Shown: positions 1 to 64,000 of the stretch, piece by piece
Layout of the letters: every line of letters starts with the position of its first letter
How positions within the stretch are numbered: the first letter of the stretch is position 1
Assembly: GCF_018734325.1 (NCBI RefSeq)
Contig: NZ_CP073754.1
Coordinates: forward strand, 1,674,001-1,738,000
Source: Methylomonas paludis
GTDB taxonomy: Bacteria > Pseudomonadota > Gammaproteobacteria > Methylococcales > Methylomonadaceae
DNA length: 64,000 nucleotides
Direction: 5' to 3'
Program-made: the position numbers and the translations under genes
Notes under the pieces: generated by a model
What the model saw: the letters and a program-made list of their open reading frames with translations, nothing else
Told to the model about the DNA's origin: nothing
The model's database searches: none

Positions 1-576
1 AAAATTAAGCAGCTCTTCGCGTTCGGCTACATCACTGCCGGTTTTGATTAAGGATTGTAATTCCTGATGGGCTTGTTTCCAGTGCCGATAACAATCGTTT
101 AACGCTGTCAGCACGGCGTGGGTTTTACCAAATCCATCCAGCAAACGGCGTTGCTGGTCACTGTCCAGCAGGGTGAGATGCGCGTGCTGGCCGTGGATTT
201 CGACCAGTAGCCGGCTTAGACTTTGCAGGGTTTGCAGGTTTACCGGCCGGTTATTGATATAGGCTTTGGAGCGGCCATCATCGCTGACGGTGCGCCGAAT
301 CAGGCAAACGCCTTCGTCATCCAGCTCGTTGTCCAACAGCCATTGTTTGGCCAGTGGCGCATCAGCCAGATCAAATTCCAAATTAATTTCCGCCCGTTTG
401 CAATTGGGCCGCACATAGCCGGCATCGGCACGGTCCCCCAGCGCCAGTCCCAGCGCTGTTAATAATATCGATTTGCCGGCTCCGGTTTCGCCGGTTAATA
501 CCGACATGCCTTTATCCAGTTCCAGATCCAGCGCGTCTACCACTGCCAGATCGATAATATTCAGATTTAACAGCAT
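1..576 (-). CDS. recN: DNA repair ATPase RecN, N-terminal part (cut by window edge)
   Basis: RecN is an SMC-like ATPase of recombinational double-strand break repair in the cytoplasm. The frame is open from an ATG at 576 to the window edge, giving the first 192 of roughly 550 residues. It begins MLLNLNIIDLAVVDALDLEL and carries a Walker A motif, GETGAGKSILL, near residue 30, followed by the RecN-typical stretches RSKAYINNRPVN and LVEIHGQHAHLTLLD. The start lies 12 bases after the nadK stop, so the two genes are probably one operon, a common gammaproteobacterial arrangement. Walker B and the C-terminal ATPase lobe lie outside the window. Confidence 0.95.
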   Translation of the reverse strand, partial: MLLNLNIIDLAVVDALDLELDKGMSVLTGETGAGKSILLTALGLALGDRADAGYVRPNCKRAEINLEFDLADAPLAKQWLLDNELDDEGVCLIRRTVSDDGRSKAYINNRPVNLQTLQSLSRLLVEIHGQHAHLTLLDSDQQRRLLDGFGKTHAVLTALNDCYRHWKQAHQELQSLIKTGSDVAEREELLNF

Positions 577-588
577 GTGCTCAGGCGA

Positions 589-1464
589 TTAGCCGCCGCT
601 CCAGTTTAATTTGCTTCTGAGAATGTTAAAAAAGTCGTGATCCTGCGGATGCAGAATTTTAATCGGTTTCGGTGCGGTTTTAATGACAATTTTATCCCCG
701 GTTAAAACATCAGGAATTTCCAAATGATCACAAGTGACCTGGGCATTAATTTGGGTGGATTGACTGAAGCGAATTTCAATCTCCACCTGATCGTCCACCA
801 CAATGGGCCGATTGGATAAAGTATGCGGATTCAACGGCACCAGTACCAAGGCATTAAGGGCGGGATGCAGAATTGGCCCGCCAGCAGATAACGCATAAGC
901 GGTAGAGCCGGTGGGGGTAGCGATAATCAGGCCATCGGAGCGCTGGGTGTTGAGATACACACCGTCTATGCGGGTAATAATTTCGACCATGCTAGGGGTC
1001 AGCCAGCGATGCACCACGACTTCGTTTACCGCAGTCTGGCGGTGAAAAATCCGCTCATCACGGTAAATGGTGGCTACCAGAGTGCGGCGCTCCTCACTGA
1101 TATACTGGCCGGCCAGAATCTGCTCCAGGCGCTTGGTGAGCTGCTCGGGCGAGATATCCGTCAAAAAACCCAACCGACCCAGGTTGACGCCGAGCAAGGG
1201 TGTTTCAAAATCAGCTACTGCTCGTGCTGCGGTTAAAAAAGTACCGTCTCCGCCCATGGCAATCAACAAATCGCAATGAGCGGCAATTTCAGAAAGCGCC
1301 AAGCTGCGCACTTCGGTATCGTTCAGCAACGTTGCACTGTCCGCATCCACGATGACCTGATAGCCGTGATCCAGCAAATAGCGGTACAACTCGGTCAAAA
1401 TTCCGCCAATACCGGGATCGCCGATTTTGCCGATAATACCGATACGGGGAAAGTGCTGAGGCAT
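589..1464 (-). CDS. nadK: NAD kinase
   Basis: Phosphorylates NAD+ to NADP+ using ATP (or polyphosphate in some members) in the cytoplasm. The 291 residues match the usual bacterial length. The signature GGDGTFL is near residue 70, and the second conserved block, SDGLIIATPTGSTAYALSAGGP, with the NE-V-H and D-S-T type substrate loops, lies around residues 145-195. The ATG start gives the typical N-terminus with a GIIGK beta strand. The gene sits immediately upstream of recN with a 12-base gap, consistent with cotranscription. Confidence 0.96.
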   Translation of the reverse strand: MPQHFPRIGIIGKIGDPGIGGILTELYRYLLDHGYQVIVDADSATLLNDTEVRSLALSEIAAHCDLLIAMGGDGTFLTAARAVADFETPLLGVNLGRLGFLTDISPEQLTKRLEQILAGQYISEERRTLVATIYRDERIFHRQTAVNEVVVHRWLTPSMVEIITRIDGVYLNTQRSDGLIIATPTGSTAYALSAGGPILHPALNALVLVPLNPHTLSNRPIVVDDQVEIEIRFSQSTQINAQVTCDHLEIPDVLTGDKIVIKTAPKPIKILHPQDHDFFNILRSKLNWSGG

Positions 1465-1645
1465 GTTAGATTGCAGGCTAATAAAGGGTAGCCTGATTAT
1501 ACCTAGAATTAACCGGTGGGGAAGGGCGTATCGGTTTCCTGGATGTGTATTGCTTTAAACACCACCACGGCAGCTATTGCAATATTAGCCGATTATAGCG
1601 CTGGAGCTAAGCCCATCCTTGGGCACAAAACCCGCATATTTGACT

Positions 1646-2362
1646 TTAATCGCTAGAGCCCACTTTGTTAGCAGATATGGTAAACACCATAACCAGTTCT
1701 TCGTCTTTAAGCAGCGTCAATGGTGCCGGCAAGCCGTCCTGGGCAGGTTGATTGCCGATAACCGGTTCTATGCAAACATATTCATGTTTTTTATCACTCC
1801 AGATCCCAAACACAATCGCCAGATTTGCTGATACAGGTGATATCCGGCAATTAATGGTGGCGGTGTAATCGTCTGTCGTTAGTTGCACTTCTTCGGTTAA
1901 TGACGCGGCTTGATATTTTTGCAGGCTATCATGCGGTAATGAGGCTATGTCTACCCGAACCGCACCTATATCAATAAAACTGTTTTGGGTAACTGAAAAG
2001 TAGGGGTGAAAGCCAGGCCGCACCCATGCATGGTCTGATACAGCACGAATGGTAGTGGTCACCTTGAGGGTTTTCTGGTTTTCGGCCTCGATCTCTTCCC
2101 AATCGGTAATAACATCGACATTTCCCCAGTCATTATCAGCGGAAGATGACAGGTTTTTTTGGTGCGGCAGCGTATTATCGCAAGCGGTTGTCCGGTATTC
2201 GCCGTGTTTAATGCTAAACGGTGGCGTTAGCTCCTCGAAATTGGGGATACAAAGATAGACACCGCCACGTGAACCTCCGCCTTCTTTGCTATGCAGTGGC
2301 TCGACTATATTAATATCATCTAATTGCCAATTGATTAGGGTGCCTGTGTCGTTAAATTTCAT
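1646..2362 (-). CDS. Aldose 1-epimerase / hexose-phosphate mutarotase family protein
   Basis: Predicted to interconvert alpha and beta anomers of a hexose or hexose 6-phosphate. The 238-residue protein shows the galactose-mutarotase-fold pattern: a central conserved region around SDHAWVRPGFHPYFSV (residues about 105-120), whose histidine corresponds to the catalytic histidine, and an acidic CIEPVIGNQPAQDG near residue 200, whose glutamate fits the catalytic acid/base. It is slightly short for a full YeaD-type protein. No clear operon partner is seen, since the next gene downstream is about 180 bases away. Assignment to the fold is firm, and the substrate is inferred. Confidence 0.8.
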   Translation of the reverse strand: MKFNDTGTLINWQLDDINIVEPLHSKEGGGSRGGVYLCIPNFEELTPPFSIKHGEYRTTACDNTLPHQKNLSSSADNDWGNVDVITDWEEIEAENQKTLKVTTTIRAVSDHAWVRPGFHPYFSVTQNSFIDIGAVRVDIASLPHDSLQKYQAASLTEEVQLTTDDYTATINCRISPVSANLAIVFGIWSDKKHEYVCIEPVIGNQPAQDGLPAPLTLLKDEELVMVFTISANKVGSSD

Positions 2363-2380
2363 AATGGGAAGTTAGTAGTC

Positions 2381-2560
2381 TTAGTCGAGTAATGAATAAT
2401 CCGGGAACGAAGGCTCCGATCGTTGCGGACAATAGCCGGTTGGCGTTGGTTTAAAGTTGACTAACGGTACCTGTTGGTCATAGCTGGTTTGCCGCTGATG
2501 TTGATTGAGCGTAAAAAAATAAGCCACCCATGCGAGTTGGGCGCGGCGGTAATGGGACAT
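2381..2560 (-). pseudogene. Possible remnant of a REP-associated tyrosine transposase (RAYT)
   Basis: A 59-residue reading frame starting MSHYRRAQLAWVAYFFTLNQ. The YRR-x(n)-YFFT pattern resembles the N-terminus of RAYT (TnpA-REP) transposases. The rest of the frame is not RAYT-like and no catalytic HUH or tyrosine region follows. The window carries many REP-like repeats, which would suit a former RAYT. It could equally be an unrelated short ORF. Confidence 0.35.
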
Positions 2561-2810
2561 AATTGGGTTAATGATGGTTTATTGCGTATGTCAATGTATT
2601 GGACTATTCCAACCTTAATTTTTGGTCACGATACAGCGTAGAGGATGAAGGCTGCCAATCACTTGATTGCCCAACATTTCATCAAGGCTGCACAGGTATT
2701 TTCTGTGCTAGTAGTGCAGCGCATCATTTGAGAATAAGTCGTTGCTTAAGAAACAGTCATGAAAATTTACGCGGAACAATAGCAATGTTTTCAAGGTAGT
2801 AGTCAATTCA

Positions 2811-3068
2811 CTAAGCTGCTTGTTGATTTTGTTCGTGTAACAATTCAAGCAGGCATTCTGCGGCAAGGTCAGCACCGTTAGCCCAACAGACGGTTTTCAT
2901 AACTGGGTGTTGGTACGCAGTTGCAAATTGTGTTAAGTCTTTAAGCGGTTCAAAAACTTCGCCCCAAAGTTCATGTCTCAAATCAACCTGACCGGATTCG
3001 CCATTGTTAAAGGTCAACCAAAGTTTATACTCGTCTAAATATTTGACTTCGGTGGTATGCAGAATCAT
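2811..3068 (-). CDS. DUF2442 domain protein
   Basis: An 85-residue protein with the DUF2442 pattern: KYLDEYKLWLTFNNGESG, VDLRHELWGEVFEPLKD, then a C-terminal V-C-W-A-N-G-A-D segment matching the family's WPNGADI-type end. DUF2442 proteins are small, often encoded directly after a DUF4160 protein as here (5-base gap), and the pair is commonly suspected of being a toxin-antitoxin-like module. No catalytic motif is visible and the function is unproven. Confidence 0.85.
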   Translation of the reverse strand: MILHTTEVKYLDEYKLWLTFNNGESGQVDLRHELWGEVFEPLKDLTQFATAYQHPVMKTVCWANGADLAAECLLELLHEQNQQAA

Positions 3069-3073
3069 GTCGG

Positions 3074-3331
3074 TTACTCCAAAGGTTCAATACGATTTAA
3101 CGGTTTTCGCAATTGGGCCAGTTCCCAATCTTCAAGCAATTCATTATGATGAATTGCTAGCCATTCAAACACTAGGGATAAAGCTCGCCTTGGCAAACTG
3201 CCGTTCAAGACCTTGCCGTCGAGACTTACTAAGGCTTCATAATCACCGTAACAAGCGTGAATATGCGGCGGGTTATGGTCTCGCCAGTTCATATAAATAA
3301 TGATACCAAAGAAACGCGCCAATTCAGGCAT
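3074..3331 (-). CDS. DUF4160 domain protein
   Basis: About 85 residues in the DUF4160 family, recognised by RFFGIIIYMNWRDHNPPHIH (the DHNPPHxH motif), YGDYEALVSL, and the C-terminal ELLEDWELAQLRKPLNRIEPL. I chose the second in-frame ATG at 3331 because family members usually begin MPE-(L/I)-x-RF; an ATG at 3340 would add three residues. It is followed after 5 bases by a DUF2442 gene, the usual pairing. The conserved histidines suggest metal or nucleic-acid binding, but this is inference. Confidence 0.85.
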   Translation of the reverse strand: MPELARFFGIIIYMNWRDHNPPHIHACYGDYEALVSLDGKVLNGSLPRRALSLVFEWLAIHHNELLEDWELAQLRKPLNRIEPLE

Positions 3332-3340
3332 AAAAGTCAT

Positions 3341-3812
3341 GAGATTGCAGGAGTTTGAAGTATTTTAACACCAGTTTGACTAACTGATTGCAGGTGATTA
3401 GCTGCGGTAATGGTTCGGATTGAAATTTAGCTACCAACAGCTCAGCTTTACCGATGCCAAATATGCCGTAAAGGCGTCGTGAAAAATTTCTCGATCAACT
3501 CAACGGATTGTTACCCATGGCAGTCCATGATGGCGGTAACAAGGAACTGCATCGACAGGTTTAGCCAAATAAGCCTGGCGGTTTCCAAGGCATTCAGAAA
3601 TTCAACAATTAGCTCATCGCTATAATCAGTCATATGTCCAGCAGCAACTGCGTTTAGCGGCCAAGCTGCAAGCGCAAATTCCTGGGTGATAGCCGTGTCA
3701 TATAGCCTGTCAAATAAAATACTCTAATTGACTCGATAAAGGCTACGCTGCGATATTCCTCGATTCCACTGCGTTGCATCGAGGCTACGGGTGATTAAAA
3801 ATCGCCAAGTCC
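3341..3812. other. Gene-free interval with degenerate coding traces and a REP-like repeat
   Basis: No intact gene is visible. On the minus strand a short frame beginning MTDYSDELIVEFLNALETAR ends after about 40 residues and is followed by several stops, which looks like a decayed gene I cannot identify. The right end (3758-3790) holds a palindromic repeat, CCTCGATTCCACTGCGTTGC followed by ATCGAGG, that recurs elsewhere in the window. Confidence 0.5.
3758..3790. repeat. REP-like palindrome, family B
   Basis: An imperfect palindrome of the form CCTCGATTCC-A-C-N-GCGTTGCATCGAGG-CTACGG. Related copies lie at 5601-5631, 5695-5730 and 54145-54175, in either orientation and always between genes. Confidence 0.7.
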
Positions 3813-4292
3813 TTAAATAAACCCCGCCAGCCAGGTTCTGATTCTTAAGCCCAGTTCGCTGGTATAACCTACCGTGGTAAACACAATATCGCCCCGGCTG
3901 TTGGTAAAAAACAGGGTAGGGACGGCGGTGACGCCGAAGCTTTTGGCGTTGGTTCCTTGCGGGTCGTTCAGCACTGGCCAGGCCAGTTGTTTCTGGCGTA
4001 AATAGGCTTGCACGGCGGTGCTATCACCGGACTGGAATGCTACGGTTACCAGCGGATAATCACCCACCACCTTATTAAACCCACTTTGCATCATTTGGCA
4101 TACCCCGCACCATTCGGCCCAGAAATAAATGATGGCCGGGCCTTTGCCCAGGAAAGTGTTAACGGGTACGCCGTTAACCCCGGCGCCCTCGCTAAACGGT
4201 GGTTTGCCGGTAACCAGATCGCCGTCGCGTAAAAATTGGCCGGCAAAAATAACCAGCGTAAACAATAGATAAAAGCCGTATTTTTTAATCAC
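3813..4292 (-). CDS. Membrane-anchored thioredoxin-like disulfide oxidoreductase
   Basis: A 159-residue protein with an N-terminal hydrophobic segment (YGFYLLFTLVIFAGQFL, residues 5-21) that would anchor it in the inner membrane with the thioredoxin domain in the periplasm. The active site FWAEWCGVCQMM (CxxC, residues about 57-68) and the cis-proline motif AVPTLFF near residue 125 are clear. It resembles ScsD/TlpA-type proteins. It follows the DUF45 peptidase gene directly (stop at 4293), so it is in the same operon. The partner and direction of electron flow cannot be read from sequence. Confidence 0.88.
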   Translation of the reverse strand: MIKKYGFYLLFTLVIFAGQFLRDGDLVTGKPPFSEGAGVNGVPVNTFLGKGPAIIYFWAEWCGVCQMMQSGFNKVVGDYPLVTVAFQSGDSTAVQAYLRQKQLAWPVLNDPQGTNAKSFGVTAVPTLFFTNSRGDIVFTTVGYTSELGLRIRTWLAGFI

Positions 4293-5048
4293 TTATAAAC
4301 CCTGCATGACACTGCTGCCGTGCTGTTTCAGCCAGCGGCGCTGTTGTTGGTATTCCGGCAGATGTTGGGCCACCAGGCTCCAAAATTCGGCGGAATGATT
4401 TTTGTGGCGAATATGGCATAGCTCGTGTACCACTACATATTCCAGTACTTGGGGTGGTGTCAGCATCAGCAGCCAGTTAAGATTAATGTCGTTATCCGGG
4501 CCGCAACTGCCCCAGCGGCTTTTTTGAGTTTTGATGCGCAGACTGCGCGGTATCAGGCCAAAGCGGGGGGCGTGCTGGGCAATCAGGCGTTCGGCGTGCT
4601 GACGCGCCTGCAACTTCATCCAGCGCGTTAAAGCTAGTCTGATGAGTTCAGAACCTTGCGCGGCCATACTGACGGGGAGATACACTTGTAACACAGCATT
4701 ATCTGTGTGACGAATATGCAGGCGGCTACCGTTGACCGGTTCGATCTGCAAAACCAGTTGTTGACCGAGATAGGGTATGTGTACGCCCTGTGCGTAATTG
4801 GCGGGCGCCAGTTTGGGGATGGCCTGAGTCTGCTCGGTGACTCTGAGCAGTGCGGCGTTGATCCAATCCTGCTGTTGGGCAACAAAGGCTTTAATTTGGC
4901 GTTCCGGCATCTTGGGCGGAGCCACTACTTCAATCTTGTCTGCTTTGACGACAATCCGGGTGGCGTTGATCCGGCTGCTGCGCCGGATGCTATAGCTCAG
5001 TTCGCCGATTTTATAAGTGGGTAGGGCAGTTTTAGTGCGGTTCATCAA
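4293..5048 (-). CDS. YgjP/DUF45-type metallopeptidase-like protein
   Basis: A 251-residue protein of the DUF45 (YgjP, WLM/SprT-like zincin) group. The zinc site VVVHELCHIRHKNHSAEFW lies near residues 205-225, with two histidines in HELCH and a third in the family-typical NHSxxFW. The preceding SRWGSCGPDNDINLNWLLML is the other family hallmark. The start overlaps the end of the truncated-haemoglobin gene by 17 bases, and the stop abuts the thioredoxin-like gene, so the three genes are translationally coupled. Proteolytic activity is plausible but unproven for this family. Confidence 0.88.
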   Translation of the reverse strand: MMNRTKTALPTYKIGELSYSIRRSSRINATRIVVKADKIEVVAPPKMPERQIKAFVAQQQDWINAALLRVTEQTQAIPKLAPANYAQGVHIPYLGQQLVLQIEPVNGSRLHIRHTDNAVLQVYLPVSMAAQGSELIRLALTRWMKLQARQHAERLIAQHAPRFGLIPRSLRIKTQKSRWGSCGPDNDINLNWLLMLTPPQVLEYVVVHELCHIRHKNHSAEFWSLVAQHLPEYQQQRRWLKQHGSSVMQGL

Positions 5049-5442
5049 TTTGCACCAGAGACTCCTGTTCCTGATTAATCATGTGGGTGGCCAGCTGTTG
5101 CAGGGCATTGCGCAATTCCCGGCGAAAACTGGCATCCATGTTGACTTCGGCCAGGGCTTTGTCCATGCACAGCATCCATTGGTCACGTTCGTCCGGGCCA
5201 ATGGCAAATTTGATATGGCGCATCCGCAGCATGGGATGGCCGTATTCTTCTATAAACAGATTAGGCCCGCCCAACCAGCCGGATAAAAACTTGAACAGCT
5301 TTTCCTTGGCACCGGCCAGATCGGCGTGCATGTCTCGGATGCCACGGGTTTGCGGCAGCATATCCATATAAAAGTAAAAGCGGTCCACCAAACTGCGAAT
5401 GGCGGCCTCGCCGCCAATTAACTGGTAAGGCGTAGTGGTCAT
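5032..5442 (-). CDS. Group 2 truncated haemoglobin
   Basis: A 136-residue haem protein binding O2 or NO. The order of features is that of TrHb2 (YjbI-type) globins: GGEAAIRSLVDRFYFYMD (B helix region), FKFLSGWLGGPNLFIEEYGHP, then RMRHIKFAIG containing the proximal histidine (F8) and RDQWMLCMDKAL with the G8 tryptophan typical of group 2. It is first in a three-gene operon with the DUF45 peptidase and thioredoxin-like genes. No haem ligand is missing. Confidence 0.93.
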   Translation of the reverse strand: MTTTPYQLIGGEAAIRSLVDRFYFYMDMLPQTRGIRDMHADLAGAKEKLFKFLSGWLGGPNLFIEEYGHPMLRMRHIKFAIGPDERDQWMLCMDKALAEVNMDASFRRELRNALQQLATHMINQEQESLVQIDEPH

Positions 5443-5600
5443 GAAATACGGATCCTCATACTGAAGGGACTGGACGGTCAGATGGCGAGCTAATATACCT
5501 TATATTAGGGTTTTTGCTATCTTGAATCTGACAGCTGAACAGCAGGCGGGTTCAGGCTGCGTTGATTGCTGGCTGGCAAAACTTGAGGCAATTATTCAGG

Positions 5601-5730
5601 GTAGCCTCGATGTAGCATAGCGGAATCGAGGTGTCGGCTGTTGAGCACTCTTCCACGCATTCTGTCGCATTTTTGGGGCAATCTGCTGCGATAAACCTCG
5701 ATTCCACTCCGTTTCATCGGGCTACGGCGG
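5601..5730. repeat. Two REP-like palindromes (family B) in opposite orientation
   Basis: Two copies, at 5601-5631 (GTAGCCTCGATGTAGCATAG then CGGAATCGAGG) and 5695-5730 (CCTCGATTCCACTCCGTTTC then ATCGGGCTACGG), face each other about 65 bases apart. Such a pair is typical of REP doublets. Confidence 0.7.
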
Positions 5731-5955
5731 TTAGGGCAATTGCATAATAATCGGCTGCAGCCACAAGTCGGCCTTAATAAACACATTGTTTCTTAAAAGT
5801 TGCTGAAACAAATCCTGTTCAGCGTTGTCATAAAAATCAGTAAAAAATCGGGCTTGAAAATTTACCGGCCGCCCATAAAGTAAACACAACTCACCGGCCC
5901 CTGTTGTGGGGCTGTTTAGCGATAATTTTTGATAGGGAAATGTCTGCAGGTCAGA
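5731..5955 (-). pseudogene. Orphan C-terminal gene fragment, unidentified
   Basis: An open frame of 74 codons without a good start runs between an upstream in-frame stop and a TAA at 5731. The product has protein-like composition (GELCLLYGRPVNFQARFF, FYDNAEQDLFQQLLRNNVF, KADLWLQPIIMQLP). It looks like the 3' end of a lost gene, since its 5' side has no coding continuation and its 3' side abuts REP repeats. I do not recognise the family. The rest of the 5443-6145 interval holds no other gene that I can support. Confidence 0.35.
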
Positions 5956-6145
5956 TCAAAACGTCCTCATGGTGCAATGTTATGAGAGAAACTACATATT
6001 TTTATTATTGTTATTTTCAAACCAAATTCATCAACCCCTACATTTGCGTTAGTAGCTGTCTAACTACGCCCGGCAGGATATTCAGCTAAGGCCTGATCGC
6101 GTCTTTTTTGGAGAAAAACACCAACTGGTTCAGGGAAGTAACACC

Positions 6146-6241
6146 ATGTTTATTTCAACTAATATGCGCAGTATCCGCGTCCGTCCTCCGCCCAAATCGC
6201 GTTTAACCCTGCCTAAACTTTTACATTATATAAACATCTAG
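6146..6241 (+). CDS. Possible 31-residue leader ORF before the Gld-like ABC operon
   Basis: A short frame, MFISTNMRSIRVRPPPKSRL followed by eleven residues ending LLHYINI, very basic (net about +7). Its stop codon TAG at 6239-6241 is fused to the Shine-Dalgarno AGGAGG of the ABC ATPase gene, whose ATG is at 6251. Such an arrangement allows translational coupling. A GGGAAG-like sequence lies a few bases upstream of its own ATG. It may be a leader peptide, a small protein, or chance. Confidence 0.4.
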   Translation: MFISTNMRSIRVRPPPKSRLTLPKLLHYINI

Positions 6242-6250
6242 GAGGACACT

Positions 6251-7231
6251 ATGCTGGAAGTCAAAGGCTTGACCCGGCAGTATGGAAATTTTGTGGCTGT
6301 CGATAATGTCGAATTTACCATCGGCGACCGCGAAATCGTCGGCTTGCTGGGGCATAACGGGGCCGGCAAGACCACTATCATGAAAATGCTCAGCGCTTAT
6401 CTGGAGCCGGATCAGGGGCAAATCCTGATTGGCGGCCATGATCTGGCCGACTCAGCGAAACAAGTGCAGCAGACACTGGGTTATCTTCCGGAAAGCCTGC
6501 CGATTTATCCGGAGCTGGTAGTGGCGGATTATCTGGATTATGCCGCCGAACTCAAAGGTCTGGCAGGTGAGCAGAAATTTGCCGAAATCAGGCGGGTCAT
6601 TCAGGCCACAGCCATTCAAGACCGGATACTGGCACCGATAGCAACGCTATCAAGAGGCTACAAGCAGCGGGTCGGCGTGGCGCAAGCCATACTCGGCAAA
6701 CCCAAACTGCTGATATTGGACGAACCGACCAACGGCCTGGATCCGGCTCAAACCGCGCAAATGCGCAAATTGATCCGCACCCTGGCCGGCGAAGCCACAG
6801 TGATTCTGTCTACCCATATCCTGCAGGAAGTAGAAGCCTTGTGCGACCGGGTGCTGATCCTGCACGGCGGCAGGCTGGTACTGAACGAAAAACTGGACAA
6901 ACTCAGACACAGCAATCATCTGCTGCTGGTCACCTCGCTGACCCCGGACGCTGCAGAACGGCAATTGCTGGGGATAAATGGCGTGACACACCTGGAAAGC
7001 TTAAACCAGCAACCGGATCAGCACAGCGGCTACCGCTACCGGCTGACCCTTAGCGACCGCGACTCCAGCCACCTGGTCAGCGCCCGTCTGGCCAACACCC
7101 TGGTCAACGCCGGAGCGGACATTTATCAAATCCAGCCGGAATTGCGCGATCTGGAAACCCTGTTCCGGGAAGTCAGCGCCGCGCCTCAATTAACTAACAT
7201 CAATAAGGAGGAATTAAGCCATGCAGCCTGA
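6251..7231 (+). CDS. ABC transporter ATP-binding protein, GldA-like
   Basis: The 326-residue ATPase of an ABC-2 type exporter, cytoplasmic and membrane-associated. Walker A is GHNGAGKTT near residue 37, the signature is LSRGYKQRVGVAQ near 135, Walker B is LLILDEPTNGLDP near 155, and the switch histidine is in STHILQEVE. A roughly 100-residue C-terminal extension follows the ATPase core, as in GldA/CcmA-like subunits. A strong AGGAGG lies 5 bases before the ATG. Its last 11 bases overlap the permease gene. Related gldA-gldFG-DUF4340 operons occur in many proteobacteria without a settled substrate. Confidence 0.92.
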   Translation: MLEVKGLTRQYGNFVAVDNVEFTIGDREIVGLLGHNGAGKTTIMKMLSAYLEPDQGQILIGGHDLADSAKQVQQTLGYLPESLPIYPELVVADYLDYAAELKGLAGEQKFAEIRRVIQATAIQDRILAPIATLSRGYKQRVGVAQAILGKPKLLILDEPTNGLDPAQTAQMRKLIRTLAGEATVILSTHILQEVEALCDRVLILHGGRLVLNEKLDKLRHSNHLLLVTSLTPDAAERQLLGINGVTHLESLNQQPDQHSGYRYRLTLSDRDSSHLVSARLANTLVNAGADIYQIQPELRDLETLFREVSAAPQLTNINKEELSHAA

Positions 7232-10103
7232 TTATCAAGCCCTGCCGATGATACGCCGCATTGCCGGTAAGGAAACCACCCTGTTTTTCACTTCACCCAT
7301 CGCCTATTTGTTTTTAGCCTGTTTCGCGGCGGTGACCTTGTTTATCTTCTTTTGGGGCGAAGCGTTTTTCGCCCGCAACATTGCCGATGTGCGGCCCTTG
7401 TTCGAATGGATGCCGGTGCTGCTGATATTTTTAAGCAGCACCCTCACCATGCGCCTGTGGAGCGAAGAACGCCGCAGCGGCACACTGGAGCATGTCTTAA
7501 CCCAGCCGACACCGTTATGGCACTTCGTGCTGGGAAAATTCGCCGGCTGTCTGACCCTGCTGGGTGCCGCCTTGCTGGTGACGCTGCCCTTGCCGGTGTC
7601 GGTCAGCCTGATCGGTGAACTCGACTGGGGCCCGGTATGGGCGGGCTATCTGGCAACCTTTTTACTGGGTGCGGCTTATTTAAGTATAGGTCTGTTTGTC
7701 TCCTCCCGTAGCGACAACCAGATTGTCAGCCTGATCAGCGCGACTGCGCTGTGCGGTATTTTTTACCTGCTGGGCAACAGCGTTATCACTGACTTTTTTG
7801 GCACCCAGAGCGCAGAATGGCTGCGCCTGCTGGGTAGCGGCTCGCGTTTTGATGCCATTACCCGTGGTGTCATCGACCTGCGCGACCTGTATTACTATCT
7901 GAGCATCATCGCCATATTCCTGACCTTAAACACCTACGGGCTGGAAAAAGAACGCTGGGCAAGCAGCAAAACCACACCCCGCCAGCTCAGTTGGCGCATC
8001 GTCACCGCTTTACTGATTGCCAACGCTCTGGGTGCCAATTTGTGGCTGGGTCAACTCAGCGGCCTGCGCCTGGATGTCACAGCAGGTCACCAGTATTCCA
8101 TCTCAGCGGCCACACAAAGCTATCTGAGCCAACTGCAGGAGCCATTATTGCTGCGCGGCTATTTCAGCAGCAAGACCCATCCGCTGCTGGCGCCATTGGT
8201 TCCGCAATTACAGGATTTGCTGCGCGAATACGCCATCGCCAGTCACGGCAAGGTGCGGGTGGAATTTGTTGATCCGCTCAAAGAACCGGAGCTGGAACAG
8301 GAAGCCAACCAGAAATACGGCATCCAGCCGGCCCCTTTCCAGGTGGCGGACCGCTACCAGTCGGCCATCGTCAGTTCTTATTTCAACGTGCTGGTGCAAT
8401 ACGGCGATCAGTATCAGGTACTGGGTTTTCGCGATCTGATCGAAGTGCAAACCGGCAGCGAAACCAAACTGGACGTACAATTGCGCAATCCGGAACACGA
8501 TCTGACCAGGGCCATTAAAAAAGTGCTGAACGCCTATCAGTCTGGCGGCAATCCGTTCGACACCTTAAAAGGCAATCTGGCTCTCAACGCCTATATATCG
8601 GCAGACAGCGCCTTGCCGCCCCAATTGGTGGAATTCCGCAAAACCGTGCAGAAAGTGGCGGAGAACCTGCAGGCCCAATCCCATGGCCGGTTCAGCGTCA
8701 ACTTTATCGACCCTGACGCCGGTGACGGCCAAGTGGCCAAGCAAATTGCCAAGGAATACGGCATGCAGCCGCTGTCGCTGAGTTTGACGGGCGGTAGTAA
8801 ATTCTATTTTTACCTGACCCTGGTCAAGGACAAACAAGTAGGGCAAATCCCACTAAACGACCTGACTGAAGCCGGGTTCAAACACGATCTGGAAGCCGGC
8901 GTCAAACGCTATGCCAGCGGCTTCACCAAAACCGTGGCGCTGGTCACTCCGCAAGCGGATGTGGGTCAGTTAGGCAGGAGCGCGGGACAGTTCCAGACTT
9001 TGGAAAAATTCATAGGCGCGGAATTGAATTTTATCTCGGAAGACCTTAGCGACGGCCGCGTCTCCGGTGACGCCGATGTGCTGTTGCTATTGGCTCCCAA
9101 TAATCTGAACGACAAACAATTATTTGCTGTCGATCAGTTTTTGATGCAGGGCGGTACCGTGATCGCAGCCACTTCACCCTATGCGGCCAGATTGACAGCA
9201 CGCAGCATCAGCCTGCAACAACACCATTCCGGCCTAGCCGACTGGCTGGCACATAATGGCTTGAAGCTGGAGGAAAAACTGGTACTGGATCCGCAGAACT
9301 CGGCGCTGCCCTTGCCGGTGAACCGCAACGTGGGCGGATTTATGCTGCAGGAAATGCGCATGCTGGATTATCCTTATTTCATCGATATTCGCGGCCAGGG
9401 TTTGCATCATGAACACCCTGTCATCGCTGACCTGCCGCAATTGACCATGACCTGGGCATCGCCTATTCAAATCGATCCAGACAAACAGGGCCAACGTAAA
9501 ATCAGCGAATTGCTGCGCAGTTCGGACAAATCCTGGCTGTCAGCGTCCACCGATGTGATGCCGCATTTAGATGCCAATGGGCAAAACCACTACGCTTCGG
9601 AAGGCCAAACCGGCTCACAGTTATTGGGGGTAGTCAGTGCCGGTCGCTTCGAATCCTATTTCGCCGGCAAAGCTTCACCCTTGCTCAGTCAGGACAAAAT
9701 CTACGTCGAACCCGCGAACGGCGCAAACACCAACGCAGATTCCGTCAGCGGCGTAATTGAACATTCACCGGAATCAGCGCGCATCATCCTGTTCGCCTCC
9801 AACGACTTCCTGACCGATCAGGTGATCCGCATCGCCGGCTCAGCCAGCCGCAGCGAATATCTGAACAGCCCGCAACTGATAGCCAACACTCTGGATTGGG
9901 CGCTGGAGGATGCCAGCCTGTTGAGTATTCGGGCGCGCGGCCACTTCAACCGCACTTTGCCGCCTATGGAACATGACCAGCAATTGTTCTGGGAATACGG
10001 CAATTATGCGCTGGCCGCCGCAGCGCTAGGCCTGATCGCCTGGTTACAGCGCGCTCGGCGTGGCGCTCGGCACCGCGAATTCTTGCGCTTACTGACTGAA
10101 TAA
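7221..10103 (+). CDS. Fused ABC-2 permease (GldF-like) and GldG-like auxiliary protein
   Basis: A 960-residue integral inner-membrane protein. Residues 1 to about 240 form an ABC-2 permease with hydrophobic segments such as FTSPIAYLFLACFAAVTLF and the family motif SEERRSGTLEHVLTQP near residue 82. After a linker and a further membrane segment (about 265-285), residues about 290-930 are a GldG/ABC_transp_aux-like periplasmic region including VRVEFVDPLKEPELEQEA. A C-terminal membrane helix (ALAAAALGLIAWL) precedes a basic tail. GldF and GldG are separate proteins in Bacteroidetes gliding systems and fused here. It overlaps the ATPase gene by 11 bases. Confidence 0.88.
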   Translation: MQPDYQALPMIRRIAGKETTLFFTSPIAYLFLACFAAVTLFIFFWGEAFFARNIADVRPLFEWMPVLLIFLSSTLTMRLWSEERRSGTLEHVLTQPTPLWHFVLGKFAGCLTLLGAALLVTLPLPVSVSLIGELDWGPVWAGYLATFLLGAAYLSIGLFVSSRSDNQIVSLISATALCGIFYLLGNSVITDFFGTQSAEWLRLLGSGSRFDAITRGVIDLRDLYYYLSIIAIFLTLNTYGLEKERWASSKTTPRQLSWRIVTALLIANALGANLWLGQLSGLRLDVTAGHQYSISAATQSYLSQLQEPLLLRGYFSSKTHPLLAPLVPQLQDLLREYAIASHGKVRVEFVDPLKEPELEQEANQKYGIQPAPFQVADRYQSAIVSSYFNVLVQYGDQYQVLGFRDLIEVQTGSETKLDVQLRNPEHDLTRAIKKVLNAYQSGGNPFDTLKGNLALNAYISADSALPPQLVEFRKTVQKVAENLQAQSHGRFSVNFIDPDAGDGQVAKQIAKEYGMQPLSLSLTGGSKFYFYLTLVKDKQVGQIPLNDLTEAGFKHDLEAGVKRYASGFTKTVALVTPQADVGQLGRSAGQFQTLEKFIGAELNFISEDLSDGRVSGDADVLLLLAPNNLNDKQLFAVDQFLMQGGTVIAATSPYAARLTARSISLQQHHSGLADWLAHNGLKLEEKLVLDPQNSALPLPVNRNVGGFMLQEMRMLDYPYFIDIRGQGLHHEHPVIADLPQLTMTWASPIQIDPDKQGQRKISELLRSSDKSWLSASTDVMPHLDANGQNHYASEGQTGSQLLGVVSAGRFESYFAGKASPLLSQDKIYVEPANGANTNADSVSGVIEHSPESARIILFASNDFLTDQVIRIAGSASRSEYLNSPQLIANTLDWALEDASLLSIRARGHFNRTLPPMEHDQQLFWEYGNYALAAAALGLIAWLQRARRGARHREFLRLLTE

Positions 10104-10117
10104 ACGGGAGGACACTC

Positions 10118-11080
10118 ATGAAGAAAATGCAAACCTGGTTAGTCGGCTCGCTAGTACTGCAACTGCTGCTGGCAGCCTTGATCTATTGGCAACAAAACAG
10201 CCAGCAGCAAGCGGCGCCGCAAGCCTTGCTGGCCTTTAACCCAGAGCAGCTGGACAAAATCGTGCTCAGCGATGCCGGTCACAGCGTTACCCTGAATAAA
10301 ACCGCTGCCGGCTGGATTATTCCGGAATTGAAACAATTACCGGCCGACAACTCTAAGTTGACCGGGCTGCTCAGCAAACTGCAAGCTCTGCAAAGCGGCT
10401 GGCCGCTGGCCACCACGGCCGTCAGCCATCAGCGCTTTGAAGTGGCGGACGACAAATACCAACGCCGCCTGCAACTGATACACGGGCAAAATCCGGTAGC
10501 GGAACTGCTGCTGGGTACCTCGCCCGGTTTTAAAAAGTCCTACCTGCGTCGCCCCGGTGACGACAATGTTTATGCCGGCAACTTGAGCAGTTTCGAAGTA
10601 CCGGTCAGTAACGCCGAATGGCTGGACAAGTCCTTACTGGCGGCAGGGGACGCTGAAACCATCAAAGGCCCGGATTTCGTGCTGGAGAAAAAAACCGATG
10701 GCTGGCATTTCGCGGCAGCGGCAAACCAAACAGACAGCCCTGCGCAACTGGATCAGGCCAAGGCCCAACAATTGGCCGGCGCGTTGGCTGGCCTGCAGGT
10801 ATTGGCCCTGGCGGATAATCCACCGCCAGCCAGCGACCCGGCCAATAAAACCTGGGAGTTACAGGTGAGCGGTAAAACCGGCGACAGAACCTACCGATTT
10901 GTACAAAATGCAGATCATTATCTGGTTGGCCGTAATGATCGTGACAACCTGTTCAGCATCAACAAACAGGATTTTGAACGCATCACCCAAGCCAGTCGTC
11001 AGCAGTTGTCATTAGCTGAACCTGCGCCAAGCACTACCCCGCCGGAACCTCCGCCGGCAAGCCCTAAAGTCCCAAATTAA
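10118..11080 (+). CDS. DUF4340 domain protein
   Basis: A 320-residue protein with one N-terminal membrane helix (TWLVGSLVLQLLLAALIYW) and a periplasmic body of DUF4340 type: VTLNKTAAGWIIPEL, ADNSKLTGLLSKLQALQ, and the repeated second half LEKKTDGWHFA. The C-terminus is proline-rich (PAPSTTPPEPPPASPK). It starts 14 bases after the permease fusion, with GGGAGG before the ATG, and is the third gene of the operon. DUF4340 proteins regularly accompany Gld-like ABC genes; their role is unknown. Confidence 0.88.
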   Translation: MKKMQTWLVGSLVLQLLLAALIYWQQNSQQQAAPQALLAFNPEQLDKIVLSDAGHSVTLNKTAAGWIIPELKQLPADNSKLTGLLSKLQALQSGWPLATTAVSHQRFEVADDKYQRRLQLIHGQNPVAELLLGTSPGFKKSYLRRPGDDNVYAGNLSSFEVPVSNAEWLDKSLLAAGDAETIKGPDFVLEKKTDGWHFAAAANQTDSPAQLDQAKAQQLAGALAGLQVLALADNPPPASDPANKTWELQVSGKTGDRTYRFVQNADHYLVGRNDRDNLFSINKQDFERITQASRQQLSLAEPAPSTTPPEPPPASPKVPN

Positions 11081-11093
11081 ACGGGAATCACGC

Positions 11094-11118
11094 CCCCGCT
11101 GTGCGGCTGACAGCGGGG
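11094..11118 (+). terminator. Terminator-like hairpin after the ABC operon
   Basis: CCCCGCTGT and ACAGCGGGG form a perfect 9-bp stem with a 7-base loop, 13 bases after the DUF4340 stop. It is followed by GCGCTATAAAAA rather than a T-run, so termination on the plus strand is plausible but not textbook. Confidence 0.6.
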
Positions 11119-11598
11119 CGCTATAAAAATTCGCTTTAATATATTTAACAATCGGCCTATTTTATCTTCCGCCCAATCGCTGCGGGCAGGGCGGAAATGG
11201 CAGCTATTTAAGTGGTAGGAATTACAAGCGGCCAGTGCCGGATGTGGCGACAATTCGCCCCAGTGGCAAGCCGGCAAATCTGATCAGATATCGGGCAAGT
11301 GTGGCGGGTGTTTACCGATCTTAACTCAAGACTTAATTGTACATAATCCTGTACAATTAAGTCAGCGTTTTTACTGTGCTAAAAATTGGTATGATGTGGC
11401 TACCCTGTGTGTTTTCAGCGATGCTTTAATAAGCCCTTGGCGCTCGTTCAGACTCAACAAGTGGTCTTCATTTTGCGCCAAACTGACTCTACGCAGTGAT
11501 GCCTTGCAGTTTTTCTGATCGGAAAACCGCCCGGCGCAACAACTAACTGGAACTAAAATTCATCCCGAATTTTCAGCGGGTGTCCCAGCTTACAAGCT
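11119..11598. other. Intergenic interval without a supported gene
   Basis: Apart from the inverted repeat at 11330-11363, I see no coding pattern. An 80-residue-scale frame on the minus strand (11077-11277) has no recognisable protein features and probably reflects chance. Confidence 0.5.
11330..11363. repeat. Perfect 13-bp inverted repeat
   Basis: GACTTAATTGTAC (11330-11342) and GTACAATTAAGTC (11351-11363) are exact inverse copies separated by 8 bases. The arms are AT-rich, so this resembles an operator or small-element end more than a terminator, although GCGTTTTT follows on the plus strand. Confidence 0.7.
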
Positions 11599-12195
11599 CT
11601 AAACCGCCTTGCACCGCCGCCAAGCCATGGACGCAAGACCGGTGGCAAACAGCGGTAGCGATGTTGGAAGTGGTACGGCGCTCACTGGTACGGCACTCAT
11701 TTGCCAGTCGGATTGAACATATGAGGGCATAGTGTAGCCATAGGAAGTACCGCCCATGTAATAATTCCCACCTAATACCGACACCGCTAAACTGTTGCCG
11801 ACATAGAATTGGAAACCATCATAAAGGTCCGGGAGGACTGCGGCCGTGAAATTCATGTAACTGCCGTCGAGGGTCACCAGTGGTGTCGTCGAATCGGGAA
11901 AACCGGGTGCGATGGGGAAGGCGGGGTGTCCGGTGGTACCGGGGTACGCCACGCTGTAAGCAACGTCGGCATTGTAGATCAAAGGCGTTGGCGTCGCTGC
12001 CACACCATTGAAGGTAACGTCTTGCACCGAAGTGACGGCCACGGTGTTGTTATCAGCTTCCAGAGTGCCGATCATTATGCCGGCGAGATTGACCCCGTCG
12101 GCGGTATCGATATAGGAAAAGTTGAACTGTTCAGCTTCGGCTAGCGGCAGGTAGATAGCCAGTCCTAAACTGGCGGCGATAAGGGTATTCTTCAT
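11599..12195 (-). CDS. Secreted protein with VPLP-type C-terminal sorting signal
   Basis: A 198-residue exported protein: signal peptide MKNTLIAASLGLAIYLPLAEA, then a body rich in G, T, V and Y without a recognised enzyme domain. The end VPLPTSLPLFATGLASMAWRRC is the VPLPA variant of the PEP-CTERM tripartite signal: a short motif, a hydrophobic helix and a basic tail. Such proteins are processed by exosortase and usually associate with the cell surface or extracellular matrix. No exosortase gene is in the window. The body function is unknown. Confidence 0.8.
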   Translation of the reverse strand: MKNTLIAASLGLAIYLPLAEAEQFNFSYIDTADGVNLAGIMIGTLEADNNTVAVTSVQDVTFNGVAATPTPLIYNADVAYSVAYPGTTGHPAFPIAPGFPDSTTPLVTLDGSYMNFTAAVLPDLYDGFQFYVGNSLAVSVLGGNYYMGGTSYGYTMPSYVQSDWQMSAVPVSAVPLPTSLPLFATGLASMAWRRCKAV

Positions 12196-12405
12196 GGTGG
12201 TTCTTCTGAGTGATTTTTGAAAAATGAAGTTAAGCCGTCTGGCGCTTTTATTGAGTTAGGCTAATCAATCGCACTGATAGATTTTTAAATGCTCAAACTG
12301 GATACTTTTGATAATGCCTAATTCCATAGTAATTAAAGCAATTATCAAGCCACATGGTTACTCAAATAAAAAATAAATACTAAAAAACAATATGTTACGT
12401 GTGCT

Positions 12406-12651
12406 TTATGGGCAACAACGTAAGTAAGTTATTTGATCGGCATAATAAATACTGTGTGATATAACCTGTTTTTTAATATAAATGCGTGAATTAGTTTTTT
12501 TCATATCAGCCGAGATTCGATAAACCGTTGCTTCTCCGATTTTAAGTTCTCGGGCGATGTTTGTTTGGGTGAATGGTGAATCTCTAGATTTATGAGTAAT
12601 TAAATGTAGTTTCAATAATTTACCCTTTGTGCAACAATTTAGACCAGTCAC
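12406..12651 (-). CDS. Small helix-turn-helix protein or recombinase remnant
   Basis: An 81-residue frame in which FTQTNIARELKIGEATVYRI (about residues 27-46) reads as a helix-turn-helix of the kind found at the C-terminus of serine recombinases/resolvases. Nothing resembling a catalytic domain is encoded upstream, and the tail after the motif is not family-like. It may be the broken 3' end of a resolvase gene or a small independent HTH protein. The surroundings are AT-rich. Confidence 0.4.
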   Translation of the reverse strand: MTGLNCCTKGKLLKLHLITHKSRDSPFTQTNIARELKIGEATVYRISADMKKTNSRIYIKKQVISHSIYYADQITYLRCCP

Positions 12652-12849
12652 ACCAGAAATCCTAAGCTAAAATCGGAAATTCAGCTCTGATATGGCTTGT
12701 AGTCAAGAAAAGCCAAAGGCACAGAATCAATTTTCAACGACCTGTTAAGCCCTCTAATGGTATACTTGTGGAATAAGGGTGGCGGCTCTGGAACCAAATC
12801 AACCTGCCTCAGTCTTATCTGTACGTTTACTCCCATAGAGGTATCTATC

Positions 12850-13518
12850 ATGCGTTTTAACACTGTCACTGCGCGTTCTGAAGCCGGTATTCTGGCTTCC
12901 AACAAGGTTTTAAAAAACACTTATCTGCTGCTGTCCATGACGCTGTTGTTCAGCGCTGGTACGGCTGCTCTGGCGATGGTATTTAACCTGCCGTATCCTG
13001 GCCCTATCATCACTTTGGTGGGTTATTTCGGTCTGCTGTTTTTGACCACCCGTTTCAGCAATAGTGCATTAGGTCTGGTGTTTGTATTTGCTTTGACCGG
13101 TTTTATGGGTTTGACCCTGGGGCCTATTCTGGACATGTATCTGCATGCTTTCAGCAATGGTCAACAATTGGTGATGACTGCCCTGGGCGGTACCGGTTTG
13201 ATCTTTTTGGGCCTGTCGGCTTATGCCTTGACCACCCGTAAAGATTTCAGCTTTATGGCCGGTTTCCTGATGACGGGTGTATTGGTGGCATTCTTTGCCG
13301 GTCTGGCGGCGATGCTGTTTTCTATTCCAGCCCTGTCTTTGGGGGTATCAGCCATGTTTATCATGCTGATGGCCGGTATGATTTTGTATCAAACCAGTGA
13401 AATTATCCACGGCGGCGAAACCAATTACATTCTGGCCACTGTGTCCTTATATGTTTCTATTTACAATCTGTTCCTGAGTTTGCTGCAATTACTGGGCGTG
13501 TTTAGCGGCGAAGATTGA
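12850..13518 (+). CDS. Bax inhibitor-1/YccA family membrane protein
   Basis: A 222-residue inner-membrane protein with seven predicted hydrophobic segments, the first around TYLLLSMTLLFSAGTAALA. Family hallmarks are GFMGLTLGPILDMY near residue 92 and the C-terminal YQTSEIIHGGETNYILATVSLYVSIYNLFLSLLQLLG, including the acidic pair thought to form the proton/calcium sensor in TMBIM proteins. I take the ATG at 12850, preceded by AGAGG, rather than the longer frame from 12757. YccA in E. coli modulates FtsH. The gene stands alone before a strong terminator. Confidence 0.9.
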   Translation: MRFNTVTARSEAGILASNKVLKNTYLLLSMTLLFSAGTAALAMVFNLPYPGPIITLVGYFGLLFLTTRFSNSALGLVFVFALTGFMGLTLGPILDMYLHAFSNGQQLVMTALGGTGLIFLGLSAYALTTRKDFSFMAGFLMTGVLVAFFAGLAAMLFSIPALSLGVSAMFIMLMAGMILYQTSEIIHGGETNYILATVSLYVSIYNLFLSLLQLLGVFSGED

Positions 13519-13531
13519 TTCAAACAGTTTA

Positions 13532-13552
13532 ACCCGGCATTTTTTGCCGGGT
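13532..13552 (+). terminator. Rho-independent terminator after the Bax-inhibitor-like gene
   Basis: ACCCGGCA and TGCCGGGT form an 8-bp GC-rich stem around a TTTTT loop, 14 bases after the stop codon. The downstream sequence is A/T-rich (ATTAAAAC), and it could act in both directions. Confidence 0.75.
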
Positions 13553-13570
13553 ATTAAAACTATCAAGTCA

Positions 13571-13594
13571 TGCCGCCCACTGGATTGGGCGGCA
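13571..13594. repeat. 9-bp inverted repeat upstream of rapA
   Basis: TGCCGCCCA (13571-13579) and TGGGCGGCA (13586-13594) form a perfect stem about 95 bases before the rapA start. It may be a second terminator-like element or a structured 5' leader feature. Confidence 0.5.
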
Positions 13595-13689
13595 AACTCA
13601 GCAGGACGGTCAAATCCTCAGTGTATCCGTCTACAATCGCTAAAGCTGACTTTTCCGGCATCGTGTCGGGTTAATAATTAGAAGAATTA

Positions 13690-16485
13690 ATGAACGATTT
13701 TATACCCGGCCAACGCTGGATTAGCAATACCGAATCAGAACTGGGTCTGGGTCTGATTCTGGAAGTCGAATTTAATCGGGTCGCCGTGCTGTTTCTGGCC
13801 ACAGGTGAAAAGCGACTCTATGCCAAAGACAACGCGCCGCTGACCCGAGTCAGTTTTGCAGTGGGCGATATCATTGAATCGGTGGAATATCAAAAAATCA
13901 CCGTAGAACACATCGAAGAACATCAGGGTTTGCTGACCTATATCGGCCTGGACGAAGACGGCCAACTGCAGCAAATTGACGAGATGGAATTAAACCATCA
14001 CATTCAGTTCAACAAGCCGCAGGATAGACTGTTTACCGGTCAGTTTGATCCCACCAACTGGTTTTTACTGCGTTACGAAACCTGGCGCCGCCAACAACAG
14101 CATCAACAATCTGCCGTTAAAGGCATGCAGGGCGTCAGAGCTGCGCTGATTCCACACCAGCTGTACATTGCCCAGCAAGCTGCCAATCGGGCCATGCCGC
14201 GCATCATGCTGGCCGACGAAGTAGGTTTGGGCAAAACCATAGAAGCCGGTTTGATTATTCATCACCGTCTGATTAACGGTTTAAGTCGGCGGGTTTTGAT
14301 TTTAGTCCCGGAAAGTTTGTTACACCAATGGCTGGTGGAAATGCTCAGGCGGTTTAATCTACGCTTCAGTATTTTCGACGAAAGCCGTTGTCAGGTCAGT
14401 GACGATAATCCGTTCAGCAACGAACAACTGATCTTATGCAGCCAAAACTTCTTTAGCCAATATCCTGACCGCCAGCAACAAGTGCTGGCCGCCGGCTGGG
14501 ATTTGGTGGTGGTGGACGAAGCTCATCATCTGGAATGGAGTGAAGCACAGGCCAGCCCGGAATATCTATTCGTGGAACAGCTGGCGCAAACCAGCCCTGG
14601 TTTGATACTGCTGACTGCAACCCCAGAACAGTTGGGTAAAGAAAGTCATTTTGCCCGCTTACGCCTGCTCGATCCCGACCGGTTTTATCAATTTCAACAA
14701 TTTTTGGCGGAAGAGAGCCAGTTTCAGCCGGTGGCAGAACTGGCCAATTTGCTGATTTCCGGCCAGTCACTTAGCGTAGCGGCCCAAAGCCAGTTACAAG
14801 ACCTGCTGAAAAACGACAAGGTCGATAAATTACTGGCCCAGGTAAATGAACAAACTACCGAGCCGCAGGACAGCCGTCATCCATTTGGATTGAGCAATGT
14901 CCGCGAAGAACTGGTGAAATTACTGCTGGACCATCACGGCACTGGCCGCATCCTGTTTCGCAATTCCCGGCAAACCGTCAGCGGCTTTCCAGACCGCCAG
15001 CATTATGGTTATCCACTGACCGGCAATGACAGCAGCGATTTGCAGCACAGCCCCTATTTGGCCTGGCTGGTAGAGAAGCTTAAAGCCTTGGGTGATGAAC
15101 GCGCGCTGTTGATCTGCCATCGCGCCGAAACCGTGATTCAACTGGAGCAATTGCTCAGACAGCATGTCGGTCATACCGCTGCCGTGTTCCACGAAGGCAT
15201 GACAATTATCGAACGTGACCGTGCCGCTGCCTTTTTTGTCGACGACGAGAGCCGCGCCCAAGTGCTGATCTGTTCGGAAATCGGCAGCGAAGGCCGCAAC
15301 TTTCAGTTTGTGCGCCATCTGATTTTGTTTGATCTGCCGGAAAACCCGGATTTACTGCAACAACGCATAGGCCGGCTGGACCGGATTGGTCAGCGCCATG
15401 TCATCCAGATTCATATTCCGTATTTGCTCAACTCTGCGCAGCACGTGCTGTACCGCTGGTATGACGAAGGTCTGGATGCCTTCCGCCATAACTGTTCCGG
15501 TGCAGCCCAGGTTTATAAACTGGTGCAAGCACAATTGCACGACGCCTTGCACAGTGCAGATAGTGCCAGCATTGATACACTGGTGGCACTAACACGCGAG
15601 ATTAACCTGCAAGTGGCGGCGGAACTGCACAAAGGCCGGGATTTGTTACTGGAGCTCAACTCCTGCCGTAGCGAAGAAGCCGCCGAGCTGGTTGCCGAAA
15701 TCAAAGCCGCTGAAACTGACGGCAGTTTGTGGCCGTATATGGAAAGCATATTCGATTGCTATGGTGTCGATGTGGAAGATCATTCCCGCGATTGCCATAT
15801 CCTTTGGCCCAGTGAAAACCTGCGGATTGCCCATTTCCCCATGCTGCAGGATGATGGTTTGACCGTCACCGTGAATCGCGAGATAGCATTAAGACGCGAA
15901 GACATGCAATTTATCAGTGTGGAACATCCTATGGTGCTGGCAGCCATGGATCTGGTACTTTCCAGTGAAACCGGCAATGCCGCCGTTAGCGTAGTCAAAC
16001 ATCCGCAACTAAAACCCGGCCAGTTTTTACTGGAGCTGTTATTCGTTGCCGAATGCAGTGCGCCGCCGGAATTACAAATCGGTCGTTTCCTGCCGCCCAC
16101 ACCATTGCGGGTGTTATTGGATCAGAATAAAAAAGACTTATCGGCCATTATCGCGCACAATGCCTTAGTTGAAACCGGCGACAGTTTTGATAAAAATCAG
16201 ATCAGCCAGTTTTTAAATAGTCAGCGTCAGCATATTCTTGATATGATTAGAACTTCTGAGCAATTAGTCAGTCAAAAACTGCAGCAATTGGTCAGCGAAA
16301 GCAGTAACCGTATGATTACTGCTCTTACCGGCGAAATCAAACGCCTGGTTCGTCTGAAACAAATCAACCCCGGCATCAAGGATCAGGAAATCGAGCAGCT
16401 TAAGGAAACCACGCTGCTGTCTCATGAAAGCATACAGGACGCCCAATTACGCCTGGATGCCGTACGCTTTGTGATTACCAGTTAA
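13690..16485 (+). CDS. rapA: RNA polymerase-associated ATPase RapA
   Basis: A Swi2/Snf2-type ATPase that recycles RNA polymerase after transcription, cytoplasmic. The 931 residues are close to E. coli RapA (968). Visible in order: N-terminal Tudor-like RapA domains starting with FIPGQRWISNTESELGLG; helicase motif I ADEVGLGKTIEAG near residue 177; DEAH box VVVDEAHHLEW near 272; the C-terminal helicase lobe with ICSEIGSEGRNFQF and RIGRLDRIGQRH near 560; then the long RapA-specific C-terminal domain. The ATG has a GAAGAAT stretch upstream. It is a single-gene unit with a hairpin downstream. Confidence 0.96.
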   Translation: MNDFIPGQRWISNTESELGLGLILEVEFNRVAVLFLATGEKRLYAKDNAPLTRVSFAVGDIIESVEYQKITVEHIEEHQGLLTYIGLDEDGQLQQIDEMELNHHIQFNKPQDRLFTGQFDPTNWFLLRYETWRRQQQHQQSAVKGMQGVRAALIPHQLYIAQQAANRAMPRIMLADEVGLGKTIEAGLIIHHRLINGLSRRVLILVPESLLHQWLVEMLRRFNLRFSIFDESRCQVSDDNPFSNEQLILCSQNFFSQYPDRQQQVLAAGWDLVVVDEAHHLEWSEAQASPEYLFVEQLAQTSPGLILLTATPEQLGKESHFARLRLLDPDRFYQFQQFLAEESQFQPVAELANLLISGQSLSVAAQSQLQDLLKNDKVDKLLAQVNEQTTEPQDSRHPFGLSNVREELVKLLLDHHGTGRILFRNSRQTVSGFPDRQHYGYPLTGNDSSDLQHSPYLAWLVEKLKALGDERALLICHRAETVIQLEQLLRQHVGHTAAVFHEGMTIIERDRAAAFFVDDESRAQVLICSEIGSEGRNFQFVRHLILFDLPENPDLLQQRIGRLDRIGQRHVIQIHIPYLLNSAQHVLYRWYDEGLDAFRHNCSGAAQVYKLVQAQLHDALHSADSASIDTLVALTREINLQVAAELHKGRDLLLELNSCRSEEAAELVAEIKAAETDGSLWPYMESIFDCYGVDVEDHSRDCHILWPSENLRIAHFPMLQDDGLTVTVNREIALRREDMQFISVEHPMVLAAMDLVLSSETGNAAVSVVKHPQLKPGQFLLELLFVAECSAPPELQIGRFLPPTPLRVLLDQNKKDLSAIIAHNALVETGDSFDKNQISQFLNSQRQHILDMIRTSEQLVSQKLQQLVSESSNRMITALTGEIKRLVRLKQINPGIKDQEIEQLKETTLLSHESIQDAQLRLDAVRFVITS

Positions 16486-16536
16486 ACACTTACTTCCGGT
16501 GAGCCCTCTTGGTGCAACCGGCAATGACTCAAAAGC

Positions 16537-16558
16537 AGCGCCTGATAGCTCAGGCGCT
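16537..16558 (+). terminator. Terminator-like hairpin after rapA
   Basis: AGCGCCTGA and TCAGGCGCT make a perfect 9-bp stem with a 4-base loop, 52 bases after the rapA stop. The T-run is weak (TGATAATTA). The remaining sequence up to 16786 holds no gene; 16620-16670 contains a degraded REP-like segment. Confidence 0.6.
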
Positions 16559-16786
16559 TGATAATTAAACCGCCAGACTTAATCCAGATTTCAATAGCCG
16601 ATGTGCTTGGCTATAGCAAGTAAGGGTTATGCGGCGTTCACCCGACCTACGCCACTGTGGTGTGTAGATAGCTTAATTTAACCCTGACGCCAGAGCGTCC
16701 TAACCACAGCTTGCCAAGCACAAACCCAATATAATCTGATAGCGGCACAGGCCGGCTATTTAAATCAAAGACATAAAGGTCAATAC

Positions 16787-18100
16787 ATGCAATTTTCAGA
16801 ACTAGGCTTGTCCGCGCAACTACTCAGTGCTGTTGCCGAACAAGGCTACCAAACCCCAACGCCTATTCAGGCTCAAGCCATACCAGCTATCCTTAAAGGT
16901 CGCGATGTGCTGGCAGGGGCGCAGACCGGCACCGGCAAAACCGCCGGCTTTACCTTACCGCTGCTGCATTTGCTGCAACAACAAGCCATCCCACCCAAAC
17001 CCCGTCCACCGCGGGTATTGATACTGACACCAACCCGCGAACTGACATTGCAGGTTTATGAAAGCGTCTGTAATTATGGTAAACATTTGCCCTTTTTTGC
17101 TGAAGCAATCTATGGCGGCGTCAGCATCAAACCACAAATCCAAAGCCTGCAACGCGGTGCCGATATCATTGTTGCCACCCCTGGACGCTTACTGGATTTA
17201 ATCAACCAGAATTATTTAAGCCTGGCTAAAATTGAGTATTTTGTGCTGGACGAAGCCGATCGCATGCTGGACTTGGGCTTTATTACCGATATTCGCAAAA
17301 TCCTTAAGCTGTTGCCTAAGCAACGCCAAAATCTGCTGTTTTCCGCCACTTATGCACCGGAAATCAGCACACTGGCCGAACAAATCCTCAATAATCCAGT
17401 GGAAATATCAGTTGCGGTACGCAATGCCGCCGCAGACAGTGTGGCCCAGCAAATTTACCCGGTCAAACGCGAACAAAAACGCGAACTGCTGTCTTACCTG
17501 ATCGGCAGCCAAAACTGGCGTCAGGTGCTGATTTTTGTCCGCACCAAACACGGTGCCGACCGGTTGACCAAGCAACTGATACAAGATGGTATCCGCAGCG
17601 CTGCATTGCATGGTGACAAAAGTCAGGGTGCCAGAGTACGGGCTTTGGATGATTTTAAATCCGGTCGCGTGACGGCCTTGATTGCCACCGACATTGCCGC
17701 ACGGGGTCTGGATATTGATCAACTGCCACATGTAGTGAATTTTGATTTGCCGCAAGTGCCGGAAGATTATGTGCATCGGATCGGCAGAACCGGCCGAGCC
17801 GGTGCGGAAGGTCAGGCCATTTCCCTGGTTGACCAGGAAGAAGCCTATTTATTGGCCGGGATAGAAAAAGTGTTGAAACGCCAAATTCCACGGGTGGCCG
17901 ATACCGGCTACGACCGGGTGACGCTGGACACCAATGCGCCTAAGCCCAAAGCCAAACCCCAACAGCAAAGACCTGCCCGTCCGCCACATGCTGGTCGTGC
18001 CGATCATACCGGTAAACGTCCGCCTCACAGCGGTAACCGTCCGGAGCGCGGCAGCAGCCGGGATGATGCCCGAGCGGGTCGTGGTGCCAGAGGCCGTTAA
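16787..18100 (+). CDS. rhlE: ATP-dependent RNA helicase RhlE
   Basis: A DEAD-box helicase of 437 residues acting on ribosomal RNA and mRNA. The Q motif [17 protein letters not shown], motif [17 protein letters not shown], motif [27 protein letters not shown] and motif [12 protein letters not shown] are all intact. The C-terminal 65 residues are basic and low in complexity ([20 protein letters not shown] and [17 protein letters not shown]), as is usual for RhlE. A clear terminator follows. Confidence 0.95.
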
Positions 18101-18121
18101 ACGCGCTATCTAGTCAGACTG

Positions 18122-18149
18122 AATGGGCAGCTTGATAGGGCTGCCCATT
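18122..18149 (+). terminator. Terminator after rhlE
   Basis: AATGGGCAG and CTGCCCATT pair perfectly around a 10-base loop, 21 bases after the rhlE stop, followed by TT. Confidence 0.65.
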
Positions 18150-18202
18150 TCCAGATTATTCAGCATCACGTTGAATGGACTTTTAAACCAGTATTTAGCT
18201 GT

Positions 18203-18238
18203 GAATGATGCGCTGCACTCGTTTAGCACATTCTACAA
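18203..18238 (-). repeat. REP-like repeat, family A
   Basis: GAATGATGCGCTGCACTCGT then TTAGCACATTCTACAA is the reverse complement of the family A unit (GTAGGATGTGCTGAACGCAG then TGAAGCGCATCAATC). Other copies lie at 20485-20523, 21247-21282, 30140-30176, 44633-45003 (tandem) and 55461-55498. Confidence 0.75.
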
Positions 18239-18272
18239 CTGCCTGTTTTTTAAAAAGATACTTGGGTGCTGA

Positions 18273-18645
18273 CTATTGCAAGGAGTGCAAGCCGATCAAA
18301 TTACTTTCGGTATCATGCACCAAAGCAATAAAACCATATTCGCCAATCGCGGTTTTAGCTCTAAAAATCCCACCGCCAAACTCACTGGCCCTATCAGCTT
18401 CCACCGCACAATCCTGGCAATGAAAGTACAATCGTACTGTTACCACCGCTGCCTACCCCATCCATTTTTACCAAAGCCCCGGTTCCTAAACCGCTTTCAG
18501 TTTTGGGAAACCCCCATAATTCCAGGCCCGGCAACGGTGCATTGAGTTTTTCCAAGGTGAGCTGAAATACCGCTTCATAAAATTGTTTGGCACGGGCTAT
18601 ATCCTGCACATAAATTTCAAACCAAACTGCTGGATTAGTATTCAT
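18273..18645 (-). pseudogene. VOC (glyoxalase/bleomycin-resistance) family gene with frameshift
   Basis: The first 75 or so residues, MNTNPAVWFEIYVQDIARAK through GSGGNSTIVL, are an ordinary N-terminal VOC half. The frame then ends early at 18394. In a neighbouring frame the expected continuation is present: YFHCQDCAVEADRASEFGGG and TAIGEYGFIALVHDTESNLI, followed by GLHSLQ and a stop at 18273. The total length of 373 bases is 3n+1, so one extra base (or two missing) near 18425 explains the break. Joined, the protein would be about 124 residues with the usual metal-ligand glutamate and the C-terminal ALVHDTESNLIGLHS. The lesion could be real or a sequencing error. Confidence 0.85.
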
Positions 18646-19482
18646 AAGAATTCCTCGTCAATTATTGAAATTATTCCATACCATAACTCTCTGATATGGT
18701 AGGACTTGACAAATAATTTAACAAATTTGCTTGACACGCGTATGACTTTGTTTTATTGTCAAGCCGAAAGTCACGGAAATGTAACATTTCAAAACTCCGG
18801 GCTTTCAGACCTTGATCATACTTATGCAATTTAATAAGTTAGTCGGGTTATAGCAGGCAACGGTCGCTGTTGTTTGTGGGGGATCAGGTTTCTTTCCCGT
18901 TCCTGGTTTCTGCTTAGAACAGCGATTTCCTTAAAAATATTTTGCTCAATAATGATACAAATTCGTTTTTTCGTGAAGTTTAACTTTAATCGGAGAGCCA
19001 ATAATTTGCAAAATTTTATTTATCAGTAGTTTGTTTATCGCACTATAGTTTTTAACTATATCTGTATCGTTAATCGATACTAGTTGAAGTTTAAACGGCT
19101 CAGGTTTTGTTTTTGCTGTATTGGCACTGCAAACCGAAGGCCACTGTAAATAAGTTACCTGCTGTACCATGCCGGCTGTTGATTTAGCAGTCGGCATGTT
19201 TCAACACCCTAAACCAGCACTGGTTTGGTTTATCTGTCAAGTCCTCGATACTATCCCTAACAAAGTCCAGCGTGTTTTCCATCAGATGTTTTCATCATTG
19301 TCCGCAATTTTTATTAAGACAGTTCAGCGCCGAAAATCTGATCAGGTAATTTCAACTTAATTTATAAACACTGAAATAAAAAGATTTTCAGCGAAGGAAT
19401 ACAATCAAGCAAATGCGTGGACAAAGATTGTATAGCCTTCTAATATTCTTACTCATTTCTTACCATAATCAATGGAGTCGTT
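18646..19482. other. AT-rich interval, one doubtful ORF
   Basis: No convincing gene. A minus-strand frame at 18946-19197 (83 residues, beginning MPTAKSTAGMVQQVTYLQWP) has mixed composition and no recognised motif, and its Shine-Dalgarno context is poor. I treat it as unsupported. The interval separates the broken VOC gene from the broken VapBC-type locus. Confidence 0.4.
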
Positions 19483-19732
19483 ATGGAATCGACCAAAATT
19501 TCCAGCAAAGGCCAAGGATTATCCCCAAACATTTGCGTTCGATTTACCATTGGCAGGCTGACCAAGAACTGTCCGTGATCGATACTGGCGACGGTATTTA
19601 ACACCTTTTACCGAAGTGAGTCTGGATGATGTGGCGAGCTATCTGTCCCACCAGGGTAAGGCGAAGTCCATTGAGGAAATGGAGAACGCGATTAATCTTG
19701 GCCTTAAGGCGCAACTGAATGATTGCGATTGA
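19483..19732 (+). pseudogene. AbrB/VapB-type antitoxin gene with two frameshifts
   Basis: The start MESTKISSKGQ is the SpoVT/AbrB-fold N-terminus. Two one-base deletions break the frame. The product continues in other frames as IIPKHLRSIYHWQADQELSV followed by IDTGDGI, then LTPFTEVSLDDVASYL and KAKSIEEMENAINLGLKAQL, ending DCD and a stop at 19730-19732. Reassembled, this is a normal antitoxin of about 85 residues. It overlaps the start of the toxin remnant by 14 bases, the classic TA arrangement. Confidence 0.8.
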
Positions 19733-19915
19733 TACCAATAGCATCGTACGGCTGCTGACTCGCGACGATGTAGAACAGTATGAAAGGCTTATAAACTATT
19801 TAAAAAACAGGAGATATTCATAAACGACACCGTCATTCTAGAAACAGAATGGGTGCTGCGGTTGGTTTACATATCTGCCAAACGCATAACTGATCGAGAA
19901 GTTCTAAGCCCCTAG
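19719..19915 (+). pseudogene. PIN-domain (VapC) toxin remnant
   Basis: MIAIDTNSIVRLLTRDD is the N-terminal PIN strand with the first catalytic aspartate. The frame stops after 34 codons. The next PIN element, IFINDTVILETEWVLRLVYI, with the conserved glutamate, follows in a neighbouring frame. The C-terminal half with the remaining acidic residues is missing after 19915. The gene is therefore both frameshifted (in an A-run near 19805) and truncated. PIN toxins are ribonucleases, and this copy cannot make one. Confidence 0.8.
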
Positions 19916-20110
19916 GATGCCGCGCAAAGTTCCCGATTGATGCGTATCACTGCGTTCCGCCTTATCCGTCAATCGACCGCTAGTTTCAAAAATGATTTTT
20001 GTCTACCCGCAACTAAATATCGGATATATCAGTTTTATTGCTTGACCGGGAACTTTTTTGCGTGTCAGTGACCAGAATAGCATCGTCACCAAATAAGAAG
20101 GTCGTTACGC

Positions 20111-20443
20111 ATGCAGCTTAAACATTCCTCGCAAGCAACATTTAATCTTGATGTATTTTTCCAGCAAGCCATCAATGCAGACAGCCTGGTCAAATTAACA
20201 GAATGGACGGGTTACCCGGTGAGTCTGAGTAAGGTAGAGCAGTTAGCCTATAGAAACGGTGAGACGGCTTATTTCGTCAGTATCAGTGCCCAGCCGGAAG
20301 CCGAAGCCAAGATTATCCAGGGCCTGTGGCAACATCTGCGGATACCGCTAGTCGCTTATGCCGGTTTTACCCACAACTATCAAAGTTGCAATCGCTGGAT
20401 GGCCGATGATCACGGTGTGAGCTGCGCTACCATTACAGTCTAA
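20111..20443 (+). CDS. Hypothetical protein
   Basis: A 110-residue soluble protein starting MQLKHSSQATFNLDVFFQQA, with GAAGG about 8 bases before the ATG. No signal peptide, membrane segment or known motif is visible. Base composition resembles the local chromosome and the third-position pattern is protein-like, so I consider it probably real. It stands alone between decayed TA genes and a REP repeat. Confidence 0.5.
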   Translation: MQLKHSSQATFNLDVFFQQAINADSLVKLTEWTGYPVSLSKVEQLAYRNGETAYFVSISAQPEAEAKIIQGLWQHLRIPLVAYAGFTHNYQSCNRWMADDHGVSCATITV

Positions 20444-20484
20444 GCGCGTACGCTGAGTAGTTACACCAACCAGATATTGAAGGC

Positions 20485-20523
20485 ATAGGATGTGCTGAAC
20501 GTACGTAGTGAAGCGCATCAATC
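20485..20523 (+). repeat. REP-like repeat, family A
   Basis: ATAGGATGTGCTGAACG then TACGTAGTGAAGCGCATCAATC, a family A unit with a short insertion in the loop. Confidence 0.7.
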
Positions 20524-20570
20524 ACGAACCATGCGCCTGCTTGCATCGGCACATCCAATTTAAAACAAAA

Positions 20571-21056
20571 CTAGCCGTTCATCACCAGATTGACATTATT
20601 GGTGACAACCCAACTGTAAAACGATACCGCCGAGGCCAGCGTAGCGGTATTCCAGCGGCTTTTCATTTTATGCCGGGTACAGAACAAAAAGGCGATAGCC
20701 AGTAAAATCACGAACTTGACCATGGTAATGGACATGCCCAGACCGATATGTTCGGCGCAAAAATTGAGTAGTGGATTGACTTCATTGACATCCGCAAAAC
20801 ACAGGCCAATATAGGTAATGGCACCATCTGCGACTTGTAACAAGCCAAATAATACAATCAATATCACATTAATATTGTTTCTAAGCAGCAGGCGCTGCAA
20901 ATCGGCATTTTTAAGATGACGGATCAGCCCAATTTCGTAACGCTTGGCGATCAGTACATTATGGATAAAGGTTTGGCTTCTTAAAAAAACGTGGTTAAGC
21001 AGGGGGCGGAGGCTGGATACAAGGGATGCTGCACTAGGCATAAGGGGTATTTTCAT
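20571..21056 (-). CDS. DUF5658-like small membrane protein
   Basis: A 161-residue protein with three hydrophobic segments in the C-terminal 105 residues: VILIVLFGLLQVADGAITYI, MSITMVKFVILLAIAFLF and ASAVSFYSWVVTNNVNLV. The D-x(n)-T-Y and NEVNPLL motifs in the first loop fit the DUF5658 family. The basic N-terminal 50 residues may be cytoplasmic, or the true start may be at a later codon. Function unknown. It lies next to mprF on the same strand, downstream by about 240 bases. Confidence 0.65.
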   Translation of the reverse strand: MKIPLMPSAASLVSSLRPLLNHVFLRSQTFIHNVLIAKRYEIGLIRHLKNADLQRLLLRNNINVILIVLFGLLQVADGAITYIGLCFADVNEVNPLLNFCAEHIGLGMSITMVKFVILLAIAFLFCTRHKMKSRWNTATLASAVSFYSWVVTNNVNLVMNG

Positions 21057-21246
21057 GGTTACTCGCTGGGTCAGATTGCTGAGTCGCCGTTAGCTTACCA
21101 CGAATTACAGGGTATGCTTATATATAAATACCACTAGCCACAAAATAAAAATGTTAAAAACAAAAACTCACGCCGATTTCAGATAAAAATATAGTTATTA
21201 CTCAGCGTAAGCTTGAATTTCTGCTTTTTAACCAAGTAATTGGCCT

Positions 21247-21282
21247 CGAATGATGCGCAGCACTGCGTTTAGCACATCCTAC
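21247..21282 (-). repeat. REP-like repeat, family A
   Basis: CGAATGATGCGCAGCACTGC then GTTTAGCACATCCTACCA, reverse orientation, between the DUF5658-like gene and mprF. Confidence 0.7.
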
Positions 21283-21295
21283 CAATCGCCGCAGA

Positions 21296-23884
21296 TCATT
21301 TGGCTAACATCCCGCGCCAGCCGTTGGCGATCAGCCGGGCGATGCTTAATAATATCAGCGGAGCGGAAATACCGGCGGGTGCCGCCAAGTAATGCGGCTG
21401 CCATTGTGGCGAAAACTTTTCCTTATAAGCGTACAGGCCTTCAAAGTTATAAAACTGCTCGCCCAGATCAAAAATAGCCGTCCCCAGCTTATGCCATAAC
21501 GGCGCCAAGGGCCGCCGCTCCAGACCAGCCAGCGGCGCCATACCCAGTGAAAACCAGCGGTACTGTTCGGCCTGGCCCCATAACAGTAATTCGGCAAACA
21601 AAAAGTCCATAATGCCTTTCGGGCTGTCCGGGTGGTAACGCATCAAATCTATCGACAGTTCCTGATGATTAATAGTCTGAAACAGATTGGCAAAAGCCAT
21701 GATCCGGCCAGTTTCATCCTTAATCACAGCAACACCGGTGCGGCGCAGATAAGCTTCGGAAAAATAGCCCAGTGAAAAACCTTTCTCACGAGTATGTTTA
21801 TGGGCCAGCCAGGCATCGGAGATTTCCCGCAGCCGGGGCAGGGCAGTTTCCAGTTCGGCAGCGGCCAGCACTTCAAAACGATAAGCCAGTTTGGTAAATT
21901 TATTAATACTGCTGCGCAAATCTACCCGGTGTTTGCCTTGCAGATTAAAACCGGCCAATTCCACATTAGCCGCTTCCCCCAGCTTGAACAGCGATAAACC
22001 CAAATCCAGATAAAACGGCAAAAATTCCGGGCTAACCTGATAAAACACCGGTTTGGCCCCATACTGGTCTGCCAGCTCACGGAATTGCCAGAGCAGATTT
22101 TCGATAGCGGATTTAGCACCCACCGGATCACTCATGGCGATCCAGTAATTTGAGGTGATGGCAAACATAATAAATGCGGTGCGTTCCTTATTCCACAACA
22201 GGCGTTTGTCGCCAACCAAGGCCAGAAAGCCTTCGGTATGCTCACATTGCTGCACCAGTTGCCGGGCTTCTTCCAATTCAGCGGCACTGGGTGCCGCAAA
22301 CTTTTGGGGCGGGGCAATACTTAACAGACGGGAAATGCCATAACACAAACACACCACAGTCAGCAGTAATAGCGCCCGCAAAAACCGGGGAGCATTGCCG
22401 TCATAGGAAAACTGCCACCATAACTCGTGGGTGTATTCCACATCCTGATAAGCAAATAAACCTATCCAGATACTGGCGGCCAGCACCATAGCCACTGAAG
22501 CCAGCCAGGGTTTGCTGAATGACACACGCAACAGTGAAGACTGGCGTTGAAAATGGCTGCGGGTAGGCAGCATCAGCAGCAATATTACACTTAACAGCAA
22601 AGCTTCACGCCAATCCAGCCCCTTTAATAAGGAGACCACAATACCCAGGCTTAACAATAAAATACTGGCATACCAGGCGGCATCAATTTTCAGGCGTATG
22701 CCACGGCTTAAAAACAGTAACAACAGACCGATCAAACTGCCGATCAGATGCGAAAACTCAATGATCGGTAATGGCAATTGGCTTAGCCAGTCCAGCGCCG
22801 TGGAATTAGCCGGAATGGAACCGGAAATCAACAATACGCCGCCGGCAAACAGTAATAACAGCGCATACAATTGCGGCACAGTGGCAGCCAACAAACGCCG
22901 CAAGCCCAGACTACTTTCCGAAATCTGCACCCGCCGACTGTAAATCTCATAACTCAGTAAACCTGCTCCAGCCAGCAGCAGCGGCAGAAAATAATAAACC
23001 GCCCGGTACAGCAGCAAAGCGCCGATCAGCACCAAATGTTCATTGTGATTTTCAATATCACTCATCAGCCATAAAAACGCACTTTCAAACACGCCGATGC
23101 CGCCCGGCACCTGACTGATCACACCCAATACCTGCGCCACCACAAACACCACCAGAAACGCGCCGAAATCCATAGGCAATTTGCCTAGCAGCAGCACCCA
23201 CAACACCAGCGAGGACAGCACCACATCAGCGCTGGCAATCAGAGTTTGCCAGACCGCCATTTGCGGAGTGGGCAAATACAGCTGAAAATCTTTAATCAAC
23301 AGCGGCTTGCGCCAGAACAATACCGCCAGCCAGTAACCGAGTAAGGTCAGCGTACAAACCAGGCTTAGCCAATGAATCTGCACCGGCTCCTGGACACCTT
23401 GTGCCAGATAGTAAGGCAAAATCAGGCTGCCGATCAATCCCAGTGTTAAAGCCCCCAGCAGATAAGTCAGGGTTTGGAACAGGGAAATCTTAATCACATC
23501 CCAGCCCGGCACCCCCCATTTTGAATAAAACCGGTAACGTATCGAACCGCCTGCCGCCCAGGCATGGCCAGTATTATTACTGATGGCATAACTTAATAAA
23601 GCCGCCGCCAACATTTTTATCAGCGGAATATTGTTATGCCCGGTAAACCGCAACGCCAGCCAGTCGTAGCCCACCAGCACCAGATAATTCACCACCGTCA
23701 AGCCAAAAGCCAGACCGATAATCCATTGTGGTGTAGCCTGCAAAGTGTCGAAAATTTCGCTTAAATCATGCGCCTGTAATTGGCGATGAACCAGATACAG
23801 CGCCGCGCAAAACAGCAGCAGCGGCAAAAATTGGCTCAGCTTAAGCAGATAGCGATGCAGGGTAGTGGCGTTAAACATAATCAA
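21296..23884 (-). CDS. mprF: Phosphatidylglycerol lysyltransferase/flippase MprF
   Basis: Transfers an aminoacyl group (usually lysyl) from charged tRNA to phosphatidylglycerol and flips the product to the outer leaflet, lowering membrane negative charge. The 862 residues match the full two-domain form: about 14 membrane segments in residues 1-520, including SQVPGGIGVFESAFL typical of the flippase domain, then a DUF2156 synthase domain (residues about 545-830) with LALVGDKRLLWNKERTAFIM, AMSDPVG and SIDLMRYHPDSPKGIMDFLF. The aminoacyl donor is inferred. An AcvB/VirJ-like gene, whose relatives act on the same lipid, lies upstream on the same strand beyond an insertion. Confidence 0.93.
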   Translation of the reverse strand: MIMFNATTLHRYLLKLSQFLPLLLFCAALYLVHRQLQAHDLSEIFDTLQATPQWIIGLAFGLTVVNYLVLVGYDWLALRFTGHNNIPLIKMLAAALLSYAISNNTGHAWAAGGSIRYRFYSKWGVPGWDVIKISLFQTLTYLLGALTLGLIGSLILPYYLAQGVQEPVQIHWLSLVCTLTLLGYWLAVLFWRKPLLIKDFQLYLPTPQMAVWQTLIASADVVLSSLVLWVLLLGKLPMDFGAFLVVFVVAQVLGVISQVPGGIGVFESAFLWLMSDIENHNEHLVLIGALLLYRAVYYFLPLLLAGAGLLSYEIYSRRVQISESSLGLRRLLAATVPQLYALLLLFAGGVLLISGSIPANSTALDWLSQLPLPIIEFSHLIGSLIGLLLLFLSRGIRLKIDAAWYASILLLSLGIVVSLLKGLDWREALLLSVILLLMLPTRSHFQRQSSLLRVSFSKPWLASVAMVLAASIWIGLFAYQDVEYTHELWWQFSYDGNAPRFLRALLLLTVVCLCYGISRLLSIAPPQKFAAPSAAELEEARQLVQQCEHTEGFLALVGDKRLLWNKERTAFIMFAITSNYWIAMSDPVGAKSAIENLLWQFRELADQYGAKPVFYQVSPEFLPFYLDLGLSLFKLGEAANVELAGFNLQGKHRVDLRSSINKFTKLAYRFEVLAAAELETALPRLREISDAWLAHKHTREKGFSLGYFSEAYLRRTGVAVIKDETGRIMAFANLFQTINHQELSIDLMRYHPDSPKGIMDFLFAELLLWGQAEQYRWFSLGMAPLAGLERRPLAPLWHKLGTAIFDLGEQFYNFEGLYAYKEKFSPQWQPHYLAAPAGISAPLILLSIARLIANGWRGMLAK

Positions 23885-24088
23885 TTAACAGCGGGTAGGG
23901 TGGTTCATGATAAGCGGGAAGTGATGAAAGTAGACATTTATTATTTGTCCATAGTTTCAGCACTGCGTCAGGCAAATGTAAGCACCGCTTTTTTCGTGGT
24001 AAACCGATAAAGTTTTATCCACGCATTCCAGAGCGTGGATGTAAAAAGGGTTGTCCTATTTCCGCTTATTCCACATGGCTGATGACAA

Positions 24089-24442
24089 TCATGCCACGAA
24101 CTTTGCCTCAATATCCTTTTTGCCGCGCATGGAGAAGATGCTTGTCAGTGCGGCTAAAAATAGCAAACCAGCATTGGGTAGTGGCGCAGGTATCGGGATA
24201 CTTGAAGGGGTGAGAAGGAAGGCATCGATCGCACCATTTTGATTGTTGACGGCAATACCTGTAATCTGACCAGAGTCGTTGATTGCCTGTGCAGTTTGTA
24301 GCGTCCAGTTAGGATTATTTAGCAATGAATTAAGGTCAGTCATCACACCGTTTTGCCAAATAAAAGCATGCTCCGTGATCGAACCTGTTAGGTTGGAAGC
24401 GCCGACAATCTGATCTTCATTATTAATGCCGTAGGCAACGCC
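24089..24442 (-). pseudogene. 3' part of a HAF-repeat protein with C-terminal membrane anchor
   Basis: The frame encodes GVAYGINNEDQIVGASNLTG and AFIWQNGVMTDLNSLLNNPN, the alternating GINN...G and AFxW...DLN units of HAF-repeat (extracellular) proteins. It ends with PIPAPLPNAGLLFLAALTS, a PEP-CTERM-like anchor, and a basic tail. Its 5' part is gone: at about 24440 the sequence switches to a phage tail-fibre gene on the other strand. The original protein would have been several hundred residues. Confidence 0.75.
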
Positions 24443-24949
24443 GTTACCACTGCAGCGCCGACGTTTACGCCTGGTTCTGTGCCACCAAAAACGATTGTGA
24501 AAGGGACGAACCAGGCGTTGGACGTTGGCGATATTGCCGGTGCTGGTCATTGGCTGGAATTGCAATATGATTCTGTTAACGATAACTGGGTGTTATTGAA
24601 TCCTGCCACGGGGTTGAATAATGTATTTGTTGGCAGCAATCAATCACTTGATGTAAACGGATTTCAGAAATTTCCTGGTGGTTTGATAGAGCAATGGGGT
24701 GTATCTAGTGATTTTTCTGGCGAAGGTGCGCAATCAATTGTGCTGCCAATCCCATTTTCTAACAAAATATTAAACGTGCAAGCGACAGTTTTGCTATATG
24801 CAGATACTGTAACTGCTGATGAATTCGCACAAACATCTGGGTGGACTCCTGGCACTCCTGCTACTGGATTTGAGGTCTATATGCAGAGAACTGGCGGTGG
24901 TTCGTTTACCTGGCCACAGCGAATTGTTTGGCGAGCCAATGGATTTTAA
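24437..24949 (+). pseudogene. Phage tail-fibre C-terminal fragment
   Basis: An open frame without its own start reads TPGSVPPKTIVKGTNQALDV, GAGHWLELQYDSVNDNWVLL and NPATG, then GFQKFPGGLIEQWGVSSDF and TGFEVYMQRTGGG, ending WRANGF. The pattern KTIVKG...L...DIAGAGH...WVLLNPA is common in tail fibres, and the GGLIEQWG...end resembles the gp53-like fibre tip domain. The 5' portion is missing at the junction with the HAF-repeat gene. It is followed by Mu-like com and a DNA methylase, as in tail-fibre/DNA-modification ends of Mu-like prophages. Confidence 0.7.
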
Positions 24950-25082
24950 TGAGAGGTTAAACGGTGCGACCCGGCGAATGCAGCGAACATTCAACCGGGC
25001 CATCTTCGGCAGACTAAGCTGCGTCAGACCTAGACACCGCGCGTGTACACGCAGTGCTAGGCTATCACGCATAGCATTAAAA

Positions 25083-25289
25083 ATGGAAATTGTTCGATGT
25101 GGAAGTTGTAATCGTAAGTTGGCAGAAGGCGAATTTACGTGTTTATCAATTAAGTGTTCGCGTTGCGGAACTATGAATATTTTGAAGGCCTTTGAGCCTC
25201 TTATCAGAAAGCCTGGAGCTTCCGATCATGAGGTTAACTATGTCAAAGCCAATCATTCCCTGGCAGGGCGGCAAACGTCGCCTAGCTAA
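25083..25289 (+). CDS. com: Mu-like Com family zinc-finger regulator
   Basis: A 68-residue protein beginning MEIVRCGSCNRKLAEGEF with a four-cysteine zinc site (CGSC near residue 6-9 and CSRCG near 24-28). In phage Mu, Com is a small zinc-binding protein that activates translation of the DNA-modification gene mom by binding its mRNA. Here the next gene, an adenine methylase, overlaps the com 3' end by about 50 bases, matching the com-modification gene order. A perfect 12-bp palindrome, GCGTGTACACGC, lies about 30-40 bases upstream of the start. Confidence 0.8.
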   Translation: MEIVRCGSCNRKLAEGEFTCLSIKCSRCGTMNILKAFEPLIRKPGASDHEVNYVKANHSLAGRQTSPS

Positions 25290-26001
25290 ACACATTCTCC
25301 CGTTACTGGTTGATCATGAATGTTATGTAGAACCGTTCGCAGGTGGTGCGGCCATATTGTTTATGAAACAACAATCAGATGTGGAGGTTTTAAACGATAT
25401 CAACGGAGAGTTGATCAATTTGTATCGGATTGTTCAGCATCATTTGGAGGAGTTTGTTAAGCAATTTAAGTGGATTTTGATCAGTCGAGAGCATTTTGAC
25501 CGGCTAAAACATACACCAGAACATTCGTTGACTGATATACAACGAGCGGCCAGGTTCTTTTATTTGCAGAAGATGTCGTTTGGTGGAATTGTTTCTGGTC
25601 AAAGATTTGGTACAGCGACAACGTCCCCCCCGAGGCTGAATTTACTAAGAATTGAAGAAGATTTGTCAGCCGCTCATTTGCGGCTGGCCAGGGTCTTTAT
25701 TGAGCATTTAGCCTGGGATGATTGTATACGTCGTTATGACCGCCCTCATTCATTGTTTTATTGTGATCCACCGTATTGGGGCACTACTGGTTATGGTGTT
25801 GACTTTGAGTTTGAGAATTATGAGTTGATGGCTGAGCTGGCTAAAACTATCACAGGACGCATGATCATTTCGGTCAATGATATTCCCGAAATGCGAAAAG
25901 TGTTCGCAGGTTTGACTGTTGAGAGCGTGGCTATTAAATATACTGTTGGCGGTGCCGCGCGTGGAAGGGATACGGCTGAATTGATCGTGAAGAACTGGTA
26001 A
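25240..26001 (+). CDS. DNA adenine methyltransferase (D12 class, phage-derived)
   Basis: A 253-residue N6-adenine methyltransferase of the Dam/DpnM (alpha, D12) class. Motif I is IIPWQGGKRRLAKHILPLL followed by YVEPFAGGAAILF, and the catalytic DPPY motif is FYCDPPYWGTTGYG near residue 180. I take the ATG at 25240 (MSKPIIPWQGG, the usual N-terminus); ATGs at 25228 and upstream would lengthen it. The gene overlaps com. The motifs are intact, so it may be active even though the prophage is reduced to a remnant. Recognition sequence unknown. Confidence 0.88.
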   Translation: MSKPIIPWQGGKRRLAKHILPLLVDHECYVEPFAGGAAILFMKQQSDVEVLNDINGELINLYRIVQHHLEEFVKQFKWILISREHFDRLKHTPEHSLTDIQRAARFFYLQKMSFGGIVSGQRFGTATTSPPRLNLLRIEEDLSAAHLRLARVFIEHLAWDDCIRRYDRPHSLFYCDPPYWGTTGYGVDFEFENYELMAELAKTITGRMIISVNDIPEMRKVFAGLTVESVAIKYTVGGAARGRDTAELIVKNW

Positions 26002-26192
26002 GGCTTAATCTTTGTTAAATGTGCAATTATGTGTTGATATTTGCAAGTTAAAAATCCGGCAAATATCTCACAAAATTATGCGCAAATATCGCGCGGCGCT
26101 TCATCATGCACCATTTTCCCTGAGAAGTGATTGTCATAATTTGAAATGACAATTGCTAGAAATAGGTATTTTGTACATTTTAGAGGTGTGTC

Positions 26193-26310
26193 ATGCTAGA
26201 AGTGCCTGCAACTAAATTTGTCAAAAATGTCGGGCAAATACAAAAAACAGGTACAACGGGAGGCCATAGCGATCACCAGTCATGGCCGAACAAGTGGATA
26301 TTTCATGACT
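26193..26310 (+). pseudogene. Phd/YefM-type antitoxin remnant
   Basis: MLEVPATKFVKNVG, then after one surplus G at about 26233 the frame continues GKYKKQVQREAIAITSHGRT followed by SGYFM. Joined, this is the DNA-binding N-terminal half of a Phd-family antitoxin (x-F-x-x-N-x-G-x-Y...E-A-I-A-I-T-x-H-G-R). The toxin-neutralising C-terminus is absent after 26310, and no Doc, RelE or VapC partner follows. Confidence 0.7.
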
Positions 26311-26455
26311 TTAAAGTGGGCTTGTGATTTTCTATTCGCATGCTTCTCGCCTAGGCATCAAGTTAATCTGCAAGGCTCAATACTCAGCCTGCGGCTGCAG
26401 CTACCTAGCTGCGACTTATAGACCTGACATCATTTTTTATTGTTTTGCTAAATCG

Positions 26456-26780
26456 CTAGTCTAGCAAGCTGGACAACGTATCTTGCAAATTTGGTAACGA
26501 AGTTTCAATGGTACTCCAGACAGTAAGATCATTGACTGAAGCATAGCCATGAGCGAAATGCCACAATCTGTGGCACTTCAGGAATGCGCTCTGCCCAACT
26601 GGGTTCGATTCTGCAAAGTTGATTTAGAGCTTCTCCAATGATTTCAAATTGCCGCTCAACAGCAGAACGCAGTAACCGGTCAGCGGTATAATCTGCAAAA
26701 GACTTACCGGCAACAAACTCCTGAATCGCCTCAGCTGCTTGGTTAGCATCCCACAGAAAAGCACGAACATCACGCTGCAT
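26456..26780 (-). pseudogene. HepT-type toxin gene with internal deletion
   Basis: HepT (DUF86) proteins are HEPN ribonucleases with an R-x(4-6)-H-x-Y active site. The frame reads FLWDANQAAEAIQEFVAG, AVERQFEIIGEALNQLCRI, then IVAFRSWLCFSQ and a stop at 26529. The expected continuation, AHGYASVNDLTVWSTIETSL followed by PNLQDTLSSLLD, is present in another frame down to a stop at 26456. A small deletion (about 7-8 bases by comparison with the family pattern) has removed the codons between the catalytic arginine and histidine. The start overlaps the mntA stop region by 11 bases. Confidence 0.8.
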
Positions 26781-27081
26781 AGATAAGCTCGCAATTTTGT
26801 TCTATGCTGGCTTTAAGATAAGGATTACGCAATGCGCCAGCTTCGGCTAGATCAACTTCTCGGCCTATTAATAGTGAAAGTGCCTGACGTAATTCAAAAA
26901 ATGTCTTTAGGGATGGGGCATTTGGAACAGTTTGAAATTCAACCAAAAAATCAGCATCACTGCTAACAGGATCAAAGTTATAACCGCGGGCTGCGGAACC
27001 GAACACCTCTAAACGCTGGACGCAGTAGTGGCGACACAGTTCGGCTATGGCTAATTGATGTTGTTGAATCAGAGTATGCAT
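26770..27081 (-). CDS. mntA: MntA-type minimal nucleotidyltransferase antitoxin
   Basis: A 103-residue protein of the MNT nucleotidyltransferase family, the cognate antitoxin of HepT, which it inactivates by adenylylation in characterised systems. The signature GSAARGYNFDPVSSDADFLV (GSx-n-DxD) is near residues 28-48, with the third acidic residue in REVDLAEAG. The gene is intact and precedes the damaged hepT with an 11-base overlap, the standard order for HepT/MntA. Confidence 0.88.
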   Translation of the reverse strand: MHTLIQQHQLAIAELCRHYCVQRLEVFGSAARGYNFDPVSSDADFLVEFQTVPNAPSLKTFFELRQALSLLIGREVDLAEAGALRNPYLKASIEQNCELIYAA

Positions 27082-27367
27082 TAGTGTATTTGGATATGCC
27101 TAAAGCTTTTAAATTAAGTGTCGGGGGTTATGGTGTAAATTGAGATTAAGGTTTAAACTATTTTTACATTTGATTTATATACATTACCATATATTTTTAC
27201 GGGCTGATCATCCTTCCAAACAATAGAGCCTTGAGTACAGCTTTACGTGGTACTTTCCAACAAGTAAATATTGGAAATGCCCCTTTTTACTGCTTTTTGT
27301 GCAGATGAGAAGGGACAGGGAGCTTGTTCCTCACTTTACCTTTTTTCCGCCTACGGAGGAGTTGAAA

Positions 27368-28450
27368 TTGAAAGATATTGAAAAAGATATTAATAAGGAT
27401 ACATTTCCAGGTGGTTCTAAGTCACGTGTTAACAAAGCAGGGGAAAATGTTCGAAATAATACATTTAATTTTGAAGACTTACGTGTAATCGCAGAATGGA
27501 GGTCTGCACATAGAAATGTACTTAACACTTTCCAGGCTATTCTTCGTAATCGAACTAAAGGGTCTGGTATCGTTGTAGCTCAACGCCATAAACGGAAAAC
27601 AACAATATTTGGAAAATTAAAGCGATTCCCAGATATGCAGCTGGCAAGAATGGATGATGTTGCTGGTTTTCGCCTGATATTTAAATCTATTGAAGAGCTA
27701 TATTTGTTCAGAGAAAAGTTTCATAAAGCTAATTTCCTTCATAAAAGACGTAATGATGATGATAAATATGATTATATAAAAAATCCAAAATCAACTGGGT
27801 ATAGAGGGATTCATGATGTTTATTCTTATGATGTAAATTCAATTAATGGGCGTAATCTTAAAGGATTATTATTAGAAATTCAGTACAGAACACTTATTCA
27901 GCATTCTTGGGCAACAGCGGTCGAAGTCATTGGTTTTATCACTGAGAATCAACCAAAATTTCAAGAGGGTGACAATAGATATCAAATAGCAATGGCTTTA
28001 GCTAGTGAGATTCTATCAAGATACTTTGAAAAAAAATTGGGGCCATATCCTGAAAAAGCTGATAGTGATGTGGTAAAGGAATTCCTAAAATTGGACGAAG
28101 ACTTGAATTTATTGAGAACATTAGCCGCTCTTAATGAAGGGCTAAATACAATTGAGACAGCAGCTACAACCAAAAGAAATGCTATTTTAATTTTTACTCC
28201 GGATGGAGAATTGGAGGTAAGAACATTTCGTGGAGCAACTGAAGCGCTAAGAGCATTATTTATATTAGAAAATGAGATGCCTGGCAAAGATATAGTTCTT
28301 GTTAAAGCAGATAGAAATGAAGATATTCGACTTGCATTTAAAAACTATTTTTCTGATGCTCAGGATTTTATTGATCTGATTACTGAAGGTTGTGAAAAAT
28401 TGTCAGGCAAGAAATACATCGTTGGTTATAATGACTTACAGATATTGTAA
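27368..28450 (+). CDS. RelA/SpoT-domain protein, possible toxic small alarmone synthetase
   Basis: A single-domain RelA/SpoT nucleotidyltransferase of about 360 residues, without HD hydrolase, TGS or ACT domains. Family motifs are IAEWRSAHRNVLNTFQAILR, KLKRFPDMQLARMDDVAGFR, YIKNPKSTGYRGIHDVYSY and LLEIQYRTLIQHSWATAVEV. The C-terminal 180 residues are an unassigned helical region. I favour a TTG start at 27368, six bases after a perfect GGAGGAG; the frame is open back to GTG 27299 and ATG 27305. The gene is conspicuously AT-rich relative to its neighbours, pointing to recent transfer. Relatives include toxSAS/CapRel-like defence toxins and ordinary (p)ppGpp synthetases. Confidence 0.8.
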   Translation: MKDIEKDINKDTFPGGSKSRVNKAGENVRNNTFNFEDLRVIAEWRSAHRNVLNTFQAILRNRTKGSGIVVAQRHKRKTTIFGKLKRFPDMQLARMDDVAGFRLIFKSIEELYLFREKFHKANFLHKRRNDDDKYDYIKNPKSTGYRGIHDVYSYDVNSINGRNLKGLLLEIQYRTLIQHSWATAVEVIGFITENQPKFQEGDNRYQIAMALASEILSRYFEKKLGPYPEKADSDVVKEFLKLDEDLNLLRTLAALNEGLNTIETAATTKRNAILIFTPDGELEVRTFRGATEALRALFILENEMPGKDIVLVKADRNEDIRLAFKNYFSDAQDFIDLITEGCEKLSGKKYIVGYNDLQIL

Positions 28451-28733
28451 GTCATTTTTTATTATATTAGGATTTTTATAAAAAAAAATTATAGAACTTA
28501 TTTAGTCAATCATTGCGATATGTTATCAAAATCTGAATTATAAAACTGACAATTTAAGTTTGAGTTTATTTAAAAAATGATACTTCCCAATAATTTAATG
28601 CAGAAATTAAAATCTTAACACTAAACAAAAATGCACTTTAAAAAAATCCAAACACGCAATTCAAGTCTAAATTTGATATCCCACCAAAATACTATTAATC
28701 AGTTCATCCGCAAATAAGAGGGCTATACCAAAA

Positions 28734-30083
28734 TCACCCTCCCGCCATCACCCCATGCTGCCGATAAACATCTAAAATCAGCCCGGTTAGTTTGGGATAA
28801 TCCTCATCAAAATGATGGCCGCCGGGTAATTCCAGGATGCTGGCCGGGCTGTTGCTTAGGCCGGTGCAGGCGGTTTCCTGTTTTTCCTCCACTCCGTAAA
28901 TACATAATAGCTTTTGTTTGGGGATTTGGGCCAATTGCGGGGCTATGGTTTGTTCGCCGCTGGTTTTACCCAGCCAGCCGGATACATGAATTTCAAAGTC
29001 GGCCTGCTGGCCCAGCGCAATCAGGGCCAGCAAGCTGACACTAGCCTGATCAGTGGCCGGCAGCTGGTTATAAATGGCCGGTAATATATCGGCACCGAAG
29101 GAATAACCCGCCAGTACAAAATGCTGTACTTGCCAGTGTTGCCGGTAATATTGCATCAATTCCGCCAGATCAGCGGCGGTTTGGGCCGGGGTTTTGGCTG
29201 CCCAAAAGTAGCGCAATACGTCCACACCCACCACCGGGAAGTTTTGGGCGGCCATGGCTGCCGCTACAGTGCGATCCAAATCGCGCCAGCCGCCATCGCC
29301 GGAATAAAAAATCGTCACCGTGTCACTCGGTTTGGCCGCTGGTACTTCTACCACCGGCATGCCGGGGCCGTCTGATGTGGTTTTGCCCAGATAGCGTTGT
29401 ACTTCTGCCAGCAGCACTGCCGGCAGCGGTGTGTCATAAGCGGTAATCAGGCTGTCGATATGGCCCAGGCTGCGGCTGAATCGGGCTGTCACATCGGGCG
29501 GTTGATCTGTCCACACTGTTCGCCACGCCTGCTGTGGTAAAGGGGCGGCAGTTGCGGTTAAGGGGGTACATAAATGCAGCGGCTGAGCGGATTCTACGGA
29601 AAAATTAATCGACAGATTGCCGGTTTGCCGGGCAGTGGCGGATAGGCTGTGCAGATAGGCTAATACTGCGCCATTACTCAAGCCGGCCAGCAAACGGGGT
29701 TGGGGCGTGGTATCCGGCCAGATGGCAGTCCACAAACTATCCAGCTCTGTTGCTATTGTTGATGTTTCGATACAGGATTGGCTGGTGTCGCTTAATGCTG
29801 CCAAGGCTTGGCTGGTGCCTGCCACAGCCGCACTGACACCCAGATCGGCTAGTTGCCGGGCCAAATCCTGCGCGGCTTTGGGATTATCATCGCCAAAGAC
29901 CAGGACTTGGCCGCTGGCTCCCCACCAAGGCTGCGCCAGGGCAATATCACCAAAGCGACTGTTTTGCTGCACGTTTTCGCGTACCGGTATAGGTAAATAG
30001 CGCCAGCCGCCCAGCCCGATGGCCAGTATGGTAATGGCTATTATGAATAAGCCTGATTTAATCAAATTGTAATGACTCGACAT
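28734..30083 (-). CDS. AcvB/VirJ family protein (probable aminoacyl-phosphatidylglycerol hydrolase)
   Basis: A 449-residue periplasmic protein with an N-terminal membrane segment (GLFIIAITILAIGLGGW) and an alpha/beta-hydrolase-fold C-terminal domain: TVTIFYSGDGGWRDLD, VDVLRYFW, AGYSFGADILPAIYNQLP (nucleophile GYSFG, near residue 325) and the histidine in LPGGHHFDEDY near the end. The layout is that of AcvB; VirJ is the short form. In Agrobacterium, AcvB hydrolyses lysyl-phosphatidylglycerol and is encoded with the synthase LpiA (MprF). Here mprF lies 4.8 kb downstream on the same strand with foreign DNA in between. The substrate is inferred from family and context. Confidence 0.88.
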   Translation of the reverse strand: MSSHYNLIKSGLFIIAITILAIGLGGWRYLPIPVRENVQQNSRFGDIALAQPWWGASGQVLVFGDDNPKAAQDLARQLADLGVSAAVAGTSQALAALSDTSQSCIETSTIATELDSLWTAIWPDTTPQPRLLAGLSNGAVLAYLHSLSATARQTGNLSINFSVESAQPLHLCTPLTATAAPLPQQAWRTVWTDQPPDVTARFSRSLGHIDSLITAYDTPLPAVLLAEVQRYLGKTTSDGPGMPVVEVPAAKPSDTVTIFYSGDGGWRDLDRTVAAAMAAQNFPVVGVDVLRYFWAAKTPAQTAADLAELMQYYRQHWQVQHFVLAGYSFGADILPAIYNQLPATDQASVSLLALIALGQQADFEIHVSGWLGKTSGEQTIAPQLAQIPKQKLLCIYGVEEKQETACTGLSNSPASILELPGGHHFDEDYPKLTGLILDVYRQHGVMAGG

Positions 30084-30139
30084 AAATGTTTAATGGTAGC
30101 TACTCAGCGTCCAAGTATCGCTTTAAAAAACAGGTAGTT

Positions 30140-30176
30140 GTAGGATGTGCTAAACGCAGTGCAGCGCATCATTCGA
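30140..30176 (+). repeat. REP-like repeat, family A
   Basis: GTAGGATGTGCTAAACGCAG then TGCAGCGCATCATTCGA, located between the AcvB-like gene and the alpha/beta hydrolase. Confidence 0.75.
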
Positions 30177-30268
30177 AGCTAATTACCTATTTAAAAAAGG
30201 TATTTCAAAATTTACGCTAAATAATTGCGTTTATTAACCAAAACTCAGTTTTAATCGCAACAAGCACC

Positions 30269-31177
30269 TCATTCAGGCCGCCTTATTTGTAAAAAATCGG
30301 CAATCAGCTTATTGATCTGATCGGCGTGGGTCATGGTACTGGCATGGCCTGCGCCCAATACTACTTCGATTTTGCCTTTGGCCAGCATTTGCGCCAGTGT
30401 GCCGGAATGGGGCAGGTCGATCACATCATTTTCACCGGTAATAACCAGAGTAGGGGCGGTAATCGCACGTAAATGTTCATGTTCCAGTTGCGGTTCACTC
30501 TGCCATAAGGCTGTCAGTTCCGCCGCCAGATCGGGATGACCTGCTCCAGCACCGGACCACCAGCCTCTGATGCGGTCGCTGAGAAACAGGTCGGCAAAGG
30601 CGTGGAAGCGTTCATCAGCGGCACCATTGTCTTCCAACACCCCGGAAGGATTGAAGTTGGCACTGATGGCCACGATTTTATCAACCCGTTGGGGTGTTTC
30701 CAAGCCCATCAGCAGCGCAATGATGCCGCCATCGCTCCAGCCGATTATATCGGTACTGGCGATGCCGATTTTATCCATCACCAGACGCACATCATCGGCA
30801 AACACCGGGTAACTGAGCGGTATATGGCCGTGGCTGGATTCACCGTGACCACGGGTATCGATTAAAATCACCTGCCGACCTGCGGACACCAGCCAGGGGA
30901 GTTGGGAAAACCAGCTTAATTTATTACTCAGGCCGCCATGCAACAGCAATACCGGCTTACCCTGGCCGTACACTTCATAATAAATTGACGCACCGGCGTG
31001 GCTGATATAACCCGTCATCGGCTTGGCGCTGCTGGTGTATTTCCAGAACAAATAATGCACAAAATTGCCGGGCATGGGCTGCAGCCAGATAAACAGCGCC
31101 AGTATGGCTGCGCTAAGCAACAGCCAACTCATATGCAGAATGCGCCACAACCAGCGGCCGGCTCCGGGGTTTGCCAT
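30269..31177 (-). CDS. Alpha/beta hydrolase with N-terminal membrane anchor
   Basis: A 302-residue hydrolase. One membrane helix (MSWLLLSAAILALFIWL, residues 15-31) places the catalytic domain in the periplasm. The oxyanion region is LLLHGGLSNKLSWF, the nucleophile elbow GWSDGG (near residue 147), the acid lies in TGENDVIDLP, and the catalytic histidine in GAGHASTMTH. It resembles esterases and C-C hydrolases of the MhpC/YcdJ type; the substrate cannot be told. It follows the DUF2905 gene with a 7-base gap. Confidence 0.85.
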   Translation of the reverse strand: MANPGAGRWLWRILHMSWLLLSAAILALFIWLQPMPGNFVHYLFWKYTSSAKPMTGYISHAGASIYYEVYGQGKPVLLLHGGLSNKLSWFSQLPWLVSAGRQVILIDTRGHGESSHGHIPLSYPVFADDVRLVMDKIGIASTDIIGWSDGGIIALLMGLETPQRVDKIVAISANFNPSGVLEDNGAADERFHAFADLFLSDRIRGWWSGAGAGHPDLAAELTALWQSEPQLEHEHLRAITAPTLVITGENDVIDLPHSGTLAQMLAKGKIEVVLGAGHASTMTHADQINKLIADFLQIRRPE

Positions 31178-31184
31178 AATCGTC

Positions 31185-31400
31185 TCATTTACGGAAAAAT
31201 AGATTGATCACCAGAGTTAATATCAGGCTGATGACCAGCATGGAGGTAAACGGAATAAATACCGCGCTGTGTTCGCTTTGATAGCGGATGTCGCCGGGTA
31301 GTTTACCGAACCATCTGATCAGCCAGGGCAGATATTTTAAAATCAAGCCTATGCCTGCAATTGCCAGGCCGGCATAGATCAGGAGTTTTGCTATATCCAT
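31185..31400 (-). CDS. DUF2905 family small membrane protein
   Basis: A 71-residue protein, MDIAKLLIYAGLAIAGIGLI then LKYLPWLIRWFGKLPGDIRY, with a second membrane segment VFIPFTSMLVISLILTLVI. The GKLPGDI motif between two helices defines DUF2905. I use the ATG at 31400, preceded by GAGGTGA, instead of the longer frame from 31445. Function unknown. Probably cotranscribed with the hydrolase. Confidence 0.85.
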   Translation of the reverse strand: MDIAKLLIYAGLAIAGIGLILKYLPWLIRWFGKLPGDIRYQSEHSAVFIPFTSMLVISLILTLVINLFFRK

Positions 31401-31457
31401 ACTCACCTCGGTATTGCTTAATCCGGTCTTGGTGCGATCCGGCAAGTGTGGTAAAGG

Positions 31458-33053
31458 TCAATAAAACACTCTAAACAAATGCTGGATTTGTTCAAACTCG
31501 TACAAATACGGTTGCGCCACTTCATGATTGGCGGCCACTACCAGCAAGTCGTGGGAAAACACAGAGGTGTTATACCAGTTAAAGCTGCCTTCCAGCACAA
31601 TGTGACCATCTATCACGCAATATTTGGCGTGTATCGGCGAATACGGCACCGGCAGATCATCCTTCCCATATACCAGGCCTATTGTGATACCGGCATCTTT
31701 AAGGCGTTGCACGGCGGGTAATAATGGTCGGGCCAGTTCATCGGCCATACTGCGTTCTACGCCGATCCGGCCCTGTCTGGCCAGATGGCCGTTAAACAGG
31801 ATATGGATAGCCACGCCGCGCTGTTTGGCTTGTATCAGTGCCGTAACCACGCTGTCATGATGTTCGCCTTGTAAATCGCCGATCAGGAACAGACAGATTT
31901 TGATGGACTGCCGGGCTCGGTGTATCTCGGCCAGAATGGCGTGATGCGGGCGATACACCTTGCCGTTGGCCAACATTTGCCGGCCAAAGGTATAGAGTAA
32001 ATTAAACGGACTGAGCGGATCGATACCGTATTTCTGATTCACCCCGCCGCGCTGGCTCTGAAAAATATTGTCCAGCAACCGGCACACACCCTGTGAATGA
32101 AAAGTCATACCGGATTCCCAGTTGGCCCACCAGCGATCGAAGGTGATATTAAACGAACCCAGTATGCAATCGGTGTCATTAAAAATAATGAACTTGGTGT
32201 GCATGTCCGGCTCAACTTCAATCAGATAATGATTGGGGGTGCAAAACACGCCCAGCAGTTCAATGCCGGAGCGCTTTAAACGTGCATAAGCACTACTGTT
32301 GGTCAGCGTCATTTTCCGCCAATCCACAATACATTGCACCAGCACACCCTGGCTATGGGCGTGCAATAAGTGATTGATAAAGTCCTGGTCGTCTATACAG
32401 TCCACACTGACTTTGATGGTACACAAACGCTGCGGCTGCTGGTGTTTGCTGTGTATTACCTTGTCGATATGATCGTGGATAAATCGTTTGGGATGGTAAG
32501 GGTGGTGTAATTGGCCTTTGGTGAATTTGGGGGTTAAATTCAATGAACCAAAATGATGGTTATACCAGTCCACATCATTCTGCAATAGAGTATGGTTAAG
32601 CTCATAGCTGCGATAGTGGTTAGGCGTGGCGTATTCGCTGTTAACCAGACGCTGCTGAGCGCCAGGCTCTAGCAATTGCCTGCCGTCCATAAAAATGTAT
32701 TCATGCCGGGATGGAATTGAACGTTCGCCCAGATGCACGATAAAGCCAAATTTAACGCAATTGACCGAACCGAATTGGTTGGAGACCGGCATAATATAAA
32801 AATCCCGGCTATGACGTTTGTGCCGGTTCCAATCCACTTCATAGGCATCGCTGTCTACAAAATAAGTTTCGCAGACTTCGTTGCGATAGACTTTGATAAT
32901 CAGCTTAAGATTGGCGGAAACACCATGAAACATTTCAAAATCAATACGTGCCCAGCGGACCGGAAACGTTTCTTTAAAATCATTGCTGCGGCTAAAATAG
33001 CCGCCCAGCTTGGCAAATACCGGTTTGGCATAATGTTCAGCAATTTCAGACAT
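31458..33053 (-). CDS. Phospholipase D-like protein with two HKD regions
   Basis: A 531-residue protein. An N-terminal roughly 160-residue beta-rich module (around RWARIDFEMFHGVSANLKL) is followed by two PLD half-sites: MHTKFIIFNDTDCILGSFNI (about residue 285) and PIHAKYCVIDGHIVLEGSFN (about residue 490). The second fits HxK(x)4D exactly; in the first the aspartate is displaced by one position (HTKFIIFND). There is no signal peptide. The ATG at 33053 is preferred; a TTG at 33086 would overlap the upstream nuclease gene by 14 bases. The two genes are adjacent and probably coupled. Substrate (phospholipid, nucleic acid or other phosphodiester) unknown. Confidence 0.85.
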   Translation of the reverse strand: MSEIAEHYAKPVFAKLGGYFSRSNDFKETFPVRWARIDFEMFHGVSANLKLIIKVYRNEVCETYFVDSDAYEVDWNRHKRHSRDFYIMPVSNQFGSVNCVKFGFIVHLGERSIPSRHEYIFMDGRQLLEPGAQQRLVNSEYATPNHYRSYELNHTLLQNDVDWYNHHFGSLNLTPKFTKGQLHHPYHPKRFIHDHIDKVIHSKHQQPQRLCTIKVSVDCIDDQDFINHLLHAHSQGVLVQCIVDWRKMTLTNSSAYARLKRSGIELLGVFCTPNHYLIEVEPDMHTKFIIFNDTDCILGSFNITFDRWWANWESGMTFHSQGVCRLLDNIFQSQRGGVNQKYGIDPLSPFNLLYTFGRQMLANGKVYRPHHAILAEIHRARQSIKICLFLIGDLQGEHHDSVVTALIQAKQRGVAIHILFNGHLARQGRIGVERSMADELARPLLPAVQRLKDAGITIGLVYGKDDLPVPYSPIHAKYCVIDGHIVLEGSFNWYNTSVFSHDLLVVAANHEVAQPYLYEFEQIQHLFRVFY

Positions 33054-33072
33054 GGGTAGCTCTATACCTTGC

Positions 33073-34539
33073 TTATTCAGGCTCAAAAGTCATTAAATAA
33101 CCGCAATGATCCGACACTCGCCCATAGTCGGCGCTGGTAAATACGGTACGGGCTGCCGTCACCCGCAAGCGGCTGCGTGGGTGACAAAAGATATAATCTA
33201 TCCGGTAGTCTTCACTAAAATCGTGTTGCCAATGGCTGTCGTTAACTCGAAACACCGGGTCGCTCAAACCGCGCTCATGCACCAGCAAGTAAGCATCGCG
33301 ATACTGATAATCGTTAATCACTTGCCAATAAGCTTGGGAGCCGGCGGTGATATTAAAATCGCCGCACAACAGTACGGCGCTGGTTTGTGGGTCATATACA
33401 CTGTCGGCCCACCCGGCCAGACGTTGAAACTGTTGCTGAAACCCATCTTCCCACCAGCTTAAATGCGCAGAAAACACCTGAATCAGGCCAAAATAGGCCA
33501 ATTTCAGACTGGCCGTCACCACTTTACGCGAGTGAATGTTATAGACATCGGTGCTGTCCGACACATAGCCGCTAGCCGGATTTAACAAGGCCTGACGGCT
33601 GAGTATGGCCACGCCTTCCCGGTATTGGTCAAAGCCGCGATGCGCCCAGTCGTAATGCAGATAAAACGGCTGCTTAAGCTGCTGATTGATAATATTGGCG
33701 GCATTGGCCGGCCAATCGCCACGCCCATCCTGCCAGGGTTCCGCCACTTCTTGCAGACACACAATATCCGCTTCCAGCTCATCTATGGCTTTGGCAATTT
33801 GGCTGAATTTTTCCTGCTGACCTTGTTCCTGATAACAATGCAGATTTAGAATCAGTACCTGTAAAGGTTTACGGCTGAGCTGATAATCGCGGCCGGCGTT
33901 ATTATCCCAGCGCAACTCAGTACCACAGGGGTAAGCAATCGCATATTGCACCCGGAATGCGGTGCCGGGTTTGAGGCGCGCCGACCAGATTTTAGTGCTT
34001 GCCGTGGCAGTTGATTTATGCAGCCGGCACCGGCTGTGATGGCTATGTTGCCAGTTGTCCTTGGTCCAATACACCACTGGCGGCCCGGATAGGCTTTGAT
34101 TGACGGCCAGTTTTAATTCCAGGCTCTGCTGACCATCCGCCAAGCGCTGCTGATAGTGCAAACATTGCCAGGCCAGCGCCGGATTTAAGCGCAAACCACT
34201 GTGCTGGATGCTTAAATAATTATTGCCGCCGCCATTATCCCAATACGCCTGATCGGCAACCCGCAGCCGTACTGCAAATTGCACATCACCCGGTAAAACT
34301 TGCTCAGCCGCATCCAGGCGCAGTTGCGCCTGCCAGATTTCGGCGCCGTCCGCTGTGGTACTCAGATACTCTGCCGCCAGCGTCTGCCAAATGCCATCGG
34401 CACCGGCCCACACCACATCCACCTGTTTATCGTAAGCCAAATTAGCCACTTGCAGCACAAAGCTCAGGCTCTGCCAGTTAGGCAGTTTTTTACGATGACT
34501 GGTATTTTCTACCGTCAGCCAGTGGATAAATTCAGCCAT
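33073..34539 (-). CDS. Endonuclease/exonuclease/phosphatase domain fused to starch-binding-like repeats
   Basis: A 488-residue protein. Residues about 1-220 contain two beta-sandwich-like modules, each closing with a W-D-N-(G/A)-G-x-(N/D)-Y motif: YWDNGGGNNYLSI near 105 and LRWDNNAGRDYQLS near 210. This motif is typical of CBM21/CBM53-type glycogen- or starch-binding modules. Residues about 225-488 are an EEP (DNase I-like) domain with LQVLILNLHCYQE, DIVCLQEV (metal-ligand glutamate), FSAHLSWWEDG, LLCGDFNITAGS, RIDYIFCHP and VSDHCGYL. All catalytic motifs are present. No signal peptide. It lies a few kilobases from GH57, DUF4912 and GlgX genes of alpha-glucan metabolism. Confidence 0.82.
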   Translation of the reverse strand: MAEFIHWLTVENTSHRKKLPNWQSLSFVLQVANLAYDKQVDVVWAGADGIWQTLAAEYLSTTADGAEIWQAQLRLDAAEQVLPGDVQFAVRLRVADQAYWDNGGGNNYLSIQHSGLRLNPALAWQCLHYQQRLADGQQSLELKLAVNQSLSGPPVVYWTKDNWQHSHHSRCRLHKSTATASTKIWSARLKPGTAFRVQYAIAYPCGTELRWDNNAGRDYQLSRKPLQVLILNLHCYQEQGQQEKFSQIAKAIDELEADIVCLQEVAEPWQDGRGDWPANAANIINQQLKQPFYLHYDWAHRGFDQYREGVAILSRQALLNPASGYVSDSTDVYNIHSRKVVTASLKLAYFGLIQVFSAHLSWWEDGFQQQFQRLAGWADSVYDPQTSAVLLCGDFNITAGSQAYWQVINDYQYRDAYLLVHERGLSDPVFRVNDSHWQHDFSEDYRIDYIFCHPRSRLRVTAARTVFTSADYGRVSDHCGYLMTFEPE

Positions 34540-34907
34540 GAGGGCAAGACCGCATCAAATTTCCTCATCAAAACGGGGAGACAGCCAATTCCAGCAAAAC
34601 CGGATGGTGCTATAAATATACCGGGTTTTTAATGCAATTGTCACAAACATGGGCAACGACTTACCTAAATAGCGATAAGTTGATGCCGGCGAAGATGTTG
34701 CGGCTCGTCTCGTTAAAGGGGGCTGAAGTCCTATGATACGAAAACGTATGCTAGGGTTTATTATCTTAAATTTTATGTGACTAATCCATGCCATATAACG
34801 ATCTGAACTTGGTTGATTCTATCCTCAATAGGCTATATAGTACGGAAGTGGGCGCGTAGATTATTCTCGCAACATTTAATACCAGTCATTGTTTTAGGAG
34901 TTTGCCG
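34540..34907. other. Intergenic interval upstream of the ART-like toxin-antitoxin pair
   Basis: No gene is supported. It separates the minus-strand nuclease gene from the plus-strand small-gene pair, so promoters for both directions must lie here. TAGGAG is placed 8 bases before the ATG at 34908. Confidence 0.5.
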
Positions 34908-35084
34908 ATGCAAACGGTTCATGTAGAAACAGCAGTTCGTAGCGATGCTAACTTTCGCACCAAAGAGCAACGGGCTAAACTTTTGATAAAAGCAAACATT
35001 CTGGATAACAATGGCGATTACCTTGAACGTTTTTTTTCAGCTGAAACAATAAAAAAAGATAAAGCTCGTCGACAGGAAAAATAA
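34908..35084 (+). CDS. Small protein, putative antitoxin of the ADP-ribosyltransferase-like partner
   Basis: A 58-residue charged protein (MQTVHVETAVRSDANF, then TKEQRAKLLIKANILD and ERFFSAETIKKDKARRQEK). I recognise no database family by name. It has a Shine-Dalgarno TAGGAG upstream, and its TAA at 35082-35084 abuts directly the TTG start of the next gene, implying tight translational coupling. The small, charged, upstream gene is the usual place of an antitoxin. Function is inferred from arrangement only. Confidence 0.6.
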   Translation: MQTVHVETAVRSDANFRTKEQRAKLLIKANILDNNGDYLERFFSAETIKKDKARRQEK

Positions 35085-35684
35085 TTGTATTCATCAAAAC
35101 CTGCCTATGTGCTTGGCTTTCATGGTCTTGATGAAGAAATAGGCAAGAAGGTATTAAATAGCGAACTGACGCTTCGTCATAGTCAAAATAGCTATGATTG
35201 GCTAGGACACGGTGTATATTTTTGGGAAAGTAGCCCGGAACGGGCCTACCAATTTGCCGAGCAATCCATTCAACGTCGAGAATCTACCATTAAAAAGCCT
35301 TTTGTTATTGGCGCAATCATTGATTTGGGGATTTGTTTAGACTTGCTTGATCAGAAATGGTTGGATTTCCTTCGAGAGGCTTACGATCAGCTGATCCTCG
35401 GCTTGAATGAGGCTGGTAAAGAATTGCCTACCAATGCGGCATTTGGCGAAAATGACTTCGATTTTAAAAAACGCGAATTGGATTGCGCGGTTATTCGGTA
35501 TGCAGTTGAATTAGCGGAAACTGAGCAAAATATTAAATTTGATTCTGTCAGGGCCGCGTTCTGGGAAGGCGAAGAACTATACCCGCAGGCAGGCTTTAAA
35601 ACGCACAATCATATTCAATTATCGATCATCAATCCTGATTGCATAAAGGGCATATTCCTTCCCCGACAAAAAACCAATAATTAG
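35085..35684 (+). CDS. Putative ADP-ribosyltransferase-like toxin
   Basis: A 199-residue soluble protein. GFHGLDEEIGKKVLNSEL near the N-terminus, YDWLGHGVYFWESSPERAYQ near residue 40, and an acidic AAFWEGEELYPQAGFKTHNH near residue 165 give the spacing of the H-Y-E triad of diphtheria-toxin-type ADP-ribosyltransferases (GFHG...GxYFWE...E). The resemblance to the DUF3990-like ART group is by eye. The start is TTG immediately after the upstream stop. Composition is more AT-rich than the flanking chromosomal genes. Probably the toxin of a TA pair. Confidence 0.6.
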   Translation: MYSSKPAYVLGFHGLDEEIGKKVLNSELTLRHSQNSYDWLGHGVYFWESSPERAYQFAEQSIQRRESTIKKPFVIGAIIDLGICLDLLDQKWLDFLREAYDQLILGLNEAGKELPTNAAFGENDFDFKKRELDCAVIRYAVELAETEQNIKFDSVRAAFWEGEELYPQAGFKTHNHIQLSIINPDCIKGIFLPRQKTNN

Positions 35685-35760
35685 TTTCTATACGAGTATC
35701 GTGGAATAATTGAATCAGATCACTTTATTGACTTCGTACTACCCAAAGGTTGTTTTTAGC

Positions 35761-35784
35761 ATTTATCAGCATTAGCTGATAAAT
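35761..35784 (+). terminator. AT-rich hairpin, possible terminator
   Basis: ATTTATCAGC and GCTGATAAAT form a perfect 10-bp stem with a 4-base loop, about 75 bases after the ART-like gene, with T-rich sequence upstream and A-rich downstream. It might serve the minus-strand KAP gene or both directions. Confidence 0.5.
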
Positions 35785-35933
35785 AAAAAGCTGATCATCT
35801 ATAGTCGGTCATACTCAAATTTTTACGGCTTCAACGATTACATATTGGCTGTCAGTTTACATTTTGATTGACAAACCAGCACAAGAAGACGTTTTTGGTG
35901 GACGGCATGCGGCGGCAAATTCGAGATAAGAAA

Positions 35934-37373
35934 TCAGCTTAGCGCACAGGCCATTTCAACTTTATGTCTGTATTGATTTATGCTGGTGAGGTTATCCAAT
36001 AAGCTATTTGTTAGTACCGTTTCAAAATCATTTTCTTGAGAGCTAGATATTGAATATAAATAACTGCGTAACTCTGTTTGTGACAATAGAATTTTATCGT
36101 GATAAATCTCAAAAAGTTCTTTAGAAGTGTATAAGACTCCATTTATTTTTATATTATTTTTTGATGCATTAAGATTTTCAAGAAAATGTATTTTTCTTAG
36201 GTCTTTAAGACTAGAAAAAACATACTGAAACTGAGTTGGTTGTTTTGCGTCAAGTATTATTAAAAACATTAAGTAACAAAAATGCACTTCCTCATTATCT
36301 TTAAAAGAGCTTTCTATAGCTAGAAATCTTTCAAAGCATTGTTTTTGTGTCCGTAAGTCAAGATTGAAGTCTGCTGCGAAAAGAGCAAAAAATAAAATAA
36401 ATTCCTGGTTAGTACATGGTTCACATATAAATGTATTTTTATTTTTCTCTTGTTCAATAATTGTTTGATCTCTTGAGGAATTAAGATATCCAGATGGATT
36501 TATTCTGTAGAAAAAAAACTTTGATTTTGACGTATATTTTTCAAATAACTTTATACTAAAGCTAACATTGTCAGGTTTCGGTAAAGTATAAATCTGATCA
36601 AAAAATCGTCTGATATACATTTCCGCATTAAAGCCTTCACCGTAAATTGCCCGCACAGAATGGCTGAGTTGTTCGGTATCGGTCGCTACTACAAATACTG
36701 TACCGGAAACATTGAATATATGTTTGATGGTTTCCAGCAAATTGATTGAGTACAAAGGCCGGCAACGATCCAGCTCGTCAATAAAAATGAATAAGGGCTT
36801 TTGATAAGTTTTGTCTGATTCGATATTGTCTATAAGTTTGGTGACAGCGGATTTGAATTCGCTGATGGCATTGGCTTTACTTTCTTGAGTAGCTAGCATT
36901 TCTTCGGCCAGCTTACTGCTGACATCAAGTATAGTGGCCTCATCTTCAGTATTTATATTTTCCAAAGCCTTAAAACCATCAGCGCCAATGGCTTTTGCCA
37001 GGGCAGATTTGATTAGTGCTGGAGCTAGTTTTTTTACAACAGTAACTGATTTCTGATAGTAATCGGTTTGTTTGATCAGTGTGTGTGCCGGTAAAAACGC
37101 ACTGATTTGGGTGTTTAAACAAGACAGTAAGGCAATAATGGGATCGTCACCATAATCGTTTTCCCAGGCATTAAAGTAAATAGCTGGATGGTGGGGTTTC
37201 ACATAATCACGCCAGTTTTCCAGAAAAAACGTCTTACCGGTACCCCACGGCGCATTGATGTTGATGACACAGGCAGCCTGTTTTGACTTGATATAGTCTG
37301 TTAAAAACTGCGCGTATTTTGCTCTATCTAAAATATCGTTGTGCCAGGCTGGTTGTTCCGTGGTTTCAGTCAT
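35934..37373 (-). CDS. KAP family P-loop NTPase
   Basis: A 479-residue KAP-type NTPase. Walker A is NAPWGTGKTFFLENW near residue 42, preceded by the typical DRAKYAQFLTDYI. IYFNAWENDYGDDPI is the family's FNxW motif. Walker B is LFIFIDELDRCRP near 215, followed by FVVATDTEQLSHSVRAIYG, the sensor region. The C-terminal 200 residues are AT-rich, Phe/Ile/Asn-rich and unassigned. KAP NTPases are often membrane-linked and are spread among defence and mobile loci. No obvious partner gene flanks it and no transmembrane insert is evident. Confidence 0.85.
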   Translation of the reverse strand: MTETTEQPAWHNDILDRAKYAQFLTDYIKSKQAACVININAPWGTGKTFFLENWRDYVKPHHPAIYFNAWENDYGDDPIIALLSCLNTQISAFLPAHTLIKQTDYYQKSVTVVKKLAPALIKSALAKAIGADGFKALENINTEDEATILDVSSKLAEEMLATQESKANAISEFKSAVTKLIDNIESDKTYQKPLFIFIDELDRCRPLYSINLLETIKHIFNVSGTVFVVATDTEQLSHSVRAIYGEGFNAEMYIRRFFDQIYTLPKPDNVSFSIKLFEKYTSKSKFFFYRINPSGYLNSSRDQTIIEQEKNKNTFICEPCTNQEFILFFALFAADFNLDLRTQKQCFERFLAIESSFKDNEEVHFCYLMFLIILDAKQPTQFQYVFSSLKDLRKIHFLENLNASKNNIKINGVLYTSKELFEIYHDKILLSQTELRSYLYSISSSQENDFETVLTNSLLDNLTSINQYRHKVEMACALS

Positions 37374-37418
37374 TGCTTATCCGAAAATTTGTTTAAGACC
37401 ATCTATAAAAGCTAAAGC

Positions 37419-39011
37419 CTAACCAACAGCATAATCCCGAAAATCCAGCCCCGGAAAAATATCATCCATAATTTCCAGGGCGGCGAGATAACGTTCGTTG
37501 ATGCGGTTTTTGCGGATAGCATCATGCAGATAATTAAAGCGGGCTAGATGGTCATATACCCTTTTTTTTGCGTATTCGACCGTGGTGCCGGATTTGAGGA
37601 TGAATGCCCAATCCGAGGCTTGCGCCAGCAGCAGTGAACGCACGGCCTGATTCAGGGCTCTGTGTTGCAACTCATTCAGGTTCAGGCTATACAGATCGCT
37701 GACCAGTTTTTCCAGTTCTGCACCGGCTTTATGCAGCAAAGGGTAAATCCAGTCATTGCTGGCATTCAGCCAGTATTCGGAATATCCCGCTTCGCCCCAG
37801 CTGGAGGCAATGGGTTGCACGGTAAGGCGCGGTGGTGCCGCATCCAGCACGGCGCCGGGAGTGGTGCAGCGCAAGCCTTCGGTATTGCTGCTGCTCAGCC
37901 GTAGCACCTCTTCCAGCCATAACGGCCCTTCAAACCACCAATGACCAAATAACTCGGCATCAAACGGTGCGGTGATCACCGGTATATCCGGCATTTCTGC
38001 ACTTAAAGCGCTGATTTGGGCCTGGGCCTTGCTGATAAAGTCGGCGGCATGTAGACGGGCTTTGCGCTGGGCAATGACGGGATCGTAAACCTGCTTATCC
38101 TGATTGGCGCCGGTAACCCGGTAATATTTAATGCCGGTATTGACGCGGGTGTTGGCATCAATTACAAAACCGGGCAGATCGGCGATATCCCGCTCAAAAC
38201 CCAGGTCGGTATAAAATTCCCGGTAATCGGCATCCCCCGGATAGCCGGTAGTTGCGCTCCACACCTGCTGTGAGGTAGCTGGGTCGCGGCCAAACACACT
38301 GACGCCGTTGGGGCAATTCAATGCCTGATAAACACCGGCGGCAGGGATGGGATCGGCATTGAGTAAACCGTGACTATCGACAAAAAAATACTCGATATCG
38401 TTAGTTTTGAGCAGTTCTTCCAAACCAGGATAATAACCGCATTCCGGCAGCCAGAAACCACGAGGCTGCAGCCCGGTTTGGGCAGTAAAAGTGTCTATGC
38501 CGACTTTAATCTGATTACGGACGCTGGCGGCATTAACGTTCAACAATGGCAAAAAACCGTGGGTAGCGGCAGTGGTGATTAATTCCAGCTTGCCGGTGTG
38601 CTGATGTTTCAGAAACGCGCTGAGTAAGTCGCCCTGGTAATGGTCGCGGTAAGTGTTGAGATGGCCGCGAAACAGGCCGGCATACATTTGCGCCAGACGC
38701 TGTAAAGCGGGTTGCTGGACTGTTCTGCTGATTTCCAGTTCGGCCAGTTGCAATTGCTGTTGCAGATAGCGTTGATATCGGCTTTGCAGCAAGGGATCGC
38801 GCCACATGGTCAACAGGGTGGGCGATAGCGACAGAGTCAAGCGGTAATCCACTTTATCGCTGTGTAAACGATCCAGCATGGCTACCAGCGGCAGATAACA
38901 CTCGCTAATGGCCTCAAACAGCCAGTGTTCTTCAAAAAATTGTTCATATTCGGGGTGATGCACATAAGGTAAATGGGCATGCAGGACGATACAAAGATAA
39001 CCGGAGTTCAT
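37419..39011 (-). CDS. GH57 family 1,4-alpha-glucan branching enzyme
   Basis: A 530-residue GH57 enzyme of the branching-enzyme subgroup (TK1436/AmyC type), making alpha-1,6 branches in glycogen. Features: LCIVLHAHLPYVHHPEYEQF at the N-terminus (first GH57 region), GFWLPECGYYPGLEELLK near residue 205 with the nucleophile glutamate, and ITAPFDAELFGHWWFEGPLW near 350 with the acid/base aspartate. GH57 amylases differ in length and in the PFD(A/T)ELFGHWW motif. The ATG at 39011 follows the DUF4912 stop by 7 bases, the usual partner gene. Confidence 0.9.
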   Translation of the reverse strand: MNSGYLCIVLHAHLPYVHHPEYEQFFEEHWLFEAISECYLPLVAMLDRLHSDKVDYRLTLSLSPTLLTMWRDPLLQSRYQRYLQQQLQLAELEISRTVQQPALQRLAQMYAGLFRGHLNTYRDHYQGDLLSAFLKHQHTGKLELITTAATHGFLPLLNVNAASVRNQIKVGIDTFTAQTGLQPRGFWLPECGYYPGLEELLKTNDIEYFFVDSHGLLNADPIPAAGVYQALNCPNGVSVFGRDPATSQQVWSATTGYPGDADYREFYTDLGFERDIADLPGFVIDANTRVNTGIKYYRVTGANQDKQVYDPVIAQRKARLHAADFISKAQAQISALSAEMPDIPVITAPFDAELFGHWWFEGPLWLEEVLRLSSSNTEGLRCTTPGAVLDAAPPRLTVQPIASSWGEAGYSEYWLNASNDWIYPLLHKAGAELEKLVSDLYSLNLNELQHRALNQAVRSLLLAQASDWAFILKSGTTVEYAKKRVYDHLARFNYLHDAIRKNRINERYLAALEIMDDIFPGLDFRDYAVG

Positions 39012-39018
39012 CAGCAAT

Positions 39019-39693
39019 TTAGTTAAGGACGGCGGAAACGGGTAATTGCGCCGAGGAAGCCGGCGCGGGGCCGCTCAGCAACTGGCTGAATACCGGAGCC
39101 ATACTGCTTAGACCCTGAGGCTGGGCGGCTGCCGGCAGTGATGCCGGATTGGAGCTGAGCAGTGGGGTAAAATCATGCTCGGCACTGATTAGCCCCAGTT
39201 CAGCCCGAAAATGCTGCTGATCCTGCAGCGGCTCAGGCACGTTTAGAGTTTGGGTGCAGTTATCGGTAGTGACGGCTATATCAAACCAGACCGGAGCCGC
39301 CGCCTGTGGGATGGGTGGTTCTGCAGCCACGAGGCTGGGCTTGGCATCGGTTTCCGGAAAAATCCGTAACGTCAGTTGGGCAGGCGGTTCTGCTGGTGGC
39401 GCAGTTGCCGGCCCGGCTCGGCGTAACTGCCAATAAGCATACAAACGGTGCGGGGCCAAAGGCAGCAATACCAGGCTAACCGGGCGATCCTGAACCCTTG
39501 GCTGATAGTTGCTGCTGATTTCGCTGCTGATGGCGATCAACTCGCTGGCCGTAAACGGCAGGCTGTGCGCGGGTGAGTAAGCAGGTTTTAGATAACGCGG
39601 TGAAAAAGCCAGACTAATCTCCTGACTGATGTCCAGCAGTTCCGGCTGGGACAAATGCATGGGGTGGCGGTTAGCCGACTGAAAAAAAGCCAT
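39019..39693 (-). CDS. DUF4912 domain protein
   Basis: A 224-residue protein with the DUF4912 signature VSLVLLPLAPHRLYAYWQLR near residue 77. The domain interior is low in complexity and rich in Pro and Ala. The N-terminus carries two copies of a short element, ELLDISQEIS and ELIAISSEIS. DUF4912 proteins regularly precede GH57 branching enzymes, as here with a 7-base gap, so a role in alpha-glucan metabolism is likely, but no catalytic residue can be named. A second possible start is at 39660. Confidence 0.8.
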   Translation of the reverse strand: MAFFQSANRHPMHLSQPELLDISQEISLAFSPRYLKPAYSPAHSLPFTASELIAISSEISSNYQPRVQDRPVSLVLLPLAPHRLYAYWQLRRAGPATAPPAEPPAQLTLRIFPETDAKPSLVAAEPPIPQAAAPVWFDIAVTTDNCTQTLNVPEPLQDQQHFRAELGLISAEHDFTPLLSSNPASLPAAAQPQGLSSMAPVFSQLLSGPAPASSAQLPVSAVLN

Positions 39694-40225
39694 TATCTAC
39701 GTTAAACAGTAATGAAACCGGGCTGCGCAACCGGGATTTAATTCTGGCATCTGGAACATCAGTTTCCTGCAAGTGCCGGCCCTGGCCTGGATTCATGCGC
39801 TGAATCAGTCATCCGCCAATCTGCGACTATAATTAGCCCGAACTCTACTCTGTGTTGCCCGATTGTGCAAGTGCTGCGCTAATGCTAAGGCGGCTTTAGC
39901 TGCCAAGTGATTGATAGCCCAGCCTGAGTTAAGAATGGGTCAAAACCGGATTTAATTGGAAATACCAAGTCAATAACTGGGTATTTCATTCAGCCAAGCC
40001 AGACAAGACAGCCACAATGTGGCAAAATGACGGTAAATGACGCAATTTCTACTAAAACAGCTGATAAAGTGTGGTTAATACCAAGCACTCAGCTTTCCAG
40101 ATAATAATAAAAACTCAAATAATATGGCATAACGGTTATCAGCGTTGAACGGCACTGCACCCCGCCTGCTTGCGGCTGGATTAAGCATGGTTTGCCGGTT
40201 TTGACATAACGCTGCATAAGGTATT
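39694..40225. other. Divergent intergenic region of the glycogen genes
   Basis: The 532 bases between the DUF4912 gene (minus) and glgX (plus) contain no gene that I can support. AT-rich stretches near 40060-40130 would suit promoters for glgX. No palindrome or repeat of note was seen. Confidence 0.5.
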
Positions 40226-42379
40226 TTGAAAAATCAACGGCTTATCATGCATAGAAAATATAACTTAAGATCGGGTAGCCCTTATCCGCACGGTGCCAAA
40301 CTTTCCGATTCTGGCGTCAATTTTTCCATATCCAGCCGGCATGCCACCGATGTAGAGCTATTGTTATTTGCCGAGGCCGATAGCGCCACACCCTTTCAAA
40401 CCATACATTTGCAAAAGGATAAAAATCACACCTTTTTCTCCTGGCATGTTTTTGTGGAAGAGCTGCCGGCCGGTACCTGGTATGGCTGGCGTATCGATGG
40501 CCCCTCAGTTACCCGAGAAGCCGGTTTGCGTTTTGACCGGGAAAAATTACTGCTTGATCCTTGGGCCCGTGCCGTCAGCGATAAGTTGTGGAGCCGTGCT
40601 GCCGCCTGTTTGCCGGGAGATAACAGTCAACACGCCATGCGGGCAGTGGTGGTTGACGACAGCTATGACTGGGAAGGCGACATTCCCTTGGCCATCCGCA
40701 GCGAAAAAGCCATCATTTACGAATTGCATGTTGGCGGTTTTACCCGGCATGAGTCCGCCAAAGTCAAACATCCCGGTACATTTGCCGGTTTAATCGAAAA
40801 AGTTCCTTATCTGCAACAGCTCGGCATCACCCATGTGGAATTATTACCGGTGATGGCTTTTGACGAACAAGACGCACCACCGCATACTCGCCAACTGGGT
40901 TTACGTAATTATTGGGGCTATAGCACCCATAGTTTTTTCAGTCCCCATCCCGGCTATTGTGTATCGCCGGAGCAGGGCGCTCACATCCGTGAATTTCGCG
41001 ACATGGTCAAAGCCCTGCATAAAGCCGGCATTGGCGTAATCATGGATGTGGTGTTCAATCATACTTCCGAAGCAGGCGCCGATGGCCCGGTCATTAACTT
41101 TAAAGGCATTACCGGCAACAGTTTTTATCTGACCGACAAGCACGATAAACGCATTTTTCTGGACTATACCGGCTGCGGCAATACCGTAAATGCCAATCAT
41201 CCGCTGGTGACCAATTTTATTATCAGCTGTCTGGAATACTGGGTTAGGGAAATGCATGTCGATGGTTTTCGTTTCGATTTGGCCAGCGCCCTGGCGCGCG
41301 GGGAAGACGGCAGTGTGCTGCAAGACCCGCCGCTGGTATGGGGTATAGAATTATCCGAACAACTGGCCAAAACCAAGCTGATCGCCGAAGCCTGGGATGC
41401 CGCCGGCCTGTATCAGGTCGGCAGTTTCCCCGGTTACCGCTGGGGCGAGTGGAACGGTATGTATCGCGACACCATCCGCCGTTTTTTGCGCGGTGACAAA
41501 GGCCTGATCAGTGAAGTGGCTACCCGGATTTGCGGCAGCAGTGATTTATATCAGCATCTGAACCGGCTGCCGATCAGCGGTATTAATTTTATTGCCTGCC
41601 ATGACGGTTTCACCCTGTACGATCTGGTCAGTTACAACCAGAAGCATAATCTGGCCAACGGCGAAGAAAATCGTGACGGCTGTAATAATAATCTCAGCTA
41701 TAACTGTGGGGTGGAAGGGCCAACTAATGACCCGGCAGTACTGAAATTACGTCACAAGCAGGTCAAAAATGCTTATGCCATTCTGTTGCTCAGTCATGGT
41801 GTACCGATGCTGCTGGCTGGTAACGAGTTTCTGCATAGTCAGCAGGGTAATAACAATGGCTATTGCCAGGATAATGACCTGAGCTGGTTAAATTGGGAAC
41901 AAAGTGTCGAGCATATTAATATGGTGCGCTTTGTCCAGCAAATGATCCAGTTGCGCAAACGTCATCCGGCTTTGATGCGGCGTAACTTTCTTACCGGGCA
42001 GCCCCGCAAAGGTCAAACGCTGCCGGATATCAGCTGGCAGGGTGCCGATAGCGAGCAGCAGCCGGATTGGCATGATCCGGAACTGAATATACTGGCATTT
42101 ACGCTGGCCGCTGTGGCCGCAGACGAACCGCATTTGCATGTAGTGATGAATATGTCTGATCAAAAATACCCGATGCAACTGCCGGTATTGCCTGATATCA
42201 AATGGAGTCTGGCTGTCGATACTTCCTTGCCGTCACCCAAAGATATTATCCCGCCTGCCCAGCAAAAAACTTTTGCCAAGCCGCACTATCTGGTCGATAG
42301 TCATACCGTGGTGGTGTTTGAAAGCCGGAATAGTGAACCCAAAAAATCTTTGGCCAATCTGGTTTCCAATCTTTTCTAA
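40226..42379 (+). CDS. glgX: Glycogen debranching enzyme GlgX
   Basis: A GH13 isoamylase-type enzyme that removes alpha-1,6 branches from glycogen. The 717 residues start with an N-terminal CBM48 module (GSPYPHGAKLSDSGVNFSIS). GH13 regions are VIMDVVFNHTSEAG, VDGFRFDLASALARG (nucleophile aspartate), KLIAEAWDAAGLYQVGSFPG (acid/base glutamate) and ISGINFIACHDGFTLYDLVS (transition-state aspartate). The start may be TTG at 40226, with AAGG four bases upstream, or ATG at 40247, which has a weaker ribosome-binding site. It lies divergently from the DUF4912-GH57 pair. Confidence 0.94.
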   Translation: MKNQRLIMHRKYNLRSGSPYPHGAKLSDSGVNFSISSRHATDVELLLFAEADSATPFQTIHLQKDKNHTFFSWHVFVEELPAGTWYGWRIDGPSVTREAGLRFDREKLLLDPWARAVSDKLWSRAAACLPGDNSQHAMRAVVVDDSYDWEGDIPLAIRSEKAIIYELHVGGFTRHESAKVKHPGTFAGLIEKVPYLQQLGITHVELLPVMAFDEQDAPPHTRQLGLRNYWGYSTHSFFSPHPGYCVSPEQGAHIREFRDMVKALHKAGIGVIMDVVFNHTSEAGADGPVINFKGITGNSFYLTDKHDKRIFLDYTGCGNTVNANHPLVTNFIISCLEYWVREMHVDGFRFDLASALARGEDGSVLQDPPLVWGIELSEQLAKTKLIAEAWDAAGLYQVGSFPGYRWGEWNGMYRDTIRRFLRGDKGLISEVATRICGSSDLYQHLNRLPISGINFIACHDGFTLYDLVSYNQKHNLANGEENRDGCNNNLSYNCGVEGPTNDPAVLKLRHKQVKNAYAILLLSHGVPMLLAGNEFLHSQQGNNNGYCQDNDLSWLNWEQSVEHINMVRFVQQMIQLRKRHPALMRRNFLTGQPRKGQTLPDISWQGADSEQQPDWHDPELNILAFTLAAVAADEPHLHVVMNMSDQKYPMQLPVLPDIKWSLAVDTSLPSPKDIIPPAQQKTFAKPHYLVDSHTVVVFESRNSEPKKSLANLVSNLF

Positions 42380-42486
42380 ACAAACAAACCTGTGGTGAAG
42401 TTAAACTTTAGCGTTGGCGCTTTGTCTGAAGTCACTCGAAATAACGGAATTACCTTATCCACACCTTGTAAATCGCTATCCACAAC

Positions 42487-42774
42487 ATGAAAATCAAATC
42501 CTTAGCGTTGATAAGCCTGAGTGTCGCTTTGCTGGGCGGTTGTGCCACTTACCCAGCGCCGCATTATGGCTATTATCCACCTCAACCGGTTGCTCCCTAT
42601 TACGTGCCGCGTCCGGTGCTGCCCTACGGCGGCTATAATTACGGGGCTATTCCTGTGGTGCCTGCGCCTTTTATCGAGCGTGGTCATGAATTTGGAGAAC
42701 ATCGAGAAGGTGGTTTTCGAGGCGAGGGCGGTTATCGGGGTGAAGGTGGATATCGACGCTATGATCGTGATTAA
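42487..42774 (+). CDS. Small glycine/tyrosine-rich lipoprotein
   Basis: A 95-residue protein with a lipoprotein signal, MKIKSLALISLSVALLGGCA, with cysteine at residue 19 (lipobox LLGGC), followed by a Pro/Tyr-rich region (YPAPHYGYYPPQPVAPYYVP) and a C-terminal GEGGYR repeat. No enzyme domain. Such low-complexity lipoproteins are common in proteobacterial envelopes. First of three adjacent plus-strand genes for exported proteins. Confidence 0.75.
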   Translation: MKIKSLALISLSVALLGGCATYPAPHYGYYPPQPVAPYYVPRPVLPYGGYNYGAIPVVPAPFIERGHEFGEHREGGFRGEGGYRGEGGYRRYDRD

Positions 42775-42818
42775 GCACCGGCCCGCATGGTTCGGGCAAT
42801 GTTTACCAGGAGTCAACC

Positions 42819-43574
42819 ATGCATAAAAAATTGATAATAGGCAGCTTGCTGCTGGGGATGGGCTATACTGCCGGGCTGGCCGCGGCCAGTCTGGAAGAAC
42901 TCAATCAAAGAGCTGCTCAAGGTGACGCCAAAGCCCAAACCGATTTGGGCAGTCGCTATGCCGAAGGCTATGGCGTAGCCAGAGATTACACCCAGGCGGA
43001 AAAATGGTATAAAGCCGCCGCTGCGCAGGGTAATCCGGTCGCTGAATATAATATTGGTTTGCTTTATGCACATGGTGAGGGCGTACCGGCCAATCTGCAT
43101 GAAGCGGCCCATTGGTTTTTAAAAGCCGCTGAACGTGGTGATGTACCGGCCCAGTTTACTCTGGGCCTGATGTATGCCGAAGGCGCAGGCCTGCCCCGGC
43201 ATTATCAACATGCCGCCAAATGGTTCAAACTGGCTGCCGAGCAAGGCCATCCACTGGCTCAACTTAATTTGGGCTTGATGCTGCTGCGCGGCGCAGGCCA
43301 GGAAAGGCAGCCGGAACAAGCGGCGCACTGGTTTCGCTCGGCTGCCGAACAAGGCTCTGCCCCCGCCCAATATCATTTGGCTTTGTGCTTTTATCAAGGC
43401 GAAGGGGTCGGCAAGGATCTGGAAACGGCTTATCTCTGGTTTGCCCTTGCTGCAGCTCAGGGCGAAGCCGATGCTCATAGCTATCTGAATCAACTGGAAA
43501 CCGAACTCGACACTAAACAGGTTGCCAAAGCCCAGGCACGTGCCGCAGAATGGCAACCGGCAATACAACAATAA
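42819..43574 (+). CDS. Sel1-like repeat (TPR-type) exported protein
   Basis: A 251-residue protein with a signal peptide (MHKKLIIGSLLLGMGYTAGL, cut near AAAS) and about five Sel1-like repeats of 36 residues, each of the form A-x(2)-G-(D/N)-x-x-A-Q-x-x-L-G-x-x-(Y/L)-x-x-G-x-G-V; examples are GSRYAEGYGVARDYTQAEKW and GLMYAEGAGLPRHYQHAAKW. SLR proteins are protein-protein adaptors in the periplasm. AGGAG precedes the ATG. It ends 12 bases before the PepSY-like gene. Confidence 0.88.
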   Translation: MHKKLIIGSLLLGMGYTAGLAAASLEELNQRAAQGDAKAQTDLGSRYAEGYGVARDYTQAEKWYKAAAAQGNPVAEYNIGLLYAHGEGVPANLHEAAHWFLKAAERGDVPAQFTLGLMYAEGAGLPRHYQHAAKWFKLAAEQGHPLAQLNLGLMLLRGAGQERQPEQAAHWFRSAAEQGSAPAQYHLALCFYQGEGVGKDLETAYLWFALAAAQGEADAHSYLNQLETELDTKQVAKAQARAAEWQPAIQQ

Positions 43575-43586
43575 TTAGGAGATACA

Positions 43587-44048
43587 ATGCCACGTTTAAT
43601 CATTATTACCCTTGCGACATTCTGGTTGGCAGGACTGGCTCAAGCGGACGCCGTCAGCATTCCCGACAAGGTTAAAGCCAATATTCTGAAACGGCATCCC
43701 AAAGCCCAGGATTTTCAGGCTAGTCATGAAAATCACTTCAATCAGCGTCTGCTGGAAGTGACTTATAAGGAAGAAGGATCGGAAGAACCCATCCTGGAAT
43801 TGTTTCGTGCAGACGGCCACTTATTTACTAACGAAGTCCCCTTGGTAGGCATCGGCGAAGCACCGCCCGAAGTTAAACAAGCACTGGAAACCAATTTTCC
43901 GGGTTATGTTCTCAAAAAGGTGGAAATGGCCGGCAACCCTAATGGTATAGGCGAAGAATACGAAATCAATCTGCAAGTCGGCGGCAGCAATTGGAAAGTG
44001 TCTATCAACGACAAAGGCGAAATTTTGGGCAAAGATAAAGTCGAGTAA
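43587..44048 (+). CDS. PepSY-like periplasmic protein
   Basis: A 153-residue protein with a signal peptide (MPRLIIITLATFWLAGLAQA) and a PepSY/BLIP-like fold: VKANILKRHPKAQDFQASHE, LLEVTYKEEG, FPGYVLKKVEMAGNPNG, YEINLQVGGSNWKVSINDKG. The alternating KxxHP and YE(I/V) strand patterns occur twice, as in two-repeat PepSY-like proteins. TAGGAG lies before the ATG, 12 bases after the Sel1-like gene. Probable periplasmic inhibitor or binding protein, with an unknown partner. Confidence 0.75.
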   Translation: MPRLIIITLATFWLAGLAQADAVSIPDKVKANILKRHPKAQDFQASHENHFNQRLLEVTYKEEGSEEPILELFRADGHLFTNEVPLVGIGEAPPEVKQALETNFPGYVLKKVEMAGNPNGIGEEYEINLQVGGSNWKVSINDKGEILGKDKVE

Positions 44049-44082
44049 GTGCAAATTTAACTGTCAGCCATCCCCCAAAAAA

Positions 44083-44111
44083 CACCCGGTAACGCTTGCA
44101 CGTTCCGGGTG
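44083..44111. terminator. Bidirectional terminator between convergent genes
   Basis: CACCCGGTAACG and CGTTCCGGGTG pair with one bulge around a short loop, between the PepSY-like gene (plus) and the Spy/CpxP-like gene (minus). An A-run lies on the left side (CCCCCAAAAAA), giving a U-run for the minus-strand transcript. Confidence 0.75.
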
Positions 44112-44121
44112 AACATGACAC

Positions 44122-44445
44122 TTACTGCGGAGACTGGTTGAAATGACGGTGCTGGAATTTGTTTTTACGTTCGGTAATCAGTTTTTCCCATTTGCCAAAC
44201 TGATCGGCATCCAGCACCTGTTTGATACGGTTATGTGATTCTTCATGTATGGCTCGAAATTTTTCAGACTGTTCCTGAAAAATCGTTTCCAATTTGGCCT
44301 TCTGATCGGCAGTTAGCGCCAGTTCTTTACTCAAATGTTCCAATCGGTGACCGTGGGTACCAATATAACCACTTTCCACCGCTTCGCTATGGGCGAGCAA
44401 AGGGGATAAGCACAAAGTGGAGAACAGCAGTATTTTCAGCATCAA
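44122..44445 (-). CDS. Spy/CpxP-like periplasmic protein
   Basis: A 107-residue protein with a signal peptide (MMLKILLFSTLCLSPLLAHS) and a helical LTxxQ-type body: ELALTADQKAKLETIFQEQS and IKQVLDADQFGKWEKLITER. LTADQ and the following LD-x-x-Q-x-x-K-W are the paired Spy/CpxP motifs. Spy is an ATP-independent periplasmic chaperone and CpxP a modulator of the Cpx stress sensor; which role applies here is not determinable. Confidence 0.78.
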   Translation of the reverse strand: MMLKILLFSTLCLSPLLAHSEAVESGYIGTHGHRLEHLSKELALTADQKAKLETIFQEQSEKFRAIHEESHNRIKQVLDADQFGKWEKLITERKNKFQHRHFNQSPQ

Positions 44446-44632
44446 AAAATCCTATCGTAAAAAATCACTACATATAGTATGACATCTGGTTTGAGCAAAA
44501 AGTTCAAAACCAAAGCCTGTAAAATAAGGATGGATCACAAGGTCGCCTAAAACTGCCACCGAAAAAGTCCGCATGGCTGAATTAGATAGTTATACAATTG
44601 CACCAACTACTAATCTTATTCTGACGGATACT

Positions 44633-45003
44633 GCGTAGGATGCGCTGAACGCAGTGAAGCGCATCAATCGCGCACGATGCGCCTGCAGAGCCGGCACATC
44701 CATTGAGTACTGCCGTCAAAGTAATATTGGTCAACCACTAGAAGTCGACCAATCATATTTTGCCGGATAGGGCGTAGGATGTGCTGAACGCAGTGAAGCG
44801 CATCAATCGTGCACGATGCGCCTCCAGAATCGGCACATCCATTGAGTACTGCCGTCAAAGTAATATTGGCTAACCACTAGAAGTCGACCAATCATATTTT
44901 GCCGGATAGGGCGTAGGATGTGCTGAACGCAGTGAAGCGCATCAATCGTGCACGATGCGCCTGCAGAGCCGGCACATCCATTGGGTACTGCCGTCAAAGT
45001 AAT
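44633..45003. repeat. 139-bp tandem repeat, 2.7 copies, with REP family A core
   Basis: Units begin at 44633, 44772 and 44911, each starting GCGTAGGATG(C/T)GCTGAACGC, with exact 139-bp spacing and only a few substitutions between them; the third copy stops after about 93 bases. Each contains a family A REP unit plus roughly 100 bases including TTGAGTACTGCCGTCAAAG (TTGGGTACTG in the third copy). Two minus-strand frames across it are repeat artefacts. It lies 140-510 bases upstream of tamA. The remainder of 44446-45141 holds no gene. Confidence 0.9.
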
Positions 45004-45141
45004 GTCAACCACTGGTGTAATCAAGGGTTAGCAGCTTATAGCCTCAATTCCGCATCGCTGCCTTAGGCTTATGTTACCTGATTTAGTAATAGGTGTATTC
45101 CGGTTTACCTGCCAAAAAACGCATAAGGATAGGGTGATTAT

Positions 45142-46965
45142 TTGTTGCTAAAGCTACTATTGCTGGGAATAGGTTTGCTCCTGCTGGCGACACTGTGCCA
45201 GGCGGCTGACCCGCAAGCGTATAGTGTGGATTTGCAGCACACCGGGAGTGGCGATCTGGATAAACTATTAGCCGATGCCTCAACGCTGATCAGCCTGCAA
45301 AAAACCGCTGAAGTGGGGCCTTTTGCACTGATTGCCAGAGCCAAACAGGATCAGCAGCGTTTTGTCTCGGCATTACAGAGTCTGGGATATTATCAGGGTC
45401 AGGTTGCCATCAAAATTGCCGATCACGATCTGGCTGATGCCGAATTGCTGGAATGGCTGAATCAAACGGCAGCCGACAGTATTGCCCCGGTTAAGGCCAC
45501 ATTTGAGCTGGGGCCGCAATTTACATTGGCCCAGATTAGCATTCAGGGCGAAGCGCCGCCAAATGCCCGCGATGCGCTAAAACTTAGCACTGGAGCCAAA
45601 GCGGTCGCGGCTGAGGTATTGGCCGCCAGAGAAAGTCTGCTGCAAGCGCTACTGGAACAAGGCTATGCCTTGGCCAAAGTGGCAGAGCCTGTTGCTACTC
45701 TGAATGTCGAACAACATAGCGTTGATGTGATTTTTCCGGTGGACACCGGCAGCAAGTTCGATATCGGTGCCATTAAGGTAAATGGTCTAAAGCAAATGCA
45801 TCAGTCCTTTGTACAAAACCGCCTGCTGATTAGCACCGGCAAAGCCTTTAAAGCCAGTGAAATCGAAGCCGCGCGGAAAGATTTACAGGGCTTGGGGGTG
45901 TTTTCTGCTGTGCATACCCAGCTTGACACTCAGGCCGATGCACAGGGCCGAATACCGCTAAGCTTTGATGTAACGGAACGGCCGTTACATTCCGCCAATA
46001 TCGGTGCGGCTTATTCCACCGATTTGGGCGGTAATGTTTCCAGCGCCTGGCAGCATCGCAATCTGTTCGGCAATGCCGAACAACTCAATTTAACGGCAGC
46101 AGTCACGCAAATCAGCGGCAACAGCACCACCGGTATTGGTTATAAAGTGGGGGCGGCTTTCAGCAAACCGGATTTTCTGCATCGCGATGAAGCACTGCAA
46201 CTGGGTGTGGATGCCATTCAGCAGAATTTGATTGCCTATAATGAGACAGCCTTACTGGCCAATATGCGTTTGAATCGTAAATTAGCCGGCCATTGGCAAC
46301 TGGGTTACGGTATTGCCGCCCAACAGGCACAAATTAGTCAACAAGGCGTCAGCCGTGACTATACTTTGTTAAGCCTGCCTTTAACCATGAAGTATGACAG
46401 CAGTAATAATCCGCTCGACCCCAGTGCCGGCAGTATCGTCAATGCTGCCTTAACCCCCACCCAATCTCTGAGTACCGCCAACAACCAGCCATTTGTATTA
46501 CTGCAAACCAGCGCTTCCACCTATTTTAATTTAGCCGAACCAGGCCGCAGCATTCTGGCCTTGCGAGGTTTATTCGGTGAAAGCAGCGTGAGCAGCCAGT
46601 TTGATTTGCCCCCGGATCAGCGTTTTTATGCCGGCGGTAGCGCCACAGTGCGCGGTTATAAATTTCAGTCGGTCGGCCCGCAGTTTAGCGATAACAAACC
46701 CCAGGGCGGTACCTCTATTGCCTCAGGCAGCGTGGAATTACGCCAACGGATTTTGGACGATTATGGACTGGTGGTATTTGCCGATGCCGGTCAGATCAGT
46801 GTCAATGCCTTGCCTTTTAGCCAGCGCTGGCAAATCGGTGCCGGCCTGGGGGCTCGTTATTACACGTCGTTCGGGCCGATTCGCCTGGATGTGGCAATGC
46901 CGGTCAATCCGCAACCGGGCAGCGGTTCATTTGAATTGTATATTGGTTTGGGGCAGGCTTTCTGA
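45142..46965 (+). CDS. tamA: TamA, Omp85-family outer-membrane translocation/assembly subunit
   Basis: The outer-membrane half of the translocation and assembly module, which with TamB supports insertion of some outer-membrane proteins and lipid transport. The 607 residues consist of a signal peptide (LLLLGIGLLLLATLCQA), three POTRA domains (residues about 25-265, with FDIGAIKVNGLKQMHQSFVQ typical of the third), and an Omp85 barrel with RFYAGGSATVRGYKFQSVGP near 510 (the conserved RGY lid-lock motif) and a terminal strand ending GLGQAF. The start is TTG at 45142, six bases after AGGGTG. The stop overlaps the tamB start (TGATG). Confidence 0.92.
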   Translation: MLLKLLLLGIGLLLLATLCQAADPQAYSVDLQHTGSGDLDKLLADASTLISLQKTAEVGPFALIARAKQDQQRFVSALQSLGYYQGQVAIKIADHDLADAELLEWLNQTAADSIAPVKATFELGPQFTLAQISIQGEAPPNARDALKLSTGAKAVAAEVLAARESLLQALLEQGYALAKVAEPVATLNVEQHSVDVIFPVDTGSKFDIGAIKVNGLKQMHQSFVQNRLLISTGKAFKASEIEAARKDLQGLGVFSAVHTQLDTQADAQGRIPLSFDVTERPLHSANIGAAYSTDLGGNVSSAWQHRNLFGNAEQLNLTAAVTQISGNSTTGIGYKVGAAFSKPDFLHRDEALQLGVDAIQQNLIAYNETALLANMRLNRKLAGHWQLGYGIAAQQAQISQQGVSRDYTLLSLPLTMKYDSSNNPLDPSAGSIVNAALTPTQSLSTANNQPFVLLQTSASTYFNLAEPGRSILALRGLFGESSVSSQFDLPPDQRFYAGGSATVRGYKFQSVGPQFSDNKPQGGTSIASGSVELRQRILDDYGLVVFADAGQISVNALPFSQRWQIGAGLGARYYTSFGPIRLDVAMPVNPQPGSGSFELYIGLGQAF

Positions 46966-49900
46966 TGCAGCGTTCAACTCGGTGGCTGATTTGGAGTGTG
47001 GGTGGTATTGCAGCCGGCGGTCTGCTGCTTGTGTTGATATTAATCCTGATTAGCACCACACCCTGGGGTCGATCCACAATTGAGCGCACTGTGGCGCAAC
47101 TAACTGACGGTCAGGTGCTAATCACCGGGCTGGATACCGAGTTTCCAGATCAATTGAGCATACAGCATCTTGAGCTGTATGATGCCCAAGGCAGCTGGTT
47201 GACGCTGGATGAACTGCAACTCGACTGGCAACCCAGCCGCTTATGGGCAAGGGAAGTGGCTGTTTCGGCACTGCAGTGTAAGGCAGTGATTCTGCAACGG
47301 CTGCCGCTCAGTGACAACCAATCCTCATCATCCACCAACTTCAGCTTACCGCTGAATGTCCGTTTAGACCAATTAGCGATTGGCCAACTGCAATTGCCGG
47401 CCACATTGGCCGGCGCAATAACCGACTATCAACTGAATGGCCGGTTTAATTTTGATGCTAGCCGTGAAACTCAGCTGGAACTGGCCTTGCGCAGTTGGGA
47501 CGGGCAGGGTGATTATCGCTTGCAGGCCACACTCAGCCAGACGGATTTACAGGCGCAACTGGCGCTGACTGAAACCAGTGCCGGGCTGTTGACGACACTC
47601 AGCGGCTTGCAAAACCAGCCGGCCATCCACCTGCAAGCTCAATTCAACGGGCCTTTATCCGCCGTACATAGCCATCTGGACTTGAGCCTGACGGCTTTAC
47701 ACGCGGTACTGGATGGTGACATTAATATCCCGGCAACCAGCGCCGATCTTAAACTGACAGCAGCCGGAACACCATTACATATCGGCACAGATCTGGCCTG
47801 GCAAGCATTGGCGCTGGATTTGCAAATACACGGTCAGTGGCCCGGTTTGGCGGTGAACGGAAGTCTGGCTTTGGATAAATTGCAGCTCAATCAGGCCGAA
47901 TTAGCCCACCTGGAACTGGGGGTGCAAGGAACGGCCGGACAGCTGGCATTAGCTGCCAAACTGGCCGGGCTGAGTCTGAACCCGCCGACGACTGCTGATC
48001 TATTACGCGGCGTACCCTTGCGCTTACAGGCCGATGTGGATTTAACTCAAGCAGCCTACCCCAGCCAATTTGCCATTCAGCATCCGCTGTTGACGGCTTC
48101 CGGGCAGGCCGGTTTTCTGCCTGGTGCAGTACAGGCCGAGATGGCGTTGGTTTTACCCGAATTACAAGGCATTGCCGACTTGGCTGGTATCGCCTTGCCG
48201 GGCCAAGCAACTCTGCAACTCAACTATGCTCAACATCAGGCAGAACAGCAAGTGGATATCAGCGGCTTACTAAATATAAAGGCTGGTAGCCGTTGGGCTA
48301 ATTTATTAGGCCAATCCGCCCGGTTTGGCCTGAGCTTGCAGGATCAGGACCAACATTTGACAGTTTCCGATTTACATGTAGATGCCGGGAATGTGCAGTT
48401 AACGGCAGATGGGAAAATGACAGCCGCTCAGACCGATGCCCATTGGCAGTTGACGCTGAATGATTTATCGGCCTTATTGCCCACCCTGACCGGGCACCTG
48501 AGCAGTCAGGGCCGGCTGAACGGCAGCCTGGATGATCTAAATTTGCTGGCGGATTTACAAGGTGAGCTGGCCGCAGACCGTTTTCCCGCCACCCCACTCT
48601 CGGCCAAGTTGGATTTGGCACACTTACCGGATGCCGCCAGCGGTAAACTAAATATCAGCGGCAGCCTGGGCCATGCGCCGCTGGCCGTGCAATTGGCCGT
48701 CAGCAGTCCAGCCCGAAAATTGATCAACATCGGCATCGAAAAACTCGACTGGCAAAGCCTGCATGCCCAGGGCCAACTCCAGTATCAGCCTGATCTAGCC
48801 CTGCCGCTGGGTAAAGTTGAGTTGCGTGTCACTCGCTTAGCCGATTTCTCACCCTGGCTTAATCAGCCCTTGAGCGGCAGCCTGAATGCCAATCTGGAAA
48901 GTGCGGTGGCTGGTAATTATGCTCAAGCCAAACTAAAACTGGAAACCAGCAATATCGGTTTGGCCGCCGGCACGGCGCTGGCTGGGGCAAAACTGGCGCT
49001 TAATATCAGCGACCCCGGCGGTGTAGCCCGCTACTCAGGGGTATTGGATTACCAGAACTTTAGCAGTGGTGCCCTCAGCAGTTCCGGCCAACTTAAACTG
49101 GATGGGCCGGTGGCGGCTTTAAATCTGCATCTGGCTGCCGAGTTGGCCGGTTTGTCGGCTAATAAGCTTCAGCTTGGCAGCGTAGCGCAATTGAATGGTG
49201 TTAACCAGACTTTGCTGGTTGATAGTCTGCAAGTCCATAGCCAGCATCAAACCCTGGCATTGCTGGCCCCGGTGAAAATACAATTTAATGACGGCTTGAG
49301 TCTGGATAAACTACGCTTAGGCTGGCAGCAAGCCGAGCTGGATGTTGCCGGACGCATCAGCCCGGAATTGGCGCTCCATGCCGAGCTACACAAATTCCCG
49401 GTGGCCCAGTTAAGCCTGTTTATGCCTGATCTGGGGCTGAGCGGTATGGTGCAGGCTGATGCCAATCTGCACGGCCGGTCGAGCCGTCCGGAAGGTGAGG
49501 TACATATCAATGCCGATCAGTTGCATACCAGTCAGTCTGCTGGTTCGGCGCTACCGCCGGCCACATTGCACAGCACGGCGCAATTACATGGCGACAGCGC
49601 CGATCTGGCCATCGAGCTGAAGGCCGGTGACAAAGTCAATGTCGCACTCAACGGCCAGGCACCGCTGAACCGGACCGGTATCATTGCATTACAGGCCCAA
49701 GCCGGTGTAGATTTAAAACAATTGGACGGCTGGCTGGGGGCGGATGGTCGCCAGGCGCGGGGCCGTTTGCATCTGGACACTCGACTGTCCGGTAATTGGA
49801 GTGAACCGCAATTAAACGGCAGCGTTATCCTGGAACAAGGTGCATGGCAGGATTTTGCCTCAGGTGTGGCGATCAGCGATATCAACGCCAGTTTGACGGT

Positions 49901-50969
49901 TGCTGACGGCAGCTCTGGTGTCGTCAAACTAAGCGCCAAAGCCGGGCCGGGTACCCTCAGCGCCGCCGGCAACATCGGTCTGACCGGCAATATGCCGGTG
50001 GATATCACACTGACCGCCCGGCAGGCCCGCTTGTTGAGCAGTGATTTATTAACCGCCAGTGTCGAAGCAGATCTGCAGTTGGGTGGTTTTGTGCGCACAG
50101 ATATGACGGTCGATGGCCGCATTCATATCAACCGGGCCGATATCCGCATTCCGGAGCGACTCCCGGCAGGGATAGCAGTACTCAAGTTTGGCTCTGCTCA
50201 TGCGGCTGTAGACCAGCCGGCAGCAGCACAGAGTCAGGTTATGCTGAATTTAACACTGGATGCACCAAGTCAGATTTTCGTGCGTGGCCGAGGTGTGGAT
50301 GCGGAACTGGGGGGAACACTGCATATTGTCGGCAGCGCAGATGCCCCCAAACCGCAAGGCGAGTTTAAATTGCGTTCCGGAAAATTTACCCTGGCTGGTC
50401 AAAACCTGCTGATTAATCAGGGCGCTATCAGTTTTGATAATAATAGTCTCAGCAATCCCAGCCTGAACCTGGTCGCCAATACCACCCGCAATAATGTTGC
50501 GGCGGTATTGAGTGTCACCGGCAATGTCAAAAACCCCAGTATTGAACTGAGCAGTACCCCAAAATTACCGCAAGATGAAGTGTTGGCCAATCTGTTATTC
50601 GGCAAGGGTTCAGCCAGTTTAAGCCCGCTGGAAATGGTGCAAATTGCCTCGACCTTGGCTACGCTGACTGGAGTGACTTCCGGGGTTGGTGATCCGCTGG
50701 ATAGTGTGCGCAAACGCCTGGGTCTGGACCGGCTGTCGGCAGGCGGTACCAGCACACCCAGCCTGGAAGCCGGACGCTATATTGCCCCCGGTGTCTATCT
50801 GGGGGCCAAGCAAGGCATAGCCGGTGGCACACCGCAGCCTATTATTCAGATCGACCTCAATAAAAATCTGAAATTGGAAGGGGGGGTAGGCAGTGGCGCA
50901 GCCGCCAGTTCCGGCACCGGAAGTGCTGTTACCAATAGTGTCGGGGTGATTTATCAAATTGAATATTAA
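46965..50969 (+). CDS. tamB: TamB, AsmA-like inner-membrane/periplasmic subunit
   Basis: A 1334-residue AsmA-like protein with one N-terminal membrane helix (SVGGIAAGGLLLVLILILIS), a long beta-helical periplasmic body rich in L-x-L-x-G repeats, and the C-terminal DUF490 domain (about residues 990-1334) with PSQIFVRGRGVDAELGGTLH, GQNLLINQGAISFDN, QDEVLANLLFGKGSASLSPL and a terminal DLNKNLKLEGGVG region. These proteins form a hydrophobic groove that bridges the membranes. The ATG overlaps the tamA stop by one base, indicating coupling. A length of 1300 is usual for gammaproteobacteria. Confidence 0.93.
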   Translation: MQRSTRWLIWSVGGIAAGGLLLVLILILISTTPWGRSTIERTVAQLTDGQVLITGLDTEFPDQLSIQHLELYDAQGSWLTLDELQLDWQPSRLWAREVAVSALQCKAVILQRLPLSDNQSSSSTNFSLPLNVRLDQLAIGQLQLPATLAGAITDYQLNGRFNFDASRETQLELALRSWDGQGDYRLQATLSQTDLQAQLALTETSAGLLTTLSGLQNQPAIHLQAQFNGPLSAVHSHLDLSLTALHAVLDGDINIPATSADLKLTAAGTPLHIGTDLAWQALALDLQIHGQWPGLAVNGSLALDKLQLNQAELAHLELGVQGTAGQLALAAKLAGLSLNPPTTADLLRGVPLRLQADVDLTQAAYPSQFAIQHPLLTASGQAGFLPGAVQAEMALVLPELQGIADLAGIALPGQATLQLNYAQHQAEQQVDISGLLNIKAGSRWANLLGQSARFGLSLQDQDQHLTVSDLHVDAGNVQLTADGKMTAAQTDAHWQLTLNDLSALLPTLTGHLSSQGRLNGSLDDLNLLADLQGELAADRFPATPLSAKLDLAHLPDAASGKLNISGSLGHAPLAVQLAVSSPARKLINIGIEKLDWQSLHAQGQLQYQPDLALPLGKVELRVTRLADFSPWLNQPLSGSLNANLESAVAGNYAQAKLKLETSNIGLAAGTALAGAKLALNISDPGGVARYSGVLDYQNFSSGALSSSGQLKLDGPVAALNLHLAAELAGLSANKLQLGSVAQLNGVNQTLLVDSLQVHSQHQTLALLAPVKIQFNDGLSLDKLRLGWQQAELDVAGRISPELALHAELHKFPVAQLSLFMPDLGLSGMVQADANLHGRSSRPEGEVHINADQLHTSQSAGSALPPATLHSTAQLHGDSADLAIELKAGDKVNVALNGQAPLNRTGIIALQAQAGVDLKQLDGWLGADGRQARGRLHLDTRLSGNWSEPQLNGSVILEQGAWQDFASGVAISDINASLTVADGSSGVVKLSAKAGPGTLSAAGNIGLTGNMPVDITLTARQARLLSSDLLTASVEADLQLGGFVRTDMTVDGRIHINRADIRIPERLPAGIAVLKFGSAHAAVDQPAAAQSQVMLNLTLDAPSQIFVRGRGVDAELGGTLHIVGSADAPKPQGEFKLRSGKFTLAGQNLLINQGAISFDNNSLSNPSLNLVANTTRNNVAAVLSVTGNVKNPSIELSSTPKLPQDEVLANLLFGKGSASLSPLEMVQIASTLATLTGVTSGVGDPLDSVRKRLGLDRLSAGGTSTPSLEAGRYIAPGVYLGAKQGIAGGTPQPIIQIDLNKNLKLEGGVGSGAAASSGTGSAVTNSVGVIYQIEY

Positions 50970-50973
50970 GGAT

Positions 50974-51001
50974 ATCAGCTCAGGTTTTACCCTGAGCTGA
51001 T
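50974..51001. terminator. Bidirectional terminator between tamB and sfnB
   Basis: ATCAGCTCAGG and CCTGAGCTGAT form an 11-bp perfect stem around TTTTAC, between convergent genes. Confidence 0.85.
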
Positions 51002-51011
51002 GCTGGTTGAT

Positions 51012-52247
51012 TTAAAACCAGGGATGACGCGGTGGATTGATATTGTTTAAGGCATAATTACCGATAGCATAATATTTCCAACGCACCGGGTCATGCAGGG
51101 TGTGGGTACGGGCATTGCGCCAATGCCGATCCAGATTGTATTCACCCAGGGTGGAACGAGTACCGGCTAATTCAAACAATTTGCTGCCGGCCAATAGCGC
51201 GGTTTCGGTGCTGAATATTTTGGCTTCGGCTACAGCAATCGAGGCGGCAGCAACAGTATCTTCATTCTGGTTTTGCTGAGCCACATCTATGGCGGTGCCG
51301 GCCCGGCTTAACAGCGCTTCAGTGGCATGTACCTGAATTTGCAGATTACCGATATCTTTCAGCGTCAACGGGTCTTCATAACCGTGCTGTAAATCGGTAT
51401 CTATCCAGGGCCGGGTGTAATTGCGCACAAAATGCAGCGTATCTTTAAGCGCTGCACGAGCAATACCGGTATCAACTGCCGCCTGTATGATCTGAGCGAC
51501 CGGCCCCATCGTAGTGGGGTTATCAAAAGCCAAATGATGGGGCAAGACAAAATCGGCTGGTACAAACACATTTTCCAGAATGGTGGTACCGCTGGCGGTG
51601 GTACGTTGGCCAAAACTGGACCAGTCGTCGATGACGTTCAGGCCGGCTGAGCCTTTTTTGACAAAAGCCACCACAGTGTTGTCATTTTCATCCTTAGCCA
51701 CTACCGGCACCCAGTCGGCCAACAGCGCACCAGAGGAATAGAATTTTTTGCCTGACAGTAAATAACCGTCTTTAGTCGGGGTGAGCCTGGTTTTGACATC
51801 AGTGACCTGCCGGGTACCGATCTCAGAAAAGGCGTTGCCAAAGCGGATGCCTTTCAAGGCTAAATCAAAAAAATATCTTTTTTGAAATTCGCTGCCGTCC
51901 AGGCGAATAGCTTCTATCATATACAAATGATTTTGCGGGATCTGACCGATGCTGGGGTCAGCTTCGGAAATGATGCTGACCACTTCAGCTAACGTGGTGT
52001 TGGAAACAAAGGCACCACCATATTCTTTAGGTATGGTAATTCCCCACAAACCACTTTGCGAGTACAAATCAATTTCCTGGTAGGGCAGGCGGCGTTCCTG
52101 ATCGCGCAGGGCGGCTTCTTTGCCTATCTCTGCCGCAATGGTTTTGGCAATTTTAATGGCTTCCGCATCGGTTTTAATAATGTGTGCCGGTGCTCTTGGC
52201 GTAATCTCCACCTGACTGGCGGCAGCGGCGCTGGCTGATAATGACAT
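51012..52247 (-). CDS. sfnB: SfnB-family flavin-dependent sulfur-acquisition oxidoreductase
   Basis: A 411-residue acyl-CoA-dehydrogenase-fold flavoprotein of the SfnB/DszC branch, expected to use reduced FMN/FAD and O2 on an organosulfur compound rather than an acyl-CoA. Features: PYQEIDLYSQSGLWGITIPK then EYGG, the ACAD middle domain (SGKKFYSSGALLADWVPVVA) and the C-terminal helical domain with ELAGTRSTLGEYNLDRHWRN followed by ARTHTLHDPVRWK, the family's typical end. The ACAD catalytic glutamate is not evident, as expected. AGGAG precedes the ATG, and a sigma-54 promoter lies about 50 bases upstream. Two paralogues occur within 10 kb. Confidence 0.88.
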   Translation of the reverse strand: MSLSASAAAASQVEITPRAPAHIIKTDAEAIKIAKTIAAEIGKEAALRDQERRLPYQEIDLYSQSGLWGITIPKEYGGAFVSNTTLAEVVSIISEADPSIGQIPQNHLYMIEAIRLDGSEFQKRYFFDLALKGIRFGNAFSEIGTRQVTDVKTRLTPTKDGYLLSGKKFYSSGALLADWVPVVAKDENDNTVVAFVKKGSAGLNVIDDWSSFGQRTTASGTTILENVFVPADFVLPHHLAFDNPTTMGPVAQIIQAAVDTGIARAALKDTLHFVRNYTRPWIDTDLQHGYEDPLTLKDIGNLQIQVHATEALLSRAGTAIDVAQQNQNEDTVAAASIAVAEAKIFSTETALLAGSKLFELAGTRSTLGEYNLDRHWRNARTHTLHDPVRWKYYAIGNYALNNINPPRHPWF

Positions 52248-52295
52248 GATAGTCTCCTAAAAATGTATGGGATAAAGATAGCTTTTATACTGTTA

Positions 52296-52311
52296 CGCAT
52301 TGAACATGCCA
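52296..52311 (-). promoter_or_regulatory. Sigma-54 promoter of sfnB
   Basis: On the minus strand TGGCATG-TTCA-ATGC, with GG and GC at exactly 10-base spacing; one mismatch to TTGC at -12. It predicts a start site about 38 bases before the sfnB ATG. Confidence 0.75.
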
Positions 52312-52394
52312 TTTCGTAACAGCATGATTTTTATTGACTTGTCTAAATTTTGCTGCCTGACAATTGCTGAAGCAGCGCTATTTTGCTGATCGCT

Positions 52395-52444
52395 TGCTTA
52401 CTGCGCAGCAGACCAAACCACGGTAGTTGGGTGCTGACGCAGCA
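52395..52444 (-). promoter_or_regulatory. Candidate activator sites upstream of sfnB
   Basis: TGCTTACTGCGCAGCA (52395-52410) matches the cluster's TGCTGC-N4-GCAGCA element with two changes in one arm. GTGCTGACGCAGCA (ending 52444) is a weaker, one-arm match. The sites lie 85-145 bases upstream of the sigma-54 promoter, a usual enhancer distance. Confidence 0.5.
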
Positions 52445-52458
52445 AGCTTAGCCAAGCA

Positions 52459-53943
52459 CTAGAAATACACCTGACCTTGCAGCCGCACCCGGTTGTCGAT
52501 CAGAGATTGTCCCGCCCAGTCATCTCCGGAGATATGGCTGTAATCGGTCTGCAATTTAAAGTGATGGTCATAGAAATAATAGTTAAGACCAACTGAGCCT
52601 ATCGTCTGATTTTTATAGGGGCTGCCGTTTTGATGTTCAAACAACACCTGATTGGCGGTACCAGCCAGTTCCAGCCGTTTCGGTACCAGATAATAACCGG
52701 CTTGCCAGTACCAGCCATAGTTGTTGCTGGTGGCCTTGGCTGAATTGATGCTGTGCGGGTCGTGATCCTGACGGGCAAAAAATGCCGCTTCGGTATTGAA
52801 TAATTTATAGCGATAACCAATGTCGGCAGTACCGGTATAAGTATCCATACCCATCACAGTATTTTGCAGGCCGGAATTGGCGTCAACCGGGTTGTAACCA
52901 ATCGCACCGCCCAAGGATAATTGCGGCGTTTCTACGCTATCGGTGATGGTTTCCTGTACATAGGTGTAAGGATCGAGAATGTCATAAACTACCCGGCCTA
53001 TCCCGGCCAGCTTGGTACCGACATTTTGCTGACTTACCGAGTCCAGCGCTCTGACACTATTACCCACAGTCAGACTGGTATTCCATTTGCCGGATTTCCA
53101 GTTGAATTCCAGACCTGGTGTACGTTGCAAGCTGAACGCGTATTCGGGTTGTTGCAAGTCCATGAACAGATATTTACCGATATCGGTATAAAACTGTCTG
53201 GAGAATTGCGGCAAAATACGACCGGCTTTGATACCCAGATTACCCAGCTGATATTTACCCCACCAGTCTATGGTATCAACGCGGTTGGTATTGTTAAGCG
53301 TGCTGCTTTGATAGAAAAAGAAATAAGACAGGTTGGGATCAAAGGCAGTACCAGAGAAAAATAACCTGCCTAAGGCCAGATCAAAACCCTGGTTATCGCT
53401 GCCGGCATTTTTACTGGGCAGGTTTAAGGTATAACGCGATTGCACCAGACCGTTAATCGCCAGCGAGTAGCGGTTGTCATTGGTTCTTAACACAAAGCCG
53501 TTATCGTAAAAGCCGCCTAGTCTATGTCCGCTAGGTACTTTGGCGGTATCCGGATTTTCGATTTCCGGCTCTTCCTGCACGTTACGCTTTTTAGCGGTGG
53601 GTGTATCGATGGCTACGCCGTTACTGGCGGTCTTACCATTGCCGCTATTACCCGTCAGGCTGTTATCAGGCTGGTTGGTATTAGCAGCACGTAAAGCTTC
53701 CTTCGCTTCAATTTCCAACAGGCGCTCATTAGTAACTTTAATTTGCTGTTGGTATTCTTCCATTTGCTTGCGCAGTTTGCGGATTTCGCTATTGTCATCT
53801 TTGGCCAGCACTACACCCGGCGATAACAAATAACCCAGCATCAGCGAATAGCCAAGGCCTTTGCTGATGGTGGCGTAATAATCCCGGATAAAACTTTTGC
53901 GGGTGGCTGGTCGTAAATGTCGAGGTAATTTTAACGTGTTCAT
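52459..53943 (-). CDS. OprO/OprP-like outer-membrane porin
   Basis: A 494-residue porin. It has an unusually long N-terminal region (about 28 residues, including RHLRPATRKSFIRDYYATIS) before the hydrophobic signal core LGYSLMLGYLLSPGVVLA, then a coiled coil (IRKLRKQMEEYQQQIKVTNE), a low-complexity linker, and a phosphate-selective-porin-type barrel from about residue 145 (YDNGFVLRTNDNRYSLAING) to the final strand ending RLQGQVYF. OprP-type porins admit anions; here uptake of sulfonates or sulfate esters is suggested by context. A sigma-54 promoter lies about 45 bases upstream of the ATG. Confidence 0.8.
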   Translation of the reverse strand: MNTLKLPRHLRPATRKSFIRDYYATISKGLGYSLMLGYLLSPGVVLAKDDNSEIRKLRKQMEEYQQQIKVTNERLLEIEAKEALRAANTNQPDNSLTGNSGNGKTASNGVAIDTPTAKKRNVQEEPEIENPDTAKVPSGHRLGGFYDNGFVLRTNDNRYSLAINGLVQSRYTLNLPSKNAGSDNQGFDLALGRLFFSGTAFDPNLSYFFFYQSSTLNNTNRVDTIDWWGKYQLGNLGIKAGRILPQFSRQFYTDIGKYLFMDLQQPEYAFSLQRTPGLEFNWKSGKWNTSLTVGNSVRALDSVSQQNVGTKLAGIGRVVYDILDPYTYVQETITDSVETPQLSLGGAIGYNPVDANSGLQNTVMGMDTYTGTADIGYRYKLFNTEAAFFARQDHDPHSINSAKATSNNYGWYWQAGYYLVPKRLELAGTANQVLFEHQNGSPYKNQTIGSVGLNYYFYDHHFKLQTDYSHISGDDWAGQSLIDNRVRLQGQVYF

Positions 53944-53986
53944 TAATGCTTCCTTTTTTGATTTAGAGATAACCTGTCTCTATAAG

Positions 53987-54002
53987 GGCATTAAGTGTGC
54001 CA
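53987..54002 (-). promoter_or_regulatory. Sigma-54 promoter of the porin gene
   Basis: Minus strand TGGCACA-CTTA-ATGC, with GG-N10-GC spacing. The predicted start site is about 33 bases before the porin ATG. No full TGCTGC-N4-GCAGCA element is seen just upstream. Confidence 0.75.
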
Positions 54003-54144
54003 TCACAATATATATTGTTTTATTTCATATAGTTATATGTGTTTTTTACCTAAATTATTCAATCTGTATAAATATCTAAATGCTGTTTTTTCCTGCATTT
54101 GCTGAATTGCTGCCGCTAGATGGGCGCTGGTTAATAAAACCAGC

Positions 54145-54175
54145 GTAACCTCGATGCAGCAACGCGGAATCAAGG
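54145..54175. repeat. REP-like palindrome, family B
   Basis: GTAACCTCGATGCAGCAACG then CGGAATCAAGG, immediately downstream of ribBA. Confidence 0.65.
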
Positions 54176-54184
54176 CGACTATAT

Positions 54185-55390
54185 TTAGGCCAAGTTGAGC
54201 ATGTGTCCCAATTTCTCGGATTTTGTGCGTAAATACAGGATGTTTTCACTATTCGGCACCGGTTCCAGCGGCACCCGCTCGACAATTTTCAGACGGTAGC
54301 CGGCCAGTTCGGTAAATTTAGCCGGATTATTGCTCATCAACCGTAAGGTGGTGACACCTAGATCGGTGAGAATTTGGGCACCAACATCGTAGCTCCGCGA
54401 ATCAACCGGCAGACCGAGATCCAGATTGGCCTGTACCGTATCGCGGCCCTGATCCTGTAATTCATAGGCACGCAGCTTGTGGGCCAGACCTATGCCACGG
54501 CCTTCATGGCCACGCAGATACACCAGCACACCGCTGCCGGCTTGCTCGATTTTATTCAGCGCCATTTTTAACTGGTTACCGCAGTCGCAACGTAAGGAAT
54601 CCAGCACATCACCGGTTAAACATTCCGAATGCACCCGCACCAGCACGTTTTGCTGTCCGACGATTTTGCCTTTTACCAGCGCCAAATGTTCGGAGCCATC
54701 CAGTATTGAGCGGTAGACATGGGCGGTAAAAATGCCGGCCGAGGTGGGCAATCGGGCTTCGGACAGGTGTTCCACCAGTTGATCGTTACGGCGGCGATAA
54801 GCGATTAAATCGGCGATCTGGATAAAGGGTAACTGATGTTGTTCGGCAAATGCCCGCAAGGCTTCGCCACGGGTCATGGTGCCATCGTCATTGACGATTT
54901 CACACAGCACACCAGCCGGATATAAACCGGCCAGACGGGCTAAATCCCCGGCGGCTTCGGTATGACCGGGTCTGGCCAATACACCATGCTCTCTGGCGCG
55001 TAATGGGAAGACATGGCCGGGGCGGGCGAAATCAGCCGCCGTGGTATTCAGGTTGGCCAGAGCGCGGATGGTGGCGCTACGATCAGCTGCGGAAATACCA
55101 GTGCTGGTGCCTTTATTTAAATCCACGGACACGGTAAATGCAGTGCCGTGCGGGTCGGTGTTGCGAGCGACCATGGGTTCCAATCCCAATGCGTCTATAC
55201 GCGCAGCGGGTAGCGAAACGCAAACGACCCCGCTGCTGTAGCGCACCAGAAAAGCCATTTTTTCCGGGGTCATTTTTTCGGCGGCGATAATCAGGTCGCC
55301 TTCATTTTCACGTTGGGCGTCATCGGCTACGACGACGAAATCGCCATTACGGATGGCGAGGATGGCGGATTCTACTGAGTTGTTGGTCAT
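54185..55390 (-). CDS. ribBA: Bifunctional 3,4-dihydroxy-2-butanone 4-phosphate synthase / GTP cyclohydrolase II
   Basis: Supplies both precursors of riboflavin, hence FMN and FAD. The N-terminal DHBP synthase domain (residues about 1-200) has the acidic loop [29 protein letters not shown] and [12 protein letters not shown] followed by [12 protein letters not shown]. The C-terminal GTP cyclohydrolase II domain has [20 protein letters not shown] (zinc cysteines), [12 protein letters not shown] and [14 protein letters not shown]. Both domains look complete (401 residues). Its place inside an FMN-dependent sulfur cluster, with its own sigma-54 promoter 300 bases upstream, suggests a dedicated copy for flavin supply. 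Confidence 0.93.
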
Positions 55391-55684
55391 GGGGTAGGGT
55401 GTGGGTTGTGTAATTGTTGATTCTTGCGTTGTTGTTTCAGATGCTTCTTTTTGCCAGGGATATAGGATGTGCTGAACGAAGTGAAGCGCATCAGTCGTGA
55501 TTTAACTTAATCATTATTTAGAAGATTATTAATTTGGAAACGCTATCGCGAGGCCGGTTTAATGTCGGTATCCGCACCGACAGGCGCCCCCCTTCGGACT
55601 TTTCCCGGCCCAAGCTGCGGTGCTCGGCGCGGCATACGGGATTAACATCGGCCTGCGGCAGCTAGGAGTCGCTGTGCGACCTTT
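55391..55684. other. Long structured leader of ribBA
   Basis: Between the predicted sigma-54 start site (about 55684) and the ribBA ATG lie 294 bases. The GC-rich part holds pairing arms GGCCGG (55552-55557) with CCGGCC (55605-55610), enclosing a perfect 7-bp hairpin TGTCGGT/ACCGACA (55563-55569, 55576-55582), and AGCTGC/GCAGCT (55613-55618, 55658-55663). A family A REP lies at 55461-55498. It does not match the FMN riboswitch consensus. Confidence 0.45.
55461..55498 (+). repeat. REP-like repeat, family A
   Basis: TATAGGATGTGCTGAACGAA then GTGAAGCGCATCAGTCGT, within the leader of ribBA. Confidence 0.7.
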
Positions 55685-55693
55685 TTATGGATA

Positions 55694-55710
55694 TTGCAGG
55701 TAACATGCCA
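55694..55710 (-). promoter_or_regulatory. Sigma-54 promoter upstream of ribBA
   Basis: Minus strand TGGCATG-TTAC-CTGCA, with GG-N10-GC spacing and one mismatch at -12. It sits about 300 bases before the ribBA ATG, and two perfect activator-site candidates lie 55-115 bases further upstream. Confidence 0.7.
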
Positions 55711-55762
55711 TGTGTTAAGGCTTTGTTTAATATTAGGTAATATATTTGATGTGTTGCTTGAA

Positions 55763-55808
55763 TGCTGCACTCGCAGCAGCTGATAAGACAAATGCTGCTT
55801 CAGCAGCA
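55763..55808. promoter_or_regulatory. Two perfect TGCTGC-N4-GCAGCA sites
   Basis: TGCTGCACTCGCAGCA (55763-55778) and TGCTGCTTCAGCAGCA (55793-55808) are both exact inverted repeats with centres 30 bases apart (about three helical turns). They lie between sfnR and ribBA, upstream of the ribBA sigma-54 promoter. Confidence 0.65.
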
Positions 55809-55861
55809 TTTCAAGATGGCCCCCTTTAGTCAAAAAGGGAGCTGGGCAAACAGCGGAGTGC

Positions 55862-56992
55862 TTATCTGAGGGCGTTGATGGCTCCCATTTTGATGAGCCG
55901 GGCTCTGACGATATTGCGGCTGACACCCAATAGCTTGGCGGTTTGGGCGGCGTTATTATGGCAATAATTGTAAGCGGCGCGGATGATGCTTTCTTCCAGG
56001 TGATCGTACAGACCGCTTTGGCCGGCTTCGAATAACTGGTAAAGTGCGTCATTCAGACGGCTATTACCATCACTGCCGGAGCCTGTGCCGGGGTTTTCTC
56101 TGGGCTTTTGCAACTGGATGCTGGAAAGCTGCAGGTCTTCGCTGCGAACGATATTGTTTTTACAAATCAGCAGAGCGTGATGAATCACGTTTTCCAGTTC
56201 GCGGATATTGCCTGGCCAGGAATGTTTAATTAATTTGTTTCTGGCATCTTCATCCAGCCTGATTTCGTTATAGCCCAGGCGTCTGCGGTATTCCGAGACA
56301 AAATATTCGGCCAGCGGAATAATATCGCCGGGGCGGTTTCTGAGAGTGGGTAGTTCCAGATGGGCGACTCTGAGGCGATAAAACAAGTCTTCGCGAAAAT
56401 GACCGGCCAGCACCGCTTCTTCCAGGCGCACATTGGTGGCCGCCACCAGTCTAACGTTGATGGGGATCGGTTTTCTGGCGCCCAGTCTGACCACTTCGCG
56501 CTCTTGCAGAACCCGCAACAGTTTAACCTGTATGCTCAAAGGCAGATCGCCGATTTCATCCAGAAACAGCGTACCGGTATTGGCGGCTTCAAACCAGCCT
56601 ACCTTACTGGAAAAGGCACCGGTAAATGCGCCTTTTTCATGGCCGAATAATTCACTCTCCACCAGGCTTTCTGAAAAAGCCCCGCAGTTAACCGCCACAA
56701 ACGGTTTGTCCTTACGGTTGCTTAATTCGTGTACATAGCGGGCGATCAGCTCTTTACCGGTGCCGGTTTCTCCGATCACCAGCACATTGGCATCGCTGGG
56801 GGCGATCATACGGATGCGGTTGAGCAGGGCCACTGATTTTGGATCTTCAAAGACTTGGGCCGTGGCTCTAATCGAGGTCGTCAATTCATGAGGATTGGGC
56901 AGCGTCAGCAGATTGGCCGGTTTTTCTACTCTGGCTGGCTCGGCTTGCTGTCCAGGCGTGTAATCAAAAAAGTGATTGTTTACTTTATTCAT
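55862..56992 (-). CDS. sfnR: SfnR-like sigma-54-dependent activator
   Basis: A 376-residue enhancer-binding protein lacking a receiver domain. The central AAA+ domain has Walker A IGETGTGKELIARYVHELS, the sigma-54-contact loop ELFGHEKGAFTGAFSS, and Walker B GTLFLDEIGDLPLSIQVKLL. The C-terminal Fis-type helix-turn-helix is NNAAQTAKLLGVSRNIVRAR. I take the ATG at 56992, which overlaps the upstream gene's TGA as ATGA, over a longer frame from 57034. SfnR activates dimethylsulfone/sulfonate use in Pseudomonas. With only a short N-terminus, its activity is probably set by its own expression level rather than by ligand or phosphorylation (inference). Confidence 0.88.
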   Translation of the reverse strand: MNKVNNHFFDYTPGQQAEPARVEKPANLLTLPNPHELTTSIRATAQVFEDPKSVALLNRIRMIAPSDANVLVIGETGTGKELIARYVHELSNRKDKPFVAVNCGAFSESLVESELFGHEKGAFTGAFSSKVGWFEAANTGTLFLDEIGDLPLSIQVKLLRVLQEREVVRLGARKPIPINVRLVAATNVRLEEAVLAGHFREDLFYRLRVAHLELPTLRNRPGDIIPLAEYFVSEYRRRLGYNEIRLDEDARNKLIKHSWPGNIRELENVIHHALLICKNNIVRSEDLQLSSIQLQKPRENPGTGSGSDGNSRLNDALYQLFEAGQSGLYDHLEESIIRAAYNYCHNNAAQTAKLLGVSRNIVRARLIKMGAINALR

Positions 56993-58224
56993 GAATAAAA
57001 CGTCGGTTTTGGGTAAGAATTGTTCAATGCCCATTCGCCTAGCTCCTTTATTTTATAATCCAGCGGGTCATGTAAGGTATGTGTTCTCAAATTGCGCCAA
57101 TGGCGATCCATTCTTAAGCCGCCGTGGGTAGACCTTGAACCCATGACTTCAAACATTTTATTGGTAATATCCAGGCCGGTACGGGTAGCCAGCACTTTTG
57201 CCACACTGATAGCTACTGCCACATCGCCACGCTCGGCCTCAGTTAATGCCGTTTGTTTCTGCCAGGCCTGATCGAGTTTTTGCGCGGCAATATCGGCCAA
57301 GGCTCTGGCGCTTTCCAAGCCCACCCAGAACTCGCCGTAATGACTGAGCACATAAGGGTCGTGCTGGGCGCTCTCCAGATTGGAGGTATGCCAGGGCCGG
57401 GCTTCATATAAAGTATATTGCCGAGCATCCTGATAAGCGCCTTCGGCAATGCCCAGATAAATATTGGTCAGAATCAATTGGGCAACCAACGAGCGCAGAC
57501 AGGAAAACGGCGAACTTAAAGGCCCAGGATCGGCCAATATTTCATTCTGTTCCACGCGTACTTTCTCAAAATTGACGCTACCGCTATCGGTTTGGCGCTG
57601 ACCAATATTGTCCCAGTCCTGTATCACTGTCACGCCAGTTCTACCGGTGGGAATGGCGGCGATCAGCAGCTTGGCATCGGTTTTGGCTCGGGCCGAGACT
57701 ATCAGCATTTCCGAATCTATTGCACCGGAGCAAAAGCTTTTTTTGCCGGAAAATTCAAACCAACCCGGAAAGGATTTGGCGATAGAGCGTTCGTCCAACG
57801 GGTTTAGGGCATTACCCCAGAACCAGTTAAGCTGGGCGGTTTGTTCATACCAAGGTTCCCATTGTTCCGGTTTGGAGAACAGGCGTACGGTGGCCAGCAT
57901 CAGATGCTGAAAGCCGAATACGTGCGCAATTGAGCTGTCGGCTTTGGCTATCTCGCGAATAATCTGCATGGTCTGGTACCAGTCCGCGCCCAGACCGCCA
58001 TACTGTTTAGGGATAATCAAAGATAATAAGCCGCTTTGCCGAATAGCGTCACGCTCCTGTTTTGGGGTTCCACCCAAATAATCACGTTGAGCAGCGGTCT
58101 GGGCAAATTGCTCGGACAGGTATTTGGCAATTTCAAACGGATTTTCCGGCTCATCTTCCTGATTGATAGTGGTGTCTCGTGCCAGTGTTTGTATATTCAA
58201 GGCTGTTTCCAATAAGTTGTCCAC
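56989..58224 (-). CDS. Acyl-CoA-dehydrogenase-like flavin monooxygenase (SfnB/DszC type), copy 2
   Basis: A 411-residue ACAD-fold flavoprotein closely resembling the protein encoded at 59696-60898: both have AAQRD/AAERD followed by a x-GGTP-x-x-x-R motif near the N-terminus, FNF/WGNALNPLD in the middle (NWFWGNALNPLDERSIAKSF), WDNIGQRQTDSGSVNFEKV, and RMDRHWRNLRTHTLHDPLDY at the end. It probably oxidises an organosulfur compound using reduced flavin. The stop overlaps the sfnR start (ATGA). The annotated ATG at 58224 coincides with the predicted sigma-54 transcription start, so the real start may be TTG at 58200, which follows GGAAA. Confidence 0.82.
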   Translation of the reverse strand: MDNLLETALNIQTLARDTTINQEDEPENPFEIAKYLSEQFAQTAAQRDYLGGTPKQERDAIRQSGLLSLIIPKQYGGLGADWYQTMQIIREIAKADSSIAHVFGFQHLMLATVRLFSKPEQWEPWYEQTAQLNWFWGNALNPLDERSIAKSFPGWFEFSGKKSFCSGAIDSEMLIVSARAKTDAKLLIAAIPTGRTGVTVIQDWDNIGQRQTDSGSVNFEKVRVEQNEILADPGPLSSPFSCLRSLVAQLILTNIYLGIAEGAYQDARQYTLYEARPWHTSNLESAQHDPYVLSHYGEFWVGLESARALADIAAQKLDQAWQKQTALTEAERGDVAVAISVAKVLATRTGLDITNKMFEVMGSRSTHGGLRMDRHWRNLRTHTLHDPLDYKIKELGEWALNNSYPKPTFYS

Positions 58225-58233
58225 CTATATCAA

Positions 58234-58249
58234 AGCAATAATAGTGCCA
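58234..58249 (-). promoter_or_regulatory. Sigma-54 promoter of the monooxygenase-sfnR operon
   Basis: Minus strand TGGCACT-ATTA-TTGCT, a full match to the -24/-12 consensus with GG-N10-GC spacing. The predicted +1 is at about 58223. Confidence 0.8.
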
Positions 58250-58267
58250 GTTGTAGACATGTAGGTG

Positions 58268-58304
58268 TGCTGCTCGCACAGCAACAACCGCTGCTGACGC
58301 AGCA
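58268..58304. promoter_or_regulatory. Two activator-site candidates in the divergent region
   Basis: TGCTGCTCGCACAGCA (58268-58283, one mismatch) and CGCTGCTGACGCAGCA (58289-58304, one mismatch), centres 21 bases apart, near the minus-strand promoter. Confidence 0.55.
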
Positions 58305-58397
58305 ACAAAATCATAGCTTGTCGACAATAAAGTGGCGATTCAAAACCATCACACCTCAGTTTTGACCGCCACTCAAGATTTTAGGGATCAGCGAGTA

Positions 58398-58444
58398 TGC
58401 TGCTGTAGCAGCAGTGATCGTGCAGGGATGCTTATAGAGCAGCA
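58398..58444. promoter_or_regulatory. Two activator-site candidates upstream of ssuD
   Basis: TGCTGCTGTAGCAGCA (58398-58413, perfect) and TGCTTATAGAGCAGCA (58429-58444), centres 31 bases apart, ending 52 bases before the ssuD sigma-54 promoter. TGCTTA-N4-GCAGCA also occurs upstream of sfnB. Confidence 0.65.
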
Positions 58445-58495
58445 TACTGAATCATCAAGTCATGCTGGATCAGCTGTTTTGTCAAGAAAACTGAC

Positions 58496-58511
58496 TGGCA
58501 TGTTATTTGCG
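58496..58511 (+). promoter_or_regulatory. Sigma-54 promoter of the ssuD operon
   Basis: TGGCATG-TTAT-TTGCG, with GG-N10-GC spacing. The predicted start site is about 31 bases before the ssuD ATG. Confidence 0.8.
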
Positions 58512-58552
58512 CTAAGGAGAGGGAAGTTCTCTTTTTTGAAAAGGTATTCTAA

Positions 58553-59692
58553 ATGGAAATATTTTGGTTTTTACCCACACATGGGGATAGCCGCTACCTC
58601 GGCACCGAACTGGGCGTCAGGCCGGTAACCTATTCGTATCTGCGGCAAATTGCCCAGGCCGCCGACAATCTTGGCTTTAAAGGCGTGCTGGTACCATCGG
58701 GACGCGCCTGTGAAGATCCCTGGGTAATTGCGGCTGCGCTGATTAATCAGACCAAACAGCTTAAATTTCTGGTGGCATTAAGACCCAGCTTTACTTCGCC
58801 TACGGTTTCGGCGCGTATGGCATCAACATTGGATCGAGTATCCGGCGGGCGCTTATTGATTAATGTAGTGGCCGGCGGCGATCCGGCTGAACAGCAGGCT
58901 GATGGCAGTTTTTTAAGCCACGACCAGCGCTATGCTGAAGCCGGCGAGTTTTTAAACATCTGGAAACGGGTGCTGGCCGGGGAAGTGCTGGATTTTGACG
59001 GTGAGTATATCAAAGTCAAAGGCGCCAGCCTGCCGTCGGGCAGTCAGCAGCAACCGCATCCACCCTTGTTTCTGGGTGGGTCTTCGCAGGCAGCTATTCA
59101 ACTCAGCGCCGAACATATTGATGTGTATCTAAGCTGGGGCGAACCACCGGCTGCGGTGGCGGCAAAAATCGAGCAGGTGCGTGCCGCAGCCACCAAACTG
59201 GGTCGCAAGGTCAAATTCGGCATCCGGTTGCACGTTATCGTCCGGGAAACCAGTGCTGCTGCCTGGGCAGCGGCTGATGAACTGATTGCCCACGTCACCG
59301 ATGAAACCATTGCCGCTGCGCAGGCTGCCGTGGCTGGTTTTGAATCGGTAGGCCAGCAGAAAATGACCGAATTGCATGGCGGCAAACGCGATCATCTAGT
59401 GGTTGCGCCCAACTTGTGGGCCGGGGTAGGGCTGGTGCGAGGCGGGGCCGGTACGGCGCTGGTGGGCAATCCGCAGGAAGTCGCGGAGCGTATCAAGGAA
59501 TATGCGGCGCTGGGTATCGATTATTTTATTTTTTCCGGTTATCCACATCTGGAAGAATCTTACCGGGTGGCCGAGCTGCTGTTTCCCTTATTGCCGGTCG
59601 AGCTTGATTCTCAACTTGATACCGGTATTAAAACCAATCTAACCGGGCCATTTGGTGCCGCCCAACCAAGAACAGCTTCTCAAGGGAAATAA
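58553..59692 (+). CDS. ssuD: FMNH2-dependent alkanesulfonate monooxygenase SsuD
   Basis: A bacterial luciferase-type enzyme that cleaves alkanesulfonates to aldehyde and sulfite. The 379 residues match SsuD (about 380). It starts [19 protein letters not shown], followed by [20 protein letters not shown] (SsuD has the conserved cysteine here), [40 protein letters not shown] and [20 protein letters not shown]. The ATG is preceded by AAGG and the gene is first in a three-gene operon. No ssuE reductase or ssuACB transporter is in the window, so reduced FMN and transport must come from elsewhere. SfnG, which acts on dimethylsulfone, is a close relative and cannot be fully excluded. Confidence 0.92.
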
Positions 59693-59695
59693 ATA

Positions 59696-60898
59696 ATGAC
59701 TTTCGTTGGCGAAACACGCGGGCTTAGCCCAGGCCTAAGGCCACATTTACAGGAACAGGCCGAGCAATTAAGCCGTTATTTTTATGAAACCGCCGCCGAA
59801 CGCGATGTAATTGGCGGCACCCCGCTGGAGCAGCGTCAGGCTGTGCGGGACAGCGGCCTGCTTAAGCTGTTAATTCCGCTGGAATACGGCGGACACGGCA
59901 GTTCCTGGGCGGACATTTATCAGATTATCCGTACCTTTGCCAGAACCGACAGCTCGTTGGCGCATGTGTTTGCCTTTCAGTCGCTGATGCTGGCTTCCAT
60001 CCGCTTATACGGCACTGAACAGCAATGGCAAACCCTGTTTACAGAAACCGCCCAGCAAAATTGGTGGTGGGGTAATGCGTTAAATCCACTGGACAATCGC
60101 ACCCTGGCTACCCACGATGGCGAAAATTTAGTGTTCAACGGCTTCAAGAGCTTTTGTTCCGGGGCCATTGATTCGGATCGGCTGATCGTCTCGGCCATAG
60201 AAGCGGATACCCAGAAATTTATTGTTGCCGCCGTCCCCACCCAGCGTGCCGGTATTGATTTACGCGATGACTGGGACAATATGGGCCAGCGCCAAACCGA
60301 TAGCGGCAGCATAGAATTTAAAGACTTGCTGGTCTATCCAGACGAGTTGTTAATCAATCCCGGCCCATTGAGTTCGCCGTTCTCCAGCCTGCGTTCGGTG
60401 ATTGCTCAGCTGATATTTACCAATATCTATTTAGGCATTACCGAAGGTGCTTTACAAGAAGCGGTGAACTATACCCGCACCAATTCGCGGGTGTGGTCTG
60501 GGTCACTGGCTAAAAACATCCAGGAAGACCCATACACCCTGTTGCATTACGGCGAATTATGGGCCAGCGTCGATGCCGCCCGGCAACTGGCCGATCAGGC
60601 GGCACTGCGGCTGGATCAGGCCTGGCAAAAAGGCCTGGATTTAACAGCTGCCGAACGCGGTGCAGCGGCGATTGCGGTGTTTTCCGCCAAGGTCAATATC
60701 ACCAGAGCCGGTCTGGATGTCACCTCGCGGATATTTGAAGTGTCCGGGGCCAGAGCCACCACTGCCAAACTGCGCATGGATAGGTTCTGGCGCAATCTGC
60801 GCGTCTACACCCTGCATGACCCGGTGGATTACAAATTAAAAGATTTGGGCGATTGGGCGCTTAACGGCAATTATCCCGCGCACAGCTTTTATTCATAA
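59696..60898 (+). CDS. Acyl-CoA-dehydrogenase-like flavin monooxygenase (SfnB/DszC type), copy 3
   Basis: A 400-residue paralogue of the 56989-58224 product. Parallel motifs are RDVIGGTPLEQRQAVRDSGL, LIPLEYGGHGSSWADIYQII, NWWWGNALNPLDNRTLATHD, WDNMGQRQTDSGSIEFKDL and RMDRFWRNLRVYTLHDPVDY. It starts 3 bases after the ssuD stop, so the two are certainly cotranscribed and probably sequential or alternative oxygenases for organosulfur compounds. The divergently encoded paralogue suggests duplication with change of substrate range. Confidence 0.85.
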   Translation: MTFVGETRGLSPGLRPHLQEQAEQLSRYFYETAAERDVIGGTPLEQRQAVRDSGLLKLLIPLEYGGHGSSWADIYQIIRTFARTDSSLAHVFAFQSLMLASIRLYGTEQQWQTLFTETAQQNWWWGNALNPLDNRTLATHDGENLVFNGFKSFCSGAIDSDRLIVSAIEADTQKFIVAAVPTQRAGIDLRDDWDNMGQRQTDSGSIEFKDLLVYPDELLINPGPLSSPFSSLRSVIAQLIFTNIYLGITEGALQEAVNYTRTNSRVWSGSLAKNIQEDPYTLLHYGELWASVDAARQLADQAALRLDQAWQKGLDLTAAERGAAAIAVFSAKVNITRAGLDVTSRIFEVSGARATTAKLRMDRFWRNLRVYTLHDPVDYKLKDLGDWALNGNYPAHSFYS

Positions 60899-60916
60899 CA
60901 ACAATTAAGGAAGTTT

Positions 60917-61768
60917 ATGTCAAAAATTATCGATATGCGCAGTCGTCCGGCGTTTTTACACGACTTTTTCGGGGCCACCCCGGATAGCCCCGGCTATGAA
61001 ACCGCCAAATGGCTGAATCAGCGGGTGGGTTCGAAAAACATCGAACATTTTAAACGCTCTTACACACTGGGCGGGTTTCTGGCCGAAATTGAGCAATCCG
61101 GTATCGACAAAGCGGTGGTGGTAGGCCGGGAAACACCTAGCCTGACCATCAACAATGATGAAATAGCAGCACTGGTCAGTAAAAGCCCCAAGCTGGTCGG
61201 TCTGGGTTCGGTAGATATTCAAAGCCGGGGCGTGGAAAACGCGCTGGCGGAAATTGACCGGGCCATTAATCAGCTGGGTTTTAAGGCCATCAACATTGAA
61301 CCAGGCTTTGCTGAGCCCGCTTTGCAAGTGGATGATCCAGTGTTTTTTCCGGTCTATGAAGCCTGTATTGCCTTTGATGTGCCAGTGTGCCTGATGAGTG
61401 GCCCCACCACCCCGGATTTTGATTACGCCCATCCCAATGCTTTGGCCAGACTGGCCAGACGATATCCAGCACTGAATATAATCTGTTTCCACGGCTATTA
61501 CCCGTTTGTAAACGAAGTAATAGGCGCAGCACTACGCTACACCAATATTTATTTAGTACCGGATATGTATATCTTTCAGCCGGGTTCCAAGCTTTATGTA
61601 GAAGCAGCCAACAGCTTCCTGGCCGATCAGCTATTATTCGGCTCATCCTATCCGTTCCGGGAAATGAAACAAACTGTCGATGACTTTGCGGCACTGGGGT
61701 TTAAGGACAGTATACTGGATAAATTGTTTTATAAAACAGCGGAGCGGGTTTTGAAGGTTAATATTTGA
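60917..61768 (+). CDS. Amidohydrolase-2-like protein lacking the N-terminal HxH motif
   Basis: A 283-residue TIM-barrel protein of the amidohydrolase_2 (metal-dependent hydrolase) superfamily. The N-terminus IIDMRSRPAFLHDFF lacks the HxH metal pair that normally follows the first strand. Later features are present: VVGRETPSLTINNDEIAALV, GFKAINIEPGFAEPALQVDD, INIICFHGYYPFVNEVIGAA (histidine near 193) and LLFGSSYPFREMKQTVDDF. It is the third gene of the ssuD operon, 18 bases after the preceding stop. It may process the carbon skeleton left by desulfonation; activity is uncertain because metal ligands are missing. Confidence 0.75.
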   Translation: MSKIIDMRSRPAFLHDFFGATPDSPGYETAKWLNQRVGSKNIEHFKRSYTLGGFLAEIEQSGIDKAVVVGRETPSLTINNDEIAALVSKSPKLVGLGSVDIQSRGVENALAEIDRAINQLGFKAINIEPGFAEPALQVDDPVFFPVYEACIAFDVPVCLMSGPTTPDFDYAHPNALARLARRYPALNIICFHGYYPFVNEVIGAALRYTNIYLVPDMYIFQPGSKLYVEAANSFLADQLLFGSSYPFREMKQTVDDFAALGFKDSILDKLFYKTAERVLKVNI

Positions 61769-61850
61769 GTTTTGGGGAAATTGGTGGCATGTGTTGATGT
61801 ATTAGCGCGAGCTATTGCTCCCATTTTTATCAATTTTGCGGTGCAGTTAT

Positions 61851-62072
61851 TCATGGTTGATTTTTAACTCTGAATGGTGTCGTATAGTTTTCAACTAGGT
61901 CGTTTGCAATCAATTTTTGACGAATTGATTCTTGATTGCCGATTTCATTGTTACTTGCAATTGACTTAATAAAATCACGGTAAAGGCTTAAGGAACCTCT
62001 GATTAATTCGTTATCTCGAATTTCGGTACCAATAAAATCAATGCCTTGCTGATTGGTTTTTCTTGAAAAACT
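61851..62072 (-). pseudogene. C-terminal fragment of an unidentified gene
   Basis: An open frame of 73 codons lacking a start, reading TNQQGIDFIGTEIRDNELIR, YRDFIKSIASNNEIGNQESI and KLIANDLVENYTTPFRVKNQ before a stop at 61851. The composition is protein-like and acidic. The 5' end is lost at about 62073, exactly where a 20-bp inverted copy of internal sequence begins. I do not recognise the family. Confidence 0.4.
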
Positions 62073-62094
62073 GCATTAATCAGAGGTTCCTTAA
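61988..62094. repeat. 107-bp segment bounded by a perfect 20-bp inverted repeat
   Basis: TTAAGGAACCTCTGATTAAT (61988-62007) and its exact reverse complement (62075-62094) enclose 67 bases. The ends include TTAA, so a MITE-like element with a short target duplication is possible. The left arm lies inside the open gene fragment. Between 62095 and 62362, a 37-codon frame (62166-62279) contains a palindrome GCTGGGT/ACCCAGC (62224-62250) and is probably not a gene. Confidence 0.7.
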
Positions 62095-62362
62095 CGAACC
62101 CCATCTAAAAATCCGCGTGGCGATCTGAGAAACTATCCGGCGACTAAACTCACCGGAGAAACACCATGCCCGAAGCCCAAATTCCACAACCCACGCTGAC
62201 AGCCTCTCAACGCCAGCGCGTAGGCTGGGTAGAGCAAAGCGATACCCAGCATTTAATTGGAAACAACCAAAATCAGTAGCATCGGAACCAATTTTATCAG
62301 AATCTAAACTGAAAAAAGTGAACTGACCTCGTTTAAAATCGAGTAAGTATCATCAAAGAAAA

Positions 62363-62734
62363 TTAAAAATCGAGTGTTAAAGACTTTAGTAATTCTGGTT
62401 GACGCTCGGCAATTTTGAACAATGTTTTTGCGGCTCCAGTCGGCTGTCTCCGGCCTTGTTCCCATTCTTGCAATGTACGGACAGAAACACCAAGCAACTT
62501 AGAAAACTGGCGCTGAGTTAATCCAGTATTGATTCTTGTGCTGGCTGCTACAGTCATTATTTCATCATTCTCTACTGTACCATCGGCTAATGTAACCAAT
62601 CGGCGAATTTTGCCATCCTCTTGGGGTAAATACTCAGTTTTTCTGCCCCAAACTCCTGCCTGCATCTGCCTAACAGATTCCAGAAGTTTTTCACCTAGTT
62701 CTTCACCGGTCATAGTGGTATTTGATTTAGACAT
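62363..62734 (-). CDS. HigA/NadS-type antitoxin with Xre helix-turn-helix
   Basis: A 123-residue DNA-binding protein. The helix-turn-helix is GLTQRQFSKLLGVSVRTLQE followed by WEQGRRQPTGAAKTLFKIAE, the MqsA/HigA-like C-terminal form with the WEQGRRxPxGxA motif. The N-terminal half (GEKLLESVRQMQAG) precedes it. It follows a RelE/HigB-type toxin gene by 28 bases in the toxin-first order typical of HigBA. It appears intact, in contrast to the toxin. Confidence 0.85.
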   Translation of the reverse strand: MSKSNTTMTGEELGEKLLESVRQMQAGVWGRKTEYLPQEDGKIRRLVTLADGTVENDEIMTVAASTRINTGLTQRQFSKLLGVSVRTLQEWEQGRRQPTGAAKTLFKIAERQPELLKSLTLDF

Positions 62735-62762
62735 TGCTAATAGTCTCCTTAATGGCTTTTAA

Positions 62763-63031
62763 TTAATGCCCTGAGATATTGCCTTGCACATTCTTTGCAT
62801 AAATCACCAGCAAGTGAATTTCGCCATGCGCCAGACGATTGTAATAGATCACTCTAACCTCACTACGTTTTCCAGTTCCTTCACGAGCCCACCTGATTTT
62901 TCGGCACTCCCCCCAGAACCCGGAACTACTGTACCCACTTCTGGATGCTCTATAAGCCAAGCGCAAAATTCTCCACGTTCGTCTTCTTTCCAAATAGACT
63001 TTGAATCATGTGTGAATAGTGGTGTTTTCAA
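62763..63031 (-). pseudogene. RelE/HigB-type toxin gene with frameshift
   Basis: MKTPLFTHDSKSIWKEDERG then FCAWLIEHPEVGTVVPGSGG is a normal N-terminal half. In a neighbouring frame follows RKIRWAREGTGKRSEVRVIY then YNRLAHGEIHLLVIYAKNVQ, the RKxRWxxxGxGKxxxVRVIYY block of this family. The break is at a G-run/CC at about 62908-62916, where the family pattern GG-V-R-K would need two fewer bases. The 3' end is also shorter than usual. The toxin is probably inactive unless this is a sequencing error. Confidence 0.78.
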
Positions 63032-63430
63032 TAATGGTGTACATCTGTAGGTATATTATACGTCAATGACGTATAATAACAGCACGCTCGCTGAAAATCT
63101 TGGAAGCGGAACGTAAGTGGAGCGAAGATTTTTAGTCCCCGATAGGCGTAGCGCCGGGCGGGTTTTCGAAGCGAAGCGGAGAAAACCTGCAAGGCATCGC
63201 GAAACGCCGTCAAGTCACTTGGAGCCGAAGTTCCGATCCCCTTGTTGGGTCGGAACGAGGTGAGGAGGACGAATCGGGGCCGCCGGAGGCATTAGCGGTC
63301 GCGTAATTTTTGCCGCTTGTTGGGGCTGGGATGCCCCTAAACAAGCTTTCGCAAAAATAGCGACTCACTGATTTGTTTAGTTTGCAAGACACATCTCACT
63401 TTAGTTGAGTTCCGCAATCTGTAGTCTATC
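63032..63430. other. GC-rich, hairpin-rich intergenic region
   Basis: No gene is supported. The region is crowded with short imperfect palindromes, for example GTTTTCGAAGCGAAGCGGAG then AAAAC (63162-63186) and GTTCCGATCCCCTTGTTGGG then TCGGAAC (63230-63256), with recurring GCGAAGCGG-type loops. Two 60-residue frames on the minus strand look like artefacts of this composition. It may be a cassette-like or REP-derived element lying between two TA loci. Confidence 0.45.
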
Positions 63431-63730
63431 TCAAACTGTTTCAGCATGAAGTTTGACACCCAAGGCCTTAATGACTTTCATAATTGTGTCAAATCTAGGT
63501 TTGGCGCCGGGAGACAAGGCTTTATAAAGGCTTTCGCGTCCCAGTCCTGATTCCTTGGCAATCAATGACATGCCTTTAGCTTTTGCAATATAGCCCAAAG
63601 CGCGCAGCAGCTCTTCGCTGTCACCATCATCCAGAACTTGGGACAAATATTCGCTGATAGCGGCATCGTTATCGAGTAGGCTGCTTATATCAAATTCCGG
63701 CAAGCTTGCCACACTAATTTTTTTGGTCAT
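63431..63730 (-). CDS. Addiction-module antidote protein (HTH, HigA-like)
   Basis: A 99-residue DNA-binding antitoxin: FDISSLLDNDAAISEYLSQV, LLRALGYIAKAKGMSLIAKE and SGLGRESLYKALSPGAKPRF, ending TIMKVIKALGVKLHAE. The helix-turn-helix with SGLGRESLYKAL is diagnostic of the putative addiction-module antidote family. The ATG at 63730 follows the toxin stop by one base; the longer frame from 63772 would overlap the toxin and has no better ribosome site. Confidence 0.9.
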   Translation of the reverse strand: MTKKISVASLPEFDISSLLDNDAAISEYLSQVLDDGDSEELLRALGYIAKAKGMSLIAKESGLGRESLYKALSPGAKPRFDTIMKVIKALGVKLHAETV

Positions 63731-63731
63731 T

Positions 63732-64000
63732 CTAATCCTCCAACGTATCTGCCAAACGCTTGGCCTTAGCAATATCGGCGGCTTGTGTAGCTTTATCGCC
63801 GCCGCCCAGCATCACAATCACCACATCGCCATGTTGTACATAATACATTCGCCAACCAGGCCCGAAATGCTCACGCATTTCAAAAACGCCATCCCCAACC
63901 GGCTTCACATCACCAAACTGGCCCTGTTGAGCACGGACAAGTCTACGTGCCAATCGGATGCGCGTCATGTTGTCTTTGATGCTAGACAACCATATATCAA
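63732..64000 (-). CDS. RelE/ParE-type addiction-module killer protein (cut by window edge)
   Basis: The C-terminal 89 or so residues of a HigB/Gp49-like toxin of about 95-100 residues: DIWLSSIKDNMTRIRLARRL, QGQFGDVKPVGDGVFEMREH, FGPGWRMYYVQHGDVVIVML, GGGDKATQAADIAKAKRLA. The G-D-x-K-P-V-G-x-G-V-x-E-x-R block and the basic YYVQ...LLGGGDK end are the family hallmarks. The frame is open to the window edge, so the first few residues are missing from this view. It is coupled to the antitoxin downstream (one-base gap). No lesion is visible. Confidence 0.88.
   Translation of the reverse strand, partial: DIWLSSIKDNMTRIRLARRLVRAQQGQFGDVKPVGDGVFEMREHFGPGWRMYYVQHGDVVIVMLGGGDKATQAADIAKAKRLADTLED

Follow-up and report, generated by a model that had tools for sequence, protein, structure and literature searches.

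A group of organosulfur genes in the window, the whole 64,000-nucleotide stretch of DNA that was analysed, appears to form a regulon under an SfnR-like activator and sigma-54 that carries its own RibBA, which would feed FMN to the monooxygenases; we assign this reading a probability of roughly 0.75. Similar pairings of riboflavin-entry (rib) and organosulfur genes recur in several other bacterial families. The features concerned are collected in Table 1.

Table 1. Genes, boxes and palindromes of the cluster (positions within the window).
Feature	Position	Strand	Remarks
sfnB, SfnB-family sulfur acquisition oxidoreductase	51012..52247	-	TIGR04022 636 bits, cut-off 431
Sigma-54-type box TGGCATGTTCAATGC	52297..52311	-	before sfnB; 1-mismatch palindrome 125 bp upstream
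Enhancer-type palindrome, 1 mismatch	52430..52443		5' of sfnB
Porin-like outer membrane protein	52459..53943	-	ExtI-porin match 23 bits, cut-off 150
Sigma-54-type box TGGCACACTTAATGC	53988..54002	-	before porin gene
ribBA, bifunctional DHBP synthase / GTP cyclohydrolase II	54185..55390	-	PRK09311 634 bits, cut-off 569
ribBA leader with dispersed genomic repeats	55391..55695	-	60 own-genome matches, including itself
Sigma-54-type box TGGCATGTTACCTGC	55696..55710	-	before ribBA
Enhancer-type palindrome, exact	55764..55777		centre 60 bp 5' of ribBA box
Enhancer-type palindrome, exact	55794..55807		centre 90 bp 5' of ribBA box
SfnR-like sigma-54 activator	55862..57034	-	AAA+, GAFTGA; HTH_8 20.5 bits, cut-off 22
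msuC1, methanesulfinate monooxygenase-like	56989..58224	-	6u76 594 bits
Sigma-54-type box TGGCACTATTATTGC	58235..58249	-	before msuC1-sfnR
Enhancer-type palindrome, 1 mismatch	58269..58282		5' of msuC1-sfnR box
Enhancer-type palindrome, exact	58290..58303		between divergent msuC1 and msuD units
Enhancer-type palindrome, exact	58399..58412		centre 90 bp 5' of msuD box
Sigma-54-type box TGGCATGTTATTTGC	58496..58510	+	before msuD
msuD/ssuD, FMNH2-dependent alkanesulfonate monooxygenase	58553..59692	+	TIGR03565 577 bits, cut-off 518; 7jv3 546 bits
msuC2, second MsuC/DszC-like monooxygenase	59696..60898	+	profile match; kept in relatives
Amidohydro_2 protein, cluster-conserved	60917..61768	+	PF04909

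Profile and structure matches bore out, and refined, the names given in the initial annotation to SfnB, RibBA, the SfnR-like activator, the two further monooxygenases and ssuD. MsuC1 and MsuC2 are both MsuC/DszC-like and both fall under the DszC cut-off; the structure comparison, which for this pair refers to MsuC1 only, placed it closest to the methanesulfinate monooxygenase 6u76. The listed GTG start of msuC1 (58224) lies just 10 nt from its box and the actual start is therefore probably TTG 58212 or 58200. The msuD/ssuD product passed the SsuD model, yet it was nearer to structure 7jv3, labelled alkanesulfonate monooxygenase and presumably MsuD, than to 1nqk/1m41 (507 bits), which we take to be E. 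coli SsuD; judging from these matches its substrate is probably methanesulfonate. The porin-like protein had no match in a Pfam search and resembled the ExtI-porin model only weakly; its relatives (67–73% identity) adjoin the cluster in four other loci.

The activator consists of an AAA+ sigma-54 interaction domain and a DNA-binding C-terminus, with no recognised N-terminal sensor domain. Among the profile matches listed for it (25 of 28) there was no SfnR model, the best being NorR at 336 bits (cut-off 476). It is called SfnR-like because of its genomic context and its ∼56–66% identity to the activator encoded directly 3' of msuC in most Pseudomonas, Acinetobacter and Xanthomonas loci. Orthologues (83–85% identity) adjoin the same cluster in four relatives, while paralogous activators (≤64%) in the window organism's own genome and in seven others have no cluster genes adjoining.

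The initial annotation had noted that SsuE and SsuABC are absent from the window and had left the reductase and the transporter open. That question is superseded by the next unit, the sixth of the cluster: it encodes SfnG, an ABC transporter of the Liv type and MsuE, whose gene starts 363 bp past the window end. The cluster transporter is of the Liv type instead of SsuABC, and no SsuA-family binding protein in the genome passed its cut-off (best 43 bits; cut-off 163.5). SfnG, MsuC, MsuD and MsuE are all encoded together (TIGR04021, 625 bits, cut-off 383; TIGR03566, 245 bits, cut-off 212; 6u76; 7jv3), and by sequence prediction the cluster genes jointly encode conversion of dimethyl sulfone to sulfite.

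All five sigma-54-type boxes proposed initially, before sfnB, the porin gene, ribBA, msuC-sfnR and msuD-msuC2-amidohydrolase, were found on the correct strand. The box count taken alone is poor evidence: TGGCAYN6TGC has six matches in the window, where shuffles give an expectation of 2.82 and five of 100 shuffles reach six, and a loose scan allowing three mismatches gave no excess (96 boxes, 134 expected). Five of the six matches, though, are intergenic, in the sense orientation and 10–305 nt 5' of the five named genes. By a Poisson calculation such placement has a probability of roughly 4e-10, a post hoc value, since the pattern was derived from the same sites.

A palindrome, GCTGC-N4-GCAGC, accompanies most of these boxes. 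With at most one mismatch it lies 5' of four of the five window units and of the MsuE/SfnG/Liv-type transporter unit, so that five of the six units combine a box with an upstream activator-type palindrome; sfnB does so with one mismatch, and around the porin box none was found within 300 bp even when two mismatches were allowed. The palindrome was first spotted by eye in the same window and the statistical test came after: it occurs within 300 bp, with at most one mismatch, of five of the six cluster boxes and of none of 40 boxes outside (Fisher 4e-6). The outside boxes (TGGCAYRN5TGC) number 45 in the genome, four of which, at two loci (L020 and L065), and one other were left out of the test. 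Exact copies of the palindrome number 21 in the 3.67-Mb genome; five are cluster promoter sites and one lies within msuD, while five of the other 15, viewed in 2-kb context, lie within coding frames or next to them, and that context holds no strict box. At 32 of the named loci msuC and another cluster gene are transcribed divergently; two or more palindromes (at most one mismatch) precede msuC in 29 of these, with a mean of ∼3 against 0.17–0.20 in control windows. These palindromes are plausibly SfnR enhancer sites, and they offer a concrete candidate motif for SfnR-type activators across many species.

Window RibBA retains both domains and, in alignments, the HSEC...RCDCG motif, whose cysteines we take to be zinc ligands, and is predicted to be active. 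The refuting condition named in the initial annotation, a sole and constitutively expressed copy, fails in this genome: the search located a second RibB at C1:3003068 and a stand-alone RibA at C1:3633290, and the window gene is therefore surplus. The RibBA encoded in the ribD-ribE-ribBA-ribH-nusB cluster has the same domain order and, as judged from its model score, an intact DHBP synthase domain, but unlike window RibBA it has lost the GTP cyclohydrolase II zinc motif. The ribBA box stands 305 nt from the gene, and much of the GC-rich leader between them, which folds ordinarily (z-score −0.75), consists of dispersed repeats. A search for an FMN riboswitch in this leader returned no Rfam family at gathering score and other matches only at chance level.

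Taken together, these elements suggest the following scheme. Upon sulfur starvation, the trigger that we infer, the SfnR-like activator would bind the palindromes and, with sigma-54, switch on the whole organosulfur regulon, ribBA included. SfnG would convert dimethyl sulfone to methanesulfinate, MsuC methanesulfinate to methanesulfonate, and MsuD methanesulfonate to sulfite and formaldehyde, with MsuE supplying FMNH2. RibBA, predicted to turn GTP and ribulose 5-phosphate into the two riboflavin precursors, would lift riboflavin/FMN flux above that provided by housekeeping RibB and stand-alone RibA at a time when flavin may be limiting. The freely exchanged FMN for several two-component monooxygenases, whose diffusible co-substrate is reduced FMN, would thus come with the enzymes themselves, and cofactor supply would be tied to demand at the level of the regulon.

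Co-induction of FMN/FAD precursor synthesis with the flavin monooxygenases, as proposed initially, gains support from the palindromes before the ribBA box, from a similar layout in relatives and from ribA/ribB in matching operons of other families. In two relatives ribBA is preceded by two palindromes (at most one mismatch) and then a TGGCCTG-N5-TGC box; the same arrangement is seen in Methylovulum psychrotolerans, a member of the window organism's methane-oxidising family (Methylomonadaceae), before a ribBA operon that has been relocated. These boxes begin with TGGCC rather than TGGCA and so fall outside the strict pattern of the genome counts. In a further relative ribBA lies 83 bp behind sfnR; the ribBA of genome G195 has neither box nor palindrome of its own and would depend on read-through from sfnR.

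Riboflavin-entry genes are present inside the cluster in 22 of the 77 named loci, a count that excludes a Pseudomonas locus with ribBA 7 kb away. They are fused in Methylococcales; Methylophilaceae have ribA, in some cases accompanied by ribB, and Aquitalea and Chitinibacteraceae have ribB alone. In the 20 betaproteobacterial carrier loci they follow a cluster gene at a distance of 29–145 bp, measured between aligned ends. Of the loci that carry rib genes just one (L148) is non-divergent, and there the scored gene has no palindrome in front of it. The picture of both entry enzymes travelling together is blurred, some lineages having ribA only, as do the Methylovorus and Methylobacillus clusters, and others ribB only. 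Since 55 of the 77 msuC loci, including those of Pseudomonas, Burkholderia, Xanthomonas and Acinetobacter, carry no cluster rib gene, the organosulfur pathway works without one. SfnG was found in four of 369 sampled genomes of the class; two of these have a cluster rib gene and two have none within 20 kb.

In the RibB tree, from which one broken sequence was left out, the cluster RibB proteins form one clade with moderate support (93/89), separate from that of the housekeeping RibBA encoded with ribD. Cluster RibA proteins do not form one clade in a tree from which degenerate RibA halves, except that of the window genome, were kept out; RibA was probably recruited to the cluster more than once. 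We tentatively propose, at odds slightly below even, a flavin booster: a dedicated RibB lineage would have spread with SfnR-controlled clusters across gamma- and betaproteobacteria, RibA would have been added several times independently, and sulfur would trigger FMN supply free of the normal feedback, particularly in methylotroph lineages where the search found no FMN riboswitch. Surplus RibB, RibA and RibBA copies in methylotroph genomes might find a function in this way.

A rather unlikely account, albeit one compatible with the regulon scheme above, for which it would give a reason, is that cluster rib genes stand in for missing feedback control: without an FMN riboswitch, housekeeping rib genes could not be derepressed, and an extra, sulfur-controlled copy would be kept. 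The window genome indeed has no match to the FMN riboswitch (RF00050) anywhere. In a comparison covering 50 of the 77 loci, hand-picked for variety, with L137 left out and stricter search filters, a riboswitch scored over the cut-off in five of the 26 genomes whose cluster includes rib genes, none of the five being among the 18 methylotrophs, and in 18 of the 25 whose cluster has no rib gene; the genomes come from few clades and are non-independent. Moreover, the riboswitch is present in five of eight Aquitalea/Chitinibacteraceae carriers, and seven of the 25 non-carriers have none over the cut-off, one of them showing two weak matches. The Methylovulum genome, placed in neither group, has no riboswitch.

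It is improbable that RibBA is a general riboflavin gene merely located in the cluster, transcribed from an unrelated promoter or by read-through and with no sulfur-specific role. A gene in the cluster is not necessarily expressed under sulfur control alone: each of the four Methylobacillus genomes has no intact GTP cyclohydrolase II gene other than the cluster ribA, which is presumably needed constantly, and in three of the four loci no palindrome precedes msuC. The repeats between box and ribBA fit a general role too, as does a weak sigma-70-like match in the leader (9/12), albeit with seven such matches in the region against 5.2 in shuffles. Against it stand the box and two exact palindromes before ribBA with similar elements in relatives, the cluster-tied RibB clade common to several families, the same placement of RibA from more than one lineage, and the separate RibB and RibA genes that the window genome retains. 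That the extra riboflavin serves secretion or flavin-based electron transfer instead of the monooxygenases is very improbable: the porin adjoins ribBA in the window and in three other loci, which would fit export, and PMC8399692 places Methylophilus rib genes under electron transfer, but the rib genes sit among FMNH2-dependent enzymes and their reductase, ribA/ribB loci outside Methylococcales have no porin match, and one genome (G115) has the porin with no ribBA adjoining.

The proposed regulon with its own RibBA resembles known systems in part. In luminous Photobacterium, riboflavin genes are linked to lux genes, beside an FMNH2-using luciferase-family monooxygenase; that linkage serves light production and has another regulator and a different rib gene set. 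RibR reportedly lies in a sulfur transcription unit of Bacillus subtilis (Pedrolli et al. 2015). This flavin gene, in an organosulfur transcription unit, is induced by organic sulfur sources and boosts flavin supply, according to the review PMC7693651. It is the nearest precedent in principle for the riboflavin/sulfur link, to which the cluster would be a proteobacterial counterpart, in a comparison of how the two work only: RibR, a flavokinase, acts by interfering with FMN riboswitches, whereas RibBA combines both entry enzymes behind a sigma-54-type promoter in a genome where the search found no such riboswitch. A literature search, with most subscription papers outside its reach, yielded no report of rib genes in an sfn/msu cluster, and the available text of PMC13352529 contains neither 'riboflavin' nor 'ribA'. 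The SfnG/MsuC/MsuD/MsuE pathway of the Pseudomonas type is described in PMC8234197. The Pseudomonas sfn/msu regulon has the same enzymes and activator type and, in some loci, the same Liv-type transporter operon; its msuC loci examined here, in contrast, have no cluster rib gene and mostly no palindrome before msuC, whereas msuC-sfnR of the window bears its own sigma-54-type box.

The five sigma-54-type promoter boxes and the genes named in the initial annotation were all found in the sequence of the window. Box matches are mildly in excess there (6 versus 2.82 expected, with at least 6 in 5 of 100 shuffled sequences), and five of the six lie in intergenic regions, on the sense strand, directly 5' of the five named units (sfnB; porin; ribBA; msuC1-sfnR; msuD-msuC2-amidohydrolase). 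In the whole genome (3,673,651 bp) TGGCAYR-N5-TGC occurs 50 times and the reversed control 11 times; the organosulfur cluster holds five of the 50. SsuE and SsuABC had been reported absent from the window, and the reductase and transporter unknown. SsuA indeed remained below the cut-off in the genome (best match to the binding-protein family 43 bits, cut-off 163.5), but MsuE and a Liv-type transporter are encoded in a sixth unit just past the window end. The structure closest to MsuC is 6u76, a methanesulfinate monooxygenase, and MsuD matches 7jv3. The genome thus encodes a route from dimethyl sulfone to sulfite (MsuE, SfnG plus MsuC, MsuD), the same one that PMC8234197 describes for Pseudomonas.

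Positions of features in the Methylomonas paludis genome (G000; C1, its contig NZ_CP073754.1; L014 and L065, loci)
Feature	Position	Remarks
Window	C1:1674001-1738000	
Five TGGCAYR-N5-TGC boxes of the organosulfur cluster	within C1:1726297-1738312	
Sixth unit, palindrome	C1:1738199	upstream of box
Sixth unit, box	C1:1738298	upstream of MsuE
MsuE	sixth unit	TIGR03566, 245 bits, cut-off 212
SfnG	sixth unit, after MsuE	TIGR04021, 625 bits, cut-off 383
AMP-binding-like protein, 380 aa	L014:3098-4240 = G000:C1:1740097-1741239	between sfnG and Liv-type transporter
Liv-type ABC transporter	sixth unit, after AMP-binding-like gene	
Liv-type binding protein	L014:7567-8904	no NCBIfam match
Amidohydro_2 protein	window 60917-61768	
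Toxin-antitoxin-type frames	window 62363-63989	between two regulon parts
ribBA leader with dispersed repeat	window 55391-55690	
Array of the dispersed repeat (example)	C1:1073873-1074451	
Stand-alone RibA	C1:3633290	
Second SfnR-like activator, locus L065	G000:C1:2824000-2843900	

The Liv-type binding protein is among the most conserved products of the cluster, with mostly 77–89% identity across genera, 67–68% in Paracidovorax and one Methylobacillus locus and 48% in locus L070; its conservation between genera suggests a fixed ligand. The Amidohydro_2 protein is also kept in the cluster (72–81% in methylotrophs, 53–55% in Pseudomonas). The AMP-binding-like protein has weak family scores (~30 bits or less), yet homologues with ~42–62% identity turn up repeatedly in the sfnG operons of different families. 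Small helix-turn-helix and HigB/HigA-like frames were recognized by eye between the two regulon parts.

A feature absent from the initial annotation, the palindrome GCTGC-N4-GCAGC, is concentrated in the intergenic regions of the cluster. Exact copies number 21 in the genome, including two upstream of ribBA (centres 60 and 90 bp upstream of its box), two in the region that separates the divergent msuC1-sfnR and msuD units, one upstream of the sixth unit and one within msuD. With up to one mismatch, a palindrome lies at most 300 bp upstream of 5/6 cluster boxes versus 0/40 boxes elsewhere (Fisher 4e-6); the porin box has none in that interval.

Within the family, SfnR orthologues (at least 74% identity) are present in 6 of 201 sampled genomes, that of M. 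paludis included. Three of them (G133, G170, G195) have the same gene order over the stretches compared, with ribBA behind sfnR. In G133 and G170 a TGGCCTG-N5-TGC box and a pair of palindromes with no more than one mismatch precede ribBA; in G195 the distance from sfnR to the start of ribBA is 83 bp, and ribBA lacks promoter elements of its own. G115, whose rib positions are those of Methylovulum psychrotolerans Sph1 (L075), carries a ribBA 86% identical to that of the window, ~68 kb from the cluster and behind an acyl-CoA-dehydrogenase-like gene; two palindromes with one mismatch each, and TGGCCTGATAACTGC, read by eye, precede the latter gene. In G154 msuC1 and the ribB behind the amidohydrolase are both interrupted, apparently by insertion elements, and an intact, separate ribA follows sfnR. 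In another family of the order (G336), an msuC is followed after 19 bp (aligned ends) by ribBA, which is situated between sfnG and msuD.

Named genomes were scanned with an MsuC alignment and 77 loci were kept from the best 80 matches; 22 of these 77 loci have rib genes in the cluster. Among these best matches, the Methylophilaceae are all carriers (12/12; in seven, ribA follows sfnR and ribB follows the amidohydrolase gene, and five have ribA only), Aquitalea (5/5) and Chitinibacteraceae (3/3) have ribB only, and two of three Methylococcales loci carry rib genes (two Methylococcales entries, L073 and L074, duplicate the contigs of G170 and G133). Every rib gene of the 20 betaproteobacterial loci lies 29–145 bp (aligned ends) behind a cluster gene; the two Methylococcales ribBA lie 314 and 330 bp behind sfnR and have promoter elements of their own. 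The 55 loci of the 77 without a cluster rib gene count against a link between riboflavin and sulfur genes: in the same set of best matches none was found in Pseudomonas, Burkholderia, Xanthomonas or Acinetobacter, except a ribBA 7 kb off in L136, nor in the single Paludibacterium locus, which lies on a short contig.

The palindrome had first been spotted by eye in the window and other genomes were tested afterwards. Among the best 80 matches, 29 of the 32 loci with msuC divergent from another cluster gene have at least two sites before msuC (mean ~3 per 480 bp versus 0.17–0.20 in their own control windows); the three without any are from Methylobacillus (L080, L081, L128). Another 44 loci, which lack both divergent genes and nearby rib genes and are mostly from Pseudomonas, Xanthomonas or Acinetobacter, have a site in nine cases (mean 0.45 versus 0.18). 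We consider the palindrome a putative binding site of the SfnR-type activator. In the 20 kb around a second SfnR-like activator of M. paludis (57% identical), sigma-54-type boxes occur but exact palindromes do not; this activator therefore probably serves a separate regulon.

In the tree of RibB (DHBP synthase), from which the broken G154 copy was excluded, 21 cluster proteins fall on one side of a moderately supported branch (93/89; 94% of 200 bootstrap trees), opposite 21 RibB from outside the cluster, almost all of which come from those genomes or close kin; two further Aquitalea RibB are the nearest neighbours of the cluster side. Cluster RibA (GTP cyclohydrolase II) do not form one group: five label changes are needed, two forced by well-supported branches, a single change occurs in no bootstrap tree, and fused RibA are separate from the rest. 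In Pseudomethylobacillus the stand-alone ribA and the cluster ribA of one genome are sisters (100/100). Given the one-sided RibB branch and the split RibA, RibB has probably travelled with the organosulfur cluster and RibA probably joined it on more than one occasion. Such recurrent gain of one activity at a fixed position is, in our reading, what argues most strongly for a functional link.

Linkage of lux and rib genes is already known. For rib genes inside sfn/msu clusters no report was found in the literature searched, and PMC8399692 gives Methylophilus sfnG and rib genes under separate headings. The nearest known principle is Bacillus subtilis RibR, a flavokinase within a 12-gene sulfur unit according to the review PMC7693651. 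Judged from sequence, rib genes in sfn/msu clusters are a real, conserved, testable and new variant of riboflavin–sulfur coupling; SfnR-type/sigma-54 control of ribBA, and flavin limitation, are putative.

The genome search for a second ribBA or ribB that the initial annotation had proposed, a sole and constitutively expressed ribBA being an outcome against its reading, revealed two DHBP synthases and three GTP cyclohydrolase II matches. The RibBA of the ribD-ribE-ribBA-ribH-nusB cluster has lost both the HSEC...RCDCG motif and GRGIGL, which the stand-alone RibA and the window RibBA both keep. With a second DHBP synthase and an intact RibA encoded elsewhere, the window ribBA is surplus at both steps. 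In four Methylobacillus genomes (L080, L081, L128, L139), by contrast, no GTP cyclohydrolase II other than the cluster ribA retains the zinc motif intact; the cluster ribA is therefore presumably expressed with sulfate too, which counts against the link. The ribBA leader of M. paludis contains a ~35-bp dispersed repeat found at ~50 places genome-wide, sometimes in arrays with ~136-bp spacing.

The search of the M. paludis genome for an FMN riboswitch gave no match. Elsewhere, such a riboswitch exceeded the cut-off in 5 of the 26 genomes that carry rib genes in the cluster versus 18 of the 25 that do not (Fisher 2e-4), the genomes coming from few clades and the non-carriers being hand-picked from the 77 loci of the best 80 matches. 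Since the carriers themselves are split (Aquitalea/Chitinibacteraceae 5/8, methylotrophs 0/18) and the sample is so composed, this anticorrelation is a lead only. Aquitalea aquatica (G587, locus L141) has four DHBP synthase copies; an FMN riboswitch precedes one of these.
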